DNA of 64,000 nucleotides from Blastococcus sp. DSM 46786 (GTDB lineage: Bacteria; Actinomycetota; Actinomycetes; Mycobacteriales; Geodermatophilaceae), in assembly GCF_900109665.1 (NCBI RefSeq), contig NZ_FOAO01000009.1, forward strand, positions 62,001 through 126,000, written 5' to 3'. The notes below the pieces were generated by a model, which was not told the DNA's origin, searched no databases, and worked only from the letters and a program-made list of their open reading frames with translations. Each line of letters opens with the position of its first letter. Within the stretch, counting starts at the first letter, position 1. Positions 1 to 64,000 of the stretch are shown in pieces. A program made the position numbers and the translations under genes.

Positions 1-294
1 CCGCTGGAGTACTCCGCGCGGGGCGTGTACTGCGTGCGCGCCCGCACCGAGGAGTACGAGCGGCTCGGGCTGGGGATGCCCGCCCGCGCACCCAAGGACT
101 GGGCCAAGTGGCTCACGCTCGGCGTGAAGGACGCCGACCGCCGGCGGGAGGTCGCCGCGGCGGCCCGGGAGCACGTGCTGGCCCACCACCTGACCGAGCA
201 CACCGCCGAGCGCTGGGCAGCCGCCTGGCGGACCGCGCGGGAGAACCGCACCCGCGCCCTCGGGGGTGGGCGGCTCGCCACCGCCGCACGCTGA
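1..294 (+). CDS. Probable glycosyltransferase, C-terminal fragment
   Basis: The reading frame is open from the first base and ends at TGA 292-294, so only the last 97 residues are present. The fragment is charged and alpha-helical in character, ending in a helix with AREHVLAHHLTEHTAERW, and resembles the C-terminal tail of GT-B glycosyltransferases ('group 1' family). No catalytic motif is inside the window, so the call rests on tail similarity and on its position beside flagellar genes, where glycosyltransferases that modify flagellin often sit. It could be another enzyme. It is followed by a strong hairpin, so it probably ends its own transcript rather than running into flgB. Confidence 0.4.
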   Translation, partial: PLEYSARGVYCVRARTEEYERLGLGMPARAPKDWAKWLTLGVKDADRRREVAAAAREHVLAHHLTEHTAERWAAAWRTARENRTRALGGGRLATAAR

Positions 295-305
295 CCTCCT
301 CCCTC

Positions 306-344
306 CGAACGCCCCGCCGCCGACTTTCGGCAGCGGGGCGTTCG
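306..344 (+). terminator. Hairpin terminator after the first gene
   Basis: A perfect 12-bp stem (CGAACGCCCCGC 306-317 with GCGGGGCGTTCG 333-344) lies 11 bases after the stop at 294 and is followed by a short TGCGTTCCT run. It separates the upstream gene from the flagellar cluster. The rest of 295-653 has no credible gene: it holds this hairpin, a candidate flagellar promoter at 506-533 and the flgB leader. Confidence 0.7.
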
Positions 345-505
345 TGCGTTCCTGCGGCGGGGTCACGATCCCGCCCACCCACGGGCGCGACATGTGCCAA
401 CTCCCCCGCCCCGGTCGACCCGGGACCAGGCGAGGTCCCCTCTGGTCACATCCGCCCCCGTCACCTCATCCGGTGGCTGGCGTCCCTCGGGTGGCGGAGC
501 GGTGG

Positions 506-533
506 TCAGCCGGTACCGGCCGGCTGCCGATGA
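506..533 (+). promoter_or_regulatory. Candidate sigma-28 (FliA/WhiG-type) promoter for flgB operon
   Basis: TCAG (506-509), 16 bases, then GCCGATGA (526-533), close to the consensus TAAA-N15/16-GCCGATAA for sigma-28/WhiG. It lies about 120 bases before flgB in the gene-free stretch 345-653. The same arrangement recurs before swrD, flgD and fliM. Confidence 0.6.
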
Positions 534-653
534 AGCCTGTGCACGGAGAGCACCACCATCGCCACGGATCGGCGGCCCCTCACTCGCTCGCGAGTGCGTT
601 CCGCGTACCCGGAGGTCGATCGTGTCCTGCTCCACCCGCCGGCGAGGCGGCCG

Positions 654-1001
654 ATGATCCCCGACGCCACCTCGTCGGTCCTGAAGGCGGCCCTCGCCGG
701 GCTCGCGCAGCGGCAGCGCGTCACCGCCGACAACATCGCGAACGTCAACACCCCCGGCTTCCTCGCCGGGCGGACCGACTTCGAGACGTCGCTGCGCGGG
801 GCCGTCCGCAGCGGCGCCACACCGGTCATCTCCGGCGGCACGACCGGCCGCTCGCTGGAGCCGACCAACACCAACGGCAACAACGTCAACCTCGATGCGG
901 AGACCGTCATCGCCACCGAGACCGGGCTGCGCTACCAGCTGGCGCTCAACGCCCTGGACGGCAGGTACAACTCGCTCCGCACCGCCCTGAGGACCTCGTA
1001 G
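654..1001 (+). CDS. flgB: Flagellar basal-body rod protein FlgB
   Basis: Proximal rod protein linking the MS ring to the rest of the rod, exported by the flagellar type III system. The 115 residues contain the rod-family N-terminal signature RVTADNIANVNTPGF (about residues 21-35) and a helical C-terminus typical of rod/hook proteins. ATG 654 is preferred because it gives the usual short N-terminus (MIPDATSSVL) with GAGGCGG just upstream; the same frame is open back to a GTG at 594. First gene of the coupled flgB-flgC-fliE-fliF block, with flgC starting 2 bases after its stop. Confidence 0.93.
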   Translation: MIPDATSSVLKAALAGLAQRQRVTADNIANVNTPGFLAGRTDFETSLRGAVRSGATPVISGGTTGRSLEPTNTNGNNVNLDAETVIATETGLRYQLALNALDGRYNSLRTALRTS

Positions 1002-1003
1002 AC

Positions 1004-1408
1004 ATGAGCATGTTCCAGGCCCTGAGCATCTCCCAGTCCGGGCTCATGACCCACCGGAAGTGGCTCGACGCCACCGCCGACAACATCGCCAACATCAACA
1101 CGGTGCGGCGCACCGACGAGGACGCCTTCCAGGCGCGGCTCGTCGTCGCCCAAGCGGTGGACTACGGCAGCGGCGAGGGCGGCGTGCGCGTGGCCCGCGC
1201 CGAGTTCGGCGACCCGGAGGGCCGGCTGGTCTACCAGCCCGACCACCCGCTGGCCGACGAGGGCGGTTACGTGAAGTACCCGGACATCGACCTGGGTGAC
1301 CAGATGACCCACATGATGATGGCCCAGCGCGGCTACCAGGCCAACCTGGCCGTCATCGAGCGGGCCACCAACGCCTACCAGGCGGCGCTGCAGCTCGGGA
1401 AGCGTTGA
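1004..1408 (+). CDS. flgC: Flagellar basal-body rod protein FlgC
   Basis: Second proximal rod subunit, 134 residues, the normal family length. It has the rod N-terminal motif DATADNIANINT (residues 23-34) and the conserved C-terminal segment MMMAQRGYQANLAVIERA that packs as a coiled coil with the N-terminal helix. ATG 1004 is two bases after the flgB stop. Its stop TGA (1406-1408) shares a base with the fliE ATG, so translation is probably coupled. The middle carries TVRRTDEDAF rather than the more usual NT-T-GYRR form, a small divergence. Confidence 0.93.
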   Translation: MSMFQALSISQSGLMTHRKWLDATADNIANINTVRRTDEDAFQARLVVAQAVDYGSGEGGVRVARAEFGDPEGRLVYQPDHPLADEGGYVKYPDIDLGDQMTHMMMAQRGYQANLAVIERATNAYQAALQLGKR

Positions 1409-1722
1409 TGACGATCCCGCTCGGCGGCATCACCCCGGTCGGGGTCGGCGCGGTCACCGGCGTCGCCGGCAGCACCCGCGGCACGCCCGCGACCGAGGGA
1501 GCCGACGGCTTCGCCGCCGTCCTCGCCTCCACCTTCGACGCGCTCCAGGCCAAGCAGTCGGTGACCTCCGAGCTGGCCGTGCAGGCCGCCACCGGCGACC
1601 TGAAGGACGTGCACGACTACATGATCGCCAGCGCTGAGTCCGGCGTGGCGACCGAGATGGTCGTGACGATCAAGAACCAGGCCGTCGCGGCCTTCAACGA
1701 GATCATGAGGATGCAGATCTGA
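1408..1722 (+). CDS. fliE: Flagellar hook-basal body protein FliE
   Basis: FliE bridges the MS ring (FliF) and the rod. The protein is 104 residues; the C-terminal half (YMIASAESGVATEMVVTIKN, then AVAAFNEIMRMQI) is the family signature that ends most FliE proteins. An upstream in-frame TTG at 1405 exists, but ATG 1408 overlapping the flgC stop is the natural start. The N-terminal third is Gly/Ala/Thr rich and variable. It overlaps fliF by one base. Confidence 0.92.
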   Translation: MTIPLGGITPVGVGAVTGVAGSTRGTPATEGADGFAAVLASTFDALQAKQSVTSELAVQAATGDLKDVHDYMIASAESGVATEMVVTIKNQAVAAFNEIMRMQI

Positions 1723-3320
1723 TGAAGTCGGCACTCGCCGGGACGCTGGAGCGTGCCCGCTCCTCGTTCGACACGATCAGCCTCGGGCAGAAGGTCGTCA
1801 TCGGCCTGCTGCTCGCCGGGCTGACCCTCGGCGGGTTCTTCTTCTACAGCTGGATCACCACGCCGACCCAGGCCCCGCTGTTCTCCAACCTCGCCGCGAG
1901 CGACGCCTCGGCCATCGTCGAGGAGCTCAACGCCCAGGGTGTGGCCTACGACCTGGCGGACGGCGGCAGCACGATCATGGTCGCCAAGGACGCCGTGTAC
2001 GACCTGCGGCTGGCCATGAGCGGCCAGGGCCTGCCGGCGGGCAACGACACCGGCTACGCGCTGCTGGACGAGCAGGGCATCACCACCAGCGAGTTCCAGC
2101 AGCAGGTGACCTACCAGCGGGCCCTGGAGGGGGAGCTGGCCAACACCCTCGAGTCGCTGGCCGGCGTCAACTCCGCCGTCGTGCACGTGGCCCTGCCCGA
2201 GGACGAGGTCTTCGTCAGCGACAAGGCCGTACCGACGGCCTCGGTGCTGCTCGACCTGGCCCCCGGCACCGCGCTGTCCGGCGAGCAGATCCAGGCGGTC
2301 ACCAACCTGGTCTCCTCCAGCATCCAGGACATGAACCCCGACCAGGTGACCGTCGCCGACTCGACCGGTCAGGTCCTCTCCGCCGCCGGCACCGGCGTGA
2401 CCGCGGCCGCCGGCGACGCCCGGTCCCAGGTGGAGCAGGAGTACGAGGACCGCCTCTCGGCCAGCGCCCAGAAGATCCTCGACTCGGTGGTCGGCCCCGG
2501 CCGCTCCGTGGTCTCGGTGCGCGCCGACGTCGACCTCTCCGAGCGCAGCACCACCTCGAAGACCTACACCTTCGACGAGGACGTCCCGCCGATCTCGGAG
2601 CAGACCACCACCGAGGAGTACGTCGGCACCGGCGCCCCGGTCGGTGGCGTCCTCGGCCCGGAGAACATGCCCGACGCCGCCGGGAACGCCGGCGGCGAGT
2701 CGACCTACAACAAGGAGTCCACGACGGCGAACAACGCCGTCGGGGAGACCACCGAGGTCGTGCAGGGCGCGCCCGGGGAGCTGAACCGGCTGACCGTCTC
2801 CGTCGTCATGGACGACGCCGTCGCCGGCAACCTGAACCAGCAGCAGATGACCGACCTGATGGTCACCGCCGTCGGCCTGGACGAGGCCCGCGGCGACGAC
2901 ATCACCGTCGCCTCGCTGCCCTTCGACGCCACCGCGGCCGAGAACGCCGCCGCCGCGATGGAGGCCGCGCGCGAGGCGGAGGCCAGCGCGCAGATGTGGT
3001 CGATGATCCGCACCGGCGGCATCGCGGCCGGCATCGCGCTGGTCGTCCTGATCGTCTGGCTGCGCGCGCGCCGCGCTGCCGACGAGGACGACGACGACGA
3101 GGACTACGAGCCGCTGGAGCTCGACGCCGAGATGCTCGCCGAGCTCGACCGGCTGCGGGTGGCCAGCACCCGCGAGGAGCGTCACGTGACCGACGCGGCG
3201 CTGGAGCTCGAGGCCGTCGAGCGGGCGAAGGTGCGGGGGGAGATCTCCACGATGGTCAGCGAACGGCCCGACGAGGTCGCGGCCATGCTCCGCGGCTGGC
3301 TCAGCGAGAGCAAGTCGTGA
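1722..3320 (+). CDS. fliF: Flagellar MS-ring protein FliF
   Basis: Builds the membrane MS ring on which the C ring and export gate assemble. The 532 residues show an N-terminal transmembrane helix (about 22-42, VIGLLLAGLTLGGFFFYSW), the YscJ/FliF ring-building domains with SNLAASDASAIVEELNAQGV and the RALEGELANTLESL region, a second helix near 428-446 (GIAAGIALVVLIVWLRAR) and a cytoplasmic tail ending MVSERPDEVAAMLRGWL, the segment that binds FliG. ATG overlaps the fliE stop. Length and order are normal for Gram-positive FliF. A 97-base spacer rather than an overlap follows, unusual within this tight block. Confidence 0.97.
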   Translation: MKSALAGTLERARSSFDTISLGQKVVIGLLLAGLTLGGFFFYSWITTPTQAPLFSNLAASDASAIVEELNAQGVAYDLADGGSTIMVAKDAVYDLRLAMSGQGLPAGNDTGYALLDEQGITTSEFQQQVTYQRALEGELANTLESLAGVNSAVVHVALPEDEVFVSDKAVPTASVLLDLAPGTALSGEQIQAVTNLVSSSIQDMNPDQVTVADSTGQVLSAAGTGVTAAAGDARSQVEQEYEDRLSASAQKILDSVVGPGRSVVSVRADVDLSERSTTSKTYTFDEDVPPISEQTTTEEYVGTGAPVGGVLGPENMPDAAGNAGGESTYNKESTTANNAVGETTEVVQGAPGELNRLTVSVVMDDAVAGNLNQQQMTDLMVTAVGLDEARGDDITVASLPFDATAAENAAAAMEAAREAEASAQMWSMIRTGGIAAGIALVVLIVWLRARRAADEDDDDEDYEPLELDAEMLAELDRLRVASTREERHVTDAALELEAVERAKVRGEISTMVSERPDEVAAMLRGWLSESKS

Positions 3321-3417
3321 GCGAGCTCGCGAGCTCACGCATGAGCAGAGCACCCGTCGGCATGCGGGCACCGAGCTGGGGGCACCTTCCGCTTGCGGGG
3401 GACAGCGAGGTGGACGC
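3321..3417. other. 97-base spacer with inverted repeat between fliF and fliG
   Basis: The spacer opens with GTGAGCGAGCTCGCGAGCTCAC-like dyad symmetry and interrupts an otherwise overlapping gene string. Its start (GAGCTCGCGAG, later CCCGTCGG) resembles the spacer at 8024-8096, so the two may be degenerate copies of one short intergenic element. No coding potential seen. Confidence 0.4.
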
Positions 3418-4467
3418 ATGACGCTCGCCAGCATCCAGCCGGGCACAGTCGCCGCACCCCCGCGTCCGCAGATGCCCGGCCTGCGCAAGGCCGCCGTCTT
3501 CCTGGCCCAGATGAGCAAGGAGGAGGCCGGCGTGCTCCTGGCCCAGTTGCGGCCCCGCGAGGTCGAGGCGCTCACCCGGGAGCTGATGAAGCTCGGCTCG
3601 GTGGAGCTCCAGGACGTCGACGGCGTCATGAACGAGTTCCACGGCCTCATGACCGCCCAGCAGTTCGTGGGCCGCGGCGGTGTGGAGTTCGCCCGCGAGA
3701 TCCTCGCCGCGGGGTTGGGTGAGGACAAGGCGGAGAACATCCTGTCCCGGCTCAACGTCGTCTACACCGAGGTGCCGTTCGCCTCGCTGCGCAACGCCGA
3801 CGTCCGGCAGCTGGTCACCTTCCTCAAGGACGAGCACGCGCAGATCATCGCCCTGGTGCTGGCCCACCTCACGGCCGCGCAGTCGGCCGAGGTGCTCTCC
3901 GGGTTCGCGCCCGAGCAGCAGGCCGAGGTCGCCCACCGCATCGCCACGATGGACCGCACCTCGCCGGAGATGGTGCGGCTGGTCGAGGAGGAGCTGGGCC
4001 GCCGGATGGGCTCGATCCTGGCGCACCAGGACATGACCACCGTCGGCGGCGTGGAGACCCTCGTCGAGATCATCAACCGCTCCCCGCGGCCGACCGAGCG
4101 CTCGATCCTCGAGTGGCTGGACAACACCGATCCGGAGCTGGCCGACCAGGTCCGCTCGCAGATGTTCGTCTTCGAAGACATCGTCACCATCGACGACCGC
4201 TCCCTGCAGCTCGTGCTGCGCGAGGTGGAGGCCAACGACCTGGCCACCGCGCTCAAGGGCGTGCGGCCCGACGTGCAGGACAAGATCAAGCGGAACCTCT
4301 CCGAGCGCGCGGCCGAGAACCTCAGCGAGGAGATCGAGCTGCTCGGCCCGGTGCGCACTCGCACGGTCGAGGAGGCCCAGGCCAAGGTCGTCGCGGTCAT
4401 CCGCACCCTCGAGGAGCAGGGTGTGCTGACCATCAACCGCGGTGGGGACGATGACTTCGTCGCGTGA
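3418..4467 (+). CDS. fliG: Flagellar motor switch protein FliG
   Basis: Rotor component that receives torque from MotA and joins the MS ring to FliM. The 349 residues match family length: an N-terminal FliF-binding domain (LRKAAVFLAQMSKEEAGVLL), a middle domain with FASLRNADVRQLVTFL and the conserved EHAQ/PQ region, and a C-terminal torque domain with EDIVTIDDRSLQLVLREVE containing the charged residues that face MotA. ATG 3418 follows GAGGTGGACGC. It overlaps fliH by 17 bases if fliH starts at 4451. Confidence 0.97.
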   Translation: MTLASIQPGTVAAPPRPQMPGLRKAAVFLAQMSKEEAGVLLAQLRPREVEALTRELMKLGSVELQDVDGVMNEFHGLMTAQQFVGRGGVEFAREILAAGLGEDKAENILSRLNVVYTEVPFASLRNADVRQLVTFLKDEHAQIIALVLAHLTAAQSAEVLSGFAPEQQAEVAHRIATMDRTSPEMVRLVEEELGRRMGSILAHQDMTTVGGVETLVEIINRSPRPTERSILEWLDNTDPELADQVRSQMFVFEDIVTIDDRSLQLVLREVEANDLATALKGVRPDVQDKIKRNLSERAAENLSEEIELLGPVRTRTVEEAQAKVVAVIRTLEEQGVLTINRGGDDDFVA

Positions 4468-5314
4468 CGACGGCCACCGGCCGCCGCGGGAGGGCGCGGT
4501 CCTGCGCGGCGGCTCCGCCGCGCTGGCCCGCCCCTACCGGGAGGTCATGGCCGAGCACGGTGCCGGCGTCGCCACCCTCCCGGCCGCGCGGACCGGCGGG
4601 GTCCGGCTCCCCGCCGCACCGGCCACGGCGGCGGTCGCCCCCTCCCCCGCCGTGCCCGTCCAGCCCTCGCCGGTCGAGCGGCGGACGACCGTGCGCCGGG
4701 CCGAGGACCAGCCGGTCGCCGGGAGCAAGCCGTCCTTCCGCCTCGGCGACGTCTACGCCGAGGAGCTCGCCCGGCTGCGGGCCCAGGCGCGCACCGAGGG
4801 CTTCGCCGCCGGTCACGCCGAGGGCCTGCTGGCCGCGGAGTCGGTGGTCGCCGAGGCCGAGCGCGAGGCCCAGGAGCGCCTGGCGGAGGTGCAGGCCCGC
4901 TGGGAACGCCGGCTGGTCTCCGCGACCGCCGCCCTCGGCGCCGCCGTCCGGCAGCTGGAGGAGAGCGCCCGCCCGGTCGCCGACGACATCCGCGACTCGA
5001 TCGTCGGCACCGCGCTGACCCTCGTCGAAGACCTCCTCGGCCGCGAGCTCGCCCTGGCCACCGACCCGGTCATGGACGCCGTGCGCCGGGCGCTCACCTT
5101 CTGCCCCGCCGACGCCCCCGCCGTCGTGCGGCTGCACCCCGACGACCTCGCCGAGGTGCCCGAGGAGGCGCTCGCCGACCTGCCCGACAGCGTGCGCGTG
5201 GTCGGCGACCCGTCGGTGGAGCGGGCCGGCGCCGTCGCCGAGTCCGGCCCCCGGCGGATCGACGCGCAGCTCGGCACGGCGCTGCAGCGCGTGCAGGCGG
5301 TGCTGGGGGCATGA
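4451..5314 (+). CDS. fliH: Flagellar assembly protein FliH
   Basis: Peripheral stalk/regulator of the export ATPase FliI. The 287-residue product has a variable, Ala/Pro-rich N-terminus to about residue 90, then a charged coiled-coil stretch (ARTEGFAAGHAEGLLAAESV with Gly-spaced repeats, then EAEREAQERLAEVQARWERR) and a C-terminal domain like V-type ATPase subunit E. ATG 4451 follows GGTGGGG; a GTG at 4442 is an alternative. The stop overlaps the fliI ATG (ATGA). Confidence 0.88.
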   Translation: MTSSRDDGHRPPREGAVLRGGSAALARPYREVMAEHGAGVATLPAARTGGVRLPAAPATAAVAPSPAVPVQPSPVERRTTVRRAEDQPVAGSKPSFRLGDVYAEELARLRAQARTEGFAAGHAEGLLAAESVVAEAEREAQERLAEVQARWERRLVSATAALGAAVRQLEESARPVADDIRDSIVGTALTLVEDLLGRELALATDPVMDAVRRALTFCPADAPAVVRLHPDDLAEVPEEALADLPDSVRVVGDPSVERAGAVAESGPRRIDAQLGTALQRVQAVLGA

Positions 5315-6621
5315 CCGTCCCGCCGACCGTCCTCGCGCGCGCCCGCGCCGCCGCCCGCCCGCAGGTGACCGGCGTCGTCACCGGCGCCATGGGGCTGACG
5401 CTCAGCGTCGACGGCGTGACGGCGGCCGTGGGCGACCTGGTCGAGGTCGACCCCACCGGCCGTCCGCTGCTCGCCGAGGTGGTCGCGGTCGGCCGCGACC
5501 GGCTCACCTGCATGCCGCTGGGCGGCCTGTCCGGCGTGCACGCCGGCGCCCCCGTACGGGCCACCGGCCGGCCGCTGCAGGTGCCGGTCGGCGAGGCGCT
5601 GCTCGGCCGCGTCCTCGACGGCCTCGGCCGCCCGGTCGACGGCGGCCCGGCGCTCGACGGCCGCGTGTCGTGGGTCGACCTGGCGACGACGACGCCGCAC
5701 GCCCTCTCCCGCGCCCGCGTCGCCGAGCCGCTCACCTTCGGCGTCCGCGCGCTGGACACCCTCGTCCCCTGCGGCAAGGGCCAGCGCCTGGGCATCTTCG
5801 CCGGCTCCGGCGTCGGCAAGTCCAGCCTGCTGGCCCAGATCACCCGCGGCACCGACGCCGACGTCCGCGTCATCGGCCTGATCGGCGAGCGCGGCCGCGA
5901 GGTGCGCGAGTTCATCGAGGAGAACCTCGGCCCCGAGGGCCTGGCCCGCACGGTCGTCGTGGTCGCCACCTCCGACGAGCCGCCGCTCGTCCGCCTGAAG
6001 GCCGCCTTCGTCGCCACCCGCATCGCGGAGGCCTTCCGCGACGAGGGCCGCGACGTCCTGCTGCTGATGGACTCGATCACCCGCACCGCCATGGCGCAGC
6101 GCGAGGTCGGCCTCTCCGCGGGCGAACCGCCGGCCACCCGCGGCTACCCGCCGAGCGTCTTCGCGATGATGCCGCAACTGCTCGAGAAGGCCGGCACCGG
6201 CGCCGTCGGCTCGATCACCGGCCTCTACACGGTGCTCGTCGAGGGCGACGACCACAACGAGCCGATCGCCGACACCGCCCGCTCGATCCTCGACGGGCAT
6301 GTCGTGCTCACTCGCAAGCTGGCCACCACCGGGCACTTCCCCGCCATCGACGTGCTGGAGTCGATCTCCCGCGTCGCCGGCGCGGTGGTCCCCCCGGCGC
6401 AGATGGCCGACGCGCGCGAGGTCCGCCGGCTCATGGGCGCGCTCCGCGACGTCCGGGAGCTGATCGAGATCGGCGCCTACCAGGCCGGCAGCGACCCGCT
6501 GGTGGACCGCGCCCGTCAGCTGGCGCCGCAGATCGACGCGTTCCTGCAGCAGCCGCTCGGTGAGTCGACGTCGGCCCCCGAGGCGTGGGCCTGGCTGCAG
6601 CGCATCGTGAGGGCTGCGTGA
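5311..6621 (+). CDS. fliI: Flagellum-specific export ATPase FliI
   Basis: Hexameric ATPase that energises substrate release at the flagellar type III export gate. The 436 residues carry a short beta-barrel N-domain, a Walker A motif GSGVGKSS (about residues 168-175), a Walker B strand LLLMDSITR, and the FliI/YscN signature of rotary ATPases, including PPATRGYPPSVFAMMPQLLEKAG. The start overlaps fliH and the stop overlaps the fliJ GTG, so fliH-fliI-fliJ form one coupled unit. Confidence 0.97.
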   Translation: MTVPPTVLARARAAARPQVTGVVTGAMGLTLSVDGVTAAVGDLVEVDPTGRPLLAEVVAVGRDRLTCMPLGGLSGVHAGAPVRATGRPLQVPVGEALLGRVLDGLGRPVDGGPALDGRVSWVDLATTTPHALSRARVAEPLTFGVRALDTLVPCGKGQRLGIFAGSGVGKSSLLAQITRGTDADVRVIGLIGERGREVREFIEENLGPEGLARTVVVVATSDEPPLVRLKAAFVATRIAEAFRDEGRDVLLLMDSITRTAMAQREVGLSAGEPPATRGYPPSVFAMMPQLLEKAGTGAVGSITGLYTVLVEGDDHNEPIADTARSILDGHVVLTRKLATTGHFPAIDVLESISRVAGAVVPPAQMADAREVRRLMGALRDVRELIEIGAYQAGSDPLVDRARQLAPQIDAFLQQPLGESTSAPEAWAWLQRIVRAA

Positions 6622-7082
6622 AGCGCGCCGCCTTCCGGCTGCAGCCGGTCCTGGAGCTGCGCCGGAGCGAGGAACGGGCCGCCGCGGCCGCGGCCGCGGT
6701 CGCCGCGAACGCCGCCGGTGAGGCCGCCCGGCGGGCCACCGAGCAGGAGGCGGCGCTGGCCGGCGCGGTGCTCCCGCCGTCGCTGCCGGCCGGCTCCTTC
6801 GTGGCGGCCATGGTGCTGCTCCGGACGGCGGCCACCGACGCCGCCGACGCCCGCGCGCTGGCCACGGCGCAGGCCGAGCAGGCCGAGGCCGTGCGCGCGG
6901 AGTGGACCGCCGCCGCGCGCCGGACCAAGGGCCTCGAACGGCTGGCCGAGCGGCACCGGCTGGCCCAGCAGCACGCCGCCGACGCCGCCGAGGAGCGGGC
7001 CACCGACGACCTGGTCACCGGCCGCGCCTCCCGCGGCAGGGGCACCGACGACACGGGGACGGGGACGGCATGGACGGGCTGA
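6618..7082 (+). CDS. fliJ: Flagellar export protein FliJ
   Basis: Small coiled-coil protein that inserts into the FliI ring and links it to FlhA. The 154 residues start FRLQPVLELRRSEE, the typical FliJ opening, and continue as an Ala/Glu/Arg-rich coiled coil. GTG 6618 is chosen because it overlaps the fliI stop and gives that opening; a longer frame goes back to 6585 inside fliI. The identification uses composition, opening residues and position, since FliJ is poorly conserved. It overlaps the next gene by 13 bases. Confidence 0.85.
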   Translation: MKRAAFRLQPVLELRRSEERAAAAAAAVAANAAGEAARRATEQEAALAGAVLPPSLPAGSFVAAMVLLRTAATDAADARALATAQAEQAEAVRAEWTAAARRTKGLERLAERHRLAQQHAADAAEERATDDLVTGRASRGRGTDDTGTGTAWTG

Positions 7083-8023
7083 GCGCGGTGCAGTCCCGGA
7101 TCGCCGAGATCCAGGCCCGGTTCCAGCCGTCCGTCGCGACGGCCTCGTCCTCCTCGGCGTGGGCCGCCGCCGCCGGTGCCGCCGGGCTCACCGGCGGCTC
7201 CGCGGTCGGCACCGTGGCCACCGGGGCCGCCACCGCGTCCGAGGGCGCGGTGGTGACCGAGGCGCAGAAGTACCTCGGTGTCCCCTACCTGTGGGGCGGC
7301 ACCGACCCCCGCAAGGGCCTGGACTGCTCCGGCTTCACCAAGCTCGTGTTCGGCAACCTGGGCATCGAGCTGCCGCGCACGTCGTCCCGGCAGGCGACCG
7401 CCGGCAAGGCGGTGCCCTCGCTCGCCTCCGCGCGCCCCGGCGACCTGGTCTTCTTCGACAACTCCTCGTCCCGCGCGGGCATCGACCACGTCGGCATCTA
7501 CCTCGGCAACGGCCAGATGGTCGCCGCGCCGCAGGCCGGCGAGACGGTGAAGGTCCAGTCGGTCGGCAACCCGACGGTGATCCGCCGGGTGCTGCCCGAG
7601 GCCGCCGTCCCCGCTGCCGCCCCGGCGGCCGCGGGGACGCTGGCCGGGGTGCCGTACGCGGACCTGTTCCAGCGCGCGGCCGGCCGGCACGGCGTCGACG
7701 CCTCCCTGCTGGCCGCGGTCGCCCAGCAGGAGTCCGGCTTCGACACCGCGGCCGTCTCCCCGGCGGGCGCCCAGGGCCTCATGCAGTTCATGCCGGCGAC
7801 GGCGAAGGGGCTCGGCGTCGACGCGTTCGACCCGTCCTCGGCGGTCGACGGCGCGGCCCGCTACCTCGGCTCCCTGACCCGGCAGTTCGGCTCGACCGAG
7901 CTGGCGCTGGCGGCCTACAACGCCGGGCCCGGGACGGTGAGCCGCTACGGCGGCATCCCGCCCTACCCGGAGACCCAGAACTACGTCCGGTCCGTGATGA
8001 GCAAGGCGGAGGCCTACAGATGA
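7070..8023 (+). CDS. Dual peptidoglycan hydrolase: NlpC/P60 endopeptidase plus lytic transglycosylase
   Basis: Predicted cell-wall enzyme of 317 residues with two catalytic domains. Residues 60-165 form an NlpC/P60 cysteine peptidase with the nucleophile in LDCSGF (Cys86) and His140 in IDHVGIYLG. Residues 195-310 form an SLT/lysozyme-like transglycosylase with catalytic Glu221 in AQQESGF followed by SPAGAQGLMQFMPATAKGLG and AYNAGPGTV. No classical signal peptide is visible, so export through the flagellar apparatus is plausible. It sits where flgJ-type muramidases act, to open the wall for the rod. ATG 7070 lies inside the end of fliJ. Confidence 0.88.
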   Translation: MDGLSAVQSRIAEIQARFQPSVATASSSSAWAAAAGAAGLTGGSAVGTVATGAATASEGAVVTEAQKYLGVPYLWGGTDPRKGLDCSGFTKLVFGNLGIELPRTSSRQATAGKAVPSLASARPGDLVFFDNSSSRAGIDHVGIYLGNGQMVAAPQAGETVKVQSVGNPTVIRRVLPEAAVPAAAPAAAGTLAGVPYADLFQRAAGRHGVDASLLAAVAQQESGFDTAAVSPAGAQGLMQFMPATAKGLGVDAFDPSSAVDGAARYLGSLTRQFGSTELALAAYNAGPGTVSRYGGIPPYPETQNYVRSVMSKAEAYR

Positions 8024-8096
8024 CCGAGCTCGCGAGGTCGGCGGGAGACACAGCCCCGTCGGTGACGGGACCGGCGCGCGCCGGCGAGGAGGCATC

Positions 8097-9518
8097 GTGA
8101 CCGCTCCCGTGACCACCGCCGTCCCGGCCGCCCGTGCCGCGTCCGCCGCCCCTGCCGCGGGCGCGTCCGGCGAGAGCGCGGCTCCCTTCGCCTCGGCCCT
8201 GGACGGCGCGCTGAGCGGCGGGGTGCGCGACGCCGGCGGCCGGCAGACCTCCGGCGAGGCCCCGGGCGAGGAGACCGCCGCTCCCGAGGAGCCGGTCGCC
8301 GCACCGGCCGTGGACACCACCGCGGCGGGCGTGGCCGCCACCCTGTGGGCACTGCTGCGTGGTGGCGCCGCCGCGCAGCCGGCCGGCGACGCGGCCGGCT
8401 CGACCGCCCCCGCGGTCGCCGTGGGCCCCGCGGGCACCGCGTCCGCCACCGTCCCGAGGACGGCCGTGGCCGCCGCCGCGCAGGCCCTGACGGTGCCCGG
8501 CACCCCGGCCGCCGGCGCCGCACCCGTGGCCGGCGCCGCTCCCGTGGCCGGCGCCGTCGTCCCGGTCGTGGGGGGTGCACCGGTGCCCGGTACCCCGGCC
8601 ACCGGCCGGCCCGGCCCCGACCTGCCGGCCACCGCGTCGGCCCGGGCCGTGGAGGCCACCGCCGTCGTCGGCGACGGCGCGGGGCGCGGGCGGGCCGCCG
8701 AGCACGCCGGGGCACCGGGGCTCGCCGTCGTCGCCGGCACTCCCGCGGCGTTGCGACCGGCCGGGGAGCGCCCGACCCAGGCGCCGTCCGCCGGCGCTGC
8801 CGCCACCGCGACCACCACGGCCGTCACCCCCGGGCTGCCGGGCGCCGGAGCCCCCGCACCGGCGGCCGGGCAGCAACCCGGTGCGGGTGACCCCGGCGCC
8901 GGAGGCGAGCCGACCTCCGCCGTGGTCCCCACCCCGGCCGCGGATGCCGAGGGCCTCCCCACGGTTCCCGGAGCCACCGCCCCCGCACCCGTCGCGGCCG
9001 CCGCCCCCGCACCCGTCGCGGCCGCCGCACCGGTGACCGCCCCCGCCACCGGCGACGGCGCGGCGCTGCCGGTCTCCGGCCAGGTCTTCCGCCAGGTGGC
9101 CGCCCTCAATGGCGCCGGCGACGGCGCGCACACCATGACGCTCGTCCTCACGCCCGAGAACCTCGGCCCGGTGCAGGTGCAGGTCACCGTCGGCGAGGGC
9201 GTCCTGGACCTGACGCTGCGCGGTGCGCACGAACTCGGCCGCGCCGCCCTGCTGGACGCCCTCCCCGAGCTGCGCCGCGACCTGGAGGCCGCCGGCCTCA
9301 GCCCGTCGCGGGTCGAGGTGGACGCGGATGCAGGTGGCTCCTGGCTGTCCCGGCACGCCGCCGAGCAGCAGGCCCAGCAGGACACCGGGAACCGCGGCGG
9401 GTCGCAGGACCCGGCCGGCGAGTGGTCACGACCGGGTGGTCGCCCTGCCGATAGCGGAGAGGGGCGCACTGCCCCCCGGAATCGATCCACGTCGTCCGGC
9501 GTGGACGTGCGCGTCTGA
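8097..9518 (+). CDS. fliK: Flagellar hook-length control protein FliK
   Basis: Molecular ruler that stops hook growth and switches export specificity. The first 330 residues are almost all Ala, Pro, Gly, Thr and Val, an expected disordered ruler region. The C-terminal domain (about 340-420; TLVLTPENLGPVQVQVTV, then LREL-type helix ELRRDLEAAGL) is the conserved Flg_hook domain that contacts FlhB. GTG 8097 follows GGCGAGGAGG. A 73-base spacer (8024-8096) separates it from the hydrolase gene. Low complexity makes length variation between strains likely. Confidence 0.87.
   Translation: MTAPVTTAVPAARAASAAPAAGASGESAAPFASALDGALSGGVRDAGGRQTSGEAPGEETAAPEEPVAAPAVDTTAAGVAATLWALLRGGAAAQPAGDAAGSTAPAVAVGPAGTASATVPRTAVAAAAQALTVPGTPAAGAAPVAGAAPVAGAVVPVVGGAPVPGTPATGRPGPDLPATASARAVEATAVVGDGAGRGRAAEHAGAPGLAVVAGTPAALRPAGERPTQAPSAGAAATATTTAVTPGLPGAGAPAPAAGQQPGAGDPGAGGEPTSAVVPTPAADAEGLPTVPGATAPAPVAAAAPAPVAAAAPVTAPATGDGAALPVSGQVFRQVAALNGAGDGAHTMTLVLTPENLGPVQVQVTVGEGVLDLTLRGAHELGRAALLDALPELRRDLEAAGLSPSRVEVDADAGGSWLSRHAAEQQAQQDTGNRGGSQDPAGEWSRPGGRPADSGEGRTAPRNRSTSSGVDVRV
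9426..9454 (+). promoter_or_regulatory. Candidate sigma-28 promoter for flgD-flgE
   Basis: TCAC (9426-9429), 17 bases, then GCCGATAG (9447-9454), inside the 3' end of fliK and 80 bases before flgD. It matches the other flagellar promoter candidates except for one extra spacer base. Confidence 0.4.
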
Positions 9519-9533
9519 GAGCGAGGAGCCCAC

Positions 9534-9956
9534 ATGCCGGACGCAGTGAGCGGTGCCACCGGTACGACCGCGACGTACTCCGCGACGAGCTCCGTCGACC
9601 GCGGCGACCAGATGGGGAAGGACACCTTCCTCAAGCTGCTGGTCGCCCAGATGAAGTACCAGGACCCCGGCAACCCGGCCGACACCAACCAGCTGATGGC
9701 GCAGACCGCCACCTTCAGCCAGGTCGAGAAGCTCGAGGAGATCGCCAAGCAGAACGCCTCGATGCTGGCCCTGCAGCGCTCGAGCAGTGCGGGGGCGATG
9801 GTCGGCCAGACCGTCATCTACACCGATCCGACCGGCGCCTCGAAGACCGGCGTCGTCACCTCGGTCCGCCTGGGCACCGACAAGGTCGAGGCCGTGGCGA
9901 CGGTCGGCGGCGTCGAGGTGCCGCTCGGCCGCATCACCGACGTCGGCACCCGCTGA
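9534..9956 (+). CDS. flgD: Hook assembly scaffold protein FlgD
   Basis: Cap that allows FlgE subunits to polymerise into the hook. The 140 residues contain the family N-terminal core MGKDTFLKLLVAQMKYQDP followed by NQLMAQTATFSQVEKLEE. The C-terminus holds a short SH3-like segment (MVGQTVIYTDPTG). This is a short FlgD without the extended Ig-like domain of enteric proteins. ATG 9534 follows GAGCGAGGAGCCC. flgE follows after 60 bases. Confidence 0.94.
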   Translation: MPDAVSGATGTTATYSATSSVDRGDQMGKDTFLKLLVAQMKYQDPGNPADTNQLMAQTATFSQVEKLEEIAKQNASMLALQRSSSAGAMVGQTVIYTDPTGASKTGVVTSVRLGTDKVEAVATVGGVEVPLGRITDVGTR

Positions 9957-10016
9957 CCGACGCCCGCCCTCATCCACCCGCGCCCCACCCCGAGCTCCCA
10001 CCCGGAGGAGACCCCG

Positions 10017-11258
10017 ATGCTCCGCTCCATGTTCTCCGCCATCTCCGGTCTGCGTGCCCACCAGACCAAGATGGACGTCACCGGCAACAACATCGCGAAC
10101 GTCAACACCGTCGGCTTCAAGAGCAGCTCCACCGTCTTCCAGGACACGCTCTCGCAGATCGTGCGGGCCGGCGGAGCGCCCGCCGAGGACCGCGGTGGCA
10201 CGAATCCCGCCCAGATCGGTCTCGGTGTGAAGCTGGCGGCCATCACCACGAACTGGACGAACGGTGCGACGCAGTCCACCGGGCGCTCGACGGACTTCAT
10301 GATCGAAGGTGACGGCTTCTTCGTCACCCGCGGCGCCGGTGGTGAGCAGCTGTTCACCCGGGCGGGCTCGTTCGACTTCGACGCCAGTGGCCGGCTGGTC
10401 ACGCCCGACGGCAGCATCCTGCAGGGCTGGGTGGCGGACGCCGACGGCACCATCAACCCCAACGGCCCGATCCAGGACCTCTCCGTGCCCTACGGCCAGA
10501 TCGTGAACCCGTCGGCCACGACGTCGGGGTCGCTCGAGGGCAACCTGAACGCAGCCGCGCCGGTCGGCGCGTTCGTGCAGACCCCCACCAAGATGTTCGA
10601 CGCCCAGGGCGTCGAGCAGCGGGTCACCTACACCTTCACCAAGACCGCCGCCAACACCTGGAGCCTGACCGTCCAGAACAACGGCGGTGCGGCCCTCGCG
10701 CTGACCAACGCCGACGGGACCGCGTTCGACGGCACCGTCAGCTTCAACACTGCCGGCAACATGACCGCCCCGGCCGCCGGCATCGCCTTCGACCCCGCCG
10801 CCGCCGGCTGGCCCGGCCCGGTGGCCATCGAGCTCGGGACGATCAGCCAGTTCGCGGGCTCCAGCGAGGTGACCGCCCCAGAGCAGGACGGCTACGCGCT
10901 CGGCTCGCTGCAGTCATTTCAGCTCTCGAACGACGGCACGATCATGGGCGTCTACTCCAACGGGCTGCGGCAGCCGTTGGGCCAGCTCGCGATGGCCGCC
11001 TTCAACAACCCCAGCGGGCTCGAGAAGGCCGGCAATTCCTCGTTCCGCGTGGGCGACAACTCCGGCGTCGCGATGATCGGCACCGCCGGCGCGGGCGGTC
11101 GGGGCGTGCTGTCCTCCGGTGCGCTGGAGATGTCCAACGTCGACCTCTCCGAGGAGTTCACCAGCCTGATCGTCGCCCAGCGCGGCTTCCAGGCCAACAG
11201 CCGGGTGATCACGGCATCCGACGAGATCCTCCAGGACCTGGTGAACCTCAAGCGCTGA
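10017..11258 (+). CDS. flgE: Flagellar hook protein FlgE
   Basis: Main subunit of the hook, the universal joint. The 413 residues begin MLRSMFSAISGLRAHQTKMD with VTGNNIANVNTVGFKSS, carry TDFMIEGDGFFVTRG at about residue 95, and end with the conserved EFTSLIVAQRGFQANSRVI segment. Only one gene of the flgE/flgF/flgG group lies in this cluster, so distal rod proteins are missing or encoded elsewhere. ATG 10017 follows CGGAGGAGACCCC, an excellent ribosome-binding site. Confidence 0.95.
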   Translation: MLRSMFSAISGLRAHQTKMDVTGNNIANVNTVGFKSSSTVFQDTLSQIVRAGGAPAEDRGGTNPAQIGLGVKLAAITTNWTNGATQSTGRSTDFMIEGDGFFVTRGAGGEQLFTRAGSFDFDASGRLVTPDGSILQGWVADADGTINPNGPIQDLSVPYGQIVNPSATTSGSLEGNLNAAAPVGAFVQTPTKMFDAQGVEQRVTYTFTKTAANTWSLTVQNNGGAALALTNADGTAFDGTVSFNTAGNMTAPAAGIAFDPAAAGWPGPVAIELGTISQFAGSSEVTAPEQDGYALGSLQSFQLSNDGTIMGVYSNGLRQPLGQLAMAAFNNPSGLEKAGNSSFRVGDNSGVAMIGTAGAGGRGVLSSGALEMSNVDLSEEFTSLIVAQRGFQANSRVITASDEILQDLVNLKR

Positions 11259-11454
11259 TGAGTAGTGCGGCGTGGGGGACTCCCGGGGCGTGGCATCCCC
11301 TCGTCATGCGGCCTCCTGACACCCGGGTCGAGCCGGGCCGGTGAGGGTCGAGCCGCGCTCGCACGCGGCGCCACCCTCCCTGGCCCGGCCGGACATGTCG
11401 GTGCGAGCTCCGCGCAGGGCACTGCAGAGGGACCGATCCAGCACGTCACCGGCG

Positions 11455-11488
11455 ACGGCCCGGTCACCCCGAGGGGTGACCGGGCCGT
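11455..11488 (+). terminator. Strong hairpin after flgE
   Basis: A perfect 16-bp stem ACGGCCCGGTCACCCC / GGGGTGACCGGGCCGT with a 2-base loop lies about 200 bases after flgE. It has no U-tract, as is common in high-GC actinobacteria. The gene-free stretch 11259-11616 holds GC-rich sequence, this hairpin and the promoter candidate at 11520-11547; no gene is seen. Confidence 0.65.
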
Positions 11489-11519
11489 CCGTCACACGTC
11501 CCCCGCCAGCACCTTCGGC

Positions 11520-11547
11520 TCAAGGAGACCCCGTCCGGGGCCGATGA
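11520..11547 (+). promoter_or_regulatory. Candidate sigma-28 promoter for swrD-motA-motB-fliL
   Basis: TCAA (11520-11523), 16 bases, GCCGATGA (11540-11547): the best match in the window to TAAA-N16-GCCGATAA. It lies downstream of the hairpin at 11455-11488 and about 70 bases before swrD, exactly where a promoter for a separate motor-gene unit would be expected. Confidence 0.65.
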
Positions 11548-11616
11548 CAGAACTGCCGTGCCCGCCCGGACCGTGTTCACGCCCCACCGACCCCCACCGA
11601 GCAAGAGGACCGCCCC

Positions 11617-11898
11617 GTGATCCGAGTGACGCGCCTGAACGGCGACGAGTTCGCGCTCAACCCCGACCTGATCGAGAAGGTCGAGGGCCACCCCGACACG
11701 GTCGCCTTCCTGGTGGACGGCACGAAGTACGTGGTACGCGAGAGCGTGGCCGAGGTGCTGCAGGAGATCCGCGAGTACCGCGCCGGGATCCTCGCCCTCT
11801 CCTACGAGATGGACCGGGGCGCCTACCGCCCGCACGTCCCTGAGCAGCAGGTCGGCGACTCGTCGGTCGTGCCCTTCCCGACCCGAGAGGAACGCTGA
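11617..11898 (+). CDS. swrD: Flagellar protein of the FlbD/SwrD family
   Basis: Small cytoplasmic protein of 93 residues (family core about 70) found beside motor genes in many Gram-positive bacteria; in Bacillus the homologue SwrD raises motor power. The core MIRVTRLNGDEFALNPDLIE and VEGHPDTVAFLVDGTKYVV is diagnostic. The C-terminal 25 residues are an unconserved tail. GTG 11617 is preceded by AAGAGGAC. motA follows after 3 bases. Confidence 0.9.
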   Translation: MIRVTRLNGDEFALNPDLIEKVEGHPDTVAFLVDGTKYVVRESVAEVLQEIREYRAGILALSYEMDRGAYRPHVPEQQVGDSSVVPFPTREER

Positions 11899-11901
11899 CC
11901 C

Positions 11902-12672
11902 GTGGATCCGGCCACCCTCATCGGGTTCGTCATCTCGATGGCCGCCCTCCTGATCTTCATGATCATGGAGGGCGCCGACCCGGCGTCCCTGATCTTCATC
12001 CCGGCGATCATCCTGGTCATCGTCGCCACCTTCGGCGCGGCGATGTCCGGCCAGACGATGGACGACCTCAAGAAGATGCCGGCCTGGTTCAAGATGGCCG
12101 TGATGCCGGCCAAGGTGCCGCCGCCGACCCAGCAGATCCAGACGCTGGTCAGCCTCGCCGAGAAAGCCCGCAAGGAGGGCCTGCTCGCCTTGGAGGCGCA
12201 GGTCAAGGCGATCGAGGACCCGTTCCTCAAGCGCGGCCTGCAGATGGGCATCGACGGCACCGACCCCGAGGAGCTCCGCGCCGTCCTCGAGAGCGAGATC
12301 TCGGCGAAGAAGGCCGAGGACAAGACCGCCGCCAAGTTCATGACGACGATGGGCGGCTACGCGCCGACCATCGGCATCGTCGGCTGCATCGTCGGCCTGA
12401 TGAACGTGATGGGGAATCTCAGCAACCCCGAGGCCCTGGGACCGATGATAGCCGCGGCCTTCGTCGCCACCCTGTGGGGCGTCATGGCCGCGAACTTCTG
12501 GTTCCTCCCCATGGGCGCGAAGATCATGCGGGTCAGCGAGCTGCAGGCCGCGCAGATGGAGCTGCTGGTCGAGGGCATCGCCGAGATCCAGGCCGGCACC
12601 AGCCCGCGGGCGGTCCGGCTGAAGCTCAACTCGCTGATCCCGCCCAGTGAGGTCGCCAAGGAGGCCGCGTGA
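11902..12672 (+). CDS. motA: Flagellar motor stator protein MotA
   Basis: Proton- or sodium-channel stator subunit. The 256 residues have four expected membrane segments: two at the N-terminus (LIGFVISMAALLIFMIMEG and SLIFIPAIILVIVATFGAA) and two near 160-205 (APTIGIVGCIVGLMNVMGNL and AAFVATLWGVMAANFWFLP), separated by a charged cytoplasmic loop with FLKRGLQMGIDG that interacts with FliG. GTG 11902 starts 3 bases after swrD. The gene ends in GTGA overlapping motB. Confidence 0.96.
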   Translation: MDPATLIGFVISMAALLIFMIMEGADPASLIFIPAIILVIVATFGAAMSGQTMDDLKKMPAWFKMAVMPAKVPPPTQQIQTLVSLAEKARKEGLLALEAQVKAIEDPFLKRGLQMGIDGTDPEELRAVLESEISAKKAEDKTAAKFMTTMGGYAPTIGIVGCIVGLMNVMGNLSNPEALGPMIAAAFVATLWGVMAANFWFLPMGAKIMRVSELQAAQMELLVEGIAEIQAGTSPRAVRLKLNSLIPPSEVAKEAA

Positions 12673-13574
12673 GCGCCTCCGGCCACGGCGGCCGCCGCCG
12701 GGCCAAGAAGCACGAGGAGGAGGAGCACGAGAACCACGAGCGGTGGCTGGTGTCCTACGCGGACATGATGACGCTGCTCCTGGTCCTGTTCGTGGTGCTC
12801 TACGCGATGAGCCAGGTCGACCAGGCCAAGTTCGCCGCGCTGGCCAAGGGCCTCTCCCAGACCCTCGGCACGCCGATCAACGTGCAGCCGGCCTCCACGC
12901 CGGAGAGTTCGGTCCTCGACGGTCTCCCGGGCGCGGTGGACATCGCCTCGGCGATCCCCTCGGACCCGACCGTCCAGCAGGCCGAGGTCGACAAGGCGGC
13001 CGCGCAGGCCGCGGCCGACCGGGCCGAGCGCCTCGCCGCCGAGGCGAAGGCCGCCTACGACGAGCTGGCCGCCGCCCGCGACGCGATCGAGGCGGCGCTG
13101 GCCGCCGCCGGGTACGCCGGTGCGGCCCGGTACGAGATCGACGAGCGGGGCCTGGTGGTGCACATCGTGGCCGACCAGGTGCTCTTCGACGCCGAGCAGG
13201 CCGTCCTCCGGCCGGAGGGGCGGGCGATCCTCAGCGCGATCGCCCCCACCCTCGGCCGGCTGCCCAACCAGCTCGGGGTCGAGGGGCACGCCAACCACCT
13301 CCCCGTCACCGTCGGCGGCCCGTGGCCGTCGAACTGGGAGCTCTCGGCCACCCGCGCGACCACGGTCGTCCGGTACCTGGCCGCGGAGGGTGTCCCGCAG
13401 CCGCGGCTGTCGGCCACCGGCTACTCGTCGACCCGGCCGCTGGTGCCCGAGTCCGATCCCACCGCCCTCACCGTCAACCGACGGGTCGACGTCGTCGTCC
13501 TGTCCACCGCGTCGGCGGAGGCCAACGCCTTCCTGCCCGGCCTCGACGCCGCCCACCGAGGAGTGACCGAATGA
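12669..13574 (+). CDS. motB: Flagellar motor stator protein MotB
   Basis: Anchors the stator to peptidoglycan and supplies the ion-binding aspartate. The 301 residues have a basic/acidic N-terminus, a transmembrane helix with the essential Asp32 in SYADMMTLLLVLFVVLYAMS, a plug/linker with a helical Ala-rich segment, and an OmpA-like peptidoglycan-binding domain (about 165-285). The usual EGHTDN motif reads EGHANHLPV here, a mild divergence. GTG overlaps the motA stop; the stop overlaps fliL. Confidence 0.96.
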   Translation: MSASGHGGRRRAKKHEEEEHENHERWLVSYADMMTLLLVLFVVLYAMSQVDQAKFAALAKGLSQTLGTPINVQPASTPESSVLDGLPGAVDIASAIPSDPTVQQAEVDKAAAQAAADRAERLAAEAKAAYDELAAARDAIEAALAAAGYAGAARYEIDERGLVVHIVADQVLFDAEQAVLRPEGRAILSAIAPTLGRLPNQLGVEGHANHLPVTVGGPWPSNWELSATRATTVVRYLAAEGVPQPRLSATGYSSTRPLVPESDPTALTVNRRVDVVVLSTASAEANAFLPGLDAAHRGVTE

Positions 13575-14044
13575 GCAAGAAGGACAAGAACGCCCCCGCC
13601 GACGGCGACGAGACCGAGGGCAAGAGCGGGAAGAAGAAGCTCCTCCTGATGCTGGCCGTCGTGCTGCTCGCCGGGGCCGGCGCCGCCTACTTCTTCCTCT
13701 TCGCCGGAACGGGGGAAGCGGAGGCTGCGGCGCCCGAGCACGGCGGCTACACCGCGCTGGAGCCCATCGCGGTGAACCTCGCCGGTGGCGGCTACCTGAA
13801 GATCGGCATCACCCTGGAGTACACGGTCGAGGCGTCCGGCGGTGGCCACGGCGGTGGCGGCGTCGACGGCGCCAAGGCCTACGACGCGATCATCTCCACG
13901 TTCTCGCAGGCGAACCCGGCCGACGTGACCAACGCCCGGGACGCGCTGAAGGAGTCCCTGGAGCAGAAGATCATCGAGGCCTACACCGACCACGACATCC
14001 CGATGGTCATGGGCATCTACTACACGGAGTACGTGACCCAGTAG
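13571..14044 (+). CDS. fliL: Flagellar basal body-associated protein FliL
   Basis: Single-pass membrane protein that rings the stator and supports motor output. The 157 residues have a Lys-rich start (KSGKKKLLLMLAVVLLAGAG) running into one membrane helix (about 26-42), then an extracytoplasmic domain beginning YTALEPIAVNLAGGGYLKI and ending VMGIYYTEYVTQ. The ATG overlaps the motB stop. A 16-bp stem follows, closing the swrD-motAB-fliL unit. Confidence 0.92.
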   Translation: MSKKDKNAPADGDETEGKSGKKKLLLMLAVVLLAGAGAAYFFLFAGTGEAEAAAPEHGGYTALEPIAVNLAGGGYLKIGITLEYTVEASGGGHGGGGVDGAKAYDAIISTFSQANPADVTNARDALKESLEQKIIEAYTDHDIPMVMGIYYTEYVTQ

Positions 14045-14077
14045 CGGCGCACGAGTCAGGCCAGACGCTCCGACCAC

Positions 14078-14113
14078 GCGGGGGTGCCCTCCGATCACGG
14101 AGGGCACCCCCGC
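14078..14113 (+). terminator. Hairpin terminator after fliL
   Basis: A perfect 16-bp stem GCGGGGGTGCCCTCCG (14078-14093) pairs with CGGAGGGCACCCCCGC (14098-14113) around a 4-base loop ATCA. It lies 33 bases after the fliL stop. Confidence 0.8.
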
Positions 14114-14177
14114 TGTGCTCCACCCGTACCACCAGTCACACGCCCCCCGGCCGGCACGGGGGGCCCCCGCCGCCCGG

Positions 14178-14205
14178 TCAGGGTGCTCCCGGTCCCCGCC
14201 GATGA
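14178..14205 (+). promoter_or_regulatory. Candidate sigma-28 promoter for fliM operon
   Basis: TCAG (14178-14181), 16 bases, GCCGATGA (14198-14205), between the fliL terminator and the fliM start. The -10 box nearly abuts the preferred GTG (14214), so a transcript from here would have a very short leader. Either the leader is minimal or an upstream fliM start is wrong and the -10 box is fortuitous. Confidence 0.45.
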
Positions 14206-14213
14206 GGGGTTGC

Positions 14214-15236
14214 GTGACCACCCCCGAGACCGGACCGGCCCCGGCCGCCGCGCCGGCCCCGGCTCCGGCCCCCGCCGCCACGGCCCCCGCCGCCCCGGCG
14301 CCCGCCGCCACGGCCACGAGCAGCCGCAGCCGCCGCGGGGCGCCGCGCACCTACGACTTCCGCCGGCCGACGAAGCTCTCCCGCGAGCACGTGCGGGTCA
14401 TGCAGATCGCCCAGGAGGGCTTCGCCCGGCAGGCGACGACGATCCTCACGACCTTTCTCCGCGCCGGCGCCCGGCTAGAGCTCGATGGCATCGAGCAGTT
14501 CTCCTACGACGACTACGTCGGGACGCTGCCCAACCCCAGCTTCATCTCCACCTTCACCCTGGAGCCGCTGGCCGGGAAGGGGCTGCTCGCCTTTCCGCTC
14601 GACATCGCCATGGCGATGGTCGACCACATGCTCGGTGGCTCGGGTGCCGCTGCCCAGCCCAACCGGCCGATGACGGCGATGGAGACCACCATCACCAACC
14701 ACCTGCTGGACCGGCTGCTCGACGAGTTCGCGGTGTCGCTGGTCTCCGTGGCCGAGATCCAGCCGGTGCTCGTCGGTCGGGAGTACAACCCCCAGCTCGC
14801 CCAGGCCGCCGCCGGCTCGGACACCGTGATGGTCGCCAGCTTCACGATGTCCGTCGGCGACCGCGAGGGCGAGGCCACGGTCGTGCTGCCGTTCTCCTCG
14901 TTCGCGCAGGCCCTGAACAACGCCGCCTCCCCGCAGCTCTCGGAGTCCGCGCTGCGCAAGCGCCAGCGCGCCCGCGAGGCGCTGATCGACCGGCTGAACC
15001 TGGTGCCGGTGGACGTGAGCGTCCGGTTCGCCCCGCTCACCGTCTCCTCCTCCGACCTGCTCTCCCTCGCCGTCGACGACGTGCTGCTGCTCCGCCACCC
15101 ACGGGACAGCCCGCTGGAGGTCACGACCAACGACGTGACGTTCGCCTACGCGATCGCCAGCAACCACCGGCGCCGACTGGCCGCCTCGATCGTCCCCACC
15201 CCGCACGCCCCGCACGCCGCGAAGGACTCCGCATGA
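14214..15236 (+). CDS. fliM: Flagellar motor switch protein FliM
   Basis: C-ring protein that binds CheY-P and sets rotation direction. The 340-residue product has an Ala/Pro-rich N-terminal linker in place of a clear CheY-binding LSQ-D motif, then the FliM core starting YDFRRPTKLSREHVRVMQ, with LPNPSFISTF, DHMLGGSG and a C-terminal SpoA/FliN-like domain. GTG 14214 follows GATGAGGGG. The stop overlaps the fliN ATG. The lack of a recognisable CheY motif is an observation from reading, not a proof of absence. Confidence 0.94.
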   Translation: MTTPETGPAPAAAPAPAPAPAATAPAAPAPAATATSSRSRRGAPRTYDFRRPTKLSREHVRVMQIAQEGFARQATTILTTFLRAGARLELDGIEQFSYDDYVGTLPNPSFISTFTLEPLAGKGLLAFPLDIAMAMVDHMLGGSGAAAQPNRPMTAMETTITNHLLDRLLDEFAVSLVSVAEIQPVLVGREYNPQLAQAAAGSDTVMVASFTMSVGDREGEATVVLPFSSFAQALNNAASPQLSESALRKRQRAREALIDRLNLVPVDVSVRFAPLTVSSSDLLSLAVDDVLLLRHPRDSPLEVTTNDVTFAYAIASNHRRRLAASIVPTPHAPHAAKDSA

Positions 15237-15973
15237 CCGCGCCCCGCACCGACTCGCAGGACTCCCAGACCGTCACGGCGGTCGTCGCCGCGGCCGCCCG
15301 AGCGGCCGCCGCCCTGGTCCCCTCGACCTCGGCGCTGAGCGCCGGCGCGCCGGTCAGCGACCCGGACACCGTCCCCCTGCCCCCGGCGGCCGCGCTCGCG
15401 GTCACCGCCGGGCTGTCCGGCGAGGTGTCCGGCGACGTCGTGCTGATCGTCTCCGGCGACGTCGTCGACGCGCTGCAGAACTCCCCCGTCGGGCAGATGG
15501 ACGTCTCCGCCGCGCTGCGGCCGGCGCTGGAGGCGGCCGCGGCCGCGCTCGGCCGGGTGCGGGTCGCCTCCGAGCGCACCGAGGAGCCGGTCGCCGCCCT
15601 CGACGGGCTGCGCGACAAGGGGATGTTCGTCGCCGTCCCGCTCATGGGCGACGGCGAGCACCAGGCCACGCTCGCGCTGCAGGTGACCCTGCCGGCGGCT
15701 CGCGAGCAGCGGGGCAGCCTCGAGCTCCTGCGGCACGTGGCCATGGAGGTCACCGTCGAGATCGGGCGCACCCGCATGACGGTGCAGGAGCTGCTGTCGC
15801 TGCACCCGGGCGAGGTCGTCGAGCTCGACCGCGCCGCCAGCGCCCCCGCCGACCTGCTGGTCAACGGCACGCTCATCGCCCGCGGCGAGGTCGTCGTCGT
15901 CGACGAGGACTTCGGCCTGCGGATCAGCGAGATCGTCACCGACGCCGCCGAGCTGGGAGCCGCGGCCTCATGA
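15233..15973 (+). CDS. fliN: Flagellar switch protein FliN (long form with CheC-like N-domain)
   Basis: C-ring subunit. The last 80 residues are the SpoA domain (LELLRHVAMEVTVEIGRTRM, LLSLHPGEVVELDRAASAPA, VNGTLIARGEVVVVDEDFGLRI). The first 160 residues form a separate domain with alternating hydrophobic strands (LSGEVSGDVVLIVSGDVVDAL) like the CheC/CheX/FliY phosphatase fold. At 246 residues it is longer than enteric FliN and closer to the FliY type. The diagnostic phosphatase motif (D/S-xxxExxN) was not found, so phosphatase activity is doubtful. It overlaps fliM and fliO by 4 bases each. Confidence 0.92.
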   Translation: MTAPRTDSQDSQTVTAVVAAAARAAAALVPSTSALSAGAPVSDPDTVPLPPAAALAVTAGLSGEVSGDVVLIVSGDVVDALQNSPVGQMDVSAALRPALEAAAAALGRVRVASERTEEPVAALDGLRDKGMFVAVPLMGDGEHQATLALQVTLPAAREQRGSLELLRHVAMEVTVEIGRTRMTVQELLSLHPGEVVELDRAASAPADLLVNGTLIARGEVVVVDEDFGLRISEIVTDAAELGAAAS

Positions 15974-16410
15974 CGTGGATGATCATCCGGCTCTTCCTGT
16001 CCCTCGCCCTCATCGGCGGCGTGCTGTGGTTCGCCGCCCGGCTGGCGAAGAAGAAGGGCCTGGGTCAGGGCAACGGCCTCATCCAGGTCGTCGCCCGCCA
16101 GCGCCTGGGCCGCACCAGCACGGTCAACGTCGTCCGCATCGCCGACGTCGTCCTGGTCATCGGCTCCACCGAGGAGCAGGTCACCCTGCTCGCGGAGGTC
16201 GACGGCGAGGCGGTCGACGCCGCGCTCGCCGAGCGCGGCGCCCCCGCCCGGCTGCGACCCGCCGGTGTGCCGGCCGACGACGCCCCCGCGGCGGCGGTGC
16301 CGGCCGCCCGGCCCGCGTCCGACGGCGTGCTCGCCGGCTCGGTCCTGGACCGGAACGGCTGGGGCACGCTGGTCGACGAGCTCCGCGAGCGCACGGTCCG
16401 CCGGTCATGA
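15970..16410 (+). CDS. fliO: Flagellar biosynthetic protein FliO
   Basis: Helper for assembly of the FliP ring of the export gate. The 146 residues have one N-terminal membrane helix (MIIRLFLSLALIGGVLWFAARL) followed by a cytoplasmic domain with IQVVARQRLGRTSTVNVVRI and VVLVIGSTEEQVTLL, the FliO core. A Pro/Ala-rich tail follows. ATG overlaps the fliN stop, and the stop overlaps the fliP ATG. Confidence 0.9.
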   Translation: MTWMIIRLFLSLALIGGVLWFAARLAKKKGLGQGNGLIQVVARQRLGRTSTVNVVRIADVVLVIGSTEEQVTLLAEVDGEAVDAALAERGAPARLRPAGVPADDAPAAAVPAARPASDGVLAGSVLDRNGWGTLVDELRERTVRRS

Positions 16411-17240
16411 CCGCCGCAGTGCGCCCGCTCGCCCACCGGACGCGGGGCCGCGCACTCGTCGTCCTGCTGGCGCTGCTGGTCGCCGCCGTGGCGGCGGTCG
16501 TCCTCGCCGGCCCGGCCACGGCCGCCCCGACAGCCCCCACCGCACCGACGGCTCCCACGGCCCCCGAGGTCGGCGGGGCCGTGGACATCTCCATCGGGAA
16601 CGGCTCCCCCAGCAGCTCGATCACGCTGATCCTCGCGATCACGGTGCTCTCGGTCGCGCCGTCGGTGCTCCTGCTGGCCACCTCGTTCACCAAGATCATC
16701 GTGGTGCTCGGCCTGACCCGGAACGCGCTCGGAATGGCGACGTCGCCGCCGAACCAGGTGCTCACCGGGATCGCCCTGTTCCTCACGCTCTTCGTGATGG
16801 GGCCCGTCTTCTCCGACATCAACGAGCTCGCCGTCCAGCCCTACATGGACGGCGCGATGAGCGTCTCGCAGGCCTACGACGCCGGCGTGGTGCCGCTGCG
16901 CGAGTTCCTCCTCGCCAACACCCGCGAGGACGAGCTGAAGCTGATGGTGGGCCTCTCCGGCGAGGAGGCTCCCGCCGACGCCGCCTCGGTGAGCATGACG
17001 ACGCTGATCCCGGCGTTCGTCCTGTCGGAGCTGAAGAGCGCGTTCATCATCGGGATGGTCATCTTCATCCCATTCCTCGTGCTGGACATGCTCGTCAGCG
17101 CGGCGCTCATGTCGCTCGGCATGATGATGGTCCCGCCGACCATCGTGTCGCTGCCCTTCAAGCTGCTGCTCTTCGTCGTCGTCGATGGCTGGGCGCTGAT
17201 CACCACCGCGCTGGTGGGTTCCTACGGGGGGGCGGGGTAG
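16407..17240 (+). CDS. fliP: Flagellar export gate protein FliP
   Basis: Pore-forming core of the type III export gate. The 277 residues begin with a cleavable-type signal region (ALVVLLALLVAAVAAVVLAG) and a TAPTAPTAPTAP repeat, then the FliP core: SITLILAITVLSVAPSVLLL, TSFTKIIVVLGLTRNALG, the PNQVLTGIALFLTLFVMGP segment and ALMSLGMMMVPPTIVSLPFK. ATG overlaps fliO. A 82-base spacer before fliQ breaks the usual tight fliP-fliQ linkage. Confidence 0.96.
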   Translation: MTAAVRPLAHRTRGRALVVLLALLVAAVAAVVLAGPATAAPTAPTAPTAPTAPEVGGAVDISIGNGSPSSSITLILAITVLSVAPSVLLLATSFTKIIVVLGLTRNALGMATSPPNQVLTGIALFLTLFVMGPVFSDINELAVQPYMDGAMSVSQAYDAGVVPLREFLLANTREDELKLMVGLSGEEAPADAASVSMTTLIPAFVLSELKSAFIIGMVIFIPFLVLDMLVSAALMSLGMMMVPPTIVSLPFKLLLFVVVDGWALITTALVGSYGGAG

Positions 17241-17322
17241 CGATGAGCGACGCGAAGACGACGCCCGAGCGAGCATCGCAGCGAGGAACGAGCGAGGAGC
17301 GGAACGAGGACGGAGTCGAGCC
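17241..17322. other. 82-base GAGCGAG-rich spacer between fliP and fliQ
   Basis: The spacer is purine-rich on the + strand with repeated GAGCGAG, GAGCGAGGAGCGG and GCGAGGAACGAG motifs and ends just before the fliQ ATG, supplying its ribosome-binding purines (GACGGAGTCGAGCC). It includes an ATGAGCGACGC at 17243 that is nearly identical to the fliQ start ATGAGCGACGCC at 17323, so the spacer may be a duplication around the fliQ start. Confidence 0.5.
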
Positions 17323-17598
17323 ATGAGCGACGCCGACGTCACCGAGATCGCCGCGCAGACCATGCTGGTCGCCGCGAAGGTCGCCGCTCCCATCCTGCTG
17401 ACCGCGCTGCTGGTCGGCTTCCTGATCTCGCTGTTCCAGGCGGCCACCCAGATCCAGGAGCCGACGCTCTCCTTCGTCCCGAAGATGATCGCCGTCTCCA
17501 TCGCCCTGCTGGTGACCGGGAACTGGGTGCTCTCCGAACTGGTCAGCTTCACCCACACCCTCTTCGACCAGCTGCCGGCACTGCTCGACCGGACGTAG
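17323..17598 (+). CDS. fliQ: Flagellar export gate protein FliQ
   Basis: Small two-helix subunit of the export gate. The 91 residues have two long hydrophobic segments (AAKVAAPILLTALLVGFLIS and MIAVSIALLVTGNWVLSELV) around the family signature LFQAATQIQEPTLSFVPK. Normal family length. fliR follows 5 bases after the stop. Confidence 0.95.
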   Translation: MSDADVTEIAAQTMLVAAKVAAPILLTALLVGFLISLFQAATQIQEPTLSFVPKMIAVSIALLVTGNWVLSELVSFTHTLFDQLPALLDRT

Positions 17599-17603
17599 CC
17601 GGC

Positions 17604-18368
17604 ATGGACCTCTCGGTCCCGGCGGTCACGCTCGCGGCCCTGCTCCTCGGCACGGCGCGGGCCGCCGGCTTCGTCCTGCTCGCCCCGCCGTTCAACTCGC
17701 GGGTGATCCCCGCCCCGGTGAAGGGCGCGCTCGCCCTGGCCCTCGCGGTGCTGCTGTCCACCCAGATCGCGCCCACCCTGCCCGAGCCGACGGCGGGCTT
17801 CCTGCTGGTCACCGCCGTCACCGAGGTCGTCATCGGTGCGGCACTGGGCTTCGTCGTCCAGGTGCTGTTCACGGCGGTGCAGATGGCCGGGGACATCCTC
17901 GACGTCGCCGGCGGCTTCTCGCTGCAGCCGGGCTACGACCCGATGGCGATGACCCAGAACAGCTCCCTGGGCAAGCTGCACTACTTGCTGGCGACGACCC
18001 TGCTGTTCACCAGCGGCGGGCACCTGCTGATGGTGAAGGGCTTCGCGACCTCTTACGAGGGGCTGCCGGTCGGTGGCGACGTGCCCACCGACCAGATCGC
18101 GGCGGTGCTGATCACCGCCTTCTCCATGATGTTCCTGGCCGCGCTGCAGATCGCCGGGCCGATGGTGGCGGTGCTGCTGCTCGCCGACGTGGCGCTGGCC
18201 CTGCTGAGCCGGGCCGCCCCCGCGCTCAACGTCTTCTCGCTGGGCTTCCCGGTGAAGATCATGCTCACGCTGGCGATGCTGGGGCTGACCTTCCCCCTGC
18301 TGCCCTCCGCCCTCGACCAGCTGCTCGAGCACGGCGCCCGCGCCATGACCTCGCTGCGCGGCGGCTGA
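17604..18368 (+). CDS. fliR: Flagellar export gate protein FliR
   Basis: Membrane protein that completes the FliP-FliQ-FliR gate. The 254 residues have about six hydrophobic segments, with the family region APPFNSRVIPAPVKGALALA and the DILDVAGGFSLQPGYDPM segment followed by the conserved pattern seen in FliR (NLFMILL-like ALNVFSLGFPVKIMLTLAML). ATG 17604 is the only sensible start and leaves a 5-base gap after fliQ. Confidence 0.95.
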   Translation: MDLSVPAVTLAALLLGTARAAGFVLLAPPFNSRVIPAPVKGALALALAVLLSTQIAPTLPEPTAGFLLVTAVTEVVIGAALGFVVQVLFTAVQMAGDILDVAGGFSLQPGYDPMAMTQNSSLGKLHYLLATTLLFTSGGHLLMVKGFATSYEGLPVGGDVPTDQIAAVLITAFSMMFLAALQIAGPMVAVLLLADVALALLSRAAPALNVFSLGFPVKIMLTLAMLGLTFPLLPSALDQLLEHGARAMTSLRGG

Positions 18369-18379
18369 GGGGGTGACGC

Positions 18380-19528
18380 ATGGCCAAGGACGGACCGGGT
18401 GGTGAGAAGACCGAGAAGCCCACTCCCCAGCGCCTCAAGAAGGCGCGCAAGGAGGGGCAGATCCCCCGGACCCAGGAGCTGGGGACCTGGCTGGGGGTGG
18501 CGGCGGCGAGCTTCCTGCTGCCGGTGCTCGCGGGCAAGGCGTTCGACGTGGTGCGGCAGCTGTTCGTGCACGTCGGGACGGTGGTCAGCAACCCCGAGGT
18601 CACCACGGTCACCGCGCTGCTCGGCACGGCGCTGATCGCTTTCCTGACGACGCTGCTGCCGACCGCGATCGCGCTCATGCTCGTCGGCGTGGCCTCGTCC
18701 GCGTCCCAGGGCGGGGTGCACGTGACGACCAAGCCGATGCAGCCCAAGCTGAAGAAGTTCAACCCGTTGCCCGGTATGAAGCGCATGTTCGGCACCCAGG
18801 GCATCTGGGAGACGTCCAAGGCGCTGATCAAGACCGCGGCGCTGGGCACGGTCGTCATCGTCACCAGCGAGCGGGCGCAGACGCTCGTGTCCGCCGCCGG
18901 CGCTCTGCCGCTCTCGGCCGTCGCGGCCATCTTCACCGACTCGGCCATCCTGATGTTCCGGGTCGTCGCGGTCACCGGTCTGGGCCTCGCCGTCGCCGAC
19001 TACGTCGTCGTCCGGGCGAAGATGATGAAGCAGCTCAAGATGAGCAAGTACGAGATCCAGCAGGAGCACAAGCAGGCCGAGGGCGACCCGTACATGAAGG
19101 CGCACCGCCGCGGCGTGCAGATGGCGATGTCGCGGAACCGGATGATGGCCGAGGTGGCCGACGCCGACGTCCTGCTGGTGAACCCGACCCACGTCGCCGT
19201 CGCGCTGAAGTACGACGCCGCCAAGGGGGCGCCGCGCGTGGTGGCGAAGGGCGCCGGCGAGGTCGCGACGAAGCTGCGCCAGCGGGCCACCGAGGCGCGG
19301 GTCCCGCTGGTGCAGGACATCCCGCTCGCCCGCGCGCTGCACACCTCCTGCGAGCTCGGTCAGGAGGTGCCGCCGCAGCTGTTCACGGCGGTCGCCCGCG
19401 TGCTGGCCTTCGTCATGCACCTGGGGGCGCGGGGCGTGCGGGGCGGCTTCCACCGGCCCGGGTTCGAGGCGCCCGACGTCACGGACCTGCCCAAGGCCGG
19501 CCGGCGGCGTCCCGCCGTCGCCGCCTGA
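18380..19528 (+). CDS. flhB: Flagellar export switch protein FlhB
   Basis: Export gate component that switches substrate specificity from hook to filament. The 382 residues open with the GEKTEKPTPQRLKKARKEGQ motif, have four membrane segments (about 30-215) and a cytoplasmic domain with the autocleavage site NPTH (Asn268-Pro269-Thr270-His271) in LLVNPTHVAVALKYD. Last gene of the fliM-flhB unit; a 17-bp palindrome and a hairpin follow. Confidence 0.97.
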   Translation: MAKDGPGGEKTEKPTPQRLKKARKEGQIPRTQELGTWLGVAAASFLLPVLAGKAFDVVRQLFVHVGTVVSNPEVTTVTALLGTALIAFLTTLLPTAIALMLVGVASSASQGGVHVTTKPMQPKLKKFNPLPGMKRMFGTQGIWETSKALIKTAALGTVVIVTSERAQTLVSAAGALPLSAVAAIFTDSAILMFRVVAVTGLGLAVADYVVVRAKMMKQLKMSKYEIQQEHKQAEGDPYMKAHRRGVQMAMSRNRMMAEVADADVLLVNPTHVAVALKYDAAKGAPRVVAKGAGEVATKLRQRATEARVPLVQDIPLARALHTSCELGQEVPPQLFTAVARVLAFVMHLGARGVRGGFHRPGFEAPDVTDLPKAGRRRPAVAA

Positions 19529-19538
19529 GCGCGTTGAT

Positions 19539-19555
19539 GATCAGGTCACCTGATC
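19539..19555. repeat. 17-bp palindrome, copy 1
   Basis: GATCAGGTCACCTGATC (8-base arms around one central base) begins 10 bases after the flhB stop. The identical 17-mer occurs at 40418-40434. In both places it lies next to a hairpin made from a TGAG-rich GGAC motif at the end of a transcription unit. Confidence 0.75.
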
Positions 19556-19560
19556 GTTCC

Positions 19561-19596
19561 GGGTCCTGGCTCACCGTCGACCGTGAGCCAGGACCC
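19561..19596 (+). terminator. Hairpin after flhB
   Basis: A 14-bp perfect stem GGGTCCTGGCTCAC (19561-19574) / GTGAGCCAGGACCC (19583-19596). A third copy of the GGTGAGCCAGGAC arm follows at about 19601-19614, so the region could form alternative pairings. Likely terminator for the fliM-flhB unit. Confidence 0.6.
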
Positions 19597-19631
19597 GCCA
19601 CGGTGAGCCAGGACAGGCGTTCCCGGCGCGG

Positions 19632-19659
19632 TACCGGGTGTCCGTCGGCCTGCCGATGA
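19632..19659 (+). promoter_or_regulatory. Weak candidate sigma-28 promoter before flhA
   Basis: GCCGATGA at 19652-19659 lies 46 bases before the chosen flhA start, downstream of the flhB hairpin. The -35 slot reads TACC (19632-19635) rather than TCAN, so this is the weakest of the set. Confidence 0.3.
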
Positions 19660-19704
19660 GGGAGGGGTGAGCCAGCGTCCCTCGTGCGAGCCCGGAGCGG
19701 GCGA

Positions 19705-21750
19705 GTGAAAGGCCTGGGCAAGGCCGCCGTCCCGATCGGCGTCGTCGCCATCGTGCTCATGCTGGTGGTGCCGCTGCCCGCCGGGATGATGGACATGCTC
19801 ATCGGGCTGAACCTGGCGATCTCCCTGCTGGTGCTGCTGGTCGCGATGCAGATCAGGAAGCCGCTGGACTTCGCGGTCTTCCCCTCGCTCCTGCTCATCG
19901 CGACGCTCTTCCGCCTCGCCCTCAACGTCTCCTCGACGCGGCTGGTGCTCACCGACGGCTACGCCGGCAAGGTGATCGAGGCCTTCGGCCACATCGTCAT
20001 CGGCGGCTCGCTGATCGTCGGCCTGGTCATCTTCCTGATCCTCACCATCGTGCAGTTCGTGGTGATCACCAACGGTGCCGGCCGCGTGGCCGAGGTCGGC
20101 GCCCGCTTCACCCTCGACGCCATGCCCGGCAAGCAGATGGCGATCGACGCCGACCTCAACGCCGGGCTGATCAACGAGGCGCAGGCCCGCAAGCGGCGGC
20201 ACGAGGTCACCGCCGAGGCCGACTTCTACGGCTCGATGGACGGCGCCTCGAAGTTCGTGAAGGGCGACGCCATCGCCGGCATCGTCGTCACCCTGGTGAA
20301 CCTCATCGGTGGCTTCGCCATCGGCATGATGCAGCGCGGGATGGCGCCGGCCGAGGCGGTGAGCACCTACTCGCTGCTCACCGTCGGCGACGGGCTCGTC
20401 TCGATGATCCCGGCGCTGCTGATGTCCACCGCGACCGGCATCATCGTGACCCGCTCGGCCACCGAGGGCGACATGGGCACCGACCTGATCGCCCAGCTCG
20501 GTCGCTTCCGCCAGCCGGTCCGCATCGCCGGCGGCGCGGCGCTGGCGCTGTGCCTCATCCCCGGCCTGCCCAAGCTGCCCTTCCTGCTCGTCGGCGTCGC
20601 CTTCCTCGTCATGGCCAGCCGGATGACGGAGCCGGAGGAGGTCGACGAGGAGGCCGAGGCCGCCGCGGCCGCCGCCGAGCTCGAACCGGCCCCCGACTCG
20701 CCCGAGGCGATCGCGGAGAAGATGCGCGTCGACCCGCTCGAGCTCGAGGTGGCGTTCGACCTGGTCGACCTGGTCGACACCGCCCGCGGCGGCGACCTGC
20801 TGGACCGGGTCAAGGCCCTGCGGCGGAAGGTCGCCATGGAGACCGGGTTGGTCATCCCGCTGGTGCGCACCCGCGACAACCTCGACCTGCCCTCCTCGCA
20901 GTACGTCATCTGGCTCAACGGCGTGCCGGTCGCCAAGGGCAGCTCACCCGCCGGCACCGTCCTGGCCATCGGCGACGCGCTCGACGGCCTGCCCGGCAAG
21001 CCCACCCGCGAGCCGGTGTTCGGGCTGGCCGCCAAGTGGGTGCCCGCGGAGCTGCAGCGGGCCGCCGAGATGGCGGGGGCCACCGTGGTCGACCGCTCGT
21101 CGGTCATCACCACGCACCTGGCCGAGGTCGTCCGGCAGAACGCCGCGGACCTGCTCGGGCGCGAGGACGTCCGCCTGCTCGTGGAGATGGTGCGCCGCTC
21201 CCACCCCGTCGTCGTCGAGGAGCTGACGCCCGCACTGCTCACGCTGGGAGAGGTGCAACGCGTGTTGCACGCGTTGCTCGCCGAGGGTGTGTCGATCCGG
21301 GACCTGGTCCGCATCTTCGAGGCACTCTCTGTGCGTGCCAAGCACTCGTCCGAACTCGACGGACTCGTCGAGGCGGCCCGGACGGCGCTGGGCTCGGCGA
21401 TCAGCCAGCCCTACGTCACGCCGGACGAGCGCCTGCACGTGTTCACGCTGGAGCCGGGGTTCGAGCAGCGCCTGCTCGAGTCGGTCCGCCAGACCGAGAT
21501 GGGTGCCGTCCTGGCCCTCGACGCCGGCGCCGTGGACGCTCTCGTGCACGGCTGCAGCGGCATGCTCGAGGACGCCGAGCGGCAGGGCCTGTCCCCCGTC
21601 CTCGTCTGCTCGCCTCAGGTCCGTGCGGCGCTCGCGCGGCTGATGCGCCAGATCCTGCCCCGGCTGCCGGTCATCTCCTACGCGGAGGTGTCCCGGACGG
21701 CCCAGATCGAGTCGCTGGGAGTGGTGAGCGGTGCCGTTGCGATCCGTTGA
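19705..21750 (+). CDS. flhA: Flagellar export gate protein FlhA
   Basis: Largest export-gate protein, a nonameric ring that docks chaperone-substrate complexes and conducts protons. From GTG 19705 it is 681 residues: about eight membrane helices in the first 310 residues with the FHIPEP signature region (LLIATLFRLALNVSSTRLVL), then a large cytoplasmic domain containing VVIPLVRTRDNL-type sequence, a Lys/Pro linker and the C-terminal VISYAEV region. GTG 19705 gives the usual short N-terminus (KGLGKAAVPIGVV) and follows GGAGCGGG; GTG 19684 is an alternative. It overlaps the next gene by 20 bases. Confidence 0.96.
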   Translation: MKGLGKAAVPIGVVAIVLMLVVPLPAGMMDMLIGLNLAISLLVLLVAMQIRKPLDFAVFPSLLLIATLFRLALNVSSTRLVLTDGYAGKVIEAFGHIVIGGSLIVGLVIFLILTIVQFVVITNGAGRVAEVGARFTLDAMPGKQMAIDADLNAGLINEAQARKRRHEVTAEADFYGSMDGASKFVKGDAIAGIVVTLVNLIGGFAIGMMQRGMAPAEAVSTYSLLTVGDGLVSMIPALLMSTATGIIVTRSATEGDMGTDLIAQLGRFRQPVRIAGGAALALCLIPGLPKLPFLLVGVAFLVMASRMTEPEEVDEEAEAAAAAAELEPAPDSPEAIAEKMRVDPLELEVAFDLVDLVDTARGGDLLDRVKALRRKVAMETGLVIPLVRTRDNLDLPSSQYVIWLNGVPVAKGSSPAGTVLAIGDALDGLPGKPTREPVFGLAAKWVPAELQRAAEMAGATVVDRSSVITTHLAEVVRQNAADLLGREDVRLLVEMVRRSHPVVVEELTPALLTLGEVQRVLHALLAEGVSIRDLVRIFEALSVRAKHSSELDGLVEAARTALGSAISQPYVTPDERLHVFTLEPGFEQRLLESVRQTEMGAVLALDAGAVDALVHGCSGMLEDAERQGLSPVLVCSPQVRAALARLMRQILPRLPVISYAEVSRTAQIESLGVVSGAVAIR

Positions 21751-24700
21751 GGCCGCCTCGCGCGACGACGCGATCGCGGCCGCGCGCGAGCAGTTCGGGC
21801 CGCACGCCCGGGTCGTCGGGGTGCGCCGGGTCCGCTCGGGCGGCGTGCTGGGCTTCTTCGCCACCGAGCGCTACATCGCCGAGGTGGCGCCCGACCAGTT
21901 CGCGCGCCCCGGGGTCCCGTCGCCGTCGACCGGCCCCGCCCAGGCCACCCCCGTCGCCGCGTACGACTCCCCGCTGGCCGCGGCCGCCCCGGCGCGCGCC
22001 CGCGCGAGCGCACCCGCCCGCAACGGCGCTGCCGCCTGGGCCGCGGAGGCCGCTCGTCCGGCCCCGGCCGAACCGGCTGCCCGGCCGGCCACCCCGCGGA
22101 CCGGCGCGACCGCGGCATCCTGGTCGCCCGCGCCGGTGGCGCGCCTGGCCCGGGACGACGAGCGGATCGACGAGTTGGCCGGCCTGCTGGGCGGCGGCGC
22201 CCCCACCGCGACCGGCGGCTCCCCCGCCACGGCCGCGCCCGCGCCCGGCTACGGACGGTCCTCGGCTGCCCGCGCCACGTTCCCGAAGGCGACCCGGGAG
22301 CCCACGGCCACCCCGCGCCGCCAGCCCGCCGCTGCCCCGGCCCCGCCGGCGGAGCAGCCGGACGCCGGCGCCGCACCCTCGCCCTTCACCGCGGCGCTGG
22401 CGCGCATGGTCTCCGGGGACCGTGACGTGCGCCAGGCCGTCGACCACGCGCTGGCCCAGCCGGCGGAGCCCGTGCCGGCCGCACCGGCTCGCGACCCCTT
22501 CGCGGTCGCGCCCGCGCCGGCAGCCCGGCCGTCCCTGGCCGCGGCCATCCGTTCAGCAGATCCGTCGATGCGGTCGCAGGCCGTGCAGGAGGAGACCACG
22601 GTGAGAGAACAGGCCACCGCGCCGCCCTCCACGTCCACGTCCACGACCGGCGCCGAGGAGCTGCCCAGGTGGGCGGCTGCCCCGCAGGAGCCCGCCGCCC
22701 CGGCACCGTCCGCGCGGCAGGAGGAGATCGCCGAGGCACTGCGTGACGCCCTGGCCCAGGGGCACTCCGACGAGGCGCTCGCCGGCATCCTGCGCAAGAT
22801 GCTGGCCGGGGACTCACCGCGCGCGGCGCTGGCCGAGCCGGTCCTCCCTCTCGCGGTGATCGACGAGCCGGCCCTGCCCGTCCCGGTCCTGGACGAGCCG
22901 GGCCTGCCCGTCGGTGTGCTCGACGAGCCGGGCCTGCCCGTCGGTGTGCTCGACGAGCCGGGCCTGCCCGTCGGTGTGCTCGACGAGCCGGGCCTGCCCG
23001 TCGCGGTGCTCGACGAGCCGGCCCCCCGTACCGAGGTGCTGCCCGACGAGCCAGCACCCCCTGTCCCGGCGTTCGACGACGCCGCCCTGCCCGCCGCTGT
23101 GCTCGACGAGCCGGTCCGCGAGGAGGCCCGCCCGGCCGACGTGGCCGCCGACCCGAGCCTGCTCTTCGCTCCCACCGGTGCGCACGCCCCGGTGCTCGCG
23201 CCGGTACCGGTGACGCCGGAGCCGGTCGTCGAACCGGTCGTCGGCACGTCGTTCTCGCTGTTCGACGCCCCGGCCGCGCCCGCGCCGGTCCCCGCCGACC
23301 TCGGGTGGGGCGGCTCCGCCGGGGGCACCACGCTGTGGGGCGAGCCGGTGCCCGCTTTCCCGGCCGCCGACGACGCCCCCATCTGGGCCGATGTGCTGCT
23401 CGCGGCTCCGGCGCCGGTCGCCGACATCGCGGGCCCGGCCGAGGAGCTCCTGGCCGCGCCGCCGGTCGCCGACATCGCGGCCCCGGCCGAGCCCCTGGCC
23501 GCGGCACCCGCGGCGGACGAGCCCGTGGCGGAGGAGCCCCCGGCCGGAGCGCCCGTCGCCGAGGAGTCCGTGGTCGAGGACGCCGTGGTCGAGGACGCCG
23601 TGGCCGCGGAGACCGTCGTCCCGCAGCCGGTCGTCTTGCAGACCGCCCTCGAGCAGTCCGTGGCCGTGGAGGCCGAGGAGGCCGTGGCCGCGGAGACCGT
23701 CGCTCCGCAGCCGGTCGTCGCGGACGCCCCGATCGCGGACGCCCCGATCGCAGACGCCCCGATCGAGCAGGCCGACGTCGAGCAGGCGGACGTCGAGCAG
23801 GCGGGCGTGGAGCAGGCCGCCGTCGAGCAGACCGCCGCCGCCGACCTGGTCGAGGCCGCTCCGCTGCTGGCCCGGACCGCGAGCGACCCCGCGCCGCTCA
23901 GCATGTCGCTGGACGCCACCACCGTCATGCCGCGGATCTCCCTGCTGCCGCCGCTGTCCGGTGCGCGGGGTCGAGGGCTGCCGCCCGTGCCCCCGTCGTC
24001 GGGGCGCCCGGCGGTCCCGCCGTCGCGGTCGGCCGCCGCCGGCCCGCGTGCTGACGCCGCCCCCGAGACCCCGCAGGAGGAGAGCGCCCCGGCCGCGCCG
24101 GTCGCGCCCGTCGCCGGGCCGGTGACCCCTGCCGCCGCACCGGCGACCCGCACCCTGGCGACCGTCACGCGCCTGCCGGTGGCCCCCCTCATGGCCGGTG
24201 ACGACCACCCCGACATGCCCGAGCTCGAGGACGACGCCGCCGAGCCCGCCACCGACGTCCCGTCGGCACCGCGGACCGGCGCGGCTCCCGCCACCCCGCG
24301 GGAGGTCGTCGCCCGGCTGACCGAGCTCGGTGTGCCCCGTGAGCTGCTCGGCGAGGACGTCGTCGACCGGATCGAGGCCGACGGCACCTACGCGGCGCTC
24401 ACCCGGGCGCTGACCGAGCGGCTGCCCGAGGCGCCACGGCTGCCCACCGGCGCCGGCGAGGTGCTGTTCGTGGTGGGTCCGGGTGTCGAGACGCTCCGCG
24501 CCGCTCGGGCGCTGGCCGCCTCGCTGCGGCTGGACCCCGACCGCGTGCAGTGGGCGACGCGCGGCGATCTCGCCGGCCTCGCCCCCAAGGGCAGCCGGAT
24601 GACCACGATCGACGCCGCCATCGACCGCCGCCAGGAGGCCGCCGACGCGGGCACGCTGACCATCGTCGCCGTCGACGCCCCGCTGCGCAGCGACGTCTAC

Positions 24701-24967
24701 TGGATGTCGCAGATGCTGGCGATCTGGTCGCCGGTCGCGGTGTGGGCCGTCGTGGAGGCGACCCGCAAGCCCGAGGACCTCGAGCTCTGGCTCGACGGCC
24801 TCGCCCGCGTCGACGCCCTCGTCGTCCAGGACACCGACCTGAGCGCCGACCCGGCCGCGGTGCTGCAGCGGCTGACCGTGCCCGTGGCCCTCCTCGACGG
24901 CGTCCGCGCGACCCCGCACCGCTGGGCCTCGCTGCTCTGCGAGCGCCTGGACAGCCCGCAGGCATGA
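21731..24967 (+). CDS. FlhF-like protein, giant and with a degenerate GTPase domain
   Basis: Position after flhA and the N-terminal module (residues 1-55, SRDDAIAAAREQFGPHARVV) are those of FlhF, the SRP-type GTPase that places flagella. Residues 60-820 are Ala/Pro/Glu/Val-rich and probably disordered, with tandem repeats (LDEPGLPVGV units at 378-437). The C-terminal 240 residues (REVVARLTELGVPRELLGED onward) align by pattern with the FlhF N and G domains. However, the P-loop GPTGVGKTT is replaced by VVGPGVETLRAARAL and no DTAGR motif remains. GTP hydrolysis is therefore unlikely. At 1078 residues it is two to three times normal FlhF length. The GTG start lies inside flhA. Confidence 0.75.
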   Translation: MPLRSVEAASRDDAIAAAREQFGPHARVVGVRRVRSGGVLGFFATERYIAEVAPDQFARPGVPSPSTGPAQATPVAAYDSPLAAAAPARARASAPARNGAAAWAAEAARPAPAEPAARPATPRTGATAASWSPAPVARLARDDERIDELAGLLGGGAPTATGGSPATAAPAPGYGRSSAARATFPKATREPTATPRRQPAAAPAPPAEQPDAGAAPSPFTAALARMVSGDRDVRQAVDHALAQPAEPVPAAPARDPFAVAPAPAARPSLAAAIRSADPSMRSQAVQEETTVREQATAPPSTSTSTTGAEELPRWAAAPQEPAAPAPSARQEEIAEALRDALAQGHSDEALAGILRKMLAGDSPRAALAEPVLPLAVIDEPALPVPVLDEPGLPVGVLDEPGLPVGVLDEPGLPVGVLDEPGLPVAVLDEPAPRTEVLPDEPAPPVPAFDDAALPAAVLDEPVREEARPADVAADPSLLFAPTGAHAPVLAPVPVTPEPVVEPVVGTSFSLFDAPAAPAPVPADLGWGGSAGGTTLWGEPVPAFPAADDAPIWADVLLAAPAPVADIAGPAEELLAAPPVADIAAPAEPLAAAPAADEPVAEEPPAGAPVAEESVVEDAVVEDAVAAETVVPQPVVLQTALEQSVAVEAEEAVAAETVAPQPVVADAPIADAPIADAPIEQADVEQADVEQAGVEQAAVEQTAAADLVEAAPLLARTASDPAPLSMSLDATTVMPRISLLPPLSGARGRGLPPVPPSSGRPAVPPSRSAAAGPRADAAPETPQEESAPAAPVAPVAGPVTPAAAPATRTLATVTRLPVAPLMAGDDHPDMPELEDDAAEPATDVPSAPRTGAAPATPREVVARLTELGVPRELLGEDVVDRIEADGTYAALTRALTERLPEAPRLPTGAGEVLFVVGPGVETLRAARALAASLRLDPDRVQWATRGDLAGLAPKGSRMTTIDAAIDRRQEAADAGTLTIVAVDAPLRSDVYWMSQMLAIWSPVAVWAVVEATRKPEDLELWLDGLARVDALVVQDTDLSADPAAVLQRLTVPVALLDGVRATPHRWASLLCERLDSPQA
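22862..23041 (+). repeat. In-frame 30-bp tandem repeat in the FlhF-like gene
   Basis: Six 30-base units start at 22862 and recur every 30 bases; the three units from 22892 to 22981 are nearly identical and encode DEPGLPVGVL. Outer units have diverged. Shorter 15-base repeats lie further on, around 23730-23830 (ADAPI and VEQAD units). Unit number is likely to vary between strains. Confidence 0.9.
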
Positions 24968-25209
24968 GCCCGTTCCGCTGGGACGTCCTCCTCGTCGGGT
25001 TCGTGCTGGCCGTGCCCGTGCTCGCGCTCGGGCTGCGCGGTGACTTCTCGACGGAGGAGATGGTGAGCCGGCTGCCGTGGTGCCTGCTCGCCGGCTGGGT
25101 CGTGGTCGCGCTGGTGCGTGCCGTCGCGGCCCCGCCGAAGCCCGCACCCAAGCGCCGGCGCCGGCCCGCGGCCCGGCCCACGCCCGCGGAGGGGCCCGAA
25201 CCCGGCTGA
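24964..25209 (+). CDS. Small two-helix membrane protein of unknown function
   Basis: I do not recognise this protein. It has 81 residues: two hydrophobic segments (WDVLLVGFVLAVPVLALGL, about 6-24, and PWCLLAGWVVVALVRAVAA, about 38-56) and a basic, Pro-rich tail (PAPKRRRRPAARP). The ATG overlaps the stop of the FlhF-like gene, so it is the last translationally coupled gene of the flagellar block. It occupies the place where flhG (minD-like) often follows flhF. A bidirectional-looking hairpin follows. Confidence 0.7.
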   Translation: MSPFRWDVLLVGFVLAVPVLALGLRGDFSTEEMVSRLPWCLLAGWVVVALVRAVAAPPKPAPKRRRRPAARPTPAEGPEPG

Positions 25210-25223
25210 CCCGCTCCCGAGCG

Positions 25224-25267
25224 TCCTCCCGCTGTGCCGGCCCTGAGCGACCGGGACAGCGGGAGGA
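25224..25267. terminator. Terminator between the flagellar locus and convergent phoH2
   Basis: A 12-bp stem TCCTCCCGCTGT (25224-25235) / ACAGCGGGAGGA (25256-25267) with a 20-base loop lies between two convergent genes and could serve both. Confidence 0.65.
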
Positions 25268-25295
25268 GCACCGCCGGAGCGGCGCACGGCTCAGG

Positions 25296-26591
25296 TCAGA
25301 GCGGCAGGTCCTCGAGCATCTCGGTGACCAGCGCGGCGATCGGCGAGCGCTCGGACCGGGTGAGCGTCACGTGCGCGAACAGCACGTGCCCCTTGAGCTT
25401 CTCGATGACCGCGGTGACGCCGTCGTGCCGGCCGACCCGCAGGTTGTCGCGCTGGGCGACGTCGTGGGTGAGCACCACGCGGGAGTTGCTGCCCAGCCGG
25501 GAGAGCACGGTGAGCAGCACGCCGCGCTCCAGCGACTGCGCCTCGTCGACGATCACGAACGAGTCGTGCAGCGAGCGCCCGCGGATGTGGGTCAGCGGGA
25601 GCACCTCGATGAGGTCGCGGGCGGCGATCTCCTCGAGCACCTCCTTGGACACCAGCGCGCCGAGGGTGTCGTAGACCGCCTGCGCCCAGGGCGACATCTT
25701 CTCGCCCTCGCTGCCCGGCAGGTACCCGAGCTCCTGCCCGCCGACGGCGTACAGCGGCCGGAAGATGACCACCTTCTTGTGCGCCCGCCGCTCCATCACC
25801 GACTCGAGCCCCGCGCACAGCGCCAGCGCCGACTTGCCGGTGCCCGCCCGCCCGCCGAGCGAGACGATGCCGATCTCCGGGTCCAGCAGCAGGTCCAGCG
25901 CGACCCGCTGCTCGGCCGAGCGCCCGTGCAGCCCGAAGGCCTCCCGGTCGCCGCGGACCAGGCGCACCGACTTGTCGGGCAGCACCCGGCCCAGTGCCGA
26001 CCCGCGCGAGGACAGCAGCACCAGCCCGGTGTGGGTGGGCAGGTCGGCCGCCGCCGGCAGGAGGGCCTCGCCCGTCTCGTACAGCTCGTCGATCTCGGCG
26101 TCCTCGAGGGAGAGCTCGGTCATGCCGGTCCAGCCCGCGTCCACGGCGTCCAGCACCCGGTACTCGTCGGTCTCCAGCCCGACGGCCGCGGCCTTGACCC
26201 GCAGCGGGACGTCCTTGGTCACCAGGCAGACGTCCCGCCCCTCGGCGCGCAGGTTCAGCGCGACCACCATGATCCGGCTGTCGTTGCTGTCGTTGCGGAA
26301 TCCGGCCGGCAGCACGGAGGGGTCGCTGTGGTTGAGCTCGACGTGCAGCGTGCCGCCGCCCTCCCCGACCGGGACCGGCGCGTCGAGCCGGCCGTGGGTG
26401 ACCCGGAGGTCGTCGAGGATGCGCAGCGTCTGACGGGCGAACCATCCCAGCTCGGGGTGGTTCCGCTTGTCCTCCAGCTCCCCGATGACGACGAGCGGCA
26501 GCACCACGTCGGCGTCGCCGAAGCGCAGCAGCGCTCCCGGGTCGGAGAGCAGGACCGAGGTGTCGAGGACGAACGTGCGGCGAGTGTTCAC
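25296..26591 (-). CDS. phoH2: PhoH2-like protein: PIN nuclease domain fused to PhoH ATPase
   Basis: Predicted ATP-dependent RNA-cleaving/unwinding protein. In 431 residues, the N-terminus is a PIN domain ([19 protein letters not shown] with the acidic residues of that fold, and [16 protein letters not shown]), and the C-terminal half is the PhoH P-loop ATPase with Walker [16 protein letters not shown] and Walker [11 protein letters not shown]. In mycobacteria, PhoH2 forms a toxin-antitoxin-like pair with a small upstream gene; no convincing antitoxin is visible upstream here. GTG 26591 is chosen for the GGGAG site 6 bases before it and because it begins at the PIN domain; the frame is open further upstream. 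Confidence 0.9.
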
Positions 26592-26912
26592 GAGTCGGCT
26601 CCCGTGGGGCACCACGCTGCGGACAGCGCGCGCCCCGGCTCGAAGGTGACCGGGCCCCGGCACAGGAGCCGGGTACCGGCCCCCCTGGACGACGAGCGCT
26701 GTCGCACCAACCGGGCCTCCCGTGGACGTCGAGGGCAGCTCGCCGTCCACTGCCGACGCTAGGCCGGGAGGGTGACATCCGCGTGACGTACACCCCACGA
26801 GGAGGGGGCGGTGTCACCCGGATGGCTCAACCGCACCAACCGCACCACCGGCGCGGCCCCGTGCAGGGAGCCGGCGCGAGCGTGCGGGTGCCGGGGGACA
26901 CGGGGCCCTCGC
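26592..26912. other. 321-base gene-free stretch upstream of phoH2
   Basis: No credible gene on either strand. It holds the phoH2 leader and the region after the ABC permease stop. A short AACCGCACC tandem (about 26827-26845) is present, and no convincing promoter pair was found. The phoH2 transcript leader may be long. Confidence 0.5.
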
Positions 26913-27671
26913 TCAGCTGGACTCGCGGCGGAACCGGCGCACGCCGAAGAGCCAGCCGAGCACCGCCAGCAGCACGGTGAGGGCGACGCCCCACCAGGCG
27001 GTCGCGGTGCCGTAGCCGCCGACGAAGAACTCGCGCGCCGCCTCGACGATGTGCTTGAAGGGGTTCACGTCGCTGACGGTCTGCAGCCAGCCCGGGGCCA
27101 GCGTCATCGGCAGCAGGATGCCCGAGAGCAGCACGACGGGGAACACCACCGCGTTCAGCAGCGGCGCGAACGCGTCCTCGCTCTTCAGCGTCAGCGCCAG
27201 CGCGTAGGACACCGCGGCGAGCGCTGCCCCGAGCAGCGCCACGACGACCAGGGTCAGGGCGACGCCGGCCACCGGTGCCCGCAGCCCGAGCGGGATCGCG
27301 ACCAGCACGAGCAGGACCCCCTGCGTGATCAGCACGACGACGTCACGGAGCACCCGGCCCAGCAGCAGCGCCGTGCGGCTGGCCGGGGTGACCCGCTGGC
27401 TCTCGATGACCCCGGCCCGCCACTCGGCGATGAGCCCGAAGCCGACGAACAGCGCGCCGAACATGCCCAGCTGCACCAAGATGCCGGGCACGAAGATCTG
27501 GTAGGCGTCACCCGGACCGAGCTGCTGCGCCAGCGGCTCGAGCAGCGGCCCGAACAGCACGATGTAGAGGATCGGCTGCATCAGGCTGATCACCAGCCAG
27601 GCGGGGTTGCGCAGCGACATGCGCATCGCCCGGGCGAAGACGGTGCCGGTGTCGCGCAGCAGGGTCCTCAT
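26913..27671 (-). CDS. ABC-2 type transporter permease (DrrB-like)
   Basis: Membrane partner of the ATPase encoded just upstream; together they form an exporter of the daunorubicin-resistance (DrrAB) type. The 252 residues have six predicted membrane segments, starting at WLVISLMQPILYIVLFGPLL, and the ABC-2 signature around VVFPVVLLSGILLPM and VSDVNPFKHIVEA. ATG overlaps the ATPase stop by 4 bases. The substrate cannot be told from the sequence: drug, lipid or glycoconjugate are all possible. Confidence 0.9.
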   Translation of the reverse strand: MRTLLRDTGTVFARAMRMSLRNPAWLVISLMQPILYIVLFGPLLEPLAQQLGPGDAYQIFVPGILVQLGMFGALFVGFGLIAEWRAGVIESQRVTPASRTALLLGRVLRDVVVLITQGVLLVLVAIPLGLRAPVAGVALTLVVVALLGAALAAVSYALALTLKSEDAFAPLLNAVVFPVVLLSGILLPMTLAPGWLQTVSDVNPFKHIVEAAREFFVGGYGTATAWWGVALTVLLAVLGWLFGVRRFRRESS

Positions 27672-28681
27672 CGGGCCGCCACCGCCTCGGCCTCCGCCGG
27701 CGCGGCCCCGGACTCGCGCAGCGACCGGCCGGTCAGGCCGAGGAAGACGTCGTCCAGGCTGGGCCGGCGGCTCTCGATGCCGCTGACGGCGACGTCGGCT
27801 GCGTCCAGCGCGCGCACCAGCTCCACCAGCGCGCGGCCGCCGTGCGGCACCCGGCCCACGACCCGGTCGGCGAGCAGCTGCGGCGGCTCGGCACCCGGCA
27901 GCGCCCCGACCAGGCGGGCCACCTCGCCGAGCTGGTCCGGCCGCTCCGCCGTCACGGTGAGCACGTCACCGCCCACCTGTGACTTCAGCTGGTCGGGGGT
28001 GCCCTCGGCGACGATCGCGCCGTGGTCGATGACCATGATCCGGTCGCAGAGGGCGTCGGCCTCGTCGAGGTAGTGGGTGGTGAGGAAGACCGTCGTCCCG
28101 CGGCCCTCGCGCAGCCCGCGGATGTGCTCCCACAGGTTCGCCCGCGCCTGCGGGTCCAGGCCGGTCGTGGGTTCGTCGAGGAAGACCAGCTCCGGCACGT
28201 GGATGAGGCCCACCGCGATGTCCAGCCGGCGGCGCTGGCCCCCGGACATCGCCTTGGGCTGGCGCTCCCAGAGCCCGTCCAGGTCGAGCTCGGCGAACAG
28301 CTGCCGGCCGCGCCCGGTGGCCTCGGCGGTGCTCATCCCGTAGAGCCGGGCGTGGTCGACCACCTCCTCGCCCGCCCGCGCCTCCGGGGCCGTGGAGCCG
28401 CTCTGCGAGACGTACCCGATGCGGCGGCGCACGCCCACCGGGTCGGTCCGCAGGTCGCAGCCGGCGACGGTGGCCGTCCCGGCGGTGGGCTCGAGCAGGG
28501 TCGTGAGCATGCGCAGGGTCGTCGTCTTCCCGGCTCCGTTCGGGCCGAGGAAGCCGACGATCTCACCGGGGGCGACGTCGAGGTCGACCCCGACGACGGC
28601 GTGGACCTCCTGCTTCCGCTTCCGGAAGGTGCGGGCGAGGCCGCGGGCGTGGATCACGCGCGACAGCATCCACCCGTCCAC
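27668..28681 (-). CDS. ABC transporter ATP-binding protein (DrrA-like)
   Basis: ATPase of a two-gene exporter. The 337 residues carry Walker A GPNGAGKTTTL, Q-loop YVSQSG, the ABC signature MSGGQRRRLDIAVGL, Walker B ELVFLDEPTTGLD and H-loop TTHYLDEAD, followed by the C-terminal DrrA extension ending SLDDVFLGLTG. An ATG four codons downstream (28669) is an equally good start. Coupled to the permease by a 4-base overlap. Confidence 0.93.
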   Translation of the reverse strand: MDGWMLSRVIHARGLARTFRKRKQEVHAVVGVDLDVAPGEIVGFLGPNGAGKTTTLRMLTTLLEPTAGTATVAGCDLRTDPVGVRRRIGYVSQSGSTAPEARAGEEVVDHARLYGMSTAEATGRGRQLFAELDLDGLWERQPKAMSGGQRRRLDIAVGLIHVPELVFLDEPTTGLDPQARANLWEHIRGLREGRGTTVFLTTHYLDEADALCDRIMVIDHGAIVAEGTPDQLKSQVGGDVLTVTAERPDQLGEVARLVGALPGAEPPQLLADRVVGRVPHGGRALVELVRALDAADVAVSGIESRRPSLDDVFLGLTGRSLRESGAAPAEAEAVAAR

Positions 28682-28725
28682 CGACAGGTTCCACCGGTTT
28701 CACCGACGGCGTCAGCGCCCGCCGG

Positions 28726-29142
28726 TCACCAGCGGCCGTCGCTCCCGTCGGAACGCCGGCGCACCGCCGGGCGCTCGACGGTGTCGGTCCGCTCCCCCGG
28801 CGGCGGCCACCGGTGCGGCTCCTCCTCCCAGCGGCCGTCGTCGGTGGACCACCCGTCGTCCCACCGGTCGTCGTCGGCCCACCGGTCCTCCGCCCAGCCC
28901 TGGTCCGCCCGCTCCTCGTCCGGCCACGCGTCGTCCGCCACCCGGCGCCGCTCTCCCCGGCCGGCCCGCGCCGCACGGCGGGGGCGCAGCGCGACCAGCG
29001 CCCACAGGACCGGGACCAGCAGGACCGGCCACTGCACCGCGGGGTCGCCGAACCGGACCACAGCGAGCCCGAGGAGCAGGGCGAGCCAGCCCGCGGTCCA
29101 CAGTCCGAGGAACCGGGCCCGGGCCGGGGAACGGGCGGCCAC
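28726..29142 (-). CDS. Small membrane protein with Trp/Asp-rich tail, unknown function
   Basis: I do not recognise it. The 138 residues have two hydrophobic segments near the N-terminus (FLGLWTAGWLALLLGLAVV and VQWPVLLVPVLWALVALRP), then a basic patch and an acidic, tryptophan-rich tail with repeated DDRW/EDRW-like units (AEDRWADDDRWDDGW). Start GTG 29142 lies 3 bases after the DUF885 stop on the same strand, suggesting co-transcription. The tail pattern recalls disordered acidic cell-envelope proteins, but no function can be assigned. Confidence 0.65.
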   Translation of the reverse strand: MAARSPARARFLGLWTAGWLALLLGLAVVRFGDPAVQWPVLLVPVLWALVALRPRRAARAGRGERRRVADDAWPDEERADQGWAEDRWADDDRWDDGWSTDDGRWEEEPHRWPPPGERTDTVERPAVRRRSDGSDGRW

Positions 29143-29145
29143 GGG

Positions 29146-30363
29146 TCAGGCGGCCGGGATCTCGGCGGCGATCCGCTGCGGGGTCAGCGGCTCGTCGAGC
29201 AGGCGGGCGAAACGGTCGGCGACCGGCTGCTCCGCCGGCCGCGCGTCGAGCCAGCGGGTGAGGAGGTCGTACCCCTCGACGTAGGTGGAGATGTAGGCCC
29301 GCCACAGCGGATCGGTGAGGAAACGGATCTGCTGCCGCGCGCGCTCCGGGCTCACCAGCGCCCACCGCTGCAGGTACGCCGCCAACTCGTCGGCGTCGGC
29401 GCCCCGGTCGTGCAGCAGCACCGCGGCGTCCTGCCGGACCCGGTTGAGCGGCGCGGCAGCGACGGCGATGCGCTCGGCCAGCACACCGTCGAACCGCAGT
29501 CCCAGGTCGCCGAGGATCTCCTCCGACCAGGCCCCCCAACCCTCGCCGATCGCCGCCGGGACGCCGAGGTCGGCCAGCCCCTCGGCCATGAGGCACTCGG
29601 GCGTGTTCACCAGGAACACGGTGTGCTCGACCCGGCCCGACCGCTCGACGAGCCCCTGCTCCTTGCGGCAGTGCTCGGTGTGGTGCCCGGGGTAGGACTC
29701 GTGGGCCACCAGGTGCGCGAGCTGGGAGAGCCGGTGCGGCAGGTCGGCGTTGATCGCCACCCGGGACCGGTAGCCGCCCTCGTAGTAGTTGAAGCCCGAC
29801 CACGGCTTGTCGGTGACGACCTCGTAGCGGACGGTCTCGACGTCGGGGAGCCCGTACTGCCCGCGCACCCGGTCGCGCAGCGCGCTCGACAGGGCCTGCA
29901 CCGCGGGCTCGAGCCGGTCCGGCGGGCACTCCTCGCGGCGCCGGTGGGCGGCGTACCGGTCAGCCAGGGTGCCGTCGCCGGGCAGCAGGCGGTCCAGCTC
30001 CGCGTGCGCGGCGGCGTAGGCGGCCTCGTCGCCCAGCTCGACGTCGACCTGGAAGTAGGCCCGCACCTCCTCGACGAAGCCGACCGGCTCGCCGCTCATC
30101 TTCCGCGCGCTGCACTCCAGGCCGGTGAGCTGGCCGCGCAGGAAGGCGGCGCGGTCGTCGGGCAGCCCGGCGGCGTCCAGCTCACGCAGCAGCTCCCGGG
30201 CGCGGTCCCGCAGCTGCCGGGGGGTCGGCGCGGGCTCGTCCAGGACCTGCGCCCGGGTGCGCGGGTTCCCGGTGTAGGCGTCGACGAAGCCGGACTCCAC
30301 GCGGTCGAAGCGCAGCCCGAGCCGCACGTACTCCAGGGCGACGTCGAGGGCTCCCGCGGTCAT
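29146..30363 (-). CDS. DUF885 family protein, probable metallopeptidase-like
   Basis: The 405-residue product contains the DUF885 signature VAHESYPGHHTEHCRKEQG (HExxPGH) near residue 212, which resembles a zinc site, and the GEGWGAWSEEIL segment near residue 270. Members are annotated as uncharacterised, sometimes as dipeptidase-like; activity is not established. Full-length DUF885 proteins are often about 550 residues, so this is a short form. Start ATG 30363 begins MTAGALDVALEYVRLGLRF; the frame is open upstream through uppS but that part is a shadow. No signal peptide is visible. Confidence 0.8.
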   Translation of the reverse strand: MTAGALDVALEYVRLGLRFDRVESGFVDAYTGNPRTRAQVLDEPAPTPRQLRDRARELLRELDAAGLPDDRAAFLRGQLTGLECSARKMSGEPVGFVEEVRAYFQVDVELGDEAAYAAAHAELDRLLPGDGTLADRYAAHRRREECPPDRLEPAVQALSSALRDRVRGQYGLPDVETVRYEVVTDKPWSGFNYYEGGYRSRVAINADLPHRLSQLAHLVAHESYPGHHTEHCRKEQGLVERSGRVEHTVFLVNTPECLMAEGLADLGVPAAIGEGWGAWSEEILGDLGLRFDGVLAERIAVAAAPLNRVRQDAAVLLHDRGADADELAAYLQRWALVSPERARQQIRFLTDPLWRAYISTYVEGYDLLTRWLDARPAEQPVADRFARLLDEPLTPQRIAAEIPAA

Positions 30364-30386
30364 GGCGGCCAGTCTCGCAGCCGCCG

Positions 30387-31175
30387 TCACCCACCGAAGC
30401 GGCGGTGCCGGGCCGAGTAGTCGCGCAGCGCGCGCAGGAAGTCGACGCGGCGGAAGTCCGGCCAGTAGACGTCGGTGAAATGGAACTCGGCGTTCGCCGT
30501 CTGCCACAGCAGGAAGCCCGACATGCGCTGCTCCCCGCTGGTGCGGATGACCAGGTCCGGATCGGGCTGGCCGCGCGTGTAGAGGTGCTCGGCGATGTGC
30601 TCGACGTCCAGCACCTCCACCAGCTCCTCCAGCGACGTGCCACGGGTCGCGTGCTCGCTGAGCAGCGAGCGGACGGCGTCGGCGATCTCCCGCCGCCCGC
30701 CGTAGCCGACCGCCAGGTTGACAGTCGCCCCCGGCCGGTCGCAGGTGTCGCGCTCGGCCTGCTCGAGGACGGCGACGGTGCGCGCCGGCAGCACCTCCCG
30801 GGCCCCCATGCTGCGGATGTGCCAGCGCCGATCCGGCCGCGACAGGTCGACGGCGACGTCCTCGATGATCGCGAGCAGGGCGTCGAGCTCGGACGCGGGC
30901 CGGCGCAGGTTGTCGGTCGAGAGCATGAACAGGGTGACCACCTGCACCCCGGCGTCGTCGCACCAGCCGAGCAGGTCGGCGATCTTGGCCGCGCCCCGGC
31001 GGTGCCCGTGCGCGACGTCCTCCAGCCCGATGGCGCGCGCCCACCGCCGGTTGCCGTCCATGATCACGCCCACGTGCCGCGGCACGTCCGCGCCGACCAG
31101 CGCCCGCGCCAGCCGCCGCTCGTACACCTGGATGAGCGCGTCACGGACCCGCCGACGCACCCCCACGCCGGTCAC
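30387..31175 (-). CDS. uppS: Cis-prenyl (Z-isoprenyl) diphosphate synthase, UppS family
   Basis: Condenses isopentenyl diphosphate onto an allylic diphosphate to make cis-prenyl chains for cell-wall lipid carriers. The 262 residues hold the catalytic HVGVIMDGNRRWAR (Asp of DGN), LSTDNLRRP, VNLAVGYGGRREI and PDLVIRTSGEQRMSGFLLWQ motifs. It resembles the mycobacterial Rv1086 (Z,E-farnesyl diphosphate synthase) more than the long-chain enzyme, including the DYSARHRR end and a divergent hemolysin-III neighbour, so a short-chain product is likely. GTG 31175 is chosen; an upstream open frame exists. No strong Shine-Dalgarno is seen. Confidence 0.92.
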   Translation of the reverse strand: MTGVGVRRRVRDALIQVYERRLARALVGADVPRHVGVIMDGNRRWARAIGLEDVAHGHRRGAAKIADLLGWCDDAGVQVVTLFMLSTDNLRRPASELDALLAIIEDVAVDLSRPDRRWHIRSMGAREVLPARTVAVLEQAERDTCDRPGATVNLAVGYGGRREIADAVRSLLSEHATRGTSLEELVEVLDVEHIAEHLYTRGQPDPDLVIRTSGEQRMSGFLLWQTANAEFHFTDVYWPDFRRVDFLRALRDYSARHRRFGG

Positions 31176-31294
31176 CCTAGGCCCCCGGCCACCCGCCGGC
31201 CGGGAGCGCGGCGGCCCGTGGCGCCGGCGCGCTGGCAGCAAGCTCACAGCCCGCACCGGATGACGGCACAGCGGGCCCTCCGTAACCTCGGGGC

Positions 31295-32107
31295 ATGAGC
31301 GTCCCCCCCGCCGATCGCGCGGCAGTCCGGGTGGAGGCCGACGGCTCGGAGCTCGAGGCTCCCGCCGCGCAGGCGGTGGCGACCGTCGTCGCCGAGGGCG
31401 AACGGGTCGAGCACACGTGGGACGCCGGCCACTTCGACGACGACGACTGGGAGCACCCTGACACCCGCCCGCGGGCGCGGGGCTGGATCCACCTGTTCTC
31501 CTTCTTCGGCGCGATCGTGGCCGGCGCGGTGCTCGTCCCGCTGGCCTCCGTCCAGGGCGCCCGCGCCGGGTGGTCGGTCGCGGTCTACTGCCTCACCATC
31601 TGCGGGCTCTTCGGCATCAGCGCGCTCTACCACCGGCGGCGCTGGTCACCGCGCGGCTGGAAGATCATGAAGCGGCTCGACCACTCGATGATCTTCCTGT
31701 TCATCGCCGGCACCTACACGCCGTTCGCGCTGCTCGCCGTCGACCAGCCCCTCGGCTTCTGGGTGCTCGGCGGGGTGTGGGCCGGGGCGCTGGCCGGCGT
31801 GACGCTGAAGATGACCTGGCCGACGGCGCCCCGCTGGGTGGGTGTACCGCTGTACATCGGGCTGGGCTGGGTCGCGGTCTTCGTGCTCACCGACATCCTG
31901 CACATCGCCGGCGTCGCCTCGCTGGTGCTGCTGGCCGTCGGCGGCGTGCTCTACACCCTGGGCGGTATCGCCTACGGCATCAAGAAGCCCAACCCGTGGC
32001 CGGGCACCTTCGGCTACCACGAGGTCTTCCACGCGATGACCGTCGTCGCGGCGATCTGCCACTACATCGCGGTGTACTTCGCGGTGTACAGCTCTCCTTT
32101 TGTCTGA
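31295..32107 (+). CDS. trhA: Hemolysin III / PAQR-family membrane protein TrhA
   Basis: Seven-helix membrane protein of the hemolysin III (PAQR) family, linked in other bacteria to membrane-energy and lipid homeostasis. The 270 residues have an acidic 60-residue N-terminal extension (AGHFDDDDWEHPD), then the core with SALYHRRRWSPRGWKIMKRLDHSMIF split over helix 2-3, GTYTPFALL, and HEVFHAMTVVAAICHYIAVY with the metal-binding histidines. Divergent from uppS, as in mycobacteria. The stop codon lies in a small hairpin. Confidence 0.9.
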   Translation: MSVPPADRAAVRVEADGSELEAPAAQAVATVVAEGERVEHTWDAGHFDDDDWEHPDTRPRARGWIHLFSFFGAIVAGAVLVPLASVQGARAGWSVAVYCLTICGLFGISALYHRRRWSPRGWKIMKRLDHSMIFLFIAGTYTPFALLAVDQPLGFWVLGGVWAGALAGVTLKMTWPTAPRWVGVPLYIGLGWVAVFVLTDILHIAGVASLVLLAVGGVLYTLGGIAYGIKKPNPWPGTFGYHEVFHAMTVVAAICHYIAVYFAVYSSPFV

Positions 32108-32119
32108 CTCCGTCAGACA
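32101..32119 (+). terminator. Small hairpin over the trhA stop
   Basis: TGTCTGAC (32101-32108) pairs with GTCAGACA (32112-32119) with a 3-base loop, preceded by TTTT. The trhA stop TGA is inside the 5' arm. Confidence 0.45.
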
Positions 32120-32127
32120 CCGCCACC

Positions 32128-32300
32128 AGGAGCCGTCCCGTGACATCGCGGTCCTCCGGACCGCACCGCGACCACGTGCCGTTCCCCCGTTGAGCTGAGC
32201 GCATCACGTCGCCACTCGGGGGAGCCTCCGGCCCCCCACTCCTGACGACCGACAAGCCTCACCCGCCCTCGGGAGCCCTCCGGGCCCCGCTCGGCCGGGC
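32128..32300. repeat. Dispersed repeat family A, copy 1
   Basis: The core is GCGGTCC-TCC-GGACCGC followed by ACCGCGACCACGTGCCGT. Further on, GCCCTCCGGGCCCCGCTCGG matches the distal part of copy 3 (near 42653-42672). Relative to the other copies the core stem has an A-T pair changed to G-C, so pairing is kept. It lies between the 3' ends of convergent genes. Confidence 0.75.
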
Positions 32301-32302
32301 GA

Positions 32303-33553
32303 TCAGGAGAAGGGCTTGCGGTCGTCCAGGCGCACCGACAGCCGTCCCGCCGTCCGCCAGGCACGGGCGACGAGGTCGCGGTCCTCGTCGGAGACGAGGT
32401 TGCCCATGACCCGCAGCGCCACCGTCATCAGCGGACGCGAGCGCATGCCGATCGGGCCGGCCCGCGGCAGGAACCGGGGCACGGTGAGCAGCCCGGCCAG
32501 GCGCCGCGCGATGGAGAACGCCTCGCCGTAGTGCCGCCCCAGGGTCGCCGGCCACGCCGCCGTCCAGTCGTCCTCGGCGAGCAGCCCGGCGAGCATCCGG
32601 CCGGTCTCCAGGCCGTAGTCGATCCCCTCGCCGTTGAGCGGGTTCACGCAGCCGGCCGCGTCGCCGACGAGCGCCCAGTTGCGGCCGGCCACGCCGGACA
32701 CCGCCCCGCCCATGGGCAGCAGCGCCGAGGTCACGTCCCGGACCGGACCCTCCAGCTGCCACTCCGCGCGCCGGGTCTCGGCGTAGAACTCCAGCAGCGC
32801 CTTGAGCTGCACCCCGGCGGGCCGGCGCGCCGTCGCCAGCGTGCCCACGCCCAGGTTGACCTCGCCCGCCTCCCGGCCCAGGGGGAACACCCAGCCGTAG
32901 CCCGACAGCAGCTCCCCCTCGGTGCCGCGCAGCTCCAGGTGCGAGCTGATCCACTCGTCGTCGCTGCGCGCCGAGCGCACGTAGCTGCGCGCCGCCACCC
33001 CGTACGCGGTGTCGCGGTGCCACTCCCGGCCCAGCAGCCGGCCCAGCGGCGAGCGGACGCCGTCGGCCACGACCAGCCGCCGGCAGCCGATCGTCGTCGT
33101 CGCGCCGTCGGCGTCCTCGAACACCACCGCCCGCACGCGGTCGCCGTCGCGCTCGACGTCCACGGCCCGGGCGCCGTCGACCGGGGTCGCCCCCGCATCG
33201 ACCGCGGCCTGCCGGATGCGGGCGTCCAGCTCGGTCCGCGGCACGGCGCTGCCGTGGTCGGGGAACGCCCCACCGGGCCACGGCAGCTCCCACTCCCGAC
33301 CGAAACCGGCGGCCCGCAGGCCGCGGTTGCGGGCCTTCGACCGCGCCCACTCCCCGAGGCCCAGGTGGTCCAGCTCGGCGACGGCCCGCGGGGTCAGCCC
33401 GTCACCGCAGGTCTTGTCCCGCGGGAAGACGGCGGCGTCGGCGAGCACGACGTCGCGACCGGCCCGGGCCGCCCACGCGGCGGCCGCGGACCCGGCCGGG
33501 CCCGCGCCCACCACGAGGACGTCGGTGGCTGCAGGGCGGGCGGCGGCGGGCAC
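32303..33553 (-). CDS. Geranylgeranyl reductase family flavoprotein
   Basis: FAD-dependent oxidoreductase that probably saturates isoprenoid chains such as menaquinone side chains. The 416 residues have a Rossmann motif VVGAGPAGSAAAAWAARAG at the N-terminus with the Asp ending beta-2 (LAD), the family motif FPRDKTCGDGLTPRAV, and the second FAD motif ALVGDAAGCVNPLNGEGI. GTG 33553 gives a start seven residues before the Rossmann strand; the longer frame upstream overlaps a dispersed repeat and is rejected. The substrate is inferred: MenJ-like activity is the leading candidate. Confidence 0.88.
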   Translation of the reverse strand: MPAAARPAATDVLVVGAGPAGSAAAAWAARAGRDVVLADAAVFPRDKTCGDGLTPRAVAELDHLGLGEWARSKARNRGLRAAGFGREWELPWPGGAFPDHGSAVPRTELDARIRQAAVDAGATPVDGARAVDVERDGDRVRAVVFEDADGATTTIGCRRLVVADGVRSPLGRLLGREWHRDTAYGVAARSYVRSARSDDEWISSHLELRGTEGELLSGYGWVFPLGREAGEVNLGVGTLATARRPAGVQLKALLEFYAETRRAEWQLEGPVRDVTSALLPMGGAVSGVAGRNWALVGDAAGCVNPLNGEGIDYGLETGRMLAGLLAEDDWTAAWPATLGRHYGEAFSIARRLAGLLTVPRFLPRAGPIGMRSRPLMTVALRVMGNLVSDEDRDLVARAWRTAGRLSVRLDDRKPFS

Positions 33554-33589
33554 GCCGCCCAGTGTCCCCGAGCCGGCGACCCACCGGTA

Positions 33590-33650
33590 CGGCCGCCCTT
33601 CAGGGGCCCGGGCCGAGCGTGCGAGGCGTGGGGGGAAGGGTGGTCCTTCT
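33590..33650. repeat. Dispersed repeat family B, copy 1
   Basis: Shared core GGGCCCGGGCCGAGCGTGCG, then AGGCGTGGGGGGAAGGGTGG and TCCTTCT. Arms CCGCCCTTC and GAAGGGTGG can pair around the core. Copies 2 and 3 have different arm sequences that also pair. It lies between the start of the reductase gene and the stop of the next gene upstream on the - strand. Confidence 0.8.
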
Positions 33651-33651
33651 A

Positions 33652-34245
33652 CTACTGCGGCCCCCTGCCGCGGACCTTCTCGACCGAGGCCATGGCCTCG
33701 CGCAGCTCGGTGAGCCAGTCGTCGGCGTGCCGGCCCACCAGGCGCACCGCCCAGACCAGCGCCTCCGACCGCGACCGGGCGACCCCGGCGTCGACCAGCG
33801 TGTCGAGCACCAGCCGCTCGGGCTGCCGCAGGCGGGTCATGACCGGCACGGACGCGTGGGTGAACAGCTGACGGGTGTCCCCGCAGGCCGCACCCCACGC
33901 CACCGAACGGCCGTAGCGCTCCTGCGCGGCGTCGGCGATCGCCATCCGGCGGCCCCGGGTCTCCTCCCGGAACCGCTCGATCCGGCCGGCGCGGGCGGCG
34001 GCGGCGTCGCCCTCACCCGCCGCCGGCTCCGCCAGGGTGCCGACGACGGTGATCTCGTCGCGGTCGACGGTGAGCTCGACGGGGCCGGTGAACCAGTCGT
34101 CGGGCAGCCGCCCGGCGAACCAGCCGGCGAGCTCCGTGCGGTCCACCGGCGGTGGGACGTCCTGACCCCGCCCCCGTGGCCCGCGGCCACGGCCCCGGCC
34201 GAAGCCCGGACCCAGGGGTGCGTCGGCGAAACGGTGTCCGTGCAT
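33652..34245 (-). CDS. Uncharacterised actinobacterial protein with Arg/Gly-rich N-terminus
   Basis: I recognise no named family with certainty. The 197 residues begin MHGHRFADAPLGPGFGRGRG, continue with an RG-rich stretch to about residue 27, then a compact region with FAGRLPDDWFTGPVELTVDR, and a helical C-terminus (RLRQPERLVLDTLVDAGVAR, SRSEALVWAVRLVGRHADDW) that looks like a small DNA-binding or dimerising helix pair. RG-rich N-termini are often nucleic-acid binding. The ATG is 22 bases from an inverted repeat GATTAC-N11-GTAATC, so it may be autoregulated. Divergent from furA. Confidence 0.6.
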   Translation of the reverse strand: MHGHRFADAPLGPGFGRGRGRGPRGRGQDVPPPVDRTELAGWFAGRLPDDWFTGPVELTVDRDEITVVGTLAEPAAGEGDAAAARAGRIERFREETRGRRMAIADAAQERYGRSVAWGAACGDTRQLFTHASVPVMTRLRQPERLVLDTLVDAGVARSRSEALVWAVRLVGRHADDWLTELREAMASVEKVRGRGPQ

Positions 34246-34266
34246 GGCGACCTCCCGGTGCGCAGT

Positions 34267-34289
34267 GATTACACCGTTGCAGCGTAATC
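34267..34289. promoter_or_regulatory. Inverted repeat GATTAC-N11-GTAATC (possible operator)
   Basis: GATTAC (34267-34272) and GTAATC (34284-34289) are perfect 6-base arms in the 173-base divergent region. They sit 22 bases before the start of the - strand gene at 34245, where an operator or -10/-35 overlap would be expected. AT-rich arms stand out in this GC-rich sequence. Confidence 0.45.
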
Positions 34290-34382
34290 CCGCTCGCGTT
34301 CCTCGGCGAGGGTCGCCACTGCGCCCAGAGCGGACGAGGGGCGCGCGCCGGATGTGCTGCTCGGCACGACTTTCGGGAAAGA

Positions 34383-34397
34383 CTGGATCTGATCCAG
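34383..34397. promoter_or_regulatory. 15-bp palindrome upstream of furA
   Basis: CTGGATCTGATCCAG has perfect 7-base arms and lies 22 bases before the furA GTG. FurA represses its own promoter in related actinobacteria, so this is a good candidate operator, though the exact FurA site is usually more AT-rich. Confidence 0.45.
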
Positions 34398-34418
34398 AAA
34401 AGCCGTCAGGATGACCCC

Positions 34419-34841
34419 GTGCCCGACTCCGTGGAACTCGGCCGCGAGCTGCGCGCCGTGGGCCTGCGCGTCACCCGCCCGCGGCTGGCGGTGCTGGACG
34501 CCGTCCACGCGCACCCGCACCTCGACACCGACGCCCTGATCGCCGCCGCCCGCGACCGGCTGGGCGCGGTCTCGCACCAGGCGGTCTACGACGTCCTGCG
34601 CGTCCTCACCGACAGCGGCCTCGTGCGGCGGATCCAGCCGCAGGGATCGGTGGCCCGGTACGAGGCCCGCGTGGGCGACAACCACCACCACCTGGTCTGC
34701 CGCGACTGCGGCGCGATCGTCGACGTCGACTGCTCGGTCGGCGCCGCTCCGTGCCTCACCCCGTCCCACGACGCCGGCTTCGTCGTCGACGAGGCCGAGG
34801 TCGTCTTCTGGGGCCGCTGCCCCGCCTGCGCCACCGCCTGA
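34419..34841 (+). CDS. furA: Fur-family peroxide-sensing repressor FurA
   Basis: Metal-dependent regulator expected to repress katG and itself. The 140 residues have a winged-helix N-domain ([19 protein letters not shown], then [19 protein letters not shown]) and a metal-binding C-domain with [13 protein letters not shown] and a final CPAC pair for structural zinc. GTG 34419 follows CAGGA with 7-base spacing. katG starts 39 bases after the stop, giving the conserved furA-katG operon. Confidence 0.94.
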
Positions 34842-34880
34842 ACCGACCCCGTTCCGCCCACCTCCAGGAAGGCACATCCC

Positions 34881-37100
34881 GTGAAGGACGAGACCAACAA
34901 GGTCGTCACCGACAGCACGAGCGAGAGCGAGAACCCGGCGATCCCGTCGCCGACACAGGTCACGAACCGCCGTCCCCAGAGCAACCGGGACTGGTGGCCC
35001 AACCAGGTCGACCTGTCGGTGCTCAACAAGCCCTCGAAGGACTCCGACCCGCTGGGTGCGGACTTCGACTACCAGGCCGAGTTCGCGACGCTCGACGTCG
35101 AGGCGGTCAAGCGCGACGTCGCCGAGGTGATGCGCACCTCGCAGGACTGGTGGCCGGCCGACTGGGGCCACTACGGCCCGCTGTTCATCCGGATGTCGTG
35201 GCACGCCGCCGGCACGTACCGCATCGCCGACGGTCGCGGCGGCGGCGGCGAGGGCGCCCAGCGCTTCGCCCCGCTCAACAGCTGGCCGGACAACGCCAAC
35301 CTGGACAAGGCCCGCCGCCTGCTGCTGCCGATCAAGCAGAAGTACGGCCGCAAGCTCTCCTGGGCCGACCTGCTCGTGCTCGCCGGCAACGTCGCGCACG
35401 ACGACATGGGCCTGAAGACCTTCGGTTTCGCCTTCGGCCGTGAGGACACCTGGCAGCCCCAGGAGGTCTTCTGGGGCCCGGAGGACACCTGGCTCGGCGA
35501 CGAGCGCTACGCCGACAACGCACCGCTCGACCTCGACGAGGGCCACCTCGCGGCCGTCACCATGGGCCTGATCTACGTCAACCCGGAAGGCCCCAAGGGC
35601 CAGCCCGACCCGGTCGCCTCCGCCCACGACATCCGCGTCACCTTCAGCCGCATGGGCATGACCGACGAGGAGACCGTCGCCCTCATCGCCGGCGGCCACA
35701 CCTTCGGCAAGACCCACGGCGCCGGCAACCCCGAGCTCGTCGGCCCGGAGCCCGAGGGCTGCCCGGTGCACGGCAACGGCCTGGGCTGGATCAGCCAGCA
35801 CGGCACCGGCAAGGGCGCCGACACCATCACCAGCGGTCTCGAGGGCGCCTGGACGCCGACGCCGACCACCTGGGACAACACCTACTTCGAGATGCTGTTC
35901 AGCTACGAGTGGGAGCTCACCGAGAGCCCCGCCGGCGCCAAGCAGTGGAAGCCCTCGAACCCCGAGGCGCAGGAGCTCGTGCCCGACGCCCACATCGAGG
36001 GCAAGAAGAACCCGCCGATGATGGCGACCACCGACCTCGCCCTCATCAAGGACCCGGGCTTCCGCGAGATCTCCCAGCGGTTCTACGACGACCCCGAGTA
36101 CTTCGCCGACGCGTACGCCCGCGCCTGGTTCAAGCTGCTGCACCGCGACATGGGCCCGAAGAGCCGCTACCTGGGCCCGGACGTCCCCGCCGAGGACCTG
36201 ATCTGGCAGGACCCGGTGCCCGCGGTCGACCACGAGCTGGTCGGCGAGGCCGAGGTCGCCGACCTCAAGCAGCGCCTGCTCGCCTCCGGCCTGACCGTGT
36301 CCCAGCTGGTGCACACCGCCTGGTCCGCGGCCGCCTCCTACCGCGGCACCGACAAGCGCGGCGGTGCCAACGGCGCCCGGCTGCGCCTCGAGCCGCAGAT
36401 CGGGTGGGCGGTCAACGCGGGTGTCCAGGACGTGCTGCCGGTCCTGGAGCAGGTCAAGCAGTCGTTCGAGTCCGAGACGGGCAAGCGGGTCTCGCTGGCC
36501 GACCTCATCGTGCTCGGCGGCAGCGCGGCCGTGGAGAAGGCGGCGGCGGACGCCGGCGTGCAGGTCACCGTCCCGTTCCACCCGGGCCGCACCGACGCCT
36601 CGCAGGAGCAGACCGACGTCGACAACTTCCGCTGGCTCGAGCCGCGGGCCGACAGCTTCCGCAACTGGGTCTCCCCGGGCAGCAAGCTCGAGCCGGAGAC
36701 CCTGCTGGTCGACCGGGCCTACATGCTCGAGCTCACGGCCAAGGAGATGACGCTGCTGGTCAGCGGTCTGCGGGTGCTCGGCGCCACCACCGGCGGCGTG
36801 CAGCACGGCGTCTTCACCGACCGCCCGGGCGTCCTCACGCAGGACTTCTTCCGCAACCTGCTCGACCTGGGCATCCAGTGGCGCACCTCGGTCGACACCG
36901 AGGGCGTCTACGAGGGCCTGGACGCCGGCGGGAACGTCGTCCGCACGGCCACCGCCGCCGACCTGGTGTTCAACTCGAACGCCATCCTGCGCGGCATCGT
37001 CGAGGTCTACTCGGCCGACGACGCCCAGGAGCTGTTCGTGCGCGACTTCGTCGCCGCCTGGGTCAAGGTCATGGAGCTGGACCGCTTCGACCTGCGGTAA
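34881..37100 (+). CDS. katG: Catalase-peroxidase KatG
   Basis: Bifunctional haem enzyme that removes hydrogen peroxide. The 739 residues form two homologous halves. The distal catalytic triad is intact in [11 protein letters not shown] (Arg104, Trp107, His108), and the proximal haem ligand is His273 in [12 protein letters not shown]. Ser318 in [12 protein letters not shown] corresponds to the mycobacterial Ser315 linked to isoniazid activation. The Tyr of the Met-Tyr-Trp adduct is present in [13 protein letters not shown] 34881 follows CCAGGAAGG. It is followed by a hairpin terminator. Confidence 0.97.
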
Positions 37101-37116
37101 GCAGCACCCGCGCCAC

Positions 37117-37151
37117 GACGCCCCGGTCCGCCACGCGCGGGCCGGGGCGTC
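37117..37151. terminator. Terminator after katG
   Basis: A 10-bp perfect stem GACGCCCCGG (37117-37126) / CCGGGGCGTC (37142-37151) between the convergent katG and lipoprotein genes. Confidence 0.6.
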
Positions 37152-37164
37152 CGCGCGTCCGGGC

Positions 37165-37977
37165 TCAGGAAACCTCGTAGACCTCGATCTCGGCCGCACC
37201 GGTGTTGCCACCGGTGGTGGTCTCCGCGTCGAACCGCAGCACGCGCCCGGTGAAGTCGGCCTCGTCGACGACGACGGCCGCGCCCGCCTCGAAGGGCCCG
37301 TAGGTCTGCCCGTCGTCGACGGTGACGGTGAACGTCTCGACGACCGACGTGCCGTCGCTCATCGAGCGGCTGCGCAGGGTCAGCCCCACCACGTCGACGG
37401 CCCGCCCGAGGTCCAGGGTGATCGACGCGTCGTCGCCGTCGCCGTCGCTGGACCACTCGGTGCCCAGGTCGCCGTCCACGGCGTTGCCCGCGGCGAAGGC
37501 GTCGGAGAACTCGGAGCTGACGTCGACGACCTCCGCGCCGAGCGCGGCGTTCTCCCGCGGCACCTCGGCGACCTCCGCGTCCGGCGTCCGGAAGGTCATC
37601 AGCTCGCTGCGGTAGAGGCGGCCGTCGGCGCCGGAGCCCTGGACCCGGTAGAAGTACTCGGTGCCGGGCTCGAGCCCGCGCATGACCGCCTGGTGCTCCG
37701 CGTGCGCGCCACCGCCCATGTCGGCATCCGTTGCGATCCCGTCGCCGAGGGACTCCTCGCGCCCGAACACCACCGCGCAGGCCATGTCGACCTCCGTGGT
37801 GACCTGCAGCGTCGCCGACGTCCCCGACGGATCGGGCACCACGACCGGCGCCTCGGCGAACACCTGCTCGGCGGGGAGCACCGCGGACCCGGTGGAGGCC
37901 GGCTCGGCACCACCGCACCCGGCCAGGACGACGACGGCGAGGGGCACGGGCAGGAGCCTGCGGACGACGGAGATCAC
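37165..37977 (-). CDS. Lipoprotein with Fn3-like and discoidin-like domains
   Basis: Secreted, lipid-anchored protein of 270 residues. The lipobox is VVVLAGCGG with Cys21. Residues 45-130 look like a fibronectin-III/phosphatase-N-terminal fold (TLQVTTEVDMACAVVFG, LEPGTEYFYRVQG). Residues 150-270 resemble an F5/8-type C (discoidin) domain (AVDGDLGTEWSSDGDGDDAS, VVGLTLRSRSM, ending AAEIEVYEV), which usually binds carbohydrate. There is no catalytic domain, so it is probably a surface binding protein. Convergent with katG and not functionally linked to it. Confidence 0.75.
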   Translation of the reverse strand: MISVVRRLLPVPLAVVVLAGCGGAEPASTGSAVLPAEQVFAEAPVVVPDPSGTSATLQVTTEVDMACAVVFGREESLGDGIATDADMGGGAHAEHQAVMRGLEPGTEYFYRVQGSGADGRLYRSELMTFRTPDAEVAEVPRENAALGAEVVDVSSEFSDAFAAGNAVDGDLGTEWSSDGDGDDASITLDLGRAVDVVGLTLRSRSMSDGTSVVETFTVTVDDGQTYGPFEAGAAVVVDEADFTGRVLRFDAETTTGGNTGAAEIEVYEVS

Positions 37978-38031
37978 GCCCGGGTCAACGGCGCGACCGG
38001 GGCGGACGTTCCGCCGCCCCGGCCCGCAGGC

Positions 38032-38346
38032 TCAGCGCCGGTCGCCGTCGTCGCGCCGGGGGGGCTCGATGGCCAGCGGCGCCCGGCGCAGCGTGTCGAG
38101 GAGCTCCTGACCGGGCTCGTCGCGGTCCTCGTCCAGCCCCGCGGGCGAGTCGGGGACGACGACCCGGTCGGCCTCGTCGAAGCTGCGCGGCAGCCGCTTC
38201 AGGTGGCCGCTCATCGACTTCACCAGCAGGGCGGTGGCGAGGAGCAGCAGCACGAGCAGCAGCAGCCCGAACGGGCCGGACTTGCCGACGTCCTGGGGGG
38301 CCTGCTGCTGGGCGACGGAGAGCACCATCAGGGTCGTGGTGGTCAT
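38032..38346 (-). CDS. Small membrane protein coupled to mca
   Basis: The 104 residues have one hydrophobic segment ([20 protein letters not shown], about 27-46) followed by a basic motif ([15 protein letters not shown]) and an acidic/basic tail. It is a conserved companion of mca in actinobacteria but has no known function that I can name. Its ATG overlaps the mca stop (ATGA), so the two are translated together, suggesting that it supports mycothiol-dependent detoxification or export. Confidence 0.75.
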
Positions 38347-39230
38347 CGGGCGGTCACCTCGCTGCGGATGCCGGTGAACAGGTCGTCCTCCGGGGTGGGC
38401 GTGTCGACCAGCGAGCGGGCCAGCTCGTAGTCCTCGGTGGGCCACACCTGCTGCTGGGTCTCCACCGGGCAGGCGAACCAGCGGCCCAGCGGATCGATCT
38501 GGGTGGCGTGCGCGATCAGCGCAGCATCGCGCACCGGGAAGTACTCGCCGCACGGGACGCGGGTGGTGACCCGGTGGGAGATGTCGTGCGCCGGGTCCCA
38601 TTTGGCCAGCCACTCGGCGTACGGGGACTCCGAGCCGGTGGCCAGGATGGCCTCGTGCAGCGCCTTCGTGCGCGGCAGCGTGAAGCTCATGTGGTAGTAG
38701 AGCTTGCTCACCTGCCACGGCTCGCCGAGCTCGGGGTACCGGTCGGGATCGCCGGCCGCCTCGAAGGCGTGCACCGAGATCCCGTGGGTCTTGATGTGGT
38801 CCGGGTGCGGGTAGCCGCCGCGCTCGTCGTAGGTGGTCATCACCTGCGGCCTGAACCGCCGGATGAGCGCGACCAGCGGCGCCGCGGCCTCCTCGACCGG
38901 CAGCAGGGCGAAGCAGCCCTCGGGCAGCGGGGGCAGCGGGTCGCCTTCGGGCAGGCCGGAGTCGACGAAGCCCAGGAACTCCTGCTCGACCCCGAGGATC
39001 TCGCGGGCCCGCGCCATCTCCTCGACCCGGATCTGCGGGAGCCGATCCCACACCTCGGGCCGGTCCATCGCCGGGTTGAGCACCGAGCCGCGCTCGCCCC
39101 CGGTGGCGGTGGCCACCAGGACGCGGACACCCTCGGCGACGTACTTCGCCATCGTGGCGGCGCCCTTGCTCGACTCGTCGTCCGGATGAGCGTGCACGGC
39201 GAGCAGGCGCAACTGGTCGGGATCGGTCAC
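38343..39230 (-). CDS. mca: Mycothiol S-conjugate amidase
   Basis: Zinc amidase that cleaves mycothiol adducts so that the mercapturic acid can leave the cell. The 295 residues have the LmbE/GlcNAc-deacetylase fold with the zinc ligands in [15 protein letters not shown] and [16 protein letters not shown], and [12 protein letters not shown]. The final [20 protein letters not shown] region distinguishes Mca from MshB. GTG 39230 or GTG 39236 may be the start; the second has GAGGGA just upstream. Presence of mca marks a mycothiol-making actinobacterium. Divergent from greA. Confidence 0.92.
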
Positions 39231-39476
39231 GCGCACAGTGTCCCTCGCCGGGCGGCGGTGGTGGCGGACCCCCACCCGGGTGTGGGCGACGACTCGCAGG
39301 TCAGCCACCCGTACGGGCGGAACGTGTCCTCCGTCACCCAGCGGTGCGCTACGGTTCCGCAACCAGCGACGACCGCCGCAGCGGTGCACCCGCCCGCGCC
39401 GCGGTGTTAGCTTGGCCGTTCGACCAGCGGCCGCTCCCACACGGGGGCGGCCTCCCGAGTTTTCAGGAGTACCCAC

Positions 39477-39980
39477 GTGTCCACCCCCACTGACGAGCAG
39501 GAACAGGGCATCTGGCTGACCCAGGAGGCCCACGACCGGCTGAAGGCCGAGCTCGACCAGCTGGTGGCGAACCGCCCGGCCATGTCCGCCGAGATCAACG
39601 CCCGCCGCGAGGAGGGCGACCTCAAGGAGAACGGCGGCTACCACGCCGCCAAGGAGGAGCAGGGCAAGCAGGAGGGCCGGATCCGCCAGCTCACCGACCT
39701 GCTCCGCAAGGCCCGCGTGGGTGACGCCCCGAAGACCGCCACGGACGCCGCCCTGGGCACGGTCATCACGATCAGGTTCGCCGGCGACGACGACACCGAG
39801 AAGTTCCTGCTCGGGTCGCGGGAGATCGCGGGCACCACGGAGCTCACCGTCTACTCCCCCGAGTCGGCGCTCGGCTCGGCGATCATGGGCGCCGCCCCCG
39901 GCACCTCGGTGACCTACCAGGCCCCGAACGGCAAGGACATGACCGTCGAGGTGGTCGCGGTCGAGCCGTTCGTCCCCTGA
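39477..39980 (+). CDS. greA: Transcription elongation factor GreA
   Basis: Rescues backtracked RNA polymerase by stimulating transcript cleavage. The 167 residues show the coiled-coil N-domain with the acidic tip ([20 protein letters not shown]) and the FKBP-like C-domain ([20 protein letters not shown]). GTG 39477 follows CAGGAGTACCCAC. The 246-base divergent region towards mca carries its promoter; TTAGCT near 39406 is a possible -10, not assigned firmly. Confidence 0.95.
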
Positions 39981-39988
39981 GCGTCCCG

Positions 39989-40321
39989 GTGAGCGCGCCA
40001 CGCGCCCGCTCCCGGCGGGCGGAGAACACCGGCTTCGCGTGCGTGCACTGCACCGCGCCGGTGCCGGCCAACACCGACGGGCACTACCGCAACCACTGCC
40101 CGTACTGCCTGTGGTCGCTGCACGTCGACGACCTGCCCGGTGACCGGGCCAGCGGGTGCCGGCAGCCCATGGAGCCGGTCGGGCTGGTGGAGAAGTCGGG
40201 CAAGGGCTGGCAGGTGGTCCACCGCTGCACGGCGTGCGGCCACCGCCAGCCCAACCGGCTGGTGCGCGACGGCGAGGCCCCCGACGACCTGGACCTGGTC
40301 CTCTCGCTGCCCTGGCTGTGA
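39989..40321 (+). CDS. RNHCP domain protein
   Basis: Small zinc-ribbon-like protein of 110 residues with two Cys pairs: CVHCTAP and [10 protein letters not shown] (the motif after which the RNHCP family is named), then [11 protein letters not shown] and [14 protein letters not shown]. Family function is unknown; the cysteine pattern suggests metal or nucleic-acid binding. GTG 39989 starts 8 bases after greA, so it is likely co-transcribed. Confidence 0.85.
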
Positions 40322-40324
40322 CAC

Positions 40325-40362
40325 TGCGATCCTCCGGATCGCACCGCGGCCAGGAGCCGTCC
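40325..40362. repeat. Dispersed repeat family A, copy 2
   Basis: GCGATCCTCCGGATCGC followed by ACCGCGGCCAGGAGCCGTCC, directly after the RNHCP stop. The trailing CCAGGAGCCGTCC also occurs just before copy 1 (32125-32138). Confidence 0.8.
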
Positions 40363-40417
40363 ACCCTCACCGCAGCGCGTCGTCCCTCACCGCCCACCAT
40401 GAGGGAGGACGCGCCAC

Positions 40418-40434
40418 GATCAGGTCACCTGATC
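40418..40434. repeat. 17-bp palindrome, copy 2
   Basis: GATCAGGTCACCTGATC, identical to 19539-19555. A hairpin from GTCCCTCA and TGAGGGAGGAC (about 40382-40410) precedes it. It lies between the 3' ends of two convergent genes. Confidence 0.75.
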
Positions 40435-40444
40435 CCGGAGCCGG

Positions 40445-42499
40445 TCACGACTGCGCGAGGCCACGCCTCCGGAGCAGCGGCCCCGGGTCGGCGTCCCGGC
40501 CGCGGACGGCGCGGAAGGCGTCCAGCGGGTCGACCGAACCGCCGACGGCGAGCAGCCGCTGCCGGAAGGCGTCCCCGTTCTCCCGGCGCAGGCCGCCGTT
40601 CTCCTTGAACCACTCCACGGTGTCGGCGTCGAGCACCTCCGACCAGATGTAGGAGTAGTAGCCGGCCGAGTAGCCGCCGGCGAAGACGTGCTGGAAGTAG
40701 GTCGTCCGGTAGCGCGGCGGCACCAGGTCCGAGGCGACACCGGCCCCGGCGAGGGCCGCCCGCTCGAACTCCACCGGGTCGCCCACCTCGGTGTCGGGGG
40801 TGAGGCGGTGCCAGGCCTGGTCGAGCAGCGTGGCGGCCAGGTACTCCAGGGTCGCGAAACCCTCGCCCCACAGCCGGGCGGCGTCGATCGAGCCCACCAC
40901 CGAGGCCGGCAGCGGCTCCCCGGTGTCGACGTGGCGGGCGTAGTGCGCGAGCACCTCAGGCCAGAGCGCCCACATCTCGTTCACCTGGCTGGGGAATTCC
41001 ACGAAGTCCCGCGGCACGGCGGTGCCCGCGAAGCGCGGGTAGGTGACCGCCGAGCTCAGCCCGTGCAGCGCATGGCCGAACTCGTGGAAGAGCGTGTTCA
41101 CCTCGTCCAGGGTCAGCAGCGTGGGCCGGCCGGCCGGCGCCCGGGTCACGTTGAGGTTGTTGACGACGACCGGGCGGGTGCCCAGCAGCCGGGACTGGCG
41201 CACGAACGAGCTCATCCACGCCCCGCCGCGCTTGCCCTCCCGGGCGAAGAAGTCACCCAGGTACAGCCCGATCTCGGCGCCGTCGGCGTCGGTGACCTCC
41301 CAGACCCGGACGTCGGGGTGGTAGCCGGCGAGGTCGGCCCGCGGGGTGAACCGGAACCCGTACAGCAGCTCGGCCGCCCGGAAGACACCGTCGACCAGCA
41401 CCCGGTCCAGCTCGAACCACGACCGCAGCGCGGTGGTGTCGACGGCGTACCGCTCCGCGCGCACGCGTTCGCTGTAGTACGCCCAGTCCCACGCCGCCAG
41501 CTCGACGCCGTCGCGGGCGGCCAGCTCGCGCAACACGTCGGCCTCCGCCTCGGCGTTGGCCACCGAGGCCGGCACCATCGAGCGGAGCATCTCGTCGACC
41601 GCGGCGGTGGTGCGCGCGGTCGAGTCGGCGAGCACGAGGTCGGCGTGGGTGTCGAAGCCCAGCAGCCGGGCCCGTTCGGCCCGCAGCCGGGCGATGCGCT
41701 CGGCGACCGGCCGGTTGTCGCGCTCCCCCGCCGACGCCCGGCCCACCGACGCCTCGAACACCCGGCGCCGCAGCTCCCGGTCGCGCAGCCTGGTCAGCAC
41801 GGGCTGGCCGGTGGGCAGCACGAGCGTGAGCAGGTATCCCTCGAGGCCGCGGTCGGCGGCGGCACGCGCCGCGGCGGCGACCTCCTCGTCGCCCAGCCCG
41901 TCGAGCTCCGCGGCGTCGGCCACCCGCACTGCCGCGGCCTCGGTGGCCAGCTGCAGGTTCTGCCCGAACGTCGTCGACAGCTCGGAGAGCTGCTGGTTGA
42001 GCTCGCCGAGCCGGGTGCGCCCGGCGTCGTCGAGCCGGGCACCGGCGAGCACGAAGTCGAGGTGGTACCGCTCCACCAGCCGGACCGACTCCGCGTCCAG
42101 CCCGGCGGACTCCCGCGCGGCGTGCACGACGTCGATGCGTGCGAACAGCGCCGGGTCGAGCCGGAGGGCGTCATCGTGGGCCGCGGCGAGCGGGGCGATC
42201 TCCCGCTCGATCTCCCGCAGCCGGGGCGTGGCGACCGACGACGACAGATTGCCGAACACCGACCAGGCGCGGTCGAGCAGCGCGCCCGACCGCTCCAGAG
42301 CCACGAGCGTGTTCTCGAAGGTCGGCTCCTCGTCCGAGGCCAGCAGCGCCGCGACCTCCCGGCGCTGCTCGGCCATCCCCGCCAGCAGCGCCTCCCGGCA
42401 GTGCTCGAGCGTGATGCCGGCGAACGGGGGCAGCCGGAACGGCAGCTCGGACGGGGTGGCCAGCGGGTTGTCGGCGGAGAGTTGCTCGGGGGTGCTCAT
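40445..42499 (-). CDS. M3 family zinc oligopeptidase (Dcp/OpdA-like)
   Basis: Cytoplasmic peptidase that degrades short peptides. The 684 residues are normal length; the zinc site is HEFGH (about 472-476) within VNTLFHEFGHALHGLSS, with the third ligand Glu in WPEVLAHYARHVDTGE-type context downstream. The C-terminal HVFAGGYSAGYYSYIWSEVL is the conserved substrate-binding Tyr/His/Gly loop. Residues 1-270 form the helical cap. I cannot tell dipeptidyl carboxypeptidase from oligopeptidase A by reading. The tandem family A repeats lie just upstream. Confidence 0.93.
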   Translation of the reverse strand: MSTPEQLSADNPLATPSELPFRLPPFAGITLEHCREALLAGMAEQRREVAALLASDEEPTFENTLVALERSGALLDRAWSVFGNLSSSVATPRLREIEREIAPLAAAHDDALRLDPALFARIDVVHAARESAGLDAESVRLVERYHLDFVLAGARLDDAGRTRLGELNQQLSELSTTFGQNLQLATEAAAVRVADAAELDGLGDEEVAAAARAAADRGLEGYLLTLVLPTGQPVLTRLRDRELRRRVFEASVGRASAGERDNRPVAERIARLRAERARLLGFDTHADLVLADSTARTTAAVDEMLRSMVPASVANAEAEADVLRELAARDGVELAAWDWAYYSERVRAERYAVDTTALRSWFELDRVLVDGVFRAAELLYGFRFTPRADLAGYHPDVRVWEVTDADGAEIGLYLGDFFAREGKRGGAWMSSFVRQSRLLGTRPVVVNNLNVTRAPAGRPTLLTLDEVNTLFHEFGHALHGLSSAVTYPRFAGTAVPRDFVEFPSQVNEMWALWPEVLAHYARHVDTGEPLPASVVGSIDAARLWGEGFATLEYLAATLLDQAWHRLTPDTEVGDPVEFERAALAGAGVASDLVPPRYRTTYFQHVFAGGYSAGYYSYIWSEVLDADTVEWFKENGGLRRENGDAFRQRLLAVGGSVDPLDAFRAVRGRDADPGPLLRRRGLAQS

Positions 42500-42509
42500 C
42501 GCCGCCCAT

Positions 42510-42684
42510 TACATCGCGATCCTCCGGATCGCACCGTCGTCACACCGCGACCCTCCGGATCGCACCGTCGTCACACCGCGATCCTCCGGATCGCACCGCG
42601 GCCACCTGCCGTCCCCGACCTGCGCGGAGCTGATCCGTCGCGCCTGCGCGAAGCCCTCCGGGCCCCACTCGGCGCGACCGGGCA
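42510..42684. repeat. Dispersed repeat family A, copy 3 (triple tandem core)
   Basis: Three core units of about 31 bases: GCGATCCTCCGGATCGC near 42516, GCGACCCTCCGGATCGC near 42547, GCGATCCTCCGGATCGC near 42578. They are followed by CGCGGCCACCTGCCGTCCCC and a 70-base flank shared, inverted, with 45907-46003. It fills the 212-base gap between the M3 peptidase start and the ABC permease stop. Confidence 0.85.
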
Positions 42685-42711
42685 GCTGCACGTCGGGGCG
42701 GCCGGCGTCTC

Positions 42712-43518
42712 TCAGCGGCCGGCGGCGCGCCGGTAGGCGCGCACCGACAGCGGCACGAAGACCGCGAGGATCAGCACCACCCAGATCAGCGTGTACAGCA
42801 CCGGGTTCTGCAGCGACCAGGCGTCCGGCGTCGGTGCGAGCGGCGAGGTGTTGCCGAACAGGTTGCGCGCGGACTGGACGACCGCCGACACCGGGTTCCA
42901 CTCCGCGAAGGTGCGCAGCACCGAGGGGAAGGTCTCCAGCGGGACGAAGGTGTTGGCCACGAACGTCAGCGGGAAGATCACGATGAAGCTGGCGTTGTTG
43001 ACCACCTCCGGGGTGCGGACGAGGAGTCCGACCATCGCCATCAACCAGGAGATCGCGTAGGCGAACAGCAGCAGCACGACGAAGCCGAGCACCGCCTCGC
43101 CCACCGACGAGTTGATCCGCCAGCCGACCACCAGCCCGGTCAGCGCCATCACCGTGATCGAGATGATGTTCAGCCCGGCATCGGCGACCGTGCGGCCGAT
43201 CAGCACGGCGGACCGGGACATCGGCAGCGACCGGAACCGGTCGATGAGCCCCTTCTGCAGGTCCTCGGCCAGGCTCGCCCCGGTGGTCGTGCTCCCGAGC
43301 ACGATCGTCTGGGCGAAGATCCCGGGGAGCAGGAACTCCCCGTAGCTCGTGCCCGGCGGCAGCTGGATGGCGCCGCCGAAGACGTAGCGGAACAGCAGCA
43401 CGAACATGATCGGCGACAGGGTCGCGAAGACGATCAGGTCGGGCACCCGCTTGACCTTGATCAGATTGCGCTTGGTGATGACGACGCTGTCGGACAGCGT
43501 CGCAGCCATGCTGCTCAT
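42712..43518 (-). CDS. ABC-2 type transporter permease
   Basis: Permease of a second two-gene exporter. The 268 residues have six hydrophobic segments (from DLIVFATLSPIMFVLLFRYV to YTLIWVVLILAVFVPLSVRA) and the ABC-2 features LPGIFAQTIVLGSTTTGASL, DRFRSLPMSRSAVL and EWNPVSAVVQSARNLFG. Its ATG overlaps the ATPase stop by 4 bases. It is only loosely like the 26913-27671 permease, so the two systems are paralogous rather than recent duplicates. Confidence 0.9.
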   Translation of the reverse strand: MSSMAATLSDSVVITKRNLIKVKRVPDLIVFATLSPIMFVLLFRYVFGGAIQLPPGTSYGEFLLPGIFAQTIVLGSTTTGASLAEDLQKGLIDRFRSLPMSRSAVLIGRTVADAGLNIISITVMALTGLVVGWRINSSVGEAVLGFVVLLLFAYAISWLMAMVGLLVRTPEVVNNASFIVIFPLTFVANTFVPLETFPSVLRTFAEWNPVSAVVQSARNLFGNTSPLAPTPDAWSLQNPVLYTLIWVVLILAVFVPLSVRAYRRAAGR

Positions 43519-44513
43519 CGGGCACCTCCGGTGATGGCCGGCTCGGCCGTCGGGTCGTCTTCGGTGGCGACCTCCTCGGCCACGCGGCCGGTGAGCGCGA
43601 GGAAGACGTCGTCCAGATCGGGGCGGCGCAGCCCGACGTCGAAGATCTCCGCCGTCGCGCCGTCCAGCCGGCGCAGCGCCTCGGCGAGGACCTCCGCACC
43701 GCCACTCACCGGCAGCGACAGCCGCCGGGCCTGCACGTCGACGACCGGGTCCTCCACCGCGAGGGGGCGCAGCCGTTCGACCATGCCGGGCAGCACGGCG
43801 GCGTCGGTGACGGTGAACTCCAGCCGCTGACCGCCGACCTGCGCCTTGAGCTCGTCGGCGGTACCCCGGGCGATGACCCGGCCCCGGTCGATGACCACCA
43901 TCCGGTCGGCGAGCCGGTCGGCCTCCTCCAGGTACTGGGTGGTGAGCAGGATCGTCGTGCCGCCGTCGGCGAGGTCGGCGATGAACTCCCACATCGACAG
44001 CCGGCTGCGCGGGTCCAGCCCCGTCGTCGGCTCGTCGAGGAAGAGCACCCGCGGCCGGGCGATCAGCGAGGCCGCGATGTCCAGCCGGCGGCGCATCCCG
44101 CCGGAGTAGGTCTTCGCCGGCCGGTCGGCCGCCCCGGAGAGGTCGAAGCGCTCGAGCAGCTCACCGGCCCGGCGGCGCGCCTCGGCCCGGCCCAGCCGGT
44201 ACAGCCGGCCGACCATCTCCAGGTTCTCGAACCCGGTGAGGTACTCGTCGACAGCGGCGTACTGGCCGGTGAGCCCGATCGCCGCCCGCACCCGGTCGGC
44301 CTCGCGCGACACGTCGAGGCCCACCACCTCCACCCGGCCCGCGTCTGCCTCGAGCAGCGTGGTCAGGATGCGCACCACCGTCGTCTTGCCCGCGCCGTTC
44401 GGGCCGAGCAGCCCGAGCACCGAGCCCTCGGCCACCGTCAGGTCCACACCGTCGAGCGCGGTGGTGGCGCCGAAGCGCTTGACCAGCCCCTCGACCACGA
44501 TCGCGTCGGTCAT
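43515..44513 (-). CDS. ABC transporter ATP-binding protein (DrrA-type)
   Basis: ATPase of the exporter. The 332 residues contain Walker A GPNGAGKTTVVRIL, Q-loop LTGQYAAVDEYLTG, signature YSGGMRRRLDIAASL, Walker B RVLFLDEPTTGLD and the H-loop TTQYLEEAD (His replaced by Gln, a common feature of DrrA-type ATPases). A C-terminal extension ends LDDVFLALTGR. ATG 44513 is preferred over an upstream frame to 44645. The substrate is unknown. Confidence 0.93.
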   Translation of the reverse strand: MTDAIVVEGLVKRFGATTALDGVDLTVAEGSVLGLLGPNGAGKTTVVRILTTLLEADAGRVEVVGLDVSREADRVRAAIGLTGQYAAVDEYLTGFENLEMVGRLYRLGRAEARRRAGELLERFDLSGAADRPAKTYSGGMRRRLDIAASLIARPRVLFLDEPTTGLDPRSRLSMWEFIADLADGGTTILLTTQYLEEADRLADRMVVIDRGRVIARGTADELKAQVGGQRLEFTVTDAAVLPGMVERLRPLAVEDPVVDVQARRLSLPVSGGAEVLAEALRRLDGATAEIFDVGLRRPDLDDVFLALTGRVAEEVATEDDPTAEPAITGGAR

Positions 44514-44660
44514 GCCCCCGACGCTAGGCCCGCCCCCCGACAGTTCCCCGCCGCTCTTCTCCGTCGCGTACACGCGCGCGTCCTCCGTCCCGGCCCCGCG
44601 AGGTGCGGGACAGGACCTAGGACCGCCGGGCGGGGCCCGACTCATCGGTCGGTCCGGGAG

Positions 44661-45875
44661 CTACTCCGGGGTGGCCGCGTAGCCGGCGTCGCGCATCGCC
44701 CCGATCACCTCGCCGGCGTGCGTCGGTCCCCGCGTCTCGAGGACGACGAAGACCTCCACCTCGCCGATGCCCAGCCGGGTCGACGTCCGCTCGTGCTCGA
44801 CCTCCAGCACGTTCGCGCCGACCCCTGCCAGCTCGGCGAGCAGGGCGGCCAGCGAGCCCGGGCGGTCGGGGATGCGCAGCCGCAGCGAGAGGTACCGGCC
44901 GGCCGCGGCCATGCCGTGCTGCACCACCTTGAGCAGCAGCACCGGGTCGATGTTGCCGCCGGAGACGACGGCGACCAGGGGTGGCTCGAACGCACGCGGG
45001 TCGGCCAGGACGGCGGCGACCGCGGCCACCCCCGCCGGCTCGACGACAAGCTTGGCGCGCTCCAGGCAGAACAGCAGAGCCCGGGAGAGGTCCTCCTCGC
45101 TCACCGTGCGGATCTCGTCGACCAGCCCCTGCACGTGGGCGAGGGTCAGGTCGGTGGGACGGGGGACGGCGATCCCGTCGGCCATCGTCGACATGCTCTC
45201 GAGCGCGACCGGCCGGCCGGCGGCCAGCGACCCGGGGAGGGCGGCGGCCTGCTCGGCCTGCACGGCGACCACCCGGACGTCGGGACGGCGTTCCCTGACC
45301 GCGGCGGCGACGCCGGAGACCAGGCCCCCGCCCCCGGCGCAAACCAGCACCGTCGCGACGTCCGGGCACTGTTCGAGCACCTCCAGCCCGACGGTGCCCT
45401 GCCCGGCGATCACGTCGGGGTGGTCGAACGGGTGGATGAACACCGCCCCGGTGCGCTCGGCGTGCTCGGCCGCGGCGAGCAACGGCTCGGCCAGCGACTC
45501 CCCGAACATCTCGACGCGCGCCCCGTAGGCCTGGGTCGCCGCCACCTTGGGCAGCGGCGCGCTCTCGGGCATGTAGACCGTCGCCTCGGCACCGAGCAGC
45601 CGGGCGGCCAGCGCGACGCCCTGGGCGTGGTTGCCGGCGCTGGCGGCGACGACGCCGCGGGCCCGCTCCTCGTCGGTCAGCCGCGCGATCCGGGTGTAGG
45701 CGCCACGGATCTTGAACGAGCCGGTGCGCTGGAGGTTCTCGCACTTGAGCCAGACCGGCCCGCCGACCCGGTCGGCCAGCCCCCGGGAGTGCTCCAGCGG
45801 GGTGCGGCGGACGACGCCGGCGAGCAGCTCCGCCGCCGCGGCGACGTCGGTACCGGTGACCAGGGGAACCGACAT
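44661..45875 (-). CDS. ilvA: Threonine dehydratase (threonine ammonia-lyase)
   Basis: PLP enzyme converting threonine to 2-oxobutanoate, the first step of isoleucine synthesis or a catabolic route. The 404 residues have the PLP Lys55 in TGSFKIRGAYTRI, the phosphate-binding ASAGNHAQGVA loop, GGGGLVSGVA, and an ACT-type regulatory domain at the end (YLSLRLRIPDRPGSLAALLA, then TRLGIGEVEVFVVLETRG). One ACT domain and the length match the shorter, TdcB/actinobacterial class. A divergent family A repeat lies at the start. Confidence 0.93.
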   Translation of the reverse strand: MSVPLVTGTDVAAAAELLAGVVRRTPLEHSRGLADRVGGPVWLKCENLQRTGSFKIRGAYTRIARLTDEERARGVVAASAGNHAQGVALAARLLGAEATVYMPESAPLPKVAATQAYGARVEMFGESLAEPLLAAAEHAERTGAVFIHPFDHPDVIAGQGTVGLEVLEQCPDVATVLVCAGGGGLVSGVAAAVRERRPDVRVVAVQAEQAAALPGSLAAGRPVALESMSTMADGIAVPRPTDLTLAHVQGLVDEIRTVSEEDLSRALLFCLERAKLVVEPAGVAAVAAVLADPRAFEPPLVAVVSGGNIDPVLLLKVVQHGMAAAGRYLSLRLRIPDRPGSLAALLAELAGVGANVLEVEHERTSTRLGIGEVEVFVVLETRGPTHAGEVIGAMRDAGYAATPE

Positions 45876-45906
45876 GCGTGGATCATGGCAGGAGGAGGAC
45901 TCGGCA

Positions 45907-46003
45907 GGGTCACGGCGAGGGGGCCCCGGAGGGGTCCGCGCAGGCGCGATGGAACGGCTCCGCGCGGCGGGGGACGGAAACTGGCCGCGGTGTCGAACGG
46001 AGG
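45907..46003. repeat. Dispersed repeat family A, copy 4 (inverted, degenerate)
   Basis: It reads, in inverse orientation, the flank and part of the core of copy 3: GGGGGACGGAAACTGGCCGC corresponds to CGGGGACGGCAGGTGGCCGC, with clear similarity over about 85 bases, including CGCGCAGGCGCGA and GCTCCGCGC. The core stem has decayed (GTCGAACGGAGGAC). It sits in the divergent ilvA/MoxR region. Confidence 0.7.
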
Positions 46004-46029
46004 ACGACAGACAGCAGAGTCGTCGTACC

Positions 46030-47505
46030 GTGGCTGAGGTGACGGACACGCCCGTACCGGCAACCCCCGCCCCCGCACCCACGACCCTCGGCGAGCTCCG
46101 CGCGACCGGCGCCACCGCCCGCCCGGTCAAGGCCGAGATCCGCGCCAACCTGCTCGCCCGCCTGGCCGCCGGCGAGCCCACCCTGCCCGGCATGGTCGGC
46201 TTCGAGGACACCGTCCTGCCCGAGGTCGAGCGCGCCCTCATCGCCGGCCACGACCTGGTCCTGCTCGGCGAGCGCGGCCAGGGCAAGACCCGGCTGATCC
46301 GCACGCTGGTCGGCCTGCTCGACGAGTGGACCCCGGTGCTCGTCGGCAGCGAGCTGAACGAGCACCCCCTGGCCCCGATCAGCGTCTGGGCCCACCGGCA
46401 GATCGCCGAGCACGGCGACGCCACCCCGGTCGGCTGGCTGCACCGCAGCGAGCGGTTCGGCGAGAAGCTCGCGACGCCGGACACCAGCGTCGGAGACCTC
46501 ATCGGCGACGTCGACCCGATCAAGGTGGCCGAGGGCCGCACCCTGGGCGACCCCGAGACCGTGCACTACGGCCTCGTGCCGCGCACCAACCGGGGCATCT
46601 TCAGCGTCAACGAGCTGCCCGACCTCGCCGAGCGCATCCAGGTCGCGCTGCTGAACGTGCTCGAGGAGCGCGACATCCAGATCCGCGGCTACCGCGTCCG
46701 GCTGCCGCTGGACCTGCTGCTGGTCGCCAGCGCGAACCCCGAGGACTACACCAACCGCGGCCGCATCATCACCCCGCTGAAGGACCGCTTCGGCGCCGAG
46801 GTGCGCACCCACTACCCGATCGAGCTCGCCGACGAGATCCGGCTGCTGGAGCAGGAGGCGCGCACCAGCGGTCTGGGCGCGCCGGGTGGGCAGGAGGCCC
46901 TGGACGCCCCCGTCGTCCCCCAGCACCTGGTCGAGATCGTCGCCCGGTTCACCCGGCTGGTGCGCGAGTCCAGCCACGTCGACCAGCGCTCCGGCGTCAG
47001 CGCGCGGTTCGCCATCGCCGGGCTGGAGACCGTCGCCGCCTCCGCCGTCCGCCGCGCCGCGGTGGCCGGGGAGACCCGCCCGGTCGCACGGGTGGTGGAC
47101 CTGCCGAGCGTCGTCCCGGCCAGCCGCGGGAAGGTCGAGTTCGCCGACGCGGGCTCCGACCCCGACGACGACCGGGAGCTGGAGATCCTCGAGCACCTGC
47201 TGCGCCAGGCCACCGCGCAGACCTTCCGCGCTCGGTGCGCTGGCCTGGACCTCACCGGGCTGCAGGAGCACTTCACCGGCGGGGAGACCGTCGAGTCCGG
47301 CGATCTCGTCCCTGCCCCGGCGCTGCTGGGGCAGCTGGGCACCGTGCCCCGGCTCGCCGAGCTGCTGGGCCGGCTCGGCGTGCCCGAGGGCGACCAGTCC
47401 GCCGAGCAGGCGGCGGCCGCGGTGGAGTTCGCCCTGGAGGGCCTGCACCTGACCCGCCGGCTGGCGAAGGACACCGACGGCGGCCGCACCGTGTACGGGG
47501 CCTGA
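46030..47505 (+). CDS. MoxR-like AAA+ ATPase (magnesium-chelatase subunit I type)
   Basis: AAA+ chaperone-type ATPase of 491 residues, likely partner of the VWA protein downstream. Walker A is GERGQGKTRLIRTL (about residue 80-93) and the sensor/Walker B region is IFSVNELPDLAERIQVALLN, with ERDIQIRGYRVRLPLDLLLV and SANPEDYTNRGRIITPLKDR (sensor 1 and arginine finger region), as in ChlI/MoxR proteins. The pair resembles the insertase/chelatase arrangement, in which ATPase and VWA proteins remodel a target. GTG 46030 or 46039 may be the start. No bacteriochlorophyll genes are near, so a chelatase role is unlikely. Confidence 0.88.
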   Translation: MAEVTDTPVPATPAPAPTTLGELRATGATARPVKAEIRANLLARLAAGEPTLPGMVGFEDTVLPEVERALIAGHDLVLLGERGQGKTRLIRTLVGLLDEWTPVLVGSELNEHPLAPISVWAHRQIAEHGDATPVGWLHRSERFGEKLATPDTSVGDLIGDVDPIKVAEGRTLGDPETVHYGLVPRTNRGIFSVNELPDLAERIQVALLNVLEERDIQIRGYRVRLPLDLLLVASANPEDYTNRGRIITPLKDRFGAEVRTHYPIELADEIRLLEQEARTSGLGAPGGQEALDAPVVPQHLVEIVARFTRLVRESSHVDQRSGVSARFAIAGLETVAASAVRRAAVAGETRPVARVVDLPSVVPASRGKVEFADAGSDPDDDRELEILEHLLRQATAQTFRARCAGLDLTGLQEHFTGGETVESGDLVPAPALLGQLGTVPRLAELLGRLGVPEGDQSAEQAAAAVEFALEGLHLTRRLAKDTDGGRTVYGA

Positions 47506-47506
47506 G

Positions 47507-49492
47507 GTGAGCACGCGCCGCCCGCGCGGCTACCGGTACGGCGCCTGGCGGGGCGGCCCCGACCCGCTGGCCCCGCCCTACGACCTCGGCGACGCCGTGG
47601 ACGAGATCGGCGATTCGGTGCTCGACGGCAGCGGGGTCCGGGAGGCGCTGCGCGAGCTGCTGCGGCGGGGCACCCAGGGCCGCCGCGGCCTGGACGAGCT
47701 GCGCCGGCAGGTGCGCGACCGGCTGCGTCAGGCGCGCACGGCCGGTCGGATGGACGGCACGCTGCAGGAGGTGCGCGAGCTCCTCGACCGCGCCGTGCAG
47801 GCCGAGCGGCGGGAGCTGTTCCCCGACCCGGACGACATGGCCCGGCTCAAGGAGGCCGAGCTCGACGCCCTGCCCGAGGACGCCGCCGGCGCCGTCCGGG
47901 CGCTCAAGGACTACGACTGGCGCTCGGAGGAGGGCCGGCAGGCCTACGAGCAGATCCAGGACCTGCTGCGCCGCGAGGTGCTCGACAGCTCCTTCGCGTC
48001 GATGAAGCAGGCGCTGGAGAACGCCTCCCCCGAGGACATGCAGGCGGTCAAGGACATGGTCGCCGACCTCTCCCGGCTGGTCGACGCGCACAACCGCGGG
48101 GAGGACACCGACCAGCAGTTCGCCGACTTCATGGACAAGCACGGCCAGTTCTTCCCCGAGAACCCGGAGTCGATCGAGGAGCTCATCGACTCGCTGGCCC
48201 GCCGGGCCGCGGCGCAGCAGCGGATGATGGCCGGCCTCTCCCCCGAGCAGCGGGCCGAGCTGGCCGGCCTCATGGCCCAGACGATGGAGGACATGGGGTT
48301 GGCCAGCGAGATGGCCCACCTCTCCGACGCGCTGCGGCAGGCCCGTCCCGACCTGCCGTGGGGCCAGCGCGGCCAGGTGCCCGACGGCGAGCCGTCCCTC
48401 GGCATGGGGGATGCCACCACCGCCGTCGCCGAGCTGGCCGACCTCGAGGCGCTGTCCAACCAGCTGTCGCAGGGGTACGCCGGGGCGTCGCTGGCCGACG
48501 TCGACGAGGAACTGCTGGAGCGGGCGCTGGGCCGCTCGGCCGCCGACGACCTGGCCGCGCTGCGGCAGCTGGAGCGTGAGCTGGAGCGGCAGGGCTACCT
48601 CAACCGCTCCGGCGGCACGCTGGAGCTCTCCCCCAAGGCGGTCCGCCGGCTGGGCGCCACCGCGCTGCGCCGGGTGTTCGCGAAGCTCGACGCCACCGGC
48701 CGCGGCGAGCACGACGTCGCCGACGCCGGTGCGGCCGGGGAGCTCACCGGCGGCTCCCGGGAGTGGCGGTTCGGCGACGAGCAGCCGCTCGACGTCGTCC
48801 GGACGGTGAAGAACGCCGTCCTGCGGACGGCCGGCGAGCCGCGGGAGGGGTCGGACCGCCGGGTGCGGATCGCCGTCGAGGACTTCGAGGTGGTGGAGAC
48901 CGAGCGGCGCACCGGCGCCGCGGTCGCCCTGCTGGTCGACCTCTCCTACTCGATGGCGCTGCGCGGCACGTGGGGCGCGGCGAAGTCGACGGCGATGGCG
49001 CTGCACTCGCTGGTGACCACCCGGTTCCCCCAGGACGCCATCGAGATCATCGGCTTCTCCTCCACCGCGCAGGTGCTGCGGCCCGAGACCCTCGCCGAGC
49101 TCTCCGTGGACACCCTGCAGGGCACCAACCTGCAGCACGGGCTGATGCTGGCGCGGCGGTTCCTCGCCCGGCACCGGGACGCCGAGCCGGTGGTCCTGGT
49201 GGTCACCGACGGCGAGCCGACCGCCCACCTGGAGGACGACGGGACGCCGTTCTTCTGCTGGCCGCCGATGCCGGAGACCATCGCCCGCACCGTCGCCGAG
49301 GTGGAGCGCGTCGCCCGGTCCGGGGCCACGGTGAACGTCTTCGCGCTCGACCCCGACCCGGGGCTGGTGCACTTCGTGCACGACCTCACCCAGCGGGCCG
49401 GTGGCCGGGTGTTCGAACCCGACGCCGACCGGCTGGGCGAGTACGTCGTCGCCGATTACCTGCGCACCCGCCGGGGCCGGCGCGCCCGCTGA
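47507..49492 (+). CDS. VWA domain protein paired with the MoxR-like ATPase
   Basis: The 661 residues have a helical N-terminal region (residues 1-440, many Glu/Arg/Leu heptad-like stretches and a SRLVDAHNRGEDTDQQF segment) and a C-terminal von Willebrand A domain with the metal-ion-dependent adhesion site DLSYSM (DxSxS), the TNLQHGL Thr position and VTDGEPT. GTG 47507 lies 1 base after the ATPase stop, so they are coupled. The target of the pair is unknown; the VWA domain probably binds the substrate. Confidence 0.88.
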   Translation: MSTRRPRGYRYGAWRGGPDPLAPPYDLGDAVDEIGDSVLDGSGVREALRELLRRGTQGRRGLDELRRQVRDRLRQARTAGRMDGTLQEVRELLDRAVQAERRELFPDPDDMARLKEAELDALPEDAAGAVRALKDYDWRSEEGRQAYEQIQDLLRREVLDSSFASMKQALENASPEDMQAVKDMVADLSRLVDAHNRGEDTDQQFADFMDKHGQFFPENPESIEELIDSLARRAAAQQRMMAGLSPEQRAELAGLMAQTMEDMGLASEMAHLSDALRQARPDLPWGQRGQVPDGEPSLGMGDATTAVAELADLEALSNQLSQGYAGASLADVDEELLERALGRSAADDLAALRQLERELERQGYLNRSGGTLELSPKAVRRLGATALRRVFAKLDATGRGEHDVADAGAAGELTGGSREWRFGDEQPLDVVRTVKNAVLRTAGEPREGSDRRVRIAVEDFEVVETERRTGAAVALLVDLSYSMALRGTWGAAKSTAMALHSLVTTRFPQDAIEIIGFSSTAQVLRPETLAELSVDTLQGTNLQHGLMLARRFLARHRDAEPVVLVVTDGEPTAHLEDDGTPFFCWPPMPETIARTVAEVERVARSGATVNVFALDPDPGLVHFVHDLTQRAGGRVFEPDADRLGEYVVADYLRTRRGRRAR

Positions 49493-49520
49493 GCCCTGCT
49501 CCCGGGGCCCGGCTCGCGCA

Positions 49521-49580
49521 GGCATAGGAAGCTATCCATGCGTCTCCGGGCCCGCAGGCGCATGGATAGCTTCCTATGCC
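49521..49580. repeat. Family C hairpin repeat, copy 1 (22-bp perfect stem)
   Basis: GGCATAGGAAGCTATCCATG plus CG (49521-49542) pairs perfectly with 49559-49580 around a 16-base loop. It lies between the convergent VWA and DUF2252 genes and could terminate both. The core GGCATAGGAAGCTAT recurs at 56794-56808. AT-rich arms in a GC-rich genome suggest an introduced element. Confidence 0.85.
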
Positions 49581-49600
49581 CCCGTCGCCGGGAGCGGGGG

Positions 49601-50926
49601 TCAGCCGCTCGAGCTGATCCCCGGGATGCGCCCCGCCCGGAAGGCGTTGACGAAGAGCCGGTGGTCCTCCTGCGTCCGGTGCGCGTAGTCGTGCGCGAAC
49701 GCGACCAGGTCGGCGACGAACTCCTCGTCGCGGCCGGAGAGCAGCGCGGTGATCGCATCCTCGGTCTGGAACGGGACGAGGGTGTGGTCGCTGTCGGCGT
49801 CGCCCACGCAGTGCAGCTTCGCCGTCGCCCGCCCGAGCTGCTCCAGCACCGGCCGGATGTCGGCGGGCTCGGTGAGGTCCTCCCACTCGAGGTCGAGCTC
49901 GTAGGGCGAGAGCTCGGCGACGACGAAGCCGGTGCCGCGGATCTCGGTGTGACCCAGGAACTGGGAGGCGTGCGACTGCAGCGCGCGCCGGCTCACCGCC
50001 GTCCGGTGACCCTCGTGCTCGAAGTACGCGCGGATCCCCGGATCGGTGACGACGCGGCTCGGGGCCGGCACGTTGCCCTGCTTCACCGACAGGACGACGT
50101 CATTCTCCAGGGCCTGGTCGTAGCCCTCGAGCAGCACGTTGTAGGCCGGCAGCCCGGCGCTGCCGATGCCGAAGCCACCCGTGCCGATGAGGTCCTTGAC
50201 GTCGTAGGCGACCTCCCGCCGCCACGGCCGGGGCGGCAGCGTCGACTTGTACCGCTCCAGCGCCGCGAGCACCTCCGCGTGCTCGGCGTCGTCCAGCCGG
50301 CGGTTGCGCGGGGACTCGGCGAAGCGGCGCTCGTCGTCCTCCACCACGGTCATCCGCTGCAGCAGGCCCAGCCGGGTGCGGCCGGCCGTCCGGCGGATGA
50401 GGTCGTGCACCGCGCCGTGGGTGTTGCCGGCCAGCAGCGCGTACTCGCGGTCGGCGTCCGAGCGGGTGAAGGCCGCCACCTGGTCGAGCCAGGCGTGCAG
50501 GTAGACGGCGAGCAGCTCGCTGATCACCTCGTCGGAGAGGGCCTTGCGCCAGGCCATGAGGGCGAAGCTGGCGACGAAGCGGCGCAGGTCCCAGCTGACG
50601 TGCCCGAGGTAGGCCTCGTCGAAGTCGTTGACGTCGAAGACGATGCGGCCGTTGGCGTCCATGTAGGTGCCGAAGTTCTCGGCGTGCAGATCACCGTGGA
50701 TCCACACCCGGGACGTCTGCTCGTCGCACCAGCGGTCCTCGGTCGTCGCCATGTCCGCGTAGAACAGGGGGGCACTGCCCCGGTAGAAGGCGAACGGGTC
50801 GGCGGCCATCTTGCGGAACTTCGTGCGGAAGGCCAGGGCGTCGGCGTCCATGAGGTCGCCGAAGGCCTCGACCAGGACGTCGACGATCTGCCGCGTCCGC
50901 TCGTCGGGGTCCGGGAACGGGGTCAC
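49601..50926 (-). CDS. DUF2252 family protein
   Basis: Conserved actinobacterial protein of about 441 residues with no firm function. The WIHGDLHAENFGTYMDANGR and IVFDVNDFDEAYLGHVSWDL segments resemble the catalytic and metal-binding loops of aminoglycoside-phosphotransferase-like kinases (HGDxHxxN and the D of DFD), so a kinase-like fold is inferred. GTG 50926 is used. Candidate starts upstream (GTG codons at 50947 and 50926) and an apparent -10 TACGGT nearby would allow a leaderless transcript. Divergent from the SGNH hydrolase gene. Confidence 0.78.
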   Translation of the reverse strand: MTPFPDPDERTRQIVDVLVEAFGDLMDADALAFRTKFRKMAADPFAFYRGSAPLFYADMATTEDRWCDEQTSRVWIHGDLHAENFGTYMDANGRIVFDVNDFDEAYLGHVSWDLRRFVASFALMAWRKALSDEVISELLAVYLHAWLDQVAAFTRSDADREYALLAGNTHGAVHDLIRRTAGRTRLGLLQRMTVVEDDERRFAESPRNRRLDDAEHAEVLAALERYKSTLPPRPWRREVAYDVKDLIGTGGFGIGSAGLPAYNVLLEGYDQALENDVVLSVKQGNVPAPSRVVTDPGIRAYFEHEGHRTAVSRRALQSHASQFLGHTEIRGTGFVVAELSPYELDLEWEDLTEPADIRPVLEQLGRATAKLHCVGDADSDHTLVPFQTEDAITALLSGRDEEFVADLVAFAHDYAHRTQEDHRLFVNAFRAGRIPGISSSG

Positions 50927-51021
50927 ACCAGGGAGGGATGGGGGCACAGGTTGCACCGTAGGGGGCCGATAACGTCGGTGGTGCCCCGACGACGCAGGCA
51001 CCGACCAGGGACGGAGGGACC

Positions 51022-52062
51022 ATGATCCGCACGGACACGGCCCGACGACTGGCCACCGGTGCCGCCTACGGCGGCGGCGGGGTCGGTCTCGCCGGAGCCG
51101 CCCTGGTCGCCCTCCTCCGCGAGGAGGCGCGGTCGGCCCGCCGCAGGGTGGAGGCCCGCTCGACCAAGCAGGACCCGCCGTCGGGCGACGGCGTCTACGG
51201 CCGGGGCGGCGGCACGCCCATCGTGCTGACCGTCCTGGGCGACTCGAGCGCCGTCGGGCTGGGCGCGCACCGCGCCGCCGAGACCCCGGGCGTGCTCGTC
51301 GCCGCCGGGCTGGCCGAGCTCGCCGAGCGCCCGGTCCGGCTGGTGCGCCTGGCCCGGTCCGGCGCCCGCGCCGCCGACCTCGAGGAGCAGGTCGACCGCG
51401 CGCTGGCCGAGCGGCCCACGGTCGCGGTCATCATGATCGGCGCCAACGACGTCACCGCCCGCACGGCGACGTCGGTCTCGGTCGGCCACCTCACCGACGC
51501 CGTCCGCCGGCTCACCGCGGCCGGCTGCGAGGTCGTCGTCGGCACCTGCCCGGACCTCGGCACCATCCGCCCGATCGCCCAGCCGCTGCGCACGCTGGCC
51601 CGGCGCTGGAGCCGGCAGATGGCCGCGGCGCAGACGATCGCCGTCGTCGAGGCCGGGGGGCGCACGGTCTCCCTCGGCTCGCTGCTCGGCCCGGCCTTCG
51701 CCTCCGACTCCAGCATGTTCAGCGTCGACGAGTTCCACCCGAGCGCCGCCGGCTACGCGGCGGCGGCGGCGGCGCTGCTCCCCTCCGTCGCCGACGCCCT
51801 GGGCGTCTGGCCGGCCGCGGCCGACCGCGGCCTGCGCACGCTCCGGCGCGACACCGCCCGTCCCGTCGCGCGCGCGGCGGCCCGCGCCGTCAACCGTCCC
51901 GGCACCGAGGTCCAGCCCGCGGAGGTGGCCGGCTCCGAGACCGGCCCGTGGGGCCCGTGGGCGCTGCTGCGCCGGCGCCGGCCGACGGAGATGCCCACGC
52001 CCGAGGAGGCCGAGCACGCCGGCGAGACCGGGGGCAGCACGCTCGCCGGGCGCTCGGGGTGA
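51022..52062 (+). CDS. SGNH/GDSL-family hydrolase
   Basis: Predicted esterase or lipase-like enzyme of 346 residues. Block I LTVLGDSSAVGLG holds the nucleophile (Ser75), block III is VIMIGANDVT, and block V DEFHPSAAGY holds the Asp/His pair. The N-terminus has a hydrophobic stretch (GGVGLAGAALVALL) that could be a membrane anchor or signal. The C-terminal 80 residues are Arg/Ala rich and not part of the fold. The order SGNH hydrolase then thiolase is the same as mycobacterial Rv1075c-Rv1074c. Confidence 0.85.
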   Translation: MIRTDTARRLATGAAYGGGGVGLAGAALVALLREEARSARRRVEARSTKQDPPSGDGVYGRGGGTPIVLTVLGDSSAVGLGAHRAAETPGVLVAAGLAELAERPVRLVRLARSGARAADLEEQVDRALAERPTVAVIMIGANDVTARTATSVSVGHLTDAVRRLTAAGCEVVVGTCPDLGTIRPIAQPLRTLARRWSRQMAAAQTIAVVEAGGRTVSLGSLLGPAFASDSSMFSVDEFHPSAAGYAAAAAALLPSVADALGVWPAAADRGLRTLRRDTARPVARAAARAVNRPGTEVQPAEVAGSETGPWGPWALLRRRRPTEMPTPEEAEHAGETGGSTLAGRSG

Positions 52063-52184
52063 CCCCGGCCACACCGGCGTCCTCCTGACCTGCGGCCGGC
52101 CACCCGGTCGCGGCGCGGGGGTAGTTTCCGAGGTGACCGACGTCCGGCGAGCTGCGCCCGGACCCACCTCACCGTGGAGGAACC

Positions 52185-53405
52185 ATGCCAGAAGCCGTCA
52201 TCGTCTCGACCGCGCGCTCGCCGATCGGGCGCGCGTTCAAGGGGTCGCTCAAGGACATGCGGCCCGACGACCTCGCCGCCGCGGTCATCCGGGCCGCGCT
52301 CGACAAGGTGCCCGCCCTCGACCCGCGCAACATCGACGACCTGATGCTCGGCTGCGGGCTCCCCGGCGGCGAGCAGGGCCACAACATGGGCCGCGTCGTC
52401 AGCGTGCTGCTGGGCATGGACCACCTGCCCGGCACGACCATCACCCGCTACTGCTCATCCTCGCTGCAGACCACCCGCATGGCCCTGCACGCCATCAAGG
52501 CCGGCGAGGGCGACGTCTTCATCTCCGCCGGCGTGGAGACCGTCTCCCGGTTCGTGAAGGGCAACAGCGACTCGCTGCCCGACTCGCACAACCCGGTGTT
52601 CGCCGACGCCGAGGCCCGCGTCGCCAAGACCGCCGAGAGCGGCGCCGACTCCTGGACCGACCCGCGCGAGAACGGCGACGTCCCCGACGTCTACATCGCC
52701 ATGGGTCAGACGGCGGAGAACCTGGCGCTGCTCAAGGGCGTCACCCGCCAGGAGATGGACGAGTTCGCCGTCCGCAGCCAGAACCTCGCCGAGGAGTCCA
52801 TCAACAACGGCTTCTGGGACCGGGAGATCACCCCGATCACCCTCCCCGACGGCACCGTGGTCTCCACGGACGACGGCCCGCGGCCGGGCACCACGCTCGA
52901 GGGCATCTCCGGCCTCAAGCCGGTGTTCCGCCCCGACGGCCGGGTCACCGCCGGCAACGCCTGCCCGCTGAACGACGGCGCCTCGGCCGTGGTGGTCATG
53001 AGCGACACCAAGGCCCGGAACCTTGGCCTCACCCCGCTGGCGCGCGTGGTCTCCACCGCGGTCACCGGTCTCTCGCCGGAGATCATGGGCTACGGCCCGG
53101 TCGACGCCTCGCGGCTCGCTCTGCAGCGGGCCGGCATGACCATCGACGACATCGACCTGGTCGAGATCAACGAGGCCTTCGCCGCGCAGGTCATCCCGAG
53201 CTACCGGGACCTCAACATCCCGATCGAGAAGCTGAACGTGCACGGTGGCGCCATCGCCGTCGGACACCCCTTCGGCAGCACCGGCGCCCGCATCACCGGC
53301 ACGCTGATCAACGGGCTCCAGACCAAGGACAAGACCTTCGGCCTGGAGACCATGTGCGTCGGTGGCGGCATGGGCATGGCGATGGTCCTGGAGCGCCTCT
53401 CCTGA
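52185..53405 (+). CDS. Acetyl-CoA C-acetyltransferase (thiolase), FadA3-type
   Basis: Thiolase-family enzyme of 406 residues cleaving or forming acetoacetyl-CoA-type thioesters. The acylated Cys90 lies in TRYCSSSLQTT, the catalytic His in GHPFGSTGARITG and the second Cys in MCVGGGMGMA; ITIDDIDLVEINEAFAAQ is also conserved. ATG 52185 follows GTGGAGGAACC, a strong ribosome-binding site. Two hairpins follow the gene. Confidence 0.95.
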   Translation: MPEAVIVSTARSPIGRAFKGSLKDMRPDDLAAAVIRAALDKVPALDPRNIDDLMLGCGLPGGEQGHNMGRVVSVLLGMDHLPGTTITRYCSSSLQTTRMALHAIKAGEGDVFISAGVETVSRFVKGNSDSLPDSHNPVFADAEARVAKTAESGADSWTDPRENGDVPDVYIAMGQTAENLALLKGVTRQEMDEFAVRSQNLAEESINNGFWDREITPITLPDGTVVSTDDGPRPGTTLEGISGLKPVFRPDGRVTAGNACPLNDGASAVVVMSDTKARNLGLTPLARVVSTAVTGLSPEIMGYGPVDASRLALQRAGMTIDDIDLVEINEAFAAQVIPSYRDLNIPIEKLNVHGGAIAVGHPFGSTGARITGTLINGLQTKDKTFGLETMCVGGGMGMAMVLERLS

Positions 53406-53424
53406 CGTAGCCCTCCGGACGCCA

Positions 53425-53461
53425 CGACGGCCCGGCCCCCTCACAGGGCCGGGCCGTCGTC
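53425..53461. terminator. Terminator after the thiolase gene
   Basis: A perfect 15-bp stem ACGACGGCCCGGCCC (53425-53439) / GGGCCGGGCCGTCGT (53447-53461), 20 bases after the thiolase stop and before a convergent gene. Confidence 0.8.
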
Positions 53462-53490
53462 GTCCCTGGTGCCACCACCGGCGCGCACGG

Positions 53491-53525
53491 CAGCGGCCCG
53501 GCCCCCTCACGGGGAACCGGGCCAC
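53491..53525. terminator. Second terminator, partner of the first
   Basis: GGCCCGG ... CCGGGCC arms with CAG/CTG flanks and an internal CCCC/GGGG; it shares the GGCCCGGCCCCCTCAC sequence with the previous hairpin (a duplicated terminator block). It probably serves the convergent YccA-like gene. Confidence 0.65.
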
Positions 53526-53547
53526 TGTCATGCGGTACCGGTGTGGC

Positions 53548-54384
53548 TTACTCGTCCTGGAAGTAGGAGAGCAGCCGCAGGATCTCGATGTACAGCCAGA
53601 CGACCGTGACGAGCAGGCCGAAGGCGACGTACCAGGCGAACTTCGCCGGGGCGCCGCGACGGATGGCCTCGTCGGCCATGTCGAAGTCGAGCAGCAGCAT
53701 GAACGCCGCGATTCCGATCATCAGCAGGCTGAAGCCGATCGCGACTGCACCGCCCGACCGAAGGCCCAGCGGGTCACCGGTGGTGAAGATGCCGACGATC
53801 CAGTTGGTGACCAGCAGCACCAACGCACCGATGAGCGCACCGACCACCCAGCGGGTGAGCTTGGGGGTGACCCGGATGGCACCGGTCTTGTAGATCACGA
53901 GCATGCCGGCGAAGACACCGAAGGTGCCGATCACCGCCTGCATCACGATGCCGGGGTAGAGGTCGTTGAACGCCTCGCTGATCGCACCCAGCGCGACGCC
54001 GTAGAGGCCGCCGTAGGCGAGGGTCGCGACCGGGTTGGCGATCTGCTTGAACGCGATCACCAGGCCGAGCACGAAGGCGACCAGGACCGACGGCAGGGCC
54101 AGGCCCCACGCCAGCTCCTGAGGCAGGAGTGCCCAGGTGACCGCCGCGGAGGCGACGGTGACCAGGAAGGACAGACCCGTCTTCTGGACGACGTCGTCCA
54201 TCGTCATGTAGCGCGTGGCCTCGCTCGTCCCGTACGGGGACGGCGCGGCGTACGGGTCCTGCTGGGGCGCGGGGGCCCCGTACTGGGGGGCGCCGTACTG
54301 GGACTGGTTGCCCCAACCGGCGTACTGCTGGCCGGGGCCCGCGTTGCCGAACCCACGGCTGAACGCCGGGTTCCTACTGGCCAT
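53548..54384 (-). CDS. Bax inhibitor-1/YccA family membrane protein
   Basis: Integral membrane protein of 278 residues. A Gln/Gly/Pro/Ala-rich N-terminal tail (QYGAPQYGAPAPQQDPYAAP) precedes seven hydrophobic segments (from GLSFLVTVASAAVTWALLPQ to WYVAFGLLVTVVWLYIEILR), the BI-1 topology. Members may form pH-sensitive calcium leak channels; the function in actinobacteria is unknown. ATG 54384 has GAGGAG 6 bases before it; the ATG at 54390 would have none. Terminators lie at the 3' side. Confidence 0.88.
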   Translation of the reverse strand: MASRNPAFSRGFGNAGPGQQYAGWGNQSQYGAPQYGAPAPQQDPYAAPSPYGTSEATRYMTMDDVVQKTGLSFLVTVASAAVTWALLPQELAWGLALPSVLVAFVLGLVIAFKQIANPVATLAYGGLYGVALGAISEAFNDLYPGIVMQAVIGTFGVFAGMLVIYKTGAIRVTPKLTRWVVGALIGALVLLVTNWIVGIFTTGDPLGLRSGGAVAIGFSLLMIGIAAFMLLLDFDMADEAIRRGAPAKFAWYVAFGLLVTVVWLYIEILRLLSYFQDE

Positions 54385-54673
54385 CGTCATCTCCTCGAGG
54401 TGACTCGTCGGTCGTGGAGCCTGATCGCGCACTCCACTCGGTCAGGTCAACGCCCGACACGCCCACAGCGTTCCACAGCCGGCCGCAATCCGGCTCACCC
54501 CCGTGGGTGCGGGTCGGATCCGTTGTCGCCGGGGAGCCACCCGCGCCGTCTCCCGCGCCGGCGATGAGCGCTCGCCGAGCGGACCGCGCGGGGCCTGCCC
54601 GATGCTGTCCTGGCCGCGGCCGACCGCTTCCCAGCAGCACCGGCCGGCCGACCGCCCCGATCGGAGCCTCCCC

Positions 54674-55909
54674 ATGACCGCCGACGCGCCAGGCCCCGCC
54701 GTCGAGGGGCGGCCGCCCAACCCCTTCCTGCAGGTGACCCTGGACGAGCTGCGCCGCAGGACGAGCACCAAGTGGCGCACCTACCCGCCCGACGTGCTGC
54801 CGCTGTGGGTAGCGGAGATGGACGTCCTGCTGGCACCCGCCGTCCGGGAGGCGCTGCACCGCGCGGTCGAGACGGGCGACACCGGCTACCCCGCGGGTCA
54901 GGAGTACCCGGAGGCGGTGGCCGCCTTCGCGGCCGACCGGTGGGGCTGGACCGGCGTCGACCCGGCCCGCACGGCGCTCGTGCCCGACGTGATGACCGGC
55001 ATCGTGGAGGTGCTCCGCCTCCTCACCGGCCCCGGCGACGTCGTGGTGGTGACCCCGCCGGTGTACGCGCCCTTCTACGCCTTCCTCGAGCACGCGGACC
55101 GCGCGGTGGCGGAAGCGCCGCTGGACGCGTCCGGCCGCCTGGACCTGCAGGCGCTGGAAGCCGCCTTCGCCGGGGCCCGCGCCCGTTGTGCCCATCCGGC
55201 CTTCCTGCTCTGCAACCCGCACAACCCCACCGGCGCCGTGCACACCCGCGCGGAGCTGGAGGCCGTCGCCGCGCTCGCCCGGCGGCACGGCGTGCGGGTC
55301 GTCTCCGACGAGATCCACGCACCGCTCGTCCTCCCCGGCGTCCGCTTCGTGCCCTACCTGAGCGTCGCCGACGACGGCTTCGCGCTGGTGTCGGCGTCGA
55401 AGGCGTGGAACCTCGCCGGCCTCAAGGCGGCCGTTGTGGTCGCCGGGCCGGAGGCGGCCGGGGACCTGGCCCGCCTGCCCGAGGAGGTCGGCCACGGGCC
55501 CAGCCACCTCGGCGTCCTCGCGCACACCGCGGCCTTCCGCGACGGGGGCGGCTGGCTGGACGCCCTGCTCGCCGCCCTGGACGAGAACCGGCGGCTGCTG
55601 CAGCAACTCGTGGCCGAGCACCTGCCGACGGCGGCGCTGCGCGCACCGGAGGGGACCTACCTGGGCTGGCTGGACTGCCGCCCGCTGGGCCTCCCGCCGG
55701 AAGCGCCCAGCAGCGGCCTCGCCGTCGTGAGCGACCTCGACGGGCCGGCCCGGTTCTTCCTCGACCACGCGCGGGTGGCCCTGAGCTCGGGCCACGTCTT
55801 CGGCACCGGGGGCGCCGGGCACGTGCGCATCAACCTCGCCACCTCGCCCGCCGTGCTGACCGAGGCGCTGACGCGCATGGGCCGGGCGGCCACGGCCCGG
55901 ACCGGGTAG
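54674..55909 (+). CDS. MalY/PatB-type PLP aminotransferase (cystathionine beta-lyase)
   Basis: Fold type I PLP enzyme of 411 residues, probably with cystathionine beta-lyase or C-S lyase activity. The opening [19 protein letters not shown] is the MalY/PatB signature. [18 protein letters not shown] supplies the Asn/Pro motif, [14 protein letters not shown] the conserved Asp, and [17 protein letters not shown] contains the PLP lysine Lys243. ATG 54674 follows GGAG with 9-base spacing. It may feed methionine synthesis or regulation; no operon partner is visible. Confidence 0.9.
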
Positions 55910-55919
55910 GCCGGCGTCG

Positions 55920-55993
55920 TGCCCCCGGTCGGGTTCGAACCGACACTGGGACCCTTTTAAGGGGCCTGCCTCTGCCAGTTGGGCTACGGGGGC
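55920..55993 (-). tRNA. tRNA-Leu-like, anticodon UAA, short variable loop
   Basis: The - strand folds into a cloverleaf of 74 bases. Acceptor GCCCCCG pairs with CGGGGGC, the D arm has GCC/GGC with the usual GG in its loop, anticodon stem GGCCC/GGGTC holds loop CTTAAAA (U33, anticodon UAA), and the T arm is GTCGG/CCGAC with TTCGAAC. The discriminator is A73, as in leucine tRNAs, and no CCA is encoded. Anticodon UAA reads UUA (Leu), but the variable loop is only 5 bases (CCAGT), whereas bacterial tRNA-Leu is normally a long-variable-arm (type II) molecule. The type and amino acid are therefore uncertain. Confidence 0.85.
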
Positions 55994-56036
55994 GCGGGAG
56001 GCACGGTAGCGGGCCGGGTACCTCACGGCCCGCTGA

Positions 56037-56798
56037 TCAGCTCGACGCCAGCTCGGTCGCCCGGGCCAGGACGGCGTCCAGCATCGGCTCGGTGAGCTTG
56101 CCGGTGAAGGTGTTCTGCTGGCTGACGTGGTAGCTGCCCAGCAGGGCCAGCGGGCCGCGGGGGCCGGTCAGCGGCACCTCGACGCCGTGCCCGAACACCG
56201 GCCGCGGGCGGGGCAGCGCGTATCCCGCGGCGGCGAGCACCGGCCACAGCGCCGTCCAGCCGAAGCCGCCCAGCACCACGACCACCCGCAGCCGCGGCAG
56301 CAGCTCCAGCTCGCGGGCCAGCCAGGGCGAGCAGGTGTCCCGCTCCTCGGGCGTGGGGGCGTTGGCCGGCGGGGCGCAGCGCACCGCGGCGGCCACCCGC
56401 ACGTCGGTGAGTTCCAGCCCGTCGCCGACGTGCGTGGACGTCGGCTGGCTGGCCAGGCCCGCGCGCCACAGCGCGGCGAAGATCCAGTCGCCGCTGCGGT
56501 CGCCGGTGAACACCCGGCCGGTGCGGTTGCCCCCGTGCGCGGCGGGGGCGAGGCCGACGACGGCGATCCGCGCGTCGGCCGGGCCGAGCCCCGGTACCGG
56601 CCGGCCCCAGTACTCCTCGTCGCGGAACGAGGCGCGCTTGACGCGGGCCACCTCCTCCCGCCACGCCACCAGCCGCGGGCAGGCGTAGCAGCCGGAGATG
56701 CGCTCGTCGAGCACGGGCAGCTCGCGGGCTCCCCGGGCGCTGCGCACCACGCCCGGGGGCGTGCGGGTGACGGGGAACCCGCCGGCATCTAGGGGCAT
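56037..56798 (-). CDS. Family 5 uracil-DNA glycosylase (UdgB-like)
   Basis: Base-excision repair enzyme that removes uracil and related bases. The 253 residues include the catalytic region VVGLAPAAHGGNRTGRVFTG, four cysteines fitting an iron-sulfur cluster (CYACPRL, CAPPANAPTPEERDTC), and the second active-site motif GSYHVSQQN. The start is uncertain: ATG 56798 is inside a hairpin repeat and lacks a Shine-Dalgarno, while GTG codons inside PPGVVRSARG (about 56750) could serve instead. It lies downstream of ppx on the same strand. Confidence 0.85.
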   Translation of the reverse strand: MPLDAGGFPVTRTPPGVVRSARGARELPVLDERISGCYACPRLVAWREEVARVKRASFRDEEYWGRPVPGLGPADARIAVVGLAPAAHGGNRTGRVFTGDRSGDWIFAALWRAGLASQPTSTHVGDGLELTDVRVAAAVRCAPPANAPTPEERDTCSPWLARELELLPRLRVVVVLGGFGWTALWPVLAAAGYALPRPRPVFGHGVEVPLTGPRGPLALLGSYHVSQQNTFTGKLTEPMLDAVLARATELASS

Positions 56799-56857
56799 AG
56801 GAAGCTATACAGGCGTCCTGGGCGCGAAAACCACACGTAAAGCTTCCTATGCCCCTA
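56790..56857. repeat. Family C hairpin repeat, copy 2, joining ppx stop and UDG start
   Basis: TAGGGGCATAGGAAGCT (56790-56806) pairs perfectly over 17 bases with AGCTTCCTATGCCCCTA (56841-56857). The core GGCATAGGAAGCTAT is shared with 49521-49580. The ppx stop (56855-56857) lies in one arm and the candidate UDG ATG (56796-56798) in the other, so the element separates the two genes completely. Confidence 0.85.
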
Positions 56858-57805
56858 AGGGCGCGCCAGGCGCAGGGCGATGCCGTCGAGGATGTCGTGC
56901 TCGCTGACGGTGACCTCGGCCAGCCCGAACTCGTCCATGAGCACCCGCAGGATCAGCGCCCCGGCGCCGATCACGTCGACCCGGCCCGGGTGCATGACCG
57001 GCTCGGCCGCCCGGCGCTCCCGCGTCGCGGCGAGGAGGTCCGCCGACACCCGGCGGACGTCGGCCACCGGGATGCGCGAGCCGTGGATCGCCACCGAGTC
57101 GTAGGCGGGCAACCCCAGCGCGAGCGCCGCCACGGTGGTCACCGACCCGGCCAGCCCGACCAGGCTCGCCGCCTTGCCCACCGGCACGTCGGCGGTCACC
57201 TGGGCCAGCGCGGCGCGGATGTCGCGCTCGGTGCGCGCGACCTGCTCGGCGGTGGGCGGGTCGTCGTGCAGGTGCCGCTCGGTGAGCCGCACGCAGCCGA
57301 TGTCGACCGAGCGGGCCGCGGTCACGCCGTCGCCGTCCCCGAGCACGAACTCGGTGGAGCCGCCGCCGATGTCGACGACCAGCCAGGGGGCGGGCGCCGG
57401 CTCCAGCCCGTGGGCGGCGGCCGCGTCCGCGACCGAACCGGTCGCGCCCAGGAAGGAGAGCTCCGCCTCCTCCCGGCCGGTCACGACGTCGGCCGTGCGG
57501 CCGAGCGTGCTGCGCACCATGTCCTCGAAGTCGGCGCGGTTGGCCGCGTCCCGGGTGGCGCTGGTGGCGACCATCCGGACGTCGGTGGCACCCAGCTCGC
57601 GAGCCTGCGCGGCGTACTCGGCGAGCACCACGCGGGTGCGCTCGATCGCCTCCGGCGCCAGCCGTCCGGTGGCGTCGACCCCCTGGCCGAGCCGCACGAC
57701 CTCCATCCGCCGCAGCAGGTCGGTGTGCCCGCCCTGCGGCGGGACGTCGGCCACGAGCAGCCGGATGGAGTTCGTGCCGCAGTCGATGGCGGCCACCCGC
57801 GTCAC
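56855..57805 (-). CDS. Exopolyphosphatase/Ppx-GppA family phosphatase
   Basis: Hydrolyses polyphosphate or pppGpp. The 316 residues have the ASKHA-type phosphate motifs AAIDCGTNSIRLLVADV (N-terminus) and LVVDIGGGSTEFVLGD, and the second-domain LVGLAGSVTTVAALALG. It is one of the Rv1026-like short forms lacking the C-terminal HD domain of enteric Ppx. The GTG start overlaps the DUF501 stop by 4 bases, so the two genes are coupled as in mycobacteria. Confidence 0.92.
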   Translation of the reverse strand: MTRVAAIDCGTNSIRLLVADVPPQGGHTDLLRRMEVVRLGQGVDATGRLAPEAIERTRVVLAEYAAQARELGATDVRMVATSATRDAANRADFEDMVRSTLGRTADVVTGREEAELSFLGATGSVADAAAAHGLEPAPAPWLVVDIGGGSTEFVLGDGDGVTAARSVDIGCVRLTERHLHDDPPTAEQVARTERDIRAALAQVTADVPVGKAASLVGLAGSVTTVAALALGLPAYDSVAIHGSRIPVADVRRVSADLLAATRERRAAEPVMHPGRVDVIGAGALILRVLMDEFGLAEVTVSEHDILDGIALRLARP

Positions 57806-58362
57806 GCGTCGTCCCCGGGTAGGGCGCAGGGCCCCTTCGCCCACCACTCCCCCATCCCGGCGACGGCACGGTCGCCGATCGGGTTGACGCCGGGGCCGGC
57901 GGCCAGCGCGTGACCCGCGAGCGCGTGCAGGCACTTGACCCGGTCGGGCATGCCGCCGGCGGTCGCGCGCGTGGGCAGCACGTCCTTCGCGTCGCGCGCG
58001 GCGAGGTAGGCCTCGTGCGCGGCCCGGTAGCCGGCCGCGAGCTCGGGGTCGGTGCCGAGCTCCTCCTGCCAGTCCCGCATCCGGCCCGTGGACTCCAGCC
58101 GGCTCGCGGCGGCCGAGGCCCGCGGGCAGGTCAGGTAGTACAGGGTCGGGAACGGGGTGCCGTCCTCCAGCCGCGGCGAGGTCTCGACGACGTCCGGCTG
58201 GCCGCAGGGGCACCGGTGCGCGACGCCGACCAGCGCCCGTGGCGGGCGGCCGAGCTGCCGGGCGACGACCTCCCGGTCCTCCTCGCTGACGGGGCTGGAG
58301 CGGCCCGGCTGCGGGGGCCCGGGGCGAGCGTGCGAGGTCTGGGGGGCAGCGGGGTCCTTCAT
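57802..58362 (-). CDS. DUF501 family protein with a repeat-derived N-terminus
   Basis: Conserved actinobacterial protein of unknown function, 186 residues. The DUF501 core (VAHRCPCGQPDVVETSPRLE, PFPTLYYLTCPRASAA) begins near residue 25; the conserved HALAGHALAAGPGVNPIGD follows at the end. ATG 58362 is 1 base after the ftsB-like stop and has GGCGGAG 5 bases before it, so it is the likely start, but residues 1-22 (MKDPAAPQTSHARPGPPQPG plus RS) are encoded by repeat family B. The next in-frame start candidates are absent before the core, so the repeat appears to be translated. Confidence 0.85.
   Translation of the reverse strand: MKDPAAPQTSHARPGPPQPGRSSPVSEEDREVVARQLGRPPRALVGVAHRCPCGQPDVVETSPRLEDGTPFPTLYYLTCPRASAAASRLESTGRMRDWQEELGTDPELAAGYRAAHEAYLAARDAKDVLPTRATAGGMPDRVKCLHALAGHALAAGPGVNPIGDRAVAGMGEWWAKGPCALPGDDA
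58311..58360. repeat. Dispersed repeat family B, copy 2, inside the DUF501 5' end
   Basis: GGGCCCGGGGCGAGCGTGCG, then AGGTCTGGGGGGCAGCGGGG and TCCTTC on the + strand. On the - strand it is the coding sequence just after the DUF501 ATG. The arms CCCGGCTGC and GCAGCGGGG pair with one mismatch. Confidence 0.85.
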
Positions 58363-58363
58363 C

Positions 58364-58966
58364 TCACTCCGCCGTCCCCTCGTCGTCCTGCGCGCCGTCC
58401 CCGCCGTCGGCCTCGGCCACCGACCGCATCAGCCCCTCGTACCAGGGCAGCGGCCCCGGGTCCGCGGCCGCTGCCGCCGCCGCGAACGTGCCGGCGTCGC
58501 CCTCGACGGCCTCGCCGTCGACGACGAGGACCAGCCGGTCACCGGGCAGCACGTAGGACAGCCGCTCCCGCGCCTGCCGCTGGGCGTAGACGGGGTCGGA
58601 CTGCAGCTCCAGCTGCCCCTGCAGCGCGGTGACCCGTTCGTCGAGCTGCCGGCCCTCGGCGGCGAGCCGGGCGAGCTCGGCCTGGCCGGCCAGGTACTGC
58701 CGGATCGGCCCGGCCAGGGTGAGCGCGAGCAGCAGCACGAGGCCGACGAGCACCACGGCGCGGCCGGTGAACAACGGGCGGCGCCGCGGCGCGGCCGCGG
58801 TGGACGGACGGCGTTCCGGGCGGCGGTTGGGCCGCCGCTGCGCGGGCCGGCTGGGCGCCCCCGAGCGCAACCCGGTGCGGACCGGCCGCGAGTGGTGCAC
58901 GCGCGGCACCCGGCCGGTCGCGCGCCGCCCCTCGTTCCCGCCCCGCCGGCCGCGGACGCTGCTCAT
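58364..58966 (-). CDS. FtsB/DivIC-type septum formation initiator
   Basis: Single-pass cell-division protein that joins the FtsQ-FtsL complex. The 200 residues have a long basic, Arg/Pro-rich cytoplasmic N-terminus (about 1-67), one membrane helix (AVVLVGLVLLLALTLAGPIR) and an extracellular coiled coil (ARLAAEGRQLDERVTALQGQ) with a conserved RQARERLSYVLPGDRLVLV region. It corresponds to mycobacterial Rv1024 between eno and DUF501. The N-terminus is longer than in enteric FtsB and is typical of actinobacteria. Confidence 0.88.
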   Translation of the reverse strand: MSSVRGRRGGNEGRRATGRVPRVHHSRPVRTGLRSGAPSRPAQRRPNRRPERRPSTAAAPRRRPLFTGRAVVLVGLVLLLALTLAGPIRQYLAGQAELARLAAEGRQLDERVTALQGQLELQSDPVYAQRQARERLSYVLPGDRLVLVVDGEAVEGDAGTFAAAAAAADPGPLPWYEGLMRSVAEADGGDGAQDDEGTAE

Positions 58967-58976
58967 CGCCCCCCGC

Positions 58977-60263
<1,287 letters not shown>

Positions 60264-60316
60264 CTAACCAGCCGGAAGGGCCGGTGCGGCGCTCACCCGG
60301 CCGCGCCCCGCCCGGA

Positions 60317-61666
60317 TCAGGGCGCGGGCGGGGCCGGCCTCTGCTCCGCGGTCCCCCCGTCGGCGGCCGCCCGGTCGTTGCGGGCGCGCTCGGCCTGGTC
60401 CTCCTCGCTCGGCCCGGTGAACGCCTGCGAGCGCCGGCGCGCCTCGAGGCTGCCGGTGAACAGCCCCTCGTTGGAGGCCGGCCCCCGGTCGGCCGGCCGG
60501 GCCGGGCGGGGTGCGGTGCGCGGGTCGGGAGCGGGGCGCGGTCCGCGCCGACCGGCGGTCTCGTAGCCGGGCGCCCCCTCGTTGCGGACGCGGGGCAGGG
60601 CGTGCGGCGCCTCCCGTTGCAGCCAGCCGACCAGCCCCTCGCGGACGGCGCAGCGCAGGTCCCACAGCGTCCCCGCGTCCTGGGCGCTGACCAGCACCCG
60701 CACCCGCACGAGCGAGCCGACGGCGTCGGTGACCTGCAGGACCTTGACCCGCTCGTCCCAGTTCTCGTCCCCGGCGACGAGGCGGTCGAGCTCCTCGCGC
60801 ATCCGGTCGAACGGCGTCGTCCAGTCGACGTCGAGCTCGACCGCGCCGAGGACGGCGGACTCCTTGCGGGTCCAGTTCTCGAACGGCGTGGTGGTGAAGT
60901 AGGTCGAGGGGAGCACCAGGCGCCGGTCGTCCCAGAGGTGCACGACGACGTAGGTGAGGGTGATCTCCTCGATCCGCCCCCACTCCTCCTCCACGACGAC
61001 CACGTCGTCGACGCGGATGGCGTCGGTGAACGCCAGCTGCAGGCCGGCGAAGACGTTGGCCAGCGAGGTCTGCGCGGCCAGGCCGGCGACGATGGAGATG
61101 ACGCCCGCGCTGGCCAGGATGCTGGCGCCGGCGGCGCGGGCACCGGGGAAGGTCAGCAGCATCGCGGCGAGGGTGAGCACGGCGACGAGGACGACGGCCA
61201 GCCGGCGCAGCAGCGAGATCTGGGTGCGCACCCGCCGGGCGTGCCGGTTGTCCGCGACGTCGACGTCGTACCGGGCCAGCCAGGCGTCGGCCGCGACGAA
61301 GACGGCCACCGCGACCAGCCAGCCGATGGTCGCGATCACCGCCAGGGCCAGCACGTGGACGACGACCTCCGTCCAGTCCCCCAGGTCGTCGGCGGCCTCC
61401 AGCACGACGGTCAGCGCCACCAGCACCAGCAGCGCGCGCAGCGGGGTGCGGCCCCGGCGGGAGAGGTCGGCGGTCACGGGCGAGCCACGGCCCACCCGGC
61501 GGACCACGACGCCGATGAGGACGCCGAGCAGCCAGGCCGCCAGGGCCGCGCCGGCGAGGACGAGGGCGACCTGCCAGGGCTCCGACGGGATCAGCCCGGA
61601 GACGCCTTCGACGGCCTCGTCGGGCCCGACCGGGTCGGTCGCGGGGGCGGACAGCGTGGCGGGCAG
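60317..61666 (-). CDS. MscS-family mechanosensitive ion channel, likely CTG start
   Basis: Pressure-relief channel. The MscS core (LTFPGARAAGASILASAGVI, GLAAQTSLANVFAGLQLAF, VVEEEWGRIEEITLTYVVVH, LPSTYFTTTPFENW) is clear. Residues 90-150 hold the pore helices and the C-terminus is a disordered Arg/Pro tail. The first ATG/GTG/TTG (61507) would remove a clean membrane helix encoded just upstream (VALVLAGAALAAWLLGVLIG). CTG 61666 has GAGAGGAG 8 bases before it, an in-frame TGA lies at 61690, and no ATG, GTG or TTG falls between, so CTG is the best start. From there the protein is 449 residues. Confidence 0.8.
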   Translation of the reverse strand: MPATLSAPATDPVGPDEAVEGVSGLIPSEPWQVALVLAGAALAAWLLGVLIGVVVRRVGRGSPVTADLSRRGRTPLRALLVLVALTVVLEAADDLGDWTEVVVHVLALAVIATIGWLVAVAVFVAADAWLARYDVDVADNRHARRVRTQISLLRRLAVVLVAVLTLAAMLLTFPGARAAGASILASAGVISIVAGLAAQTSLANVFAGLQLAFTDAIRVDDVVVVEEEWGRIEEITLTYVVVHLWDDRRLVLPSTYFTTTPFENWTRKESAVLGAVELDVDWTTPFDRMREELDRLVAGDENWDERVKVLQVTDAVGSLVRVRVLVSAQDAGTLWDLRCAVREGLVGWLQREAPHALPRVRNEGAPGYETAGRRGPRPAPDPRTAPRPARPADRGPASNEGLFTGSLEARRRSQAFTGPSEEDQAERARNDRAAADGGTAEQRPAPPAP

Positions 61667-61739
61667 CGGACCGGCTCCTCTCGGGGATCAGCGCAGGTGG
61701 AGCGGGACTGCCCACGCTAGCCAGCCGGGGCGCCGCCCG

Positions 61740-62675
61740 TCAGGCGGAGGTCCCCCGGTCGGGGCGGTCCGCCGCGGCGGCGTCCAGCTCCCCGGCGTAG
61801 CGGCGCACCGCCTCGCGCAGCGCGTCCTCCACGTCCCACCCGCGCGCCTCGGCGGCGGCGACGACGGCCAGCAACCGCTCGCCGAGCGCCTCGGGGCTCG
61901 CGTCGGCCAGCTCGGCCGGCTCGGGGCTGGGGAACCCCGCCCGCCCGGCCCGGCGCACCAGGGCCGCGCCCCACGAGGCAGCCGGCTGCGAGCGGGAGAC
62001 CCCCTCGGTGGGCGAGCGGCGCTGCTTCTCGGCCTTCTTGATCTCCTCCCAGCCCGCCTCGACCTGCGCGACGTCACGCGGCCCCGCGTTCCCGAACACG
62101 TGCGGGTGGCGGCGGACCAGCTTGTCCACCAGGTCGCCGGCGACGTCGTCGACGTCGAAGCGCCGCCCGTCCCCCGCCTCGGCGGCGACGCGGGCGTGGA
62201 ACACCACCTGCAGCAGGACGTCGCCCAGCTCCTCGCGCATCGCGACCGGGTCGTCGTCGACGATCGCGTCGTAGGCCTCGTGCGCCTCCTCCAGCAGGTA
62301 GCCGCGCAGCGAGGCGTGGGTCTGCTCGGCGTCCCAGGGGCACCCGCCGGGCGAGCGCAGCCGGTCCATGACCGCGACGACGTCGAGCAGCCGCGCACCG
62401 GGCGGCGCCGGCGCTCCGACCACCGCCGGCACCCCGGGGAAGGCGGCCGCCTCGTCCGGCGACGCCAGGCAGACGACGTCGTCCGCGCGGGCGGTCGCGG
62501 CCGCGGCGCCGGGCAGCTCCTCGACCGCGACGCCGGCGGCCCGCAGCATCGCCGCCTCCGCCCCGGCACCCGGCAGCGCGACGACCACCCGGGGTCCGGT
62601 CACCGCCGTCCAGCCGTCCGCGCCCAGGAGCGCGGGGAGCCGGGGGTCGACGGTGACGACGAGGGCGACGGGCAC
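61740..62675 (-). CDS. mazG: MazG-type nucleoside triphosphate pyrophosphohydrolase
   Basis: House-cleaning enzyme hydrolysing non-canonical or excess NTPs. The 311 residues have a 90-residue actinobacterial N-terminal domain, then the MazG core with LRSPGGCPWDAEQTHASL, the EExxE metal site LLEEAHEAYDAIVDDDPVAM and EELGDVLLQVVFHA, and RHPHVFGNA. It is the counterpart of mycobacterial Rv1021, upstream of eno in the same order as here. The start codon is GTG 62675. Confidence 0.92.
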   Translation of the reverse strand: MPVALVVTVDPRLPALLGADGWTAVTGPRVVVALPGAGAEAAMLRAAGVAVEELPGAAAATARADDVVCLASPDEAAAFPGVPAVVGAPAPPGARLLDVVAVMDRLRSPGGCPWDAEQTHASLRGYLLEEAHEAYDAIVDDDPVAMREELGDVLLQVVFHARVAAEAGDGRRFDVDDVAGDLVDKLVRRHPHVFGNAGPRDVAQVEAGWEEIKKAEKQRRSPTEGVSRSQPAASWGAALVRRAGRAGFPSPEPAELADASPEALGERLLAVVAAAEARGWDVEDALREAVRRYAGELDAAAADRPDRGTSA

Positions 62676-62706
62676 TCGCCCAGTCTCCGGGAGCCGGCGC
62701 CGGCGG

Positions 62707-63681
62707 CTACTCGGCGGGGGTGGTCTCGTCCCCGAGGATGTCGACGACGCCGACGCGGGCCGGCAGCAGCCGCCCGTCCTCGTACACGCCGTAACGCGGG
62801 TTGACCGTGACGTCGAGGCCGGCCCGCACCTCCTCGAGCAACGGCTGGGCCGCCGCCTCCACCTGCTCGCCGGCCTCCTCGACCAGCCGCGGCCGGAGCT
62901 CCTCGAACGAGGGGTAGGCCGTCCCGGCGCGGAAGGCGACGACGATCCCGCCGGCCTGGGGCACCGGCACCGCGACCGCCGTCCCCGGCGCCGCGGCGGC
63001 GAGCGGACCGGCCAGCGCGCTCGGCAGCTCCCCGGGTGCCCGCCGGTCGAGCTCGGGCAGCGTGAACTGGCCGGGGAACCGCGCGGCCACCGCGGGGTAG
63101 CTCGCGGGGTCGGCCGCGAGCTCCGCGATCACCGCGTCGGCGGTGGCCTGGTCGGGCACCGTGACGTAGCCGTACTCGACCTGGCCCAGCTCCTCGCGGA
63201 CCTCCTCGTACCGGGCCCGCAGCGCGGCCTCGTCCACCGGCTCCGCCCCGCCCTCGGCGGTGGCGATCTCCTGGCGCACCAGCTGCTGGCGCACGCTCTC
63301 GCGGATGTCGGCCGGGGCGATGCCCTGCTGGGCGAGCCGGTCGTACACCGCCTCGGGGTCGTCCGCGCCCAGCAGCTCCTCGATCCGGCGGGTCACCTCG
63401 GCGTCGGTGACCTGCACGTCGTAGCGCTGCGCAGCCGCCTCGTGCACCTCGGCCTCGACGAGCAAGCCGAGCACCTGGGCGGTGAGGTCCTCCTCGCGCC
63501 CCTCGACGGCGGCGGCGATCTCGGCGTCCGCGAGCCGGTCGTCGACCTGCGCCTGCAGTTCGTCGACGGTGATCCGCTCGTCACCCACGTAGGCGGCGAC
63601 GTCCGGCGCGGACCGGCACCCGGCCAGGGCGAGGACGGCCAGGAGCGCGGCGGTGCTGGCACGAGCGGTCCGGTGCTGCAT
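62707..63681 (-). CDS. SurA/PpiC-type lipoprotein
   Basis: Predicted extracytoplasmic folding factor. From ATG 63681 it has 324 residues: signal peptide with lipobox LAVLALAGCRS, a SurA-N-type helical domain (AYVGDERITVDELQAQVDDR, VQVTDAEVTRRIEELLGAD), and a parvulin-like domain (residues 160-270, YGYVTVPDQATADAVIAELA) whose catalytic residues look degenerate by reading. Further upstream codons (GTG 63702) are possible. It lies between mfd and mazG, a standard actinobacterial order. PPIase activity is uncertain. Confidence 0.83.
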   Translation of the reverse strand: MQHRTARASTAALLAVLALAGCRSAPDVAAYVGDERITVDELQAQVDDRLADAEIAAAVEGREEDLTAQVLGLLVEAEVHEAAAQRYDVQVTDAEVTRRIEELLGADDPEAVYDRLAQQGIAPADIRESVRQQLVRQEIATAEGGAEPVDEAALRARYEEVREELGQVEYGYVTVPDQATADAVIAELAADPASYPAVAARFPGQFTLPELDRRAPGELPSALAGPLAAAAPGTAVAVPVPQAGGIVVAFRAGTAYPSFEELRPRLVEEAGEQVEAAAQPLLEEVRAGLDVTVNPRYGVYEDGRLLPARVGVVDILGDETTPAE

Positions 63682-63710
63682 CACGCGGCGAGACTGCCAC
63701 ACCGGATGTG

Positions 63711-63770
63711 CAGAAGGACCCCGCTGCCCCCACGCCTCGCACGCTCGGCGCGGGCCCCCTGCAGCGGGGC
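63711..63770. repeat. Dispersed repeat family B, copy 3
   Basis: The reverse complement reads GGGGGCCCGCGCCGAGCGTG, then CGAGGCGTGGGGGCAGCGGG, GTCCTTCT. Arms CCCCGCTGC (63720-63728) and GCAGCGGGG (63761-63769) are perfectly complementary. It fills the gap between the mfd stop and the lipoprotein start. Confidence 0.85.
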
Positions 63771-63794
63771 CGGCAGCAGGCCGCCCCGGTCGGG

Positions 63795-64000
63795 CTACGC
63801 GGCGACGGGCTGCTCCAGGACGGCGCGCAGCACCGCGTGCAGGTTCTCCAGCAGGGCGACGTCCCGCAGCGGGGTGCGCCGGTCGGGGCCGACCGGCACC
63901 TTGAGCGAGATGGTCCGCACCGCCGCCTTGTAGGAGGCGCCGTCGGCCAGCCGGGCGAGCCGCATCTGCTTGGACTCCGGCAGGTCGACCGGGCCGACCC
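63795..64000 (-). CDS. mfd: Transcription-repair coupling factor Mfd, C-terminal fragment
   Basis: Only the last 68 residues lie in the window (the gene enters from the right edge and stops at TAG 63795-63797). VGPVDLPESKQMRLARLADG and ASYKAAVRTISLKVP fit the C-terminal TRCF/D7 region of Mfd. The call rests partly on order (mfd, lipoprotein, mazG, eno). No full domain is visible. Confidence 0.75.
   Translation of the reverse strand, partial: VGPVDLPESKQMRLARLADGASYKAAVRTISLKVPVGPDRRTPLRDVALLENLHAVLRAVLEQPVAA

Follow-up and report, generated by a model that had tools for sequence, protein, structure and literature searches.

Leucine tRNAs are placed among the long-armed class II tRNAs in the accessible part of a tRNA structure review (PMC7609411). 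The description of tRNAscan-SE 2.0 (PMC8450103, in its available text) takes the absence of the long arm to indicate misidentity in one human leucine tRNA and pseudogenes among fungal serine tRNAs. For Escherichia coli tRNALeu, the available portion of PMC9976931 names A73, the A15–U48 pair, G18G19 and A20a as the features that matter, states that the sequence and folding of the long arm do not matter and describes variants without the anticodon arm and the long arm that remain active. According to the same text, human mitochondrial tRNALeu(UUR) lacks a long arm and is specified through A73 and A14, and in the archaeon Haloferax leucine identity is reported to involve the long arm. A search of one open-access library, by title and the start of the abstract, showed no paper on a type I tRNALeu(UAA) shared by a whole bacterial lineage or on switching between the two forms.

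The gene described here very probably encodes a functional leucine tRNA without a long variable arm, the only UUA reader found in its genome, as judged from sequence comparisons. With bacterial type II tRNALeu(UAA), including bldA of Streptomyces, it shares the anticodon, A73, A14A15, U48 and a three-pair D stem, but its form lacks the long arm and mostly has A9 and the D stem GCC:GGC instead of G9 and GCG:CGC or GTG:CAC. Like bldA, it is the sole UUA reader found in a UUA-poor genome, whereas bldA has the type II structure (bldA-like loci L294 and L302–L304). Human mitochondrial tRNALeu(UUR) is also a UUR leucine tRNA without the long arm, recognized via A73 and A14 (PMC9976931, available text), but it belongs to an organelle, while the present gene lies on a bacterial chromosome beside type II CUN readers. 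A short-loop leucine tRNA in Actinomycetota is also described in the accessible part of PMC6582537, namely a Mycobacterium tRNALeu(TAG); it supplements a normal copy and belongs to a horizontally acquired cluster, in contrast to the sole reader found here, a single gene in a housekeeping block. Type I tRNALeu of phages (for instance Streptomyces phage CeilingFan and Rhodococcus phage Trina, annotated as tRNA-Leu(taa)) have the same form and anticodon, but are mobile and more variable: among 96 distinct viral type I tRNAs with any leucine anticodon, 84 have A73 and 11 have U73.

ARAGORN finds a single tRNA in the window, by which we mean the whole 64-kb stretch that was analysed: tRNA-Leu(taa) at 55919–55993 on the minus strand. 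The Rfam model RF00005 matches 55920–55993 with 51 bits (E 3.4e-9; gathering score 29). The 74-nt length, UAA anticodon, five-base variable loop and A73 given in the first-pass annotation are thus agreed on by ARAGORN, Rfam and the sequence, with the gene on the minus strand. The check by tRNA finder and covariance model that it proposed returns anticodon TAA and a score above gathering, and its statement that no tRNA is adjacent holds, as ARAGORN detects no second one in the window. The tRNA has a 7 bp acceptor stem, a D arm of three pairs with an extended loop (CAACUGGCAGA) and the anticodon loop CUUAAAA. All features are collected in Table 1.

Table 1. Coordinates of the tRNA gene, its parts and its neighbours in the window.
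Feature	Position	Strand	Basis
Type I tRNA-Leu(UAA), 74 nt, A73, CCA not encoded	55920..55993	-	ARAGORN, Rfam, relatives
Anticodon UAA	55957..55959	-	ARAGORN; sequence
Variable loop CCAGU, 5 nt, U48 last	55945..55949	-	Sequence, parsed
Positions 8–26: three-pair D stem GCC:GGC, extended loop with A14, A15 and GGCAGA	55967..55986	-	Parsed sequence
Candidate -10 promoter element TACCGT	56003..56008	-	By-eye comparison with relatives
Uracil-DNA glycosylase (UDG) superfamily gene, upstream neighbour	56037..56798	-	Pfam PF03167
PatB-like aminotransferase gene, convergent	54503..55909	+	Pfam PF00155

The UDG gene is on the same strand as the tRNA, ends 43 nt upstream of it and, within 1.5-kb flanks, is its neighbour in 20 of 30 related loci. 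A PatB gene does lie downstream, as had been noted, but it is convergent and within the same flanks accompanies the tRNA in only three of the 30 loci, its own included. The block around the tRNA is read as eno, ftsB, DUF501, ppx and UDG; UDG and the aminotransferase were assigned by family search, the other names being read from the block. With one tRNA in 64 kb and a housekeeping block around it, the setting is not that of a prophage, a plasmid array or a tRNA cluster.

In the genome (4.59 Mb, 99.99 percent complete) Rfam finds 48 tRNA matches, and ARAGORN on the matched stretches reads five leucine tRNAs, with anticodons CAG, GAG, UAG, UAA and CAA. The first three are type II, with variable arms of 15, 17 and 13 nt, respectively, and both UUR readers are type I with a 5-nt variable loop, the CAA gene being located elsewhere (G000:C10:146412-146485). 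Rfam, ARAGORN and pattern searches found neither a further UAA tRNA of either form nor a type II CAA tRNA in this genome; one extra CAA-like pattern match was not taken for a tRNA. The search for a separate type II UAA tRNA suggested in the first-pass annotation thus came back empty, and the idea of a second UUA tRNA alongside a normal one finds no support, given also that none of 118 genomes (below) showed both UAA forms. A single LeuRS lies above the family cut-off in the genome; weaker matches to the family are taken for related synthetases.

Comparison of 55 distinct type I UAA tRNAs shows that the acceptor and T stems pair throughout and that the anticodon stem fails once, with many stem pairs changed on both sides. 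A73 and A14A15 are each present in all 55 and U48 in 53, and all three are found in each of 34 distinct type II UAA tRNAs. The D loop reads GG(C/T)AGA in 55 of 55 (GGCAGA in the window tRNA). The E. coli determinants A15–U48, G18G19 and A20a are present in the window tRNA, the numbering of A20a being our own reading of the D arm. The variable loop is 5 nt long in 52 of the type I UAA tRNAs and 6 nt in the other three, so that the long arm typical of bacterial tRNALeu is missing from all of them. The rest of the core differs as well: A stands at position 9 in 72 of 75 distinct type I tRNAs and G in 39 of 40 type II tRNAs, and positions 10–13 read GCCC in 73 of 75 versus GCGG or GTGG in 34 of 40. 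Together with the codon alignments described below, the retained determinants favour a leucine isoacceptor, one of the options raised earlier. The altered synthetase recognition once attached to that option is unneeded, because the long arm is not among the E. coli LeuRS determinants given in the available text of PMC9976931.

A blast search with the tRNA gave matches in 53 of 60 relatives, some of the weaker ones being CAA tRNAs or fragments; the best 30 loci are all type I UAA by ARAGORN (the genome itself, 26 of the same family and three others of the same order). A strict type I UAA pattern occurs in 66 of 396 Actinomycetota genomes, a lower bound as G076, G104 and G334 carry the type I UAA tRNA yet escape the pattern. 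Since the same pattern read backwards has no match among the 396 genomes, the type I UAA tRNA is not a product of chance, and the conservation in other actinobacteria that had been asked after is present. In the window's own family, pattern search finds the type I UAA tRNA and no type II copy in 17 of 17 other genomes. By length, the CAA tRNA in the same 17 genomes is type I in 15 and type II in G027 (checked with ARAGORN), and G030 has none.

Whether the two UAA forms exclude each other was assessed from every TTAAAN{14,34}GTTCRANNC match in 118 genomes, comprising 80 chosen ones (known positives and negatives mixed, not random) and 38 relatives. Type I alone is found in 82 genomes, type II alone in 34, both in none and neither in two (G143 and G048, the latter of 82 percent completeness), in a test blind to UAA tRNAs that depart from the pattern. 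ARAGORN read all 34 type II genes and, by our count, 56 of the 82 genes of type I; the remaining type I genes were classed by gap length. The one apparent double, G422, was discarded because its long match (L287) is not a tRNA by ARAGORN. The second match of G417 corresponds to the 3' half of a tRNA and does not count as another gene. Among the matches listed, a CAA match of type II length is present in many genomes with a type I UAA tRNA, and G090, G039 and G040 combine a type II UAA tRNA with a type I CAA tRNA. From these mixed combinations, the UAA and CAA readers seem to change form separately. In G047, tRNA-Leu(CAA) is present in both forms (L331 and L332), and the type I copy has U73 in place of A73, so it may not be a leucine acceptor.

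The two forms can be compared at one site in the family with handle f32. A search with the adjacent protein matched 32 of 39 f32 genomes and yielded 30 loci, of which 27 have a UAA tRNA within reach (18 type I and nine type II) and three have none in the fetched piece. Three pairs of the same genus differ in form: G272/G122 and G133/G110, in which the tRNA follows the same upstream genes, and G252/G304, which have downstream neighbours in common. In G272 and G304 a contig end lies close to the tRNA; the cleanest pair is G133/G110, assembled in three and four contigs and 99 and 100 percent complete. The forms thus share their locus. The acceptor stem (GGGGGCG) and most of the T arm are also common to both, while the D arm, the variable region and part of the anticodon stem differ. 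On a tree of two neighbouring proteins the tRNA form needs seven changes, at least six of them forced by well supported branches, and changes also occur within genera. A single clade is rejected for type II (p-AU 1.7e-6) as well as for type I (p-AU 2e-61). Shuffling the form labels gives a mean of 9.6 changes, with 22 of 500 shuffles requiring no more than were observed, so the form tracks descent only loosely. The architecture of the tRNA appears to have switched repeatedly at one locus in this family, type II being probably the older form, as inferred from its spread in bacteria. In the type II genomes G047, G039 and G054 of the window's own order, a UDG orthologue is likewise close by, at most about 2 kb from the tRNA and separated from it by another gene.

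How the type I form reached this site is a separate matter. It is possible, although we hold it to be the less probable course, that phages or plasmids supplied the type I gene, or an inner portion of it, which then replaced the type II gene; the alternative is that the form arose at this site by mutation. A reservoir for this exists, with 41 phage records that match the tRNA (37 of them covering at least 80 percent of the query), at least 120 stretches of the type I UAA form in a pattern scan of viral contigs, and type I genes in plasmid tRNA arrays. The D stem GCC:GGC is also held in common, occurring in 53 of 55 cellular UAA, five of seven cellular CAA and 42 of 96 viral type I tRNAs (the CAA tRNA of the window's genome has CCC:GGG). 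Against import stands the f32 family, where both forms occupy the same site beside the same neighbours and carry the acceptor stem and T arm of the family. Recombination of a short inner tract could, however, bring in the D arm and variable loop, so the shared f32 locus is still compatible with import.

The viral set itself is heterogeneous. Given that 11 of the 96 have U73, part of the viral type I tRNAs (loci L073–L082, L084 and L115–L194) may not be leucine acceptors. Apart from the type I UAA tRNAs, the leucine tRNAs in 81 viral loci are six UAG tRNAs of type I, three CAA tRNAs of type I and one of type II, and one GAG and one UAA tRNA of type II. Nine plasmid records match, and of the six fetched, five have a type I UAA tRNA and one (Tsukamurella) a type I CAA tRNA. 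The type I form lies in plasmid tRNA arrays of Mycolicibacterium sp. TY66 and Bifidobacterium longum (L338 and L339), which are dense arrays of divergent tRNA genes and in B. longum include an ARAGORN tRNA-Pyl(cta). On the Tsukamurella plasmid NZ_LR134447.1 (L341), the type I tRNA-Leu(CAA) gene adjoins an annotated site-specific integrase gene.

Traces of integration are seen in two cellular genomes. In G417:C51:117000-131000 (L343), about 12 kb separate the type I tRNA-Leu(UAA) from a copy of its 3' half. Genes for a phage-type integrase (PF00589) and for a D5_N primase-like protein lie in between, so the tRNA looks like the integration site of a small phage-like element. In G041:C16:91500-96500 (L344), a partial copy of positions 30–75, 89 percent identical, lies about 2.4 kb from an intact type I tRNA and is perhaps another integration scar.

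An unlikely account is that the tRNA serves as a developmental switch in the manner of bldA and is kept mainly to gate rare genes that bear UUA. UUA does not occur in 16,870 codons of predicted window genes, which for the codon tests were chosen by GC at the third codon position and not by a gene finder, and it occurs three times in 28,351 codons of other loci of the genome, which overlap each other and partly the window. Low UUA is, however, expected at 74 percent GC, and the type I UAA tRNA is also found in genomes richer in UUR codons, the LeuRS genes of G446 and G286 having three UUA and 17 UUG, and four UUA and 15 UUG, respectively. The likeness to bldA drawn in the first-pass annotation stands for the anticodon and the rarity of the codon but not for the form: the f18 genomes, which we take to be Streptomyces from their bldA-like sequences, carry a type II UAA tRNA.

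It is very unlikely that the tRNA carries another amino acid, with UUA reassigned or mistranslated, a possibility that had also been put forward. Its type I shape would fit this, its acceptor stem is identical to those of the genome's own tRNA-Arg(CCG) and tRNA-Arg(CCU), and A73, A14, A15 and U48 occur together in both tRNA-Lys, tRNA-Ala(UGC) and tRNA-Arg(ACG) of the same genome. With the set common to these four tRNAs, the determinants are consistent with leucine and no proof of it. Anticodon determinants are C35 for ArgRS, U35 for LysRS and G34A35A36 for PheRS, and the window tRNA has none of them. In f32, moreover, the type I form stands where relatives have a type II Leu(UAA). The codons were approached by masking UUG and UUA as X in the window genes and aligning these to six relatives. 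At 19 UUG sites of the window, the 67 aligned codons are 12 UUG, 50 CUG or CUC and five others (two Phe, and one each of Met, Val and Ala), and at 161 UUG sites across all seven genomes 493 aligned codons are non-UUR leucine codons, followed by Phe (19) and Val (18). UUA is so rare that its meaning at the level of the family rests on three usable sites in relatives, where eight of ten aligned codons are Leu and two Ser, together with UUG.

A larger sample of UUA came from LeuRS genes, taken from 17 genomes of type I and 13 of type II, again with UUA masked. The type I genomes provide 14 UUA sites, at eight of which Leu is the commonest residue; overall, 189 of 380 residues (50 percent) are Leu, compared with 53 percent for CUC, 54 percent for CUG and 47 percent for UUA in type II genomes. 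The top residue at the other six sites is Val (2), Tyr (2), Thr (1) or Gly (1), and known leucine codons behave alike. Since UUR sites align with leucine at about the rate of CUN sites, the alignments speak against another amino acid and indicate, indirectly and with few UUA sites, that UUA and UUG are probably decoded as leucine.

Scans for a sigma-70 consensus and a terminator at the window locus found nothing. Upstream of the tRNA there are nevertheless conserved elements that resemble a -10 box: TATACT lies at most 50 nt upstream in 20 of 27 f32 loci, both forms included, and among 19 relatives of the window from the same genus, compared by eye, TA(C/G)CGT is at a similar distance in 15, farther upstream in three and variant in one. 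As the consensus scan is empty and the element was judged by eye, we only infer that TACCGT is a -10 element. That the gene is an unexpressed pseudo-tRNA is most improbable, for although UUA is almost absent from the predicted genes and the consensus promoter scan is empty, the stems of 55 distinct relatives show near-full pairing with two-sided changes, 17 of 17 other family genomes have the type I gene and no type II copy, and no other UUA reader was found in the genome.

For the functional leucine tRNA that we favour, the gene would be transcribed from its own promoter and CCA added to the transcript. The single ordinary LeuRS would charge it via A73, A14, A15–U48 and the corner of the D and T loops, with the variable arm ignored. 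The armless form goes with a different core, mostly A9 and GCCC at positions 10–13. The plain explanation of the switching is drift under a LeuRS that ignores the arm.

A more speculative and rather doubtful possibility, based on analogy, is that in Actinomycetota anti-phage or toxin tRNases attack tRNALeu(UAA) at its long arm. The armless tRNA would then be a resistant allele carried by phages and repeatedly swapped into the native locus, the form flipping under an arms race. The available part of PMC13096335 describes cleavage of tRNATyr in its variable loop by retron-Eco7 and by Septu; the tRNATyr of phage T5 has another variable loop and thereby withstands the retron. In cells, human SLFN11 has a preference for type II tRNAs, and tRNA-Leu is cut less when the arm is missing, but only minor differences between type I and type II are seen in vitro (PMC11615386, accessible text).

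Whole bacterial lineages appear to rely on an armless tRNALeu(UAA). Switching between the forms at one locus is a natural experiment that shows which changes of the core accompany loss of the arm. It also allows a test of whether the arm makes no difference to LeuRS or is selected on by enzymes that cut tRNA.
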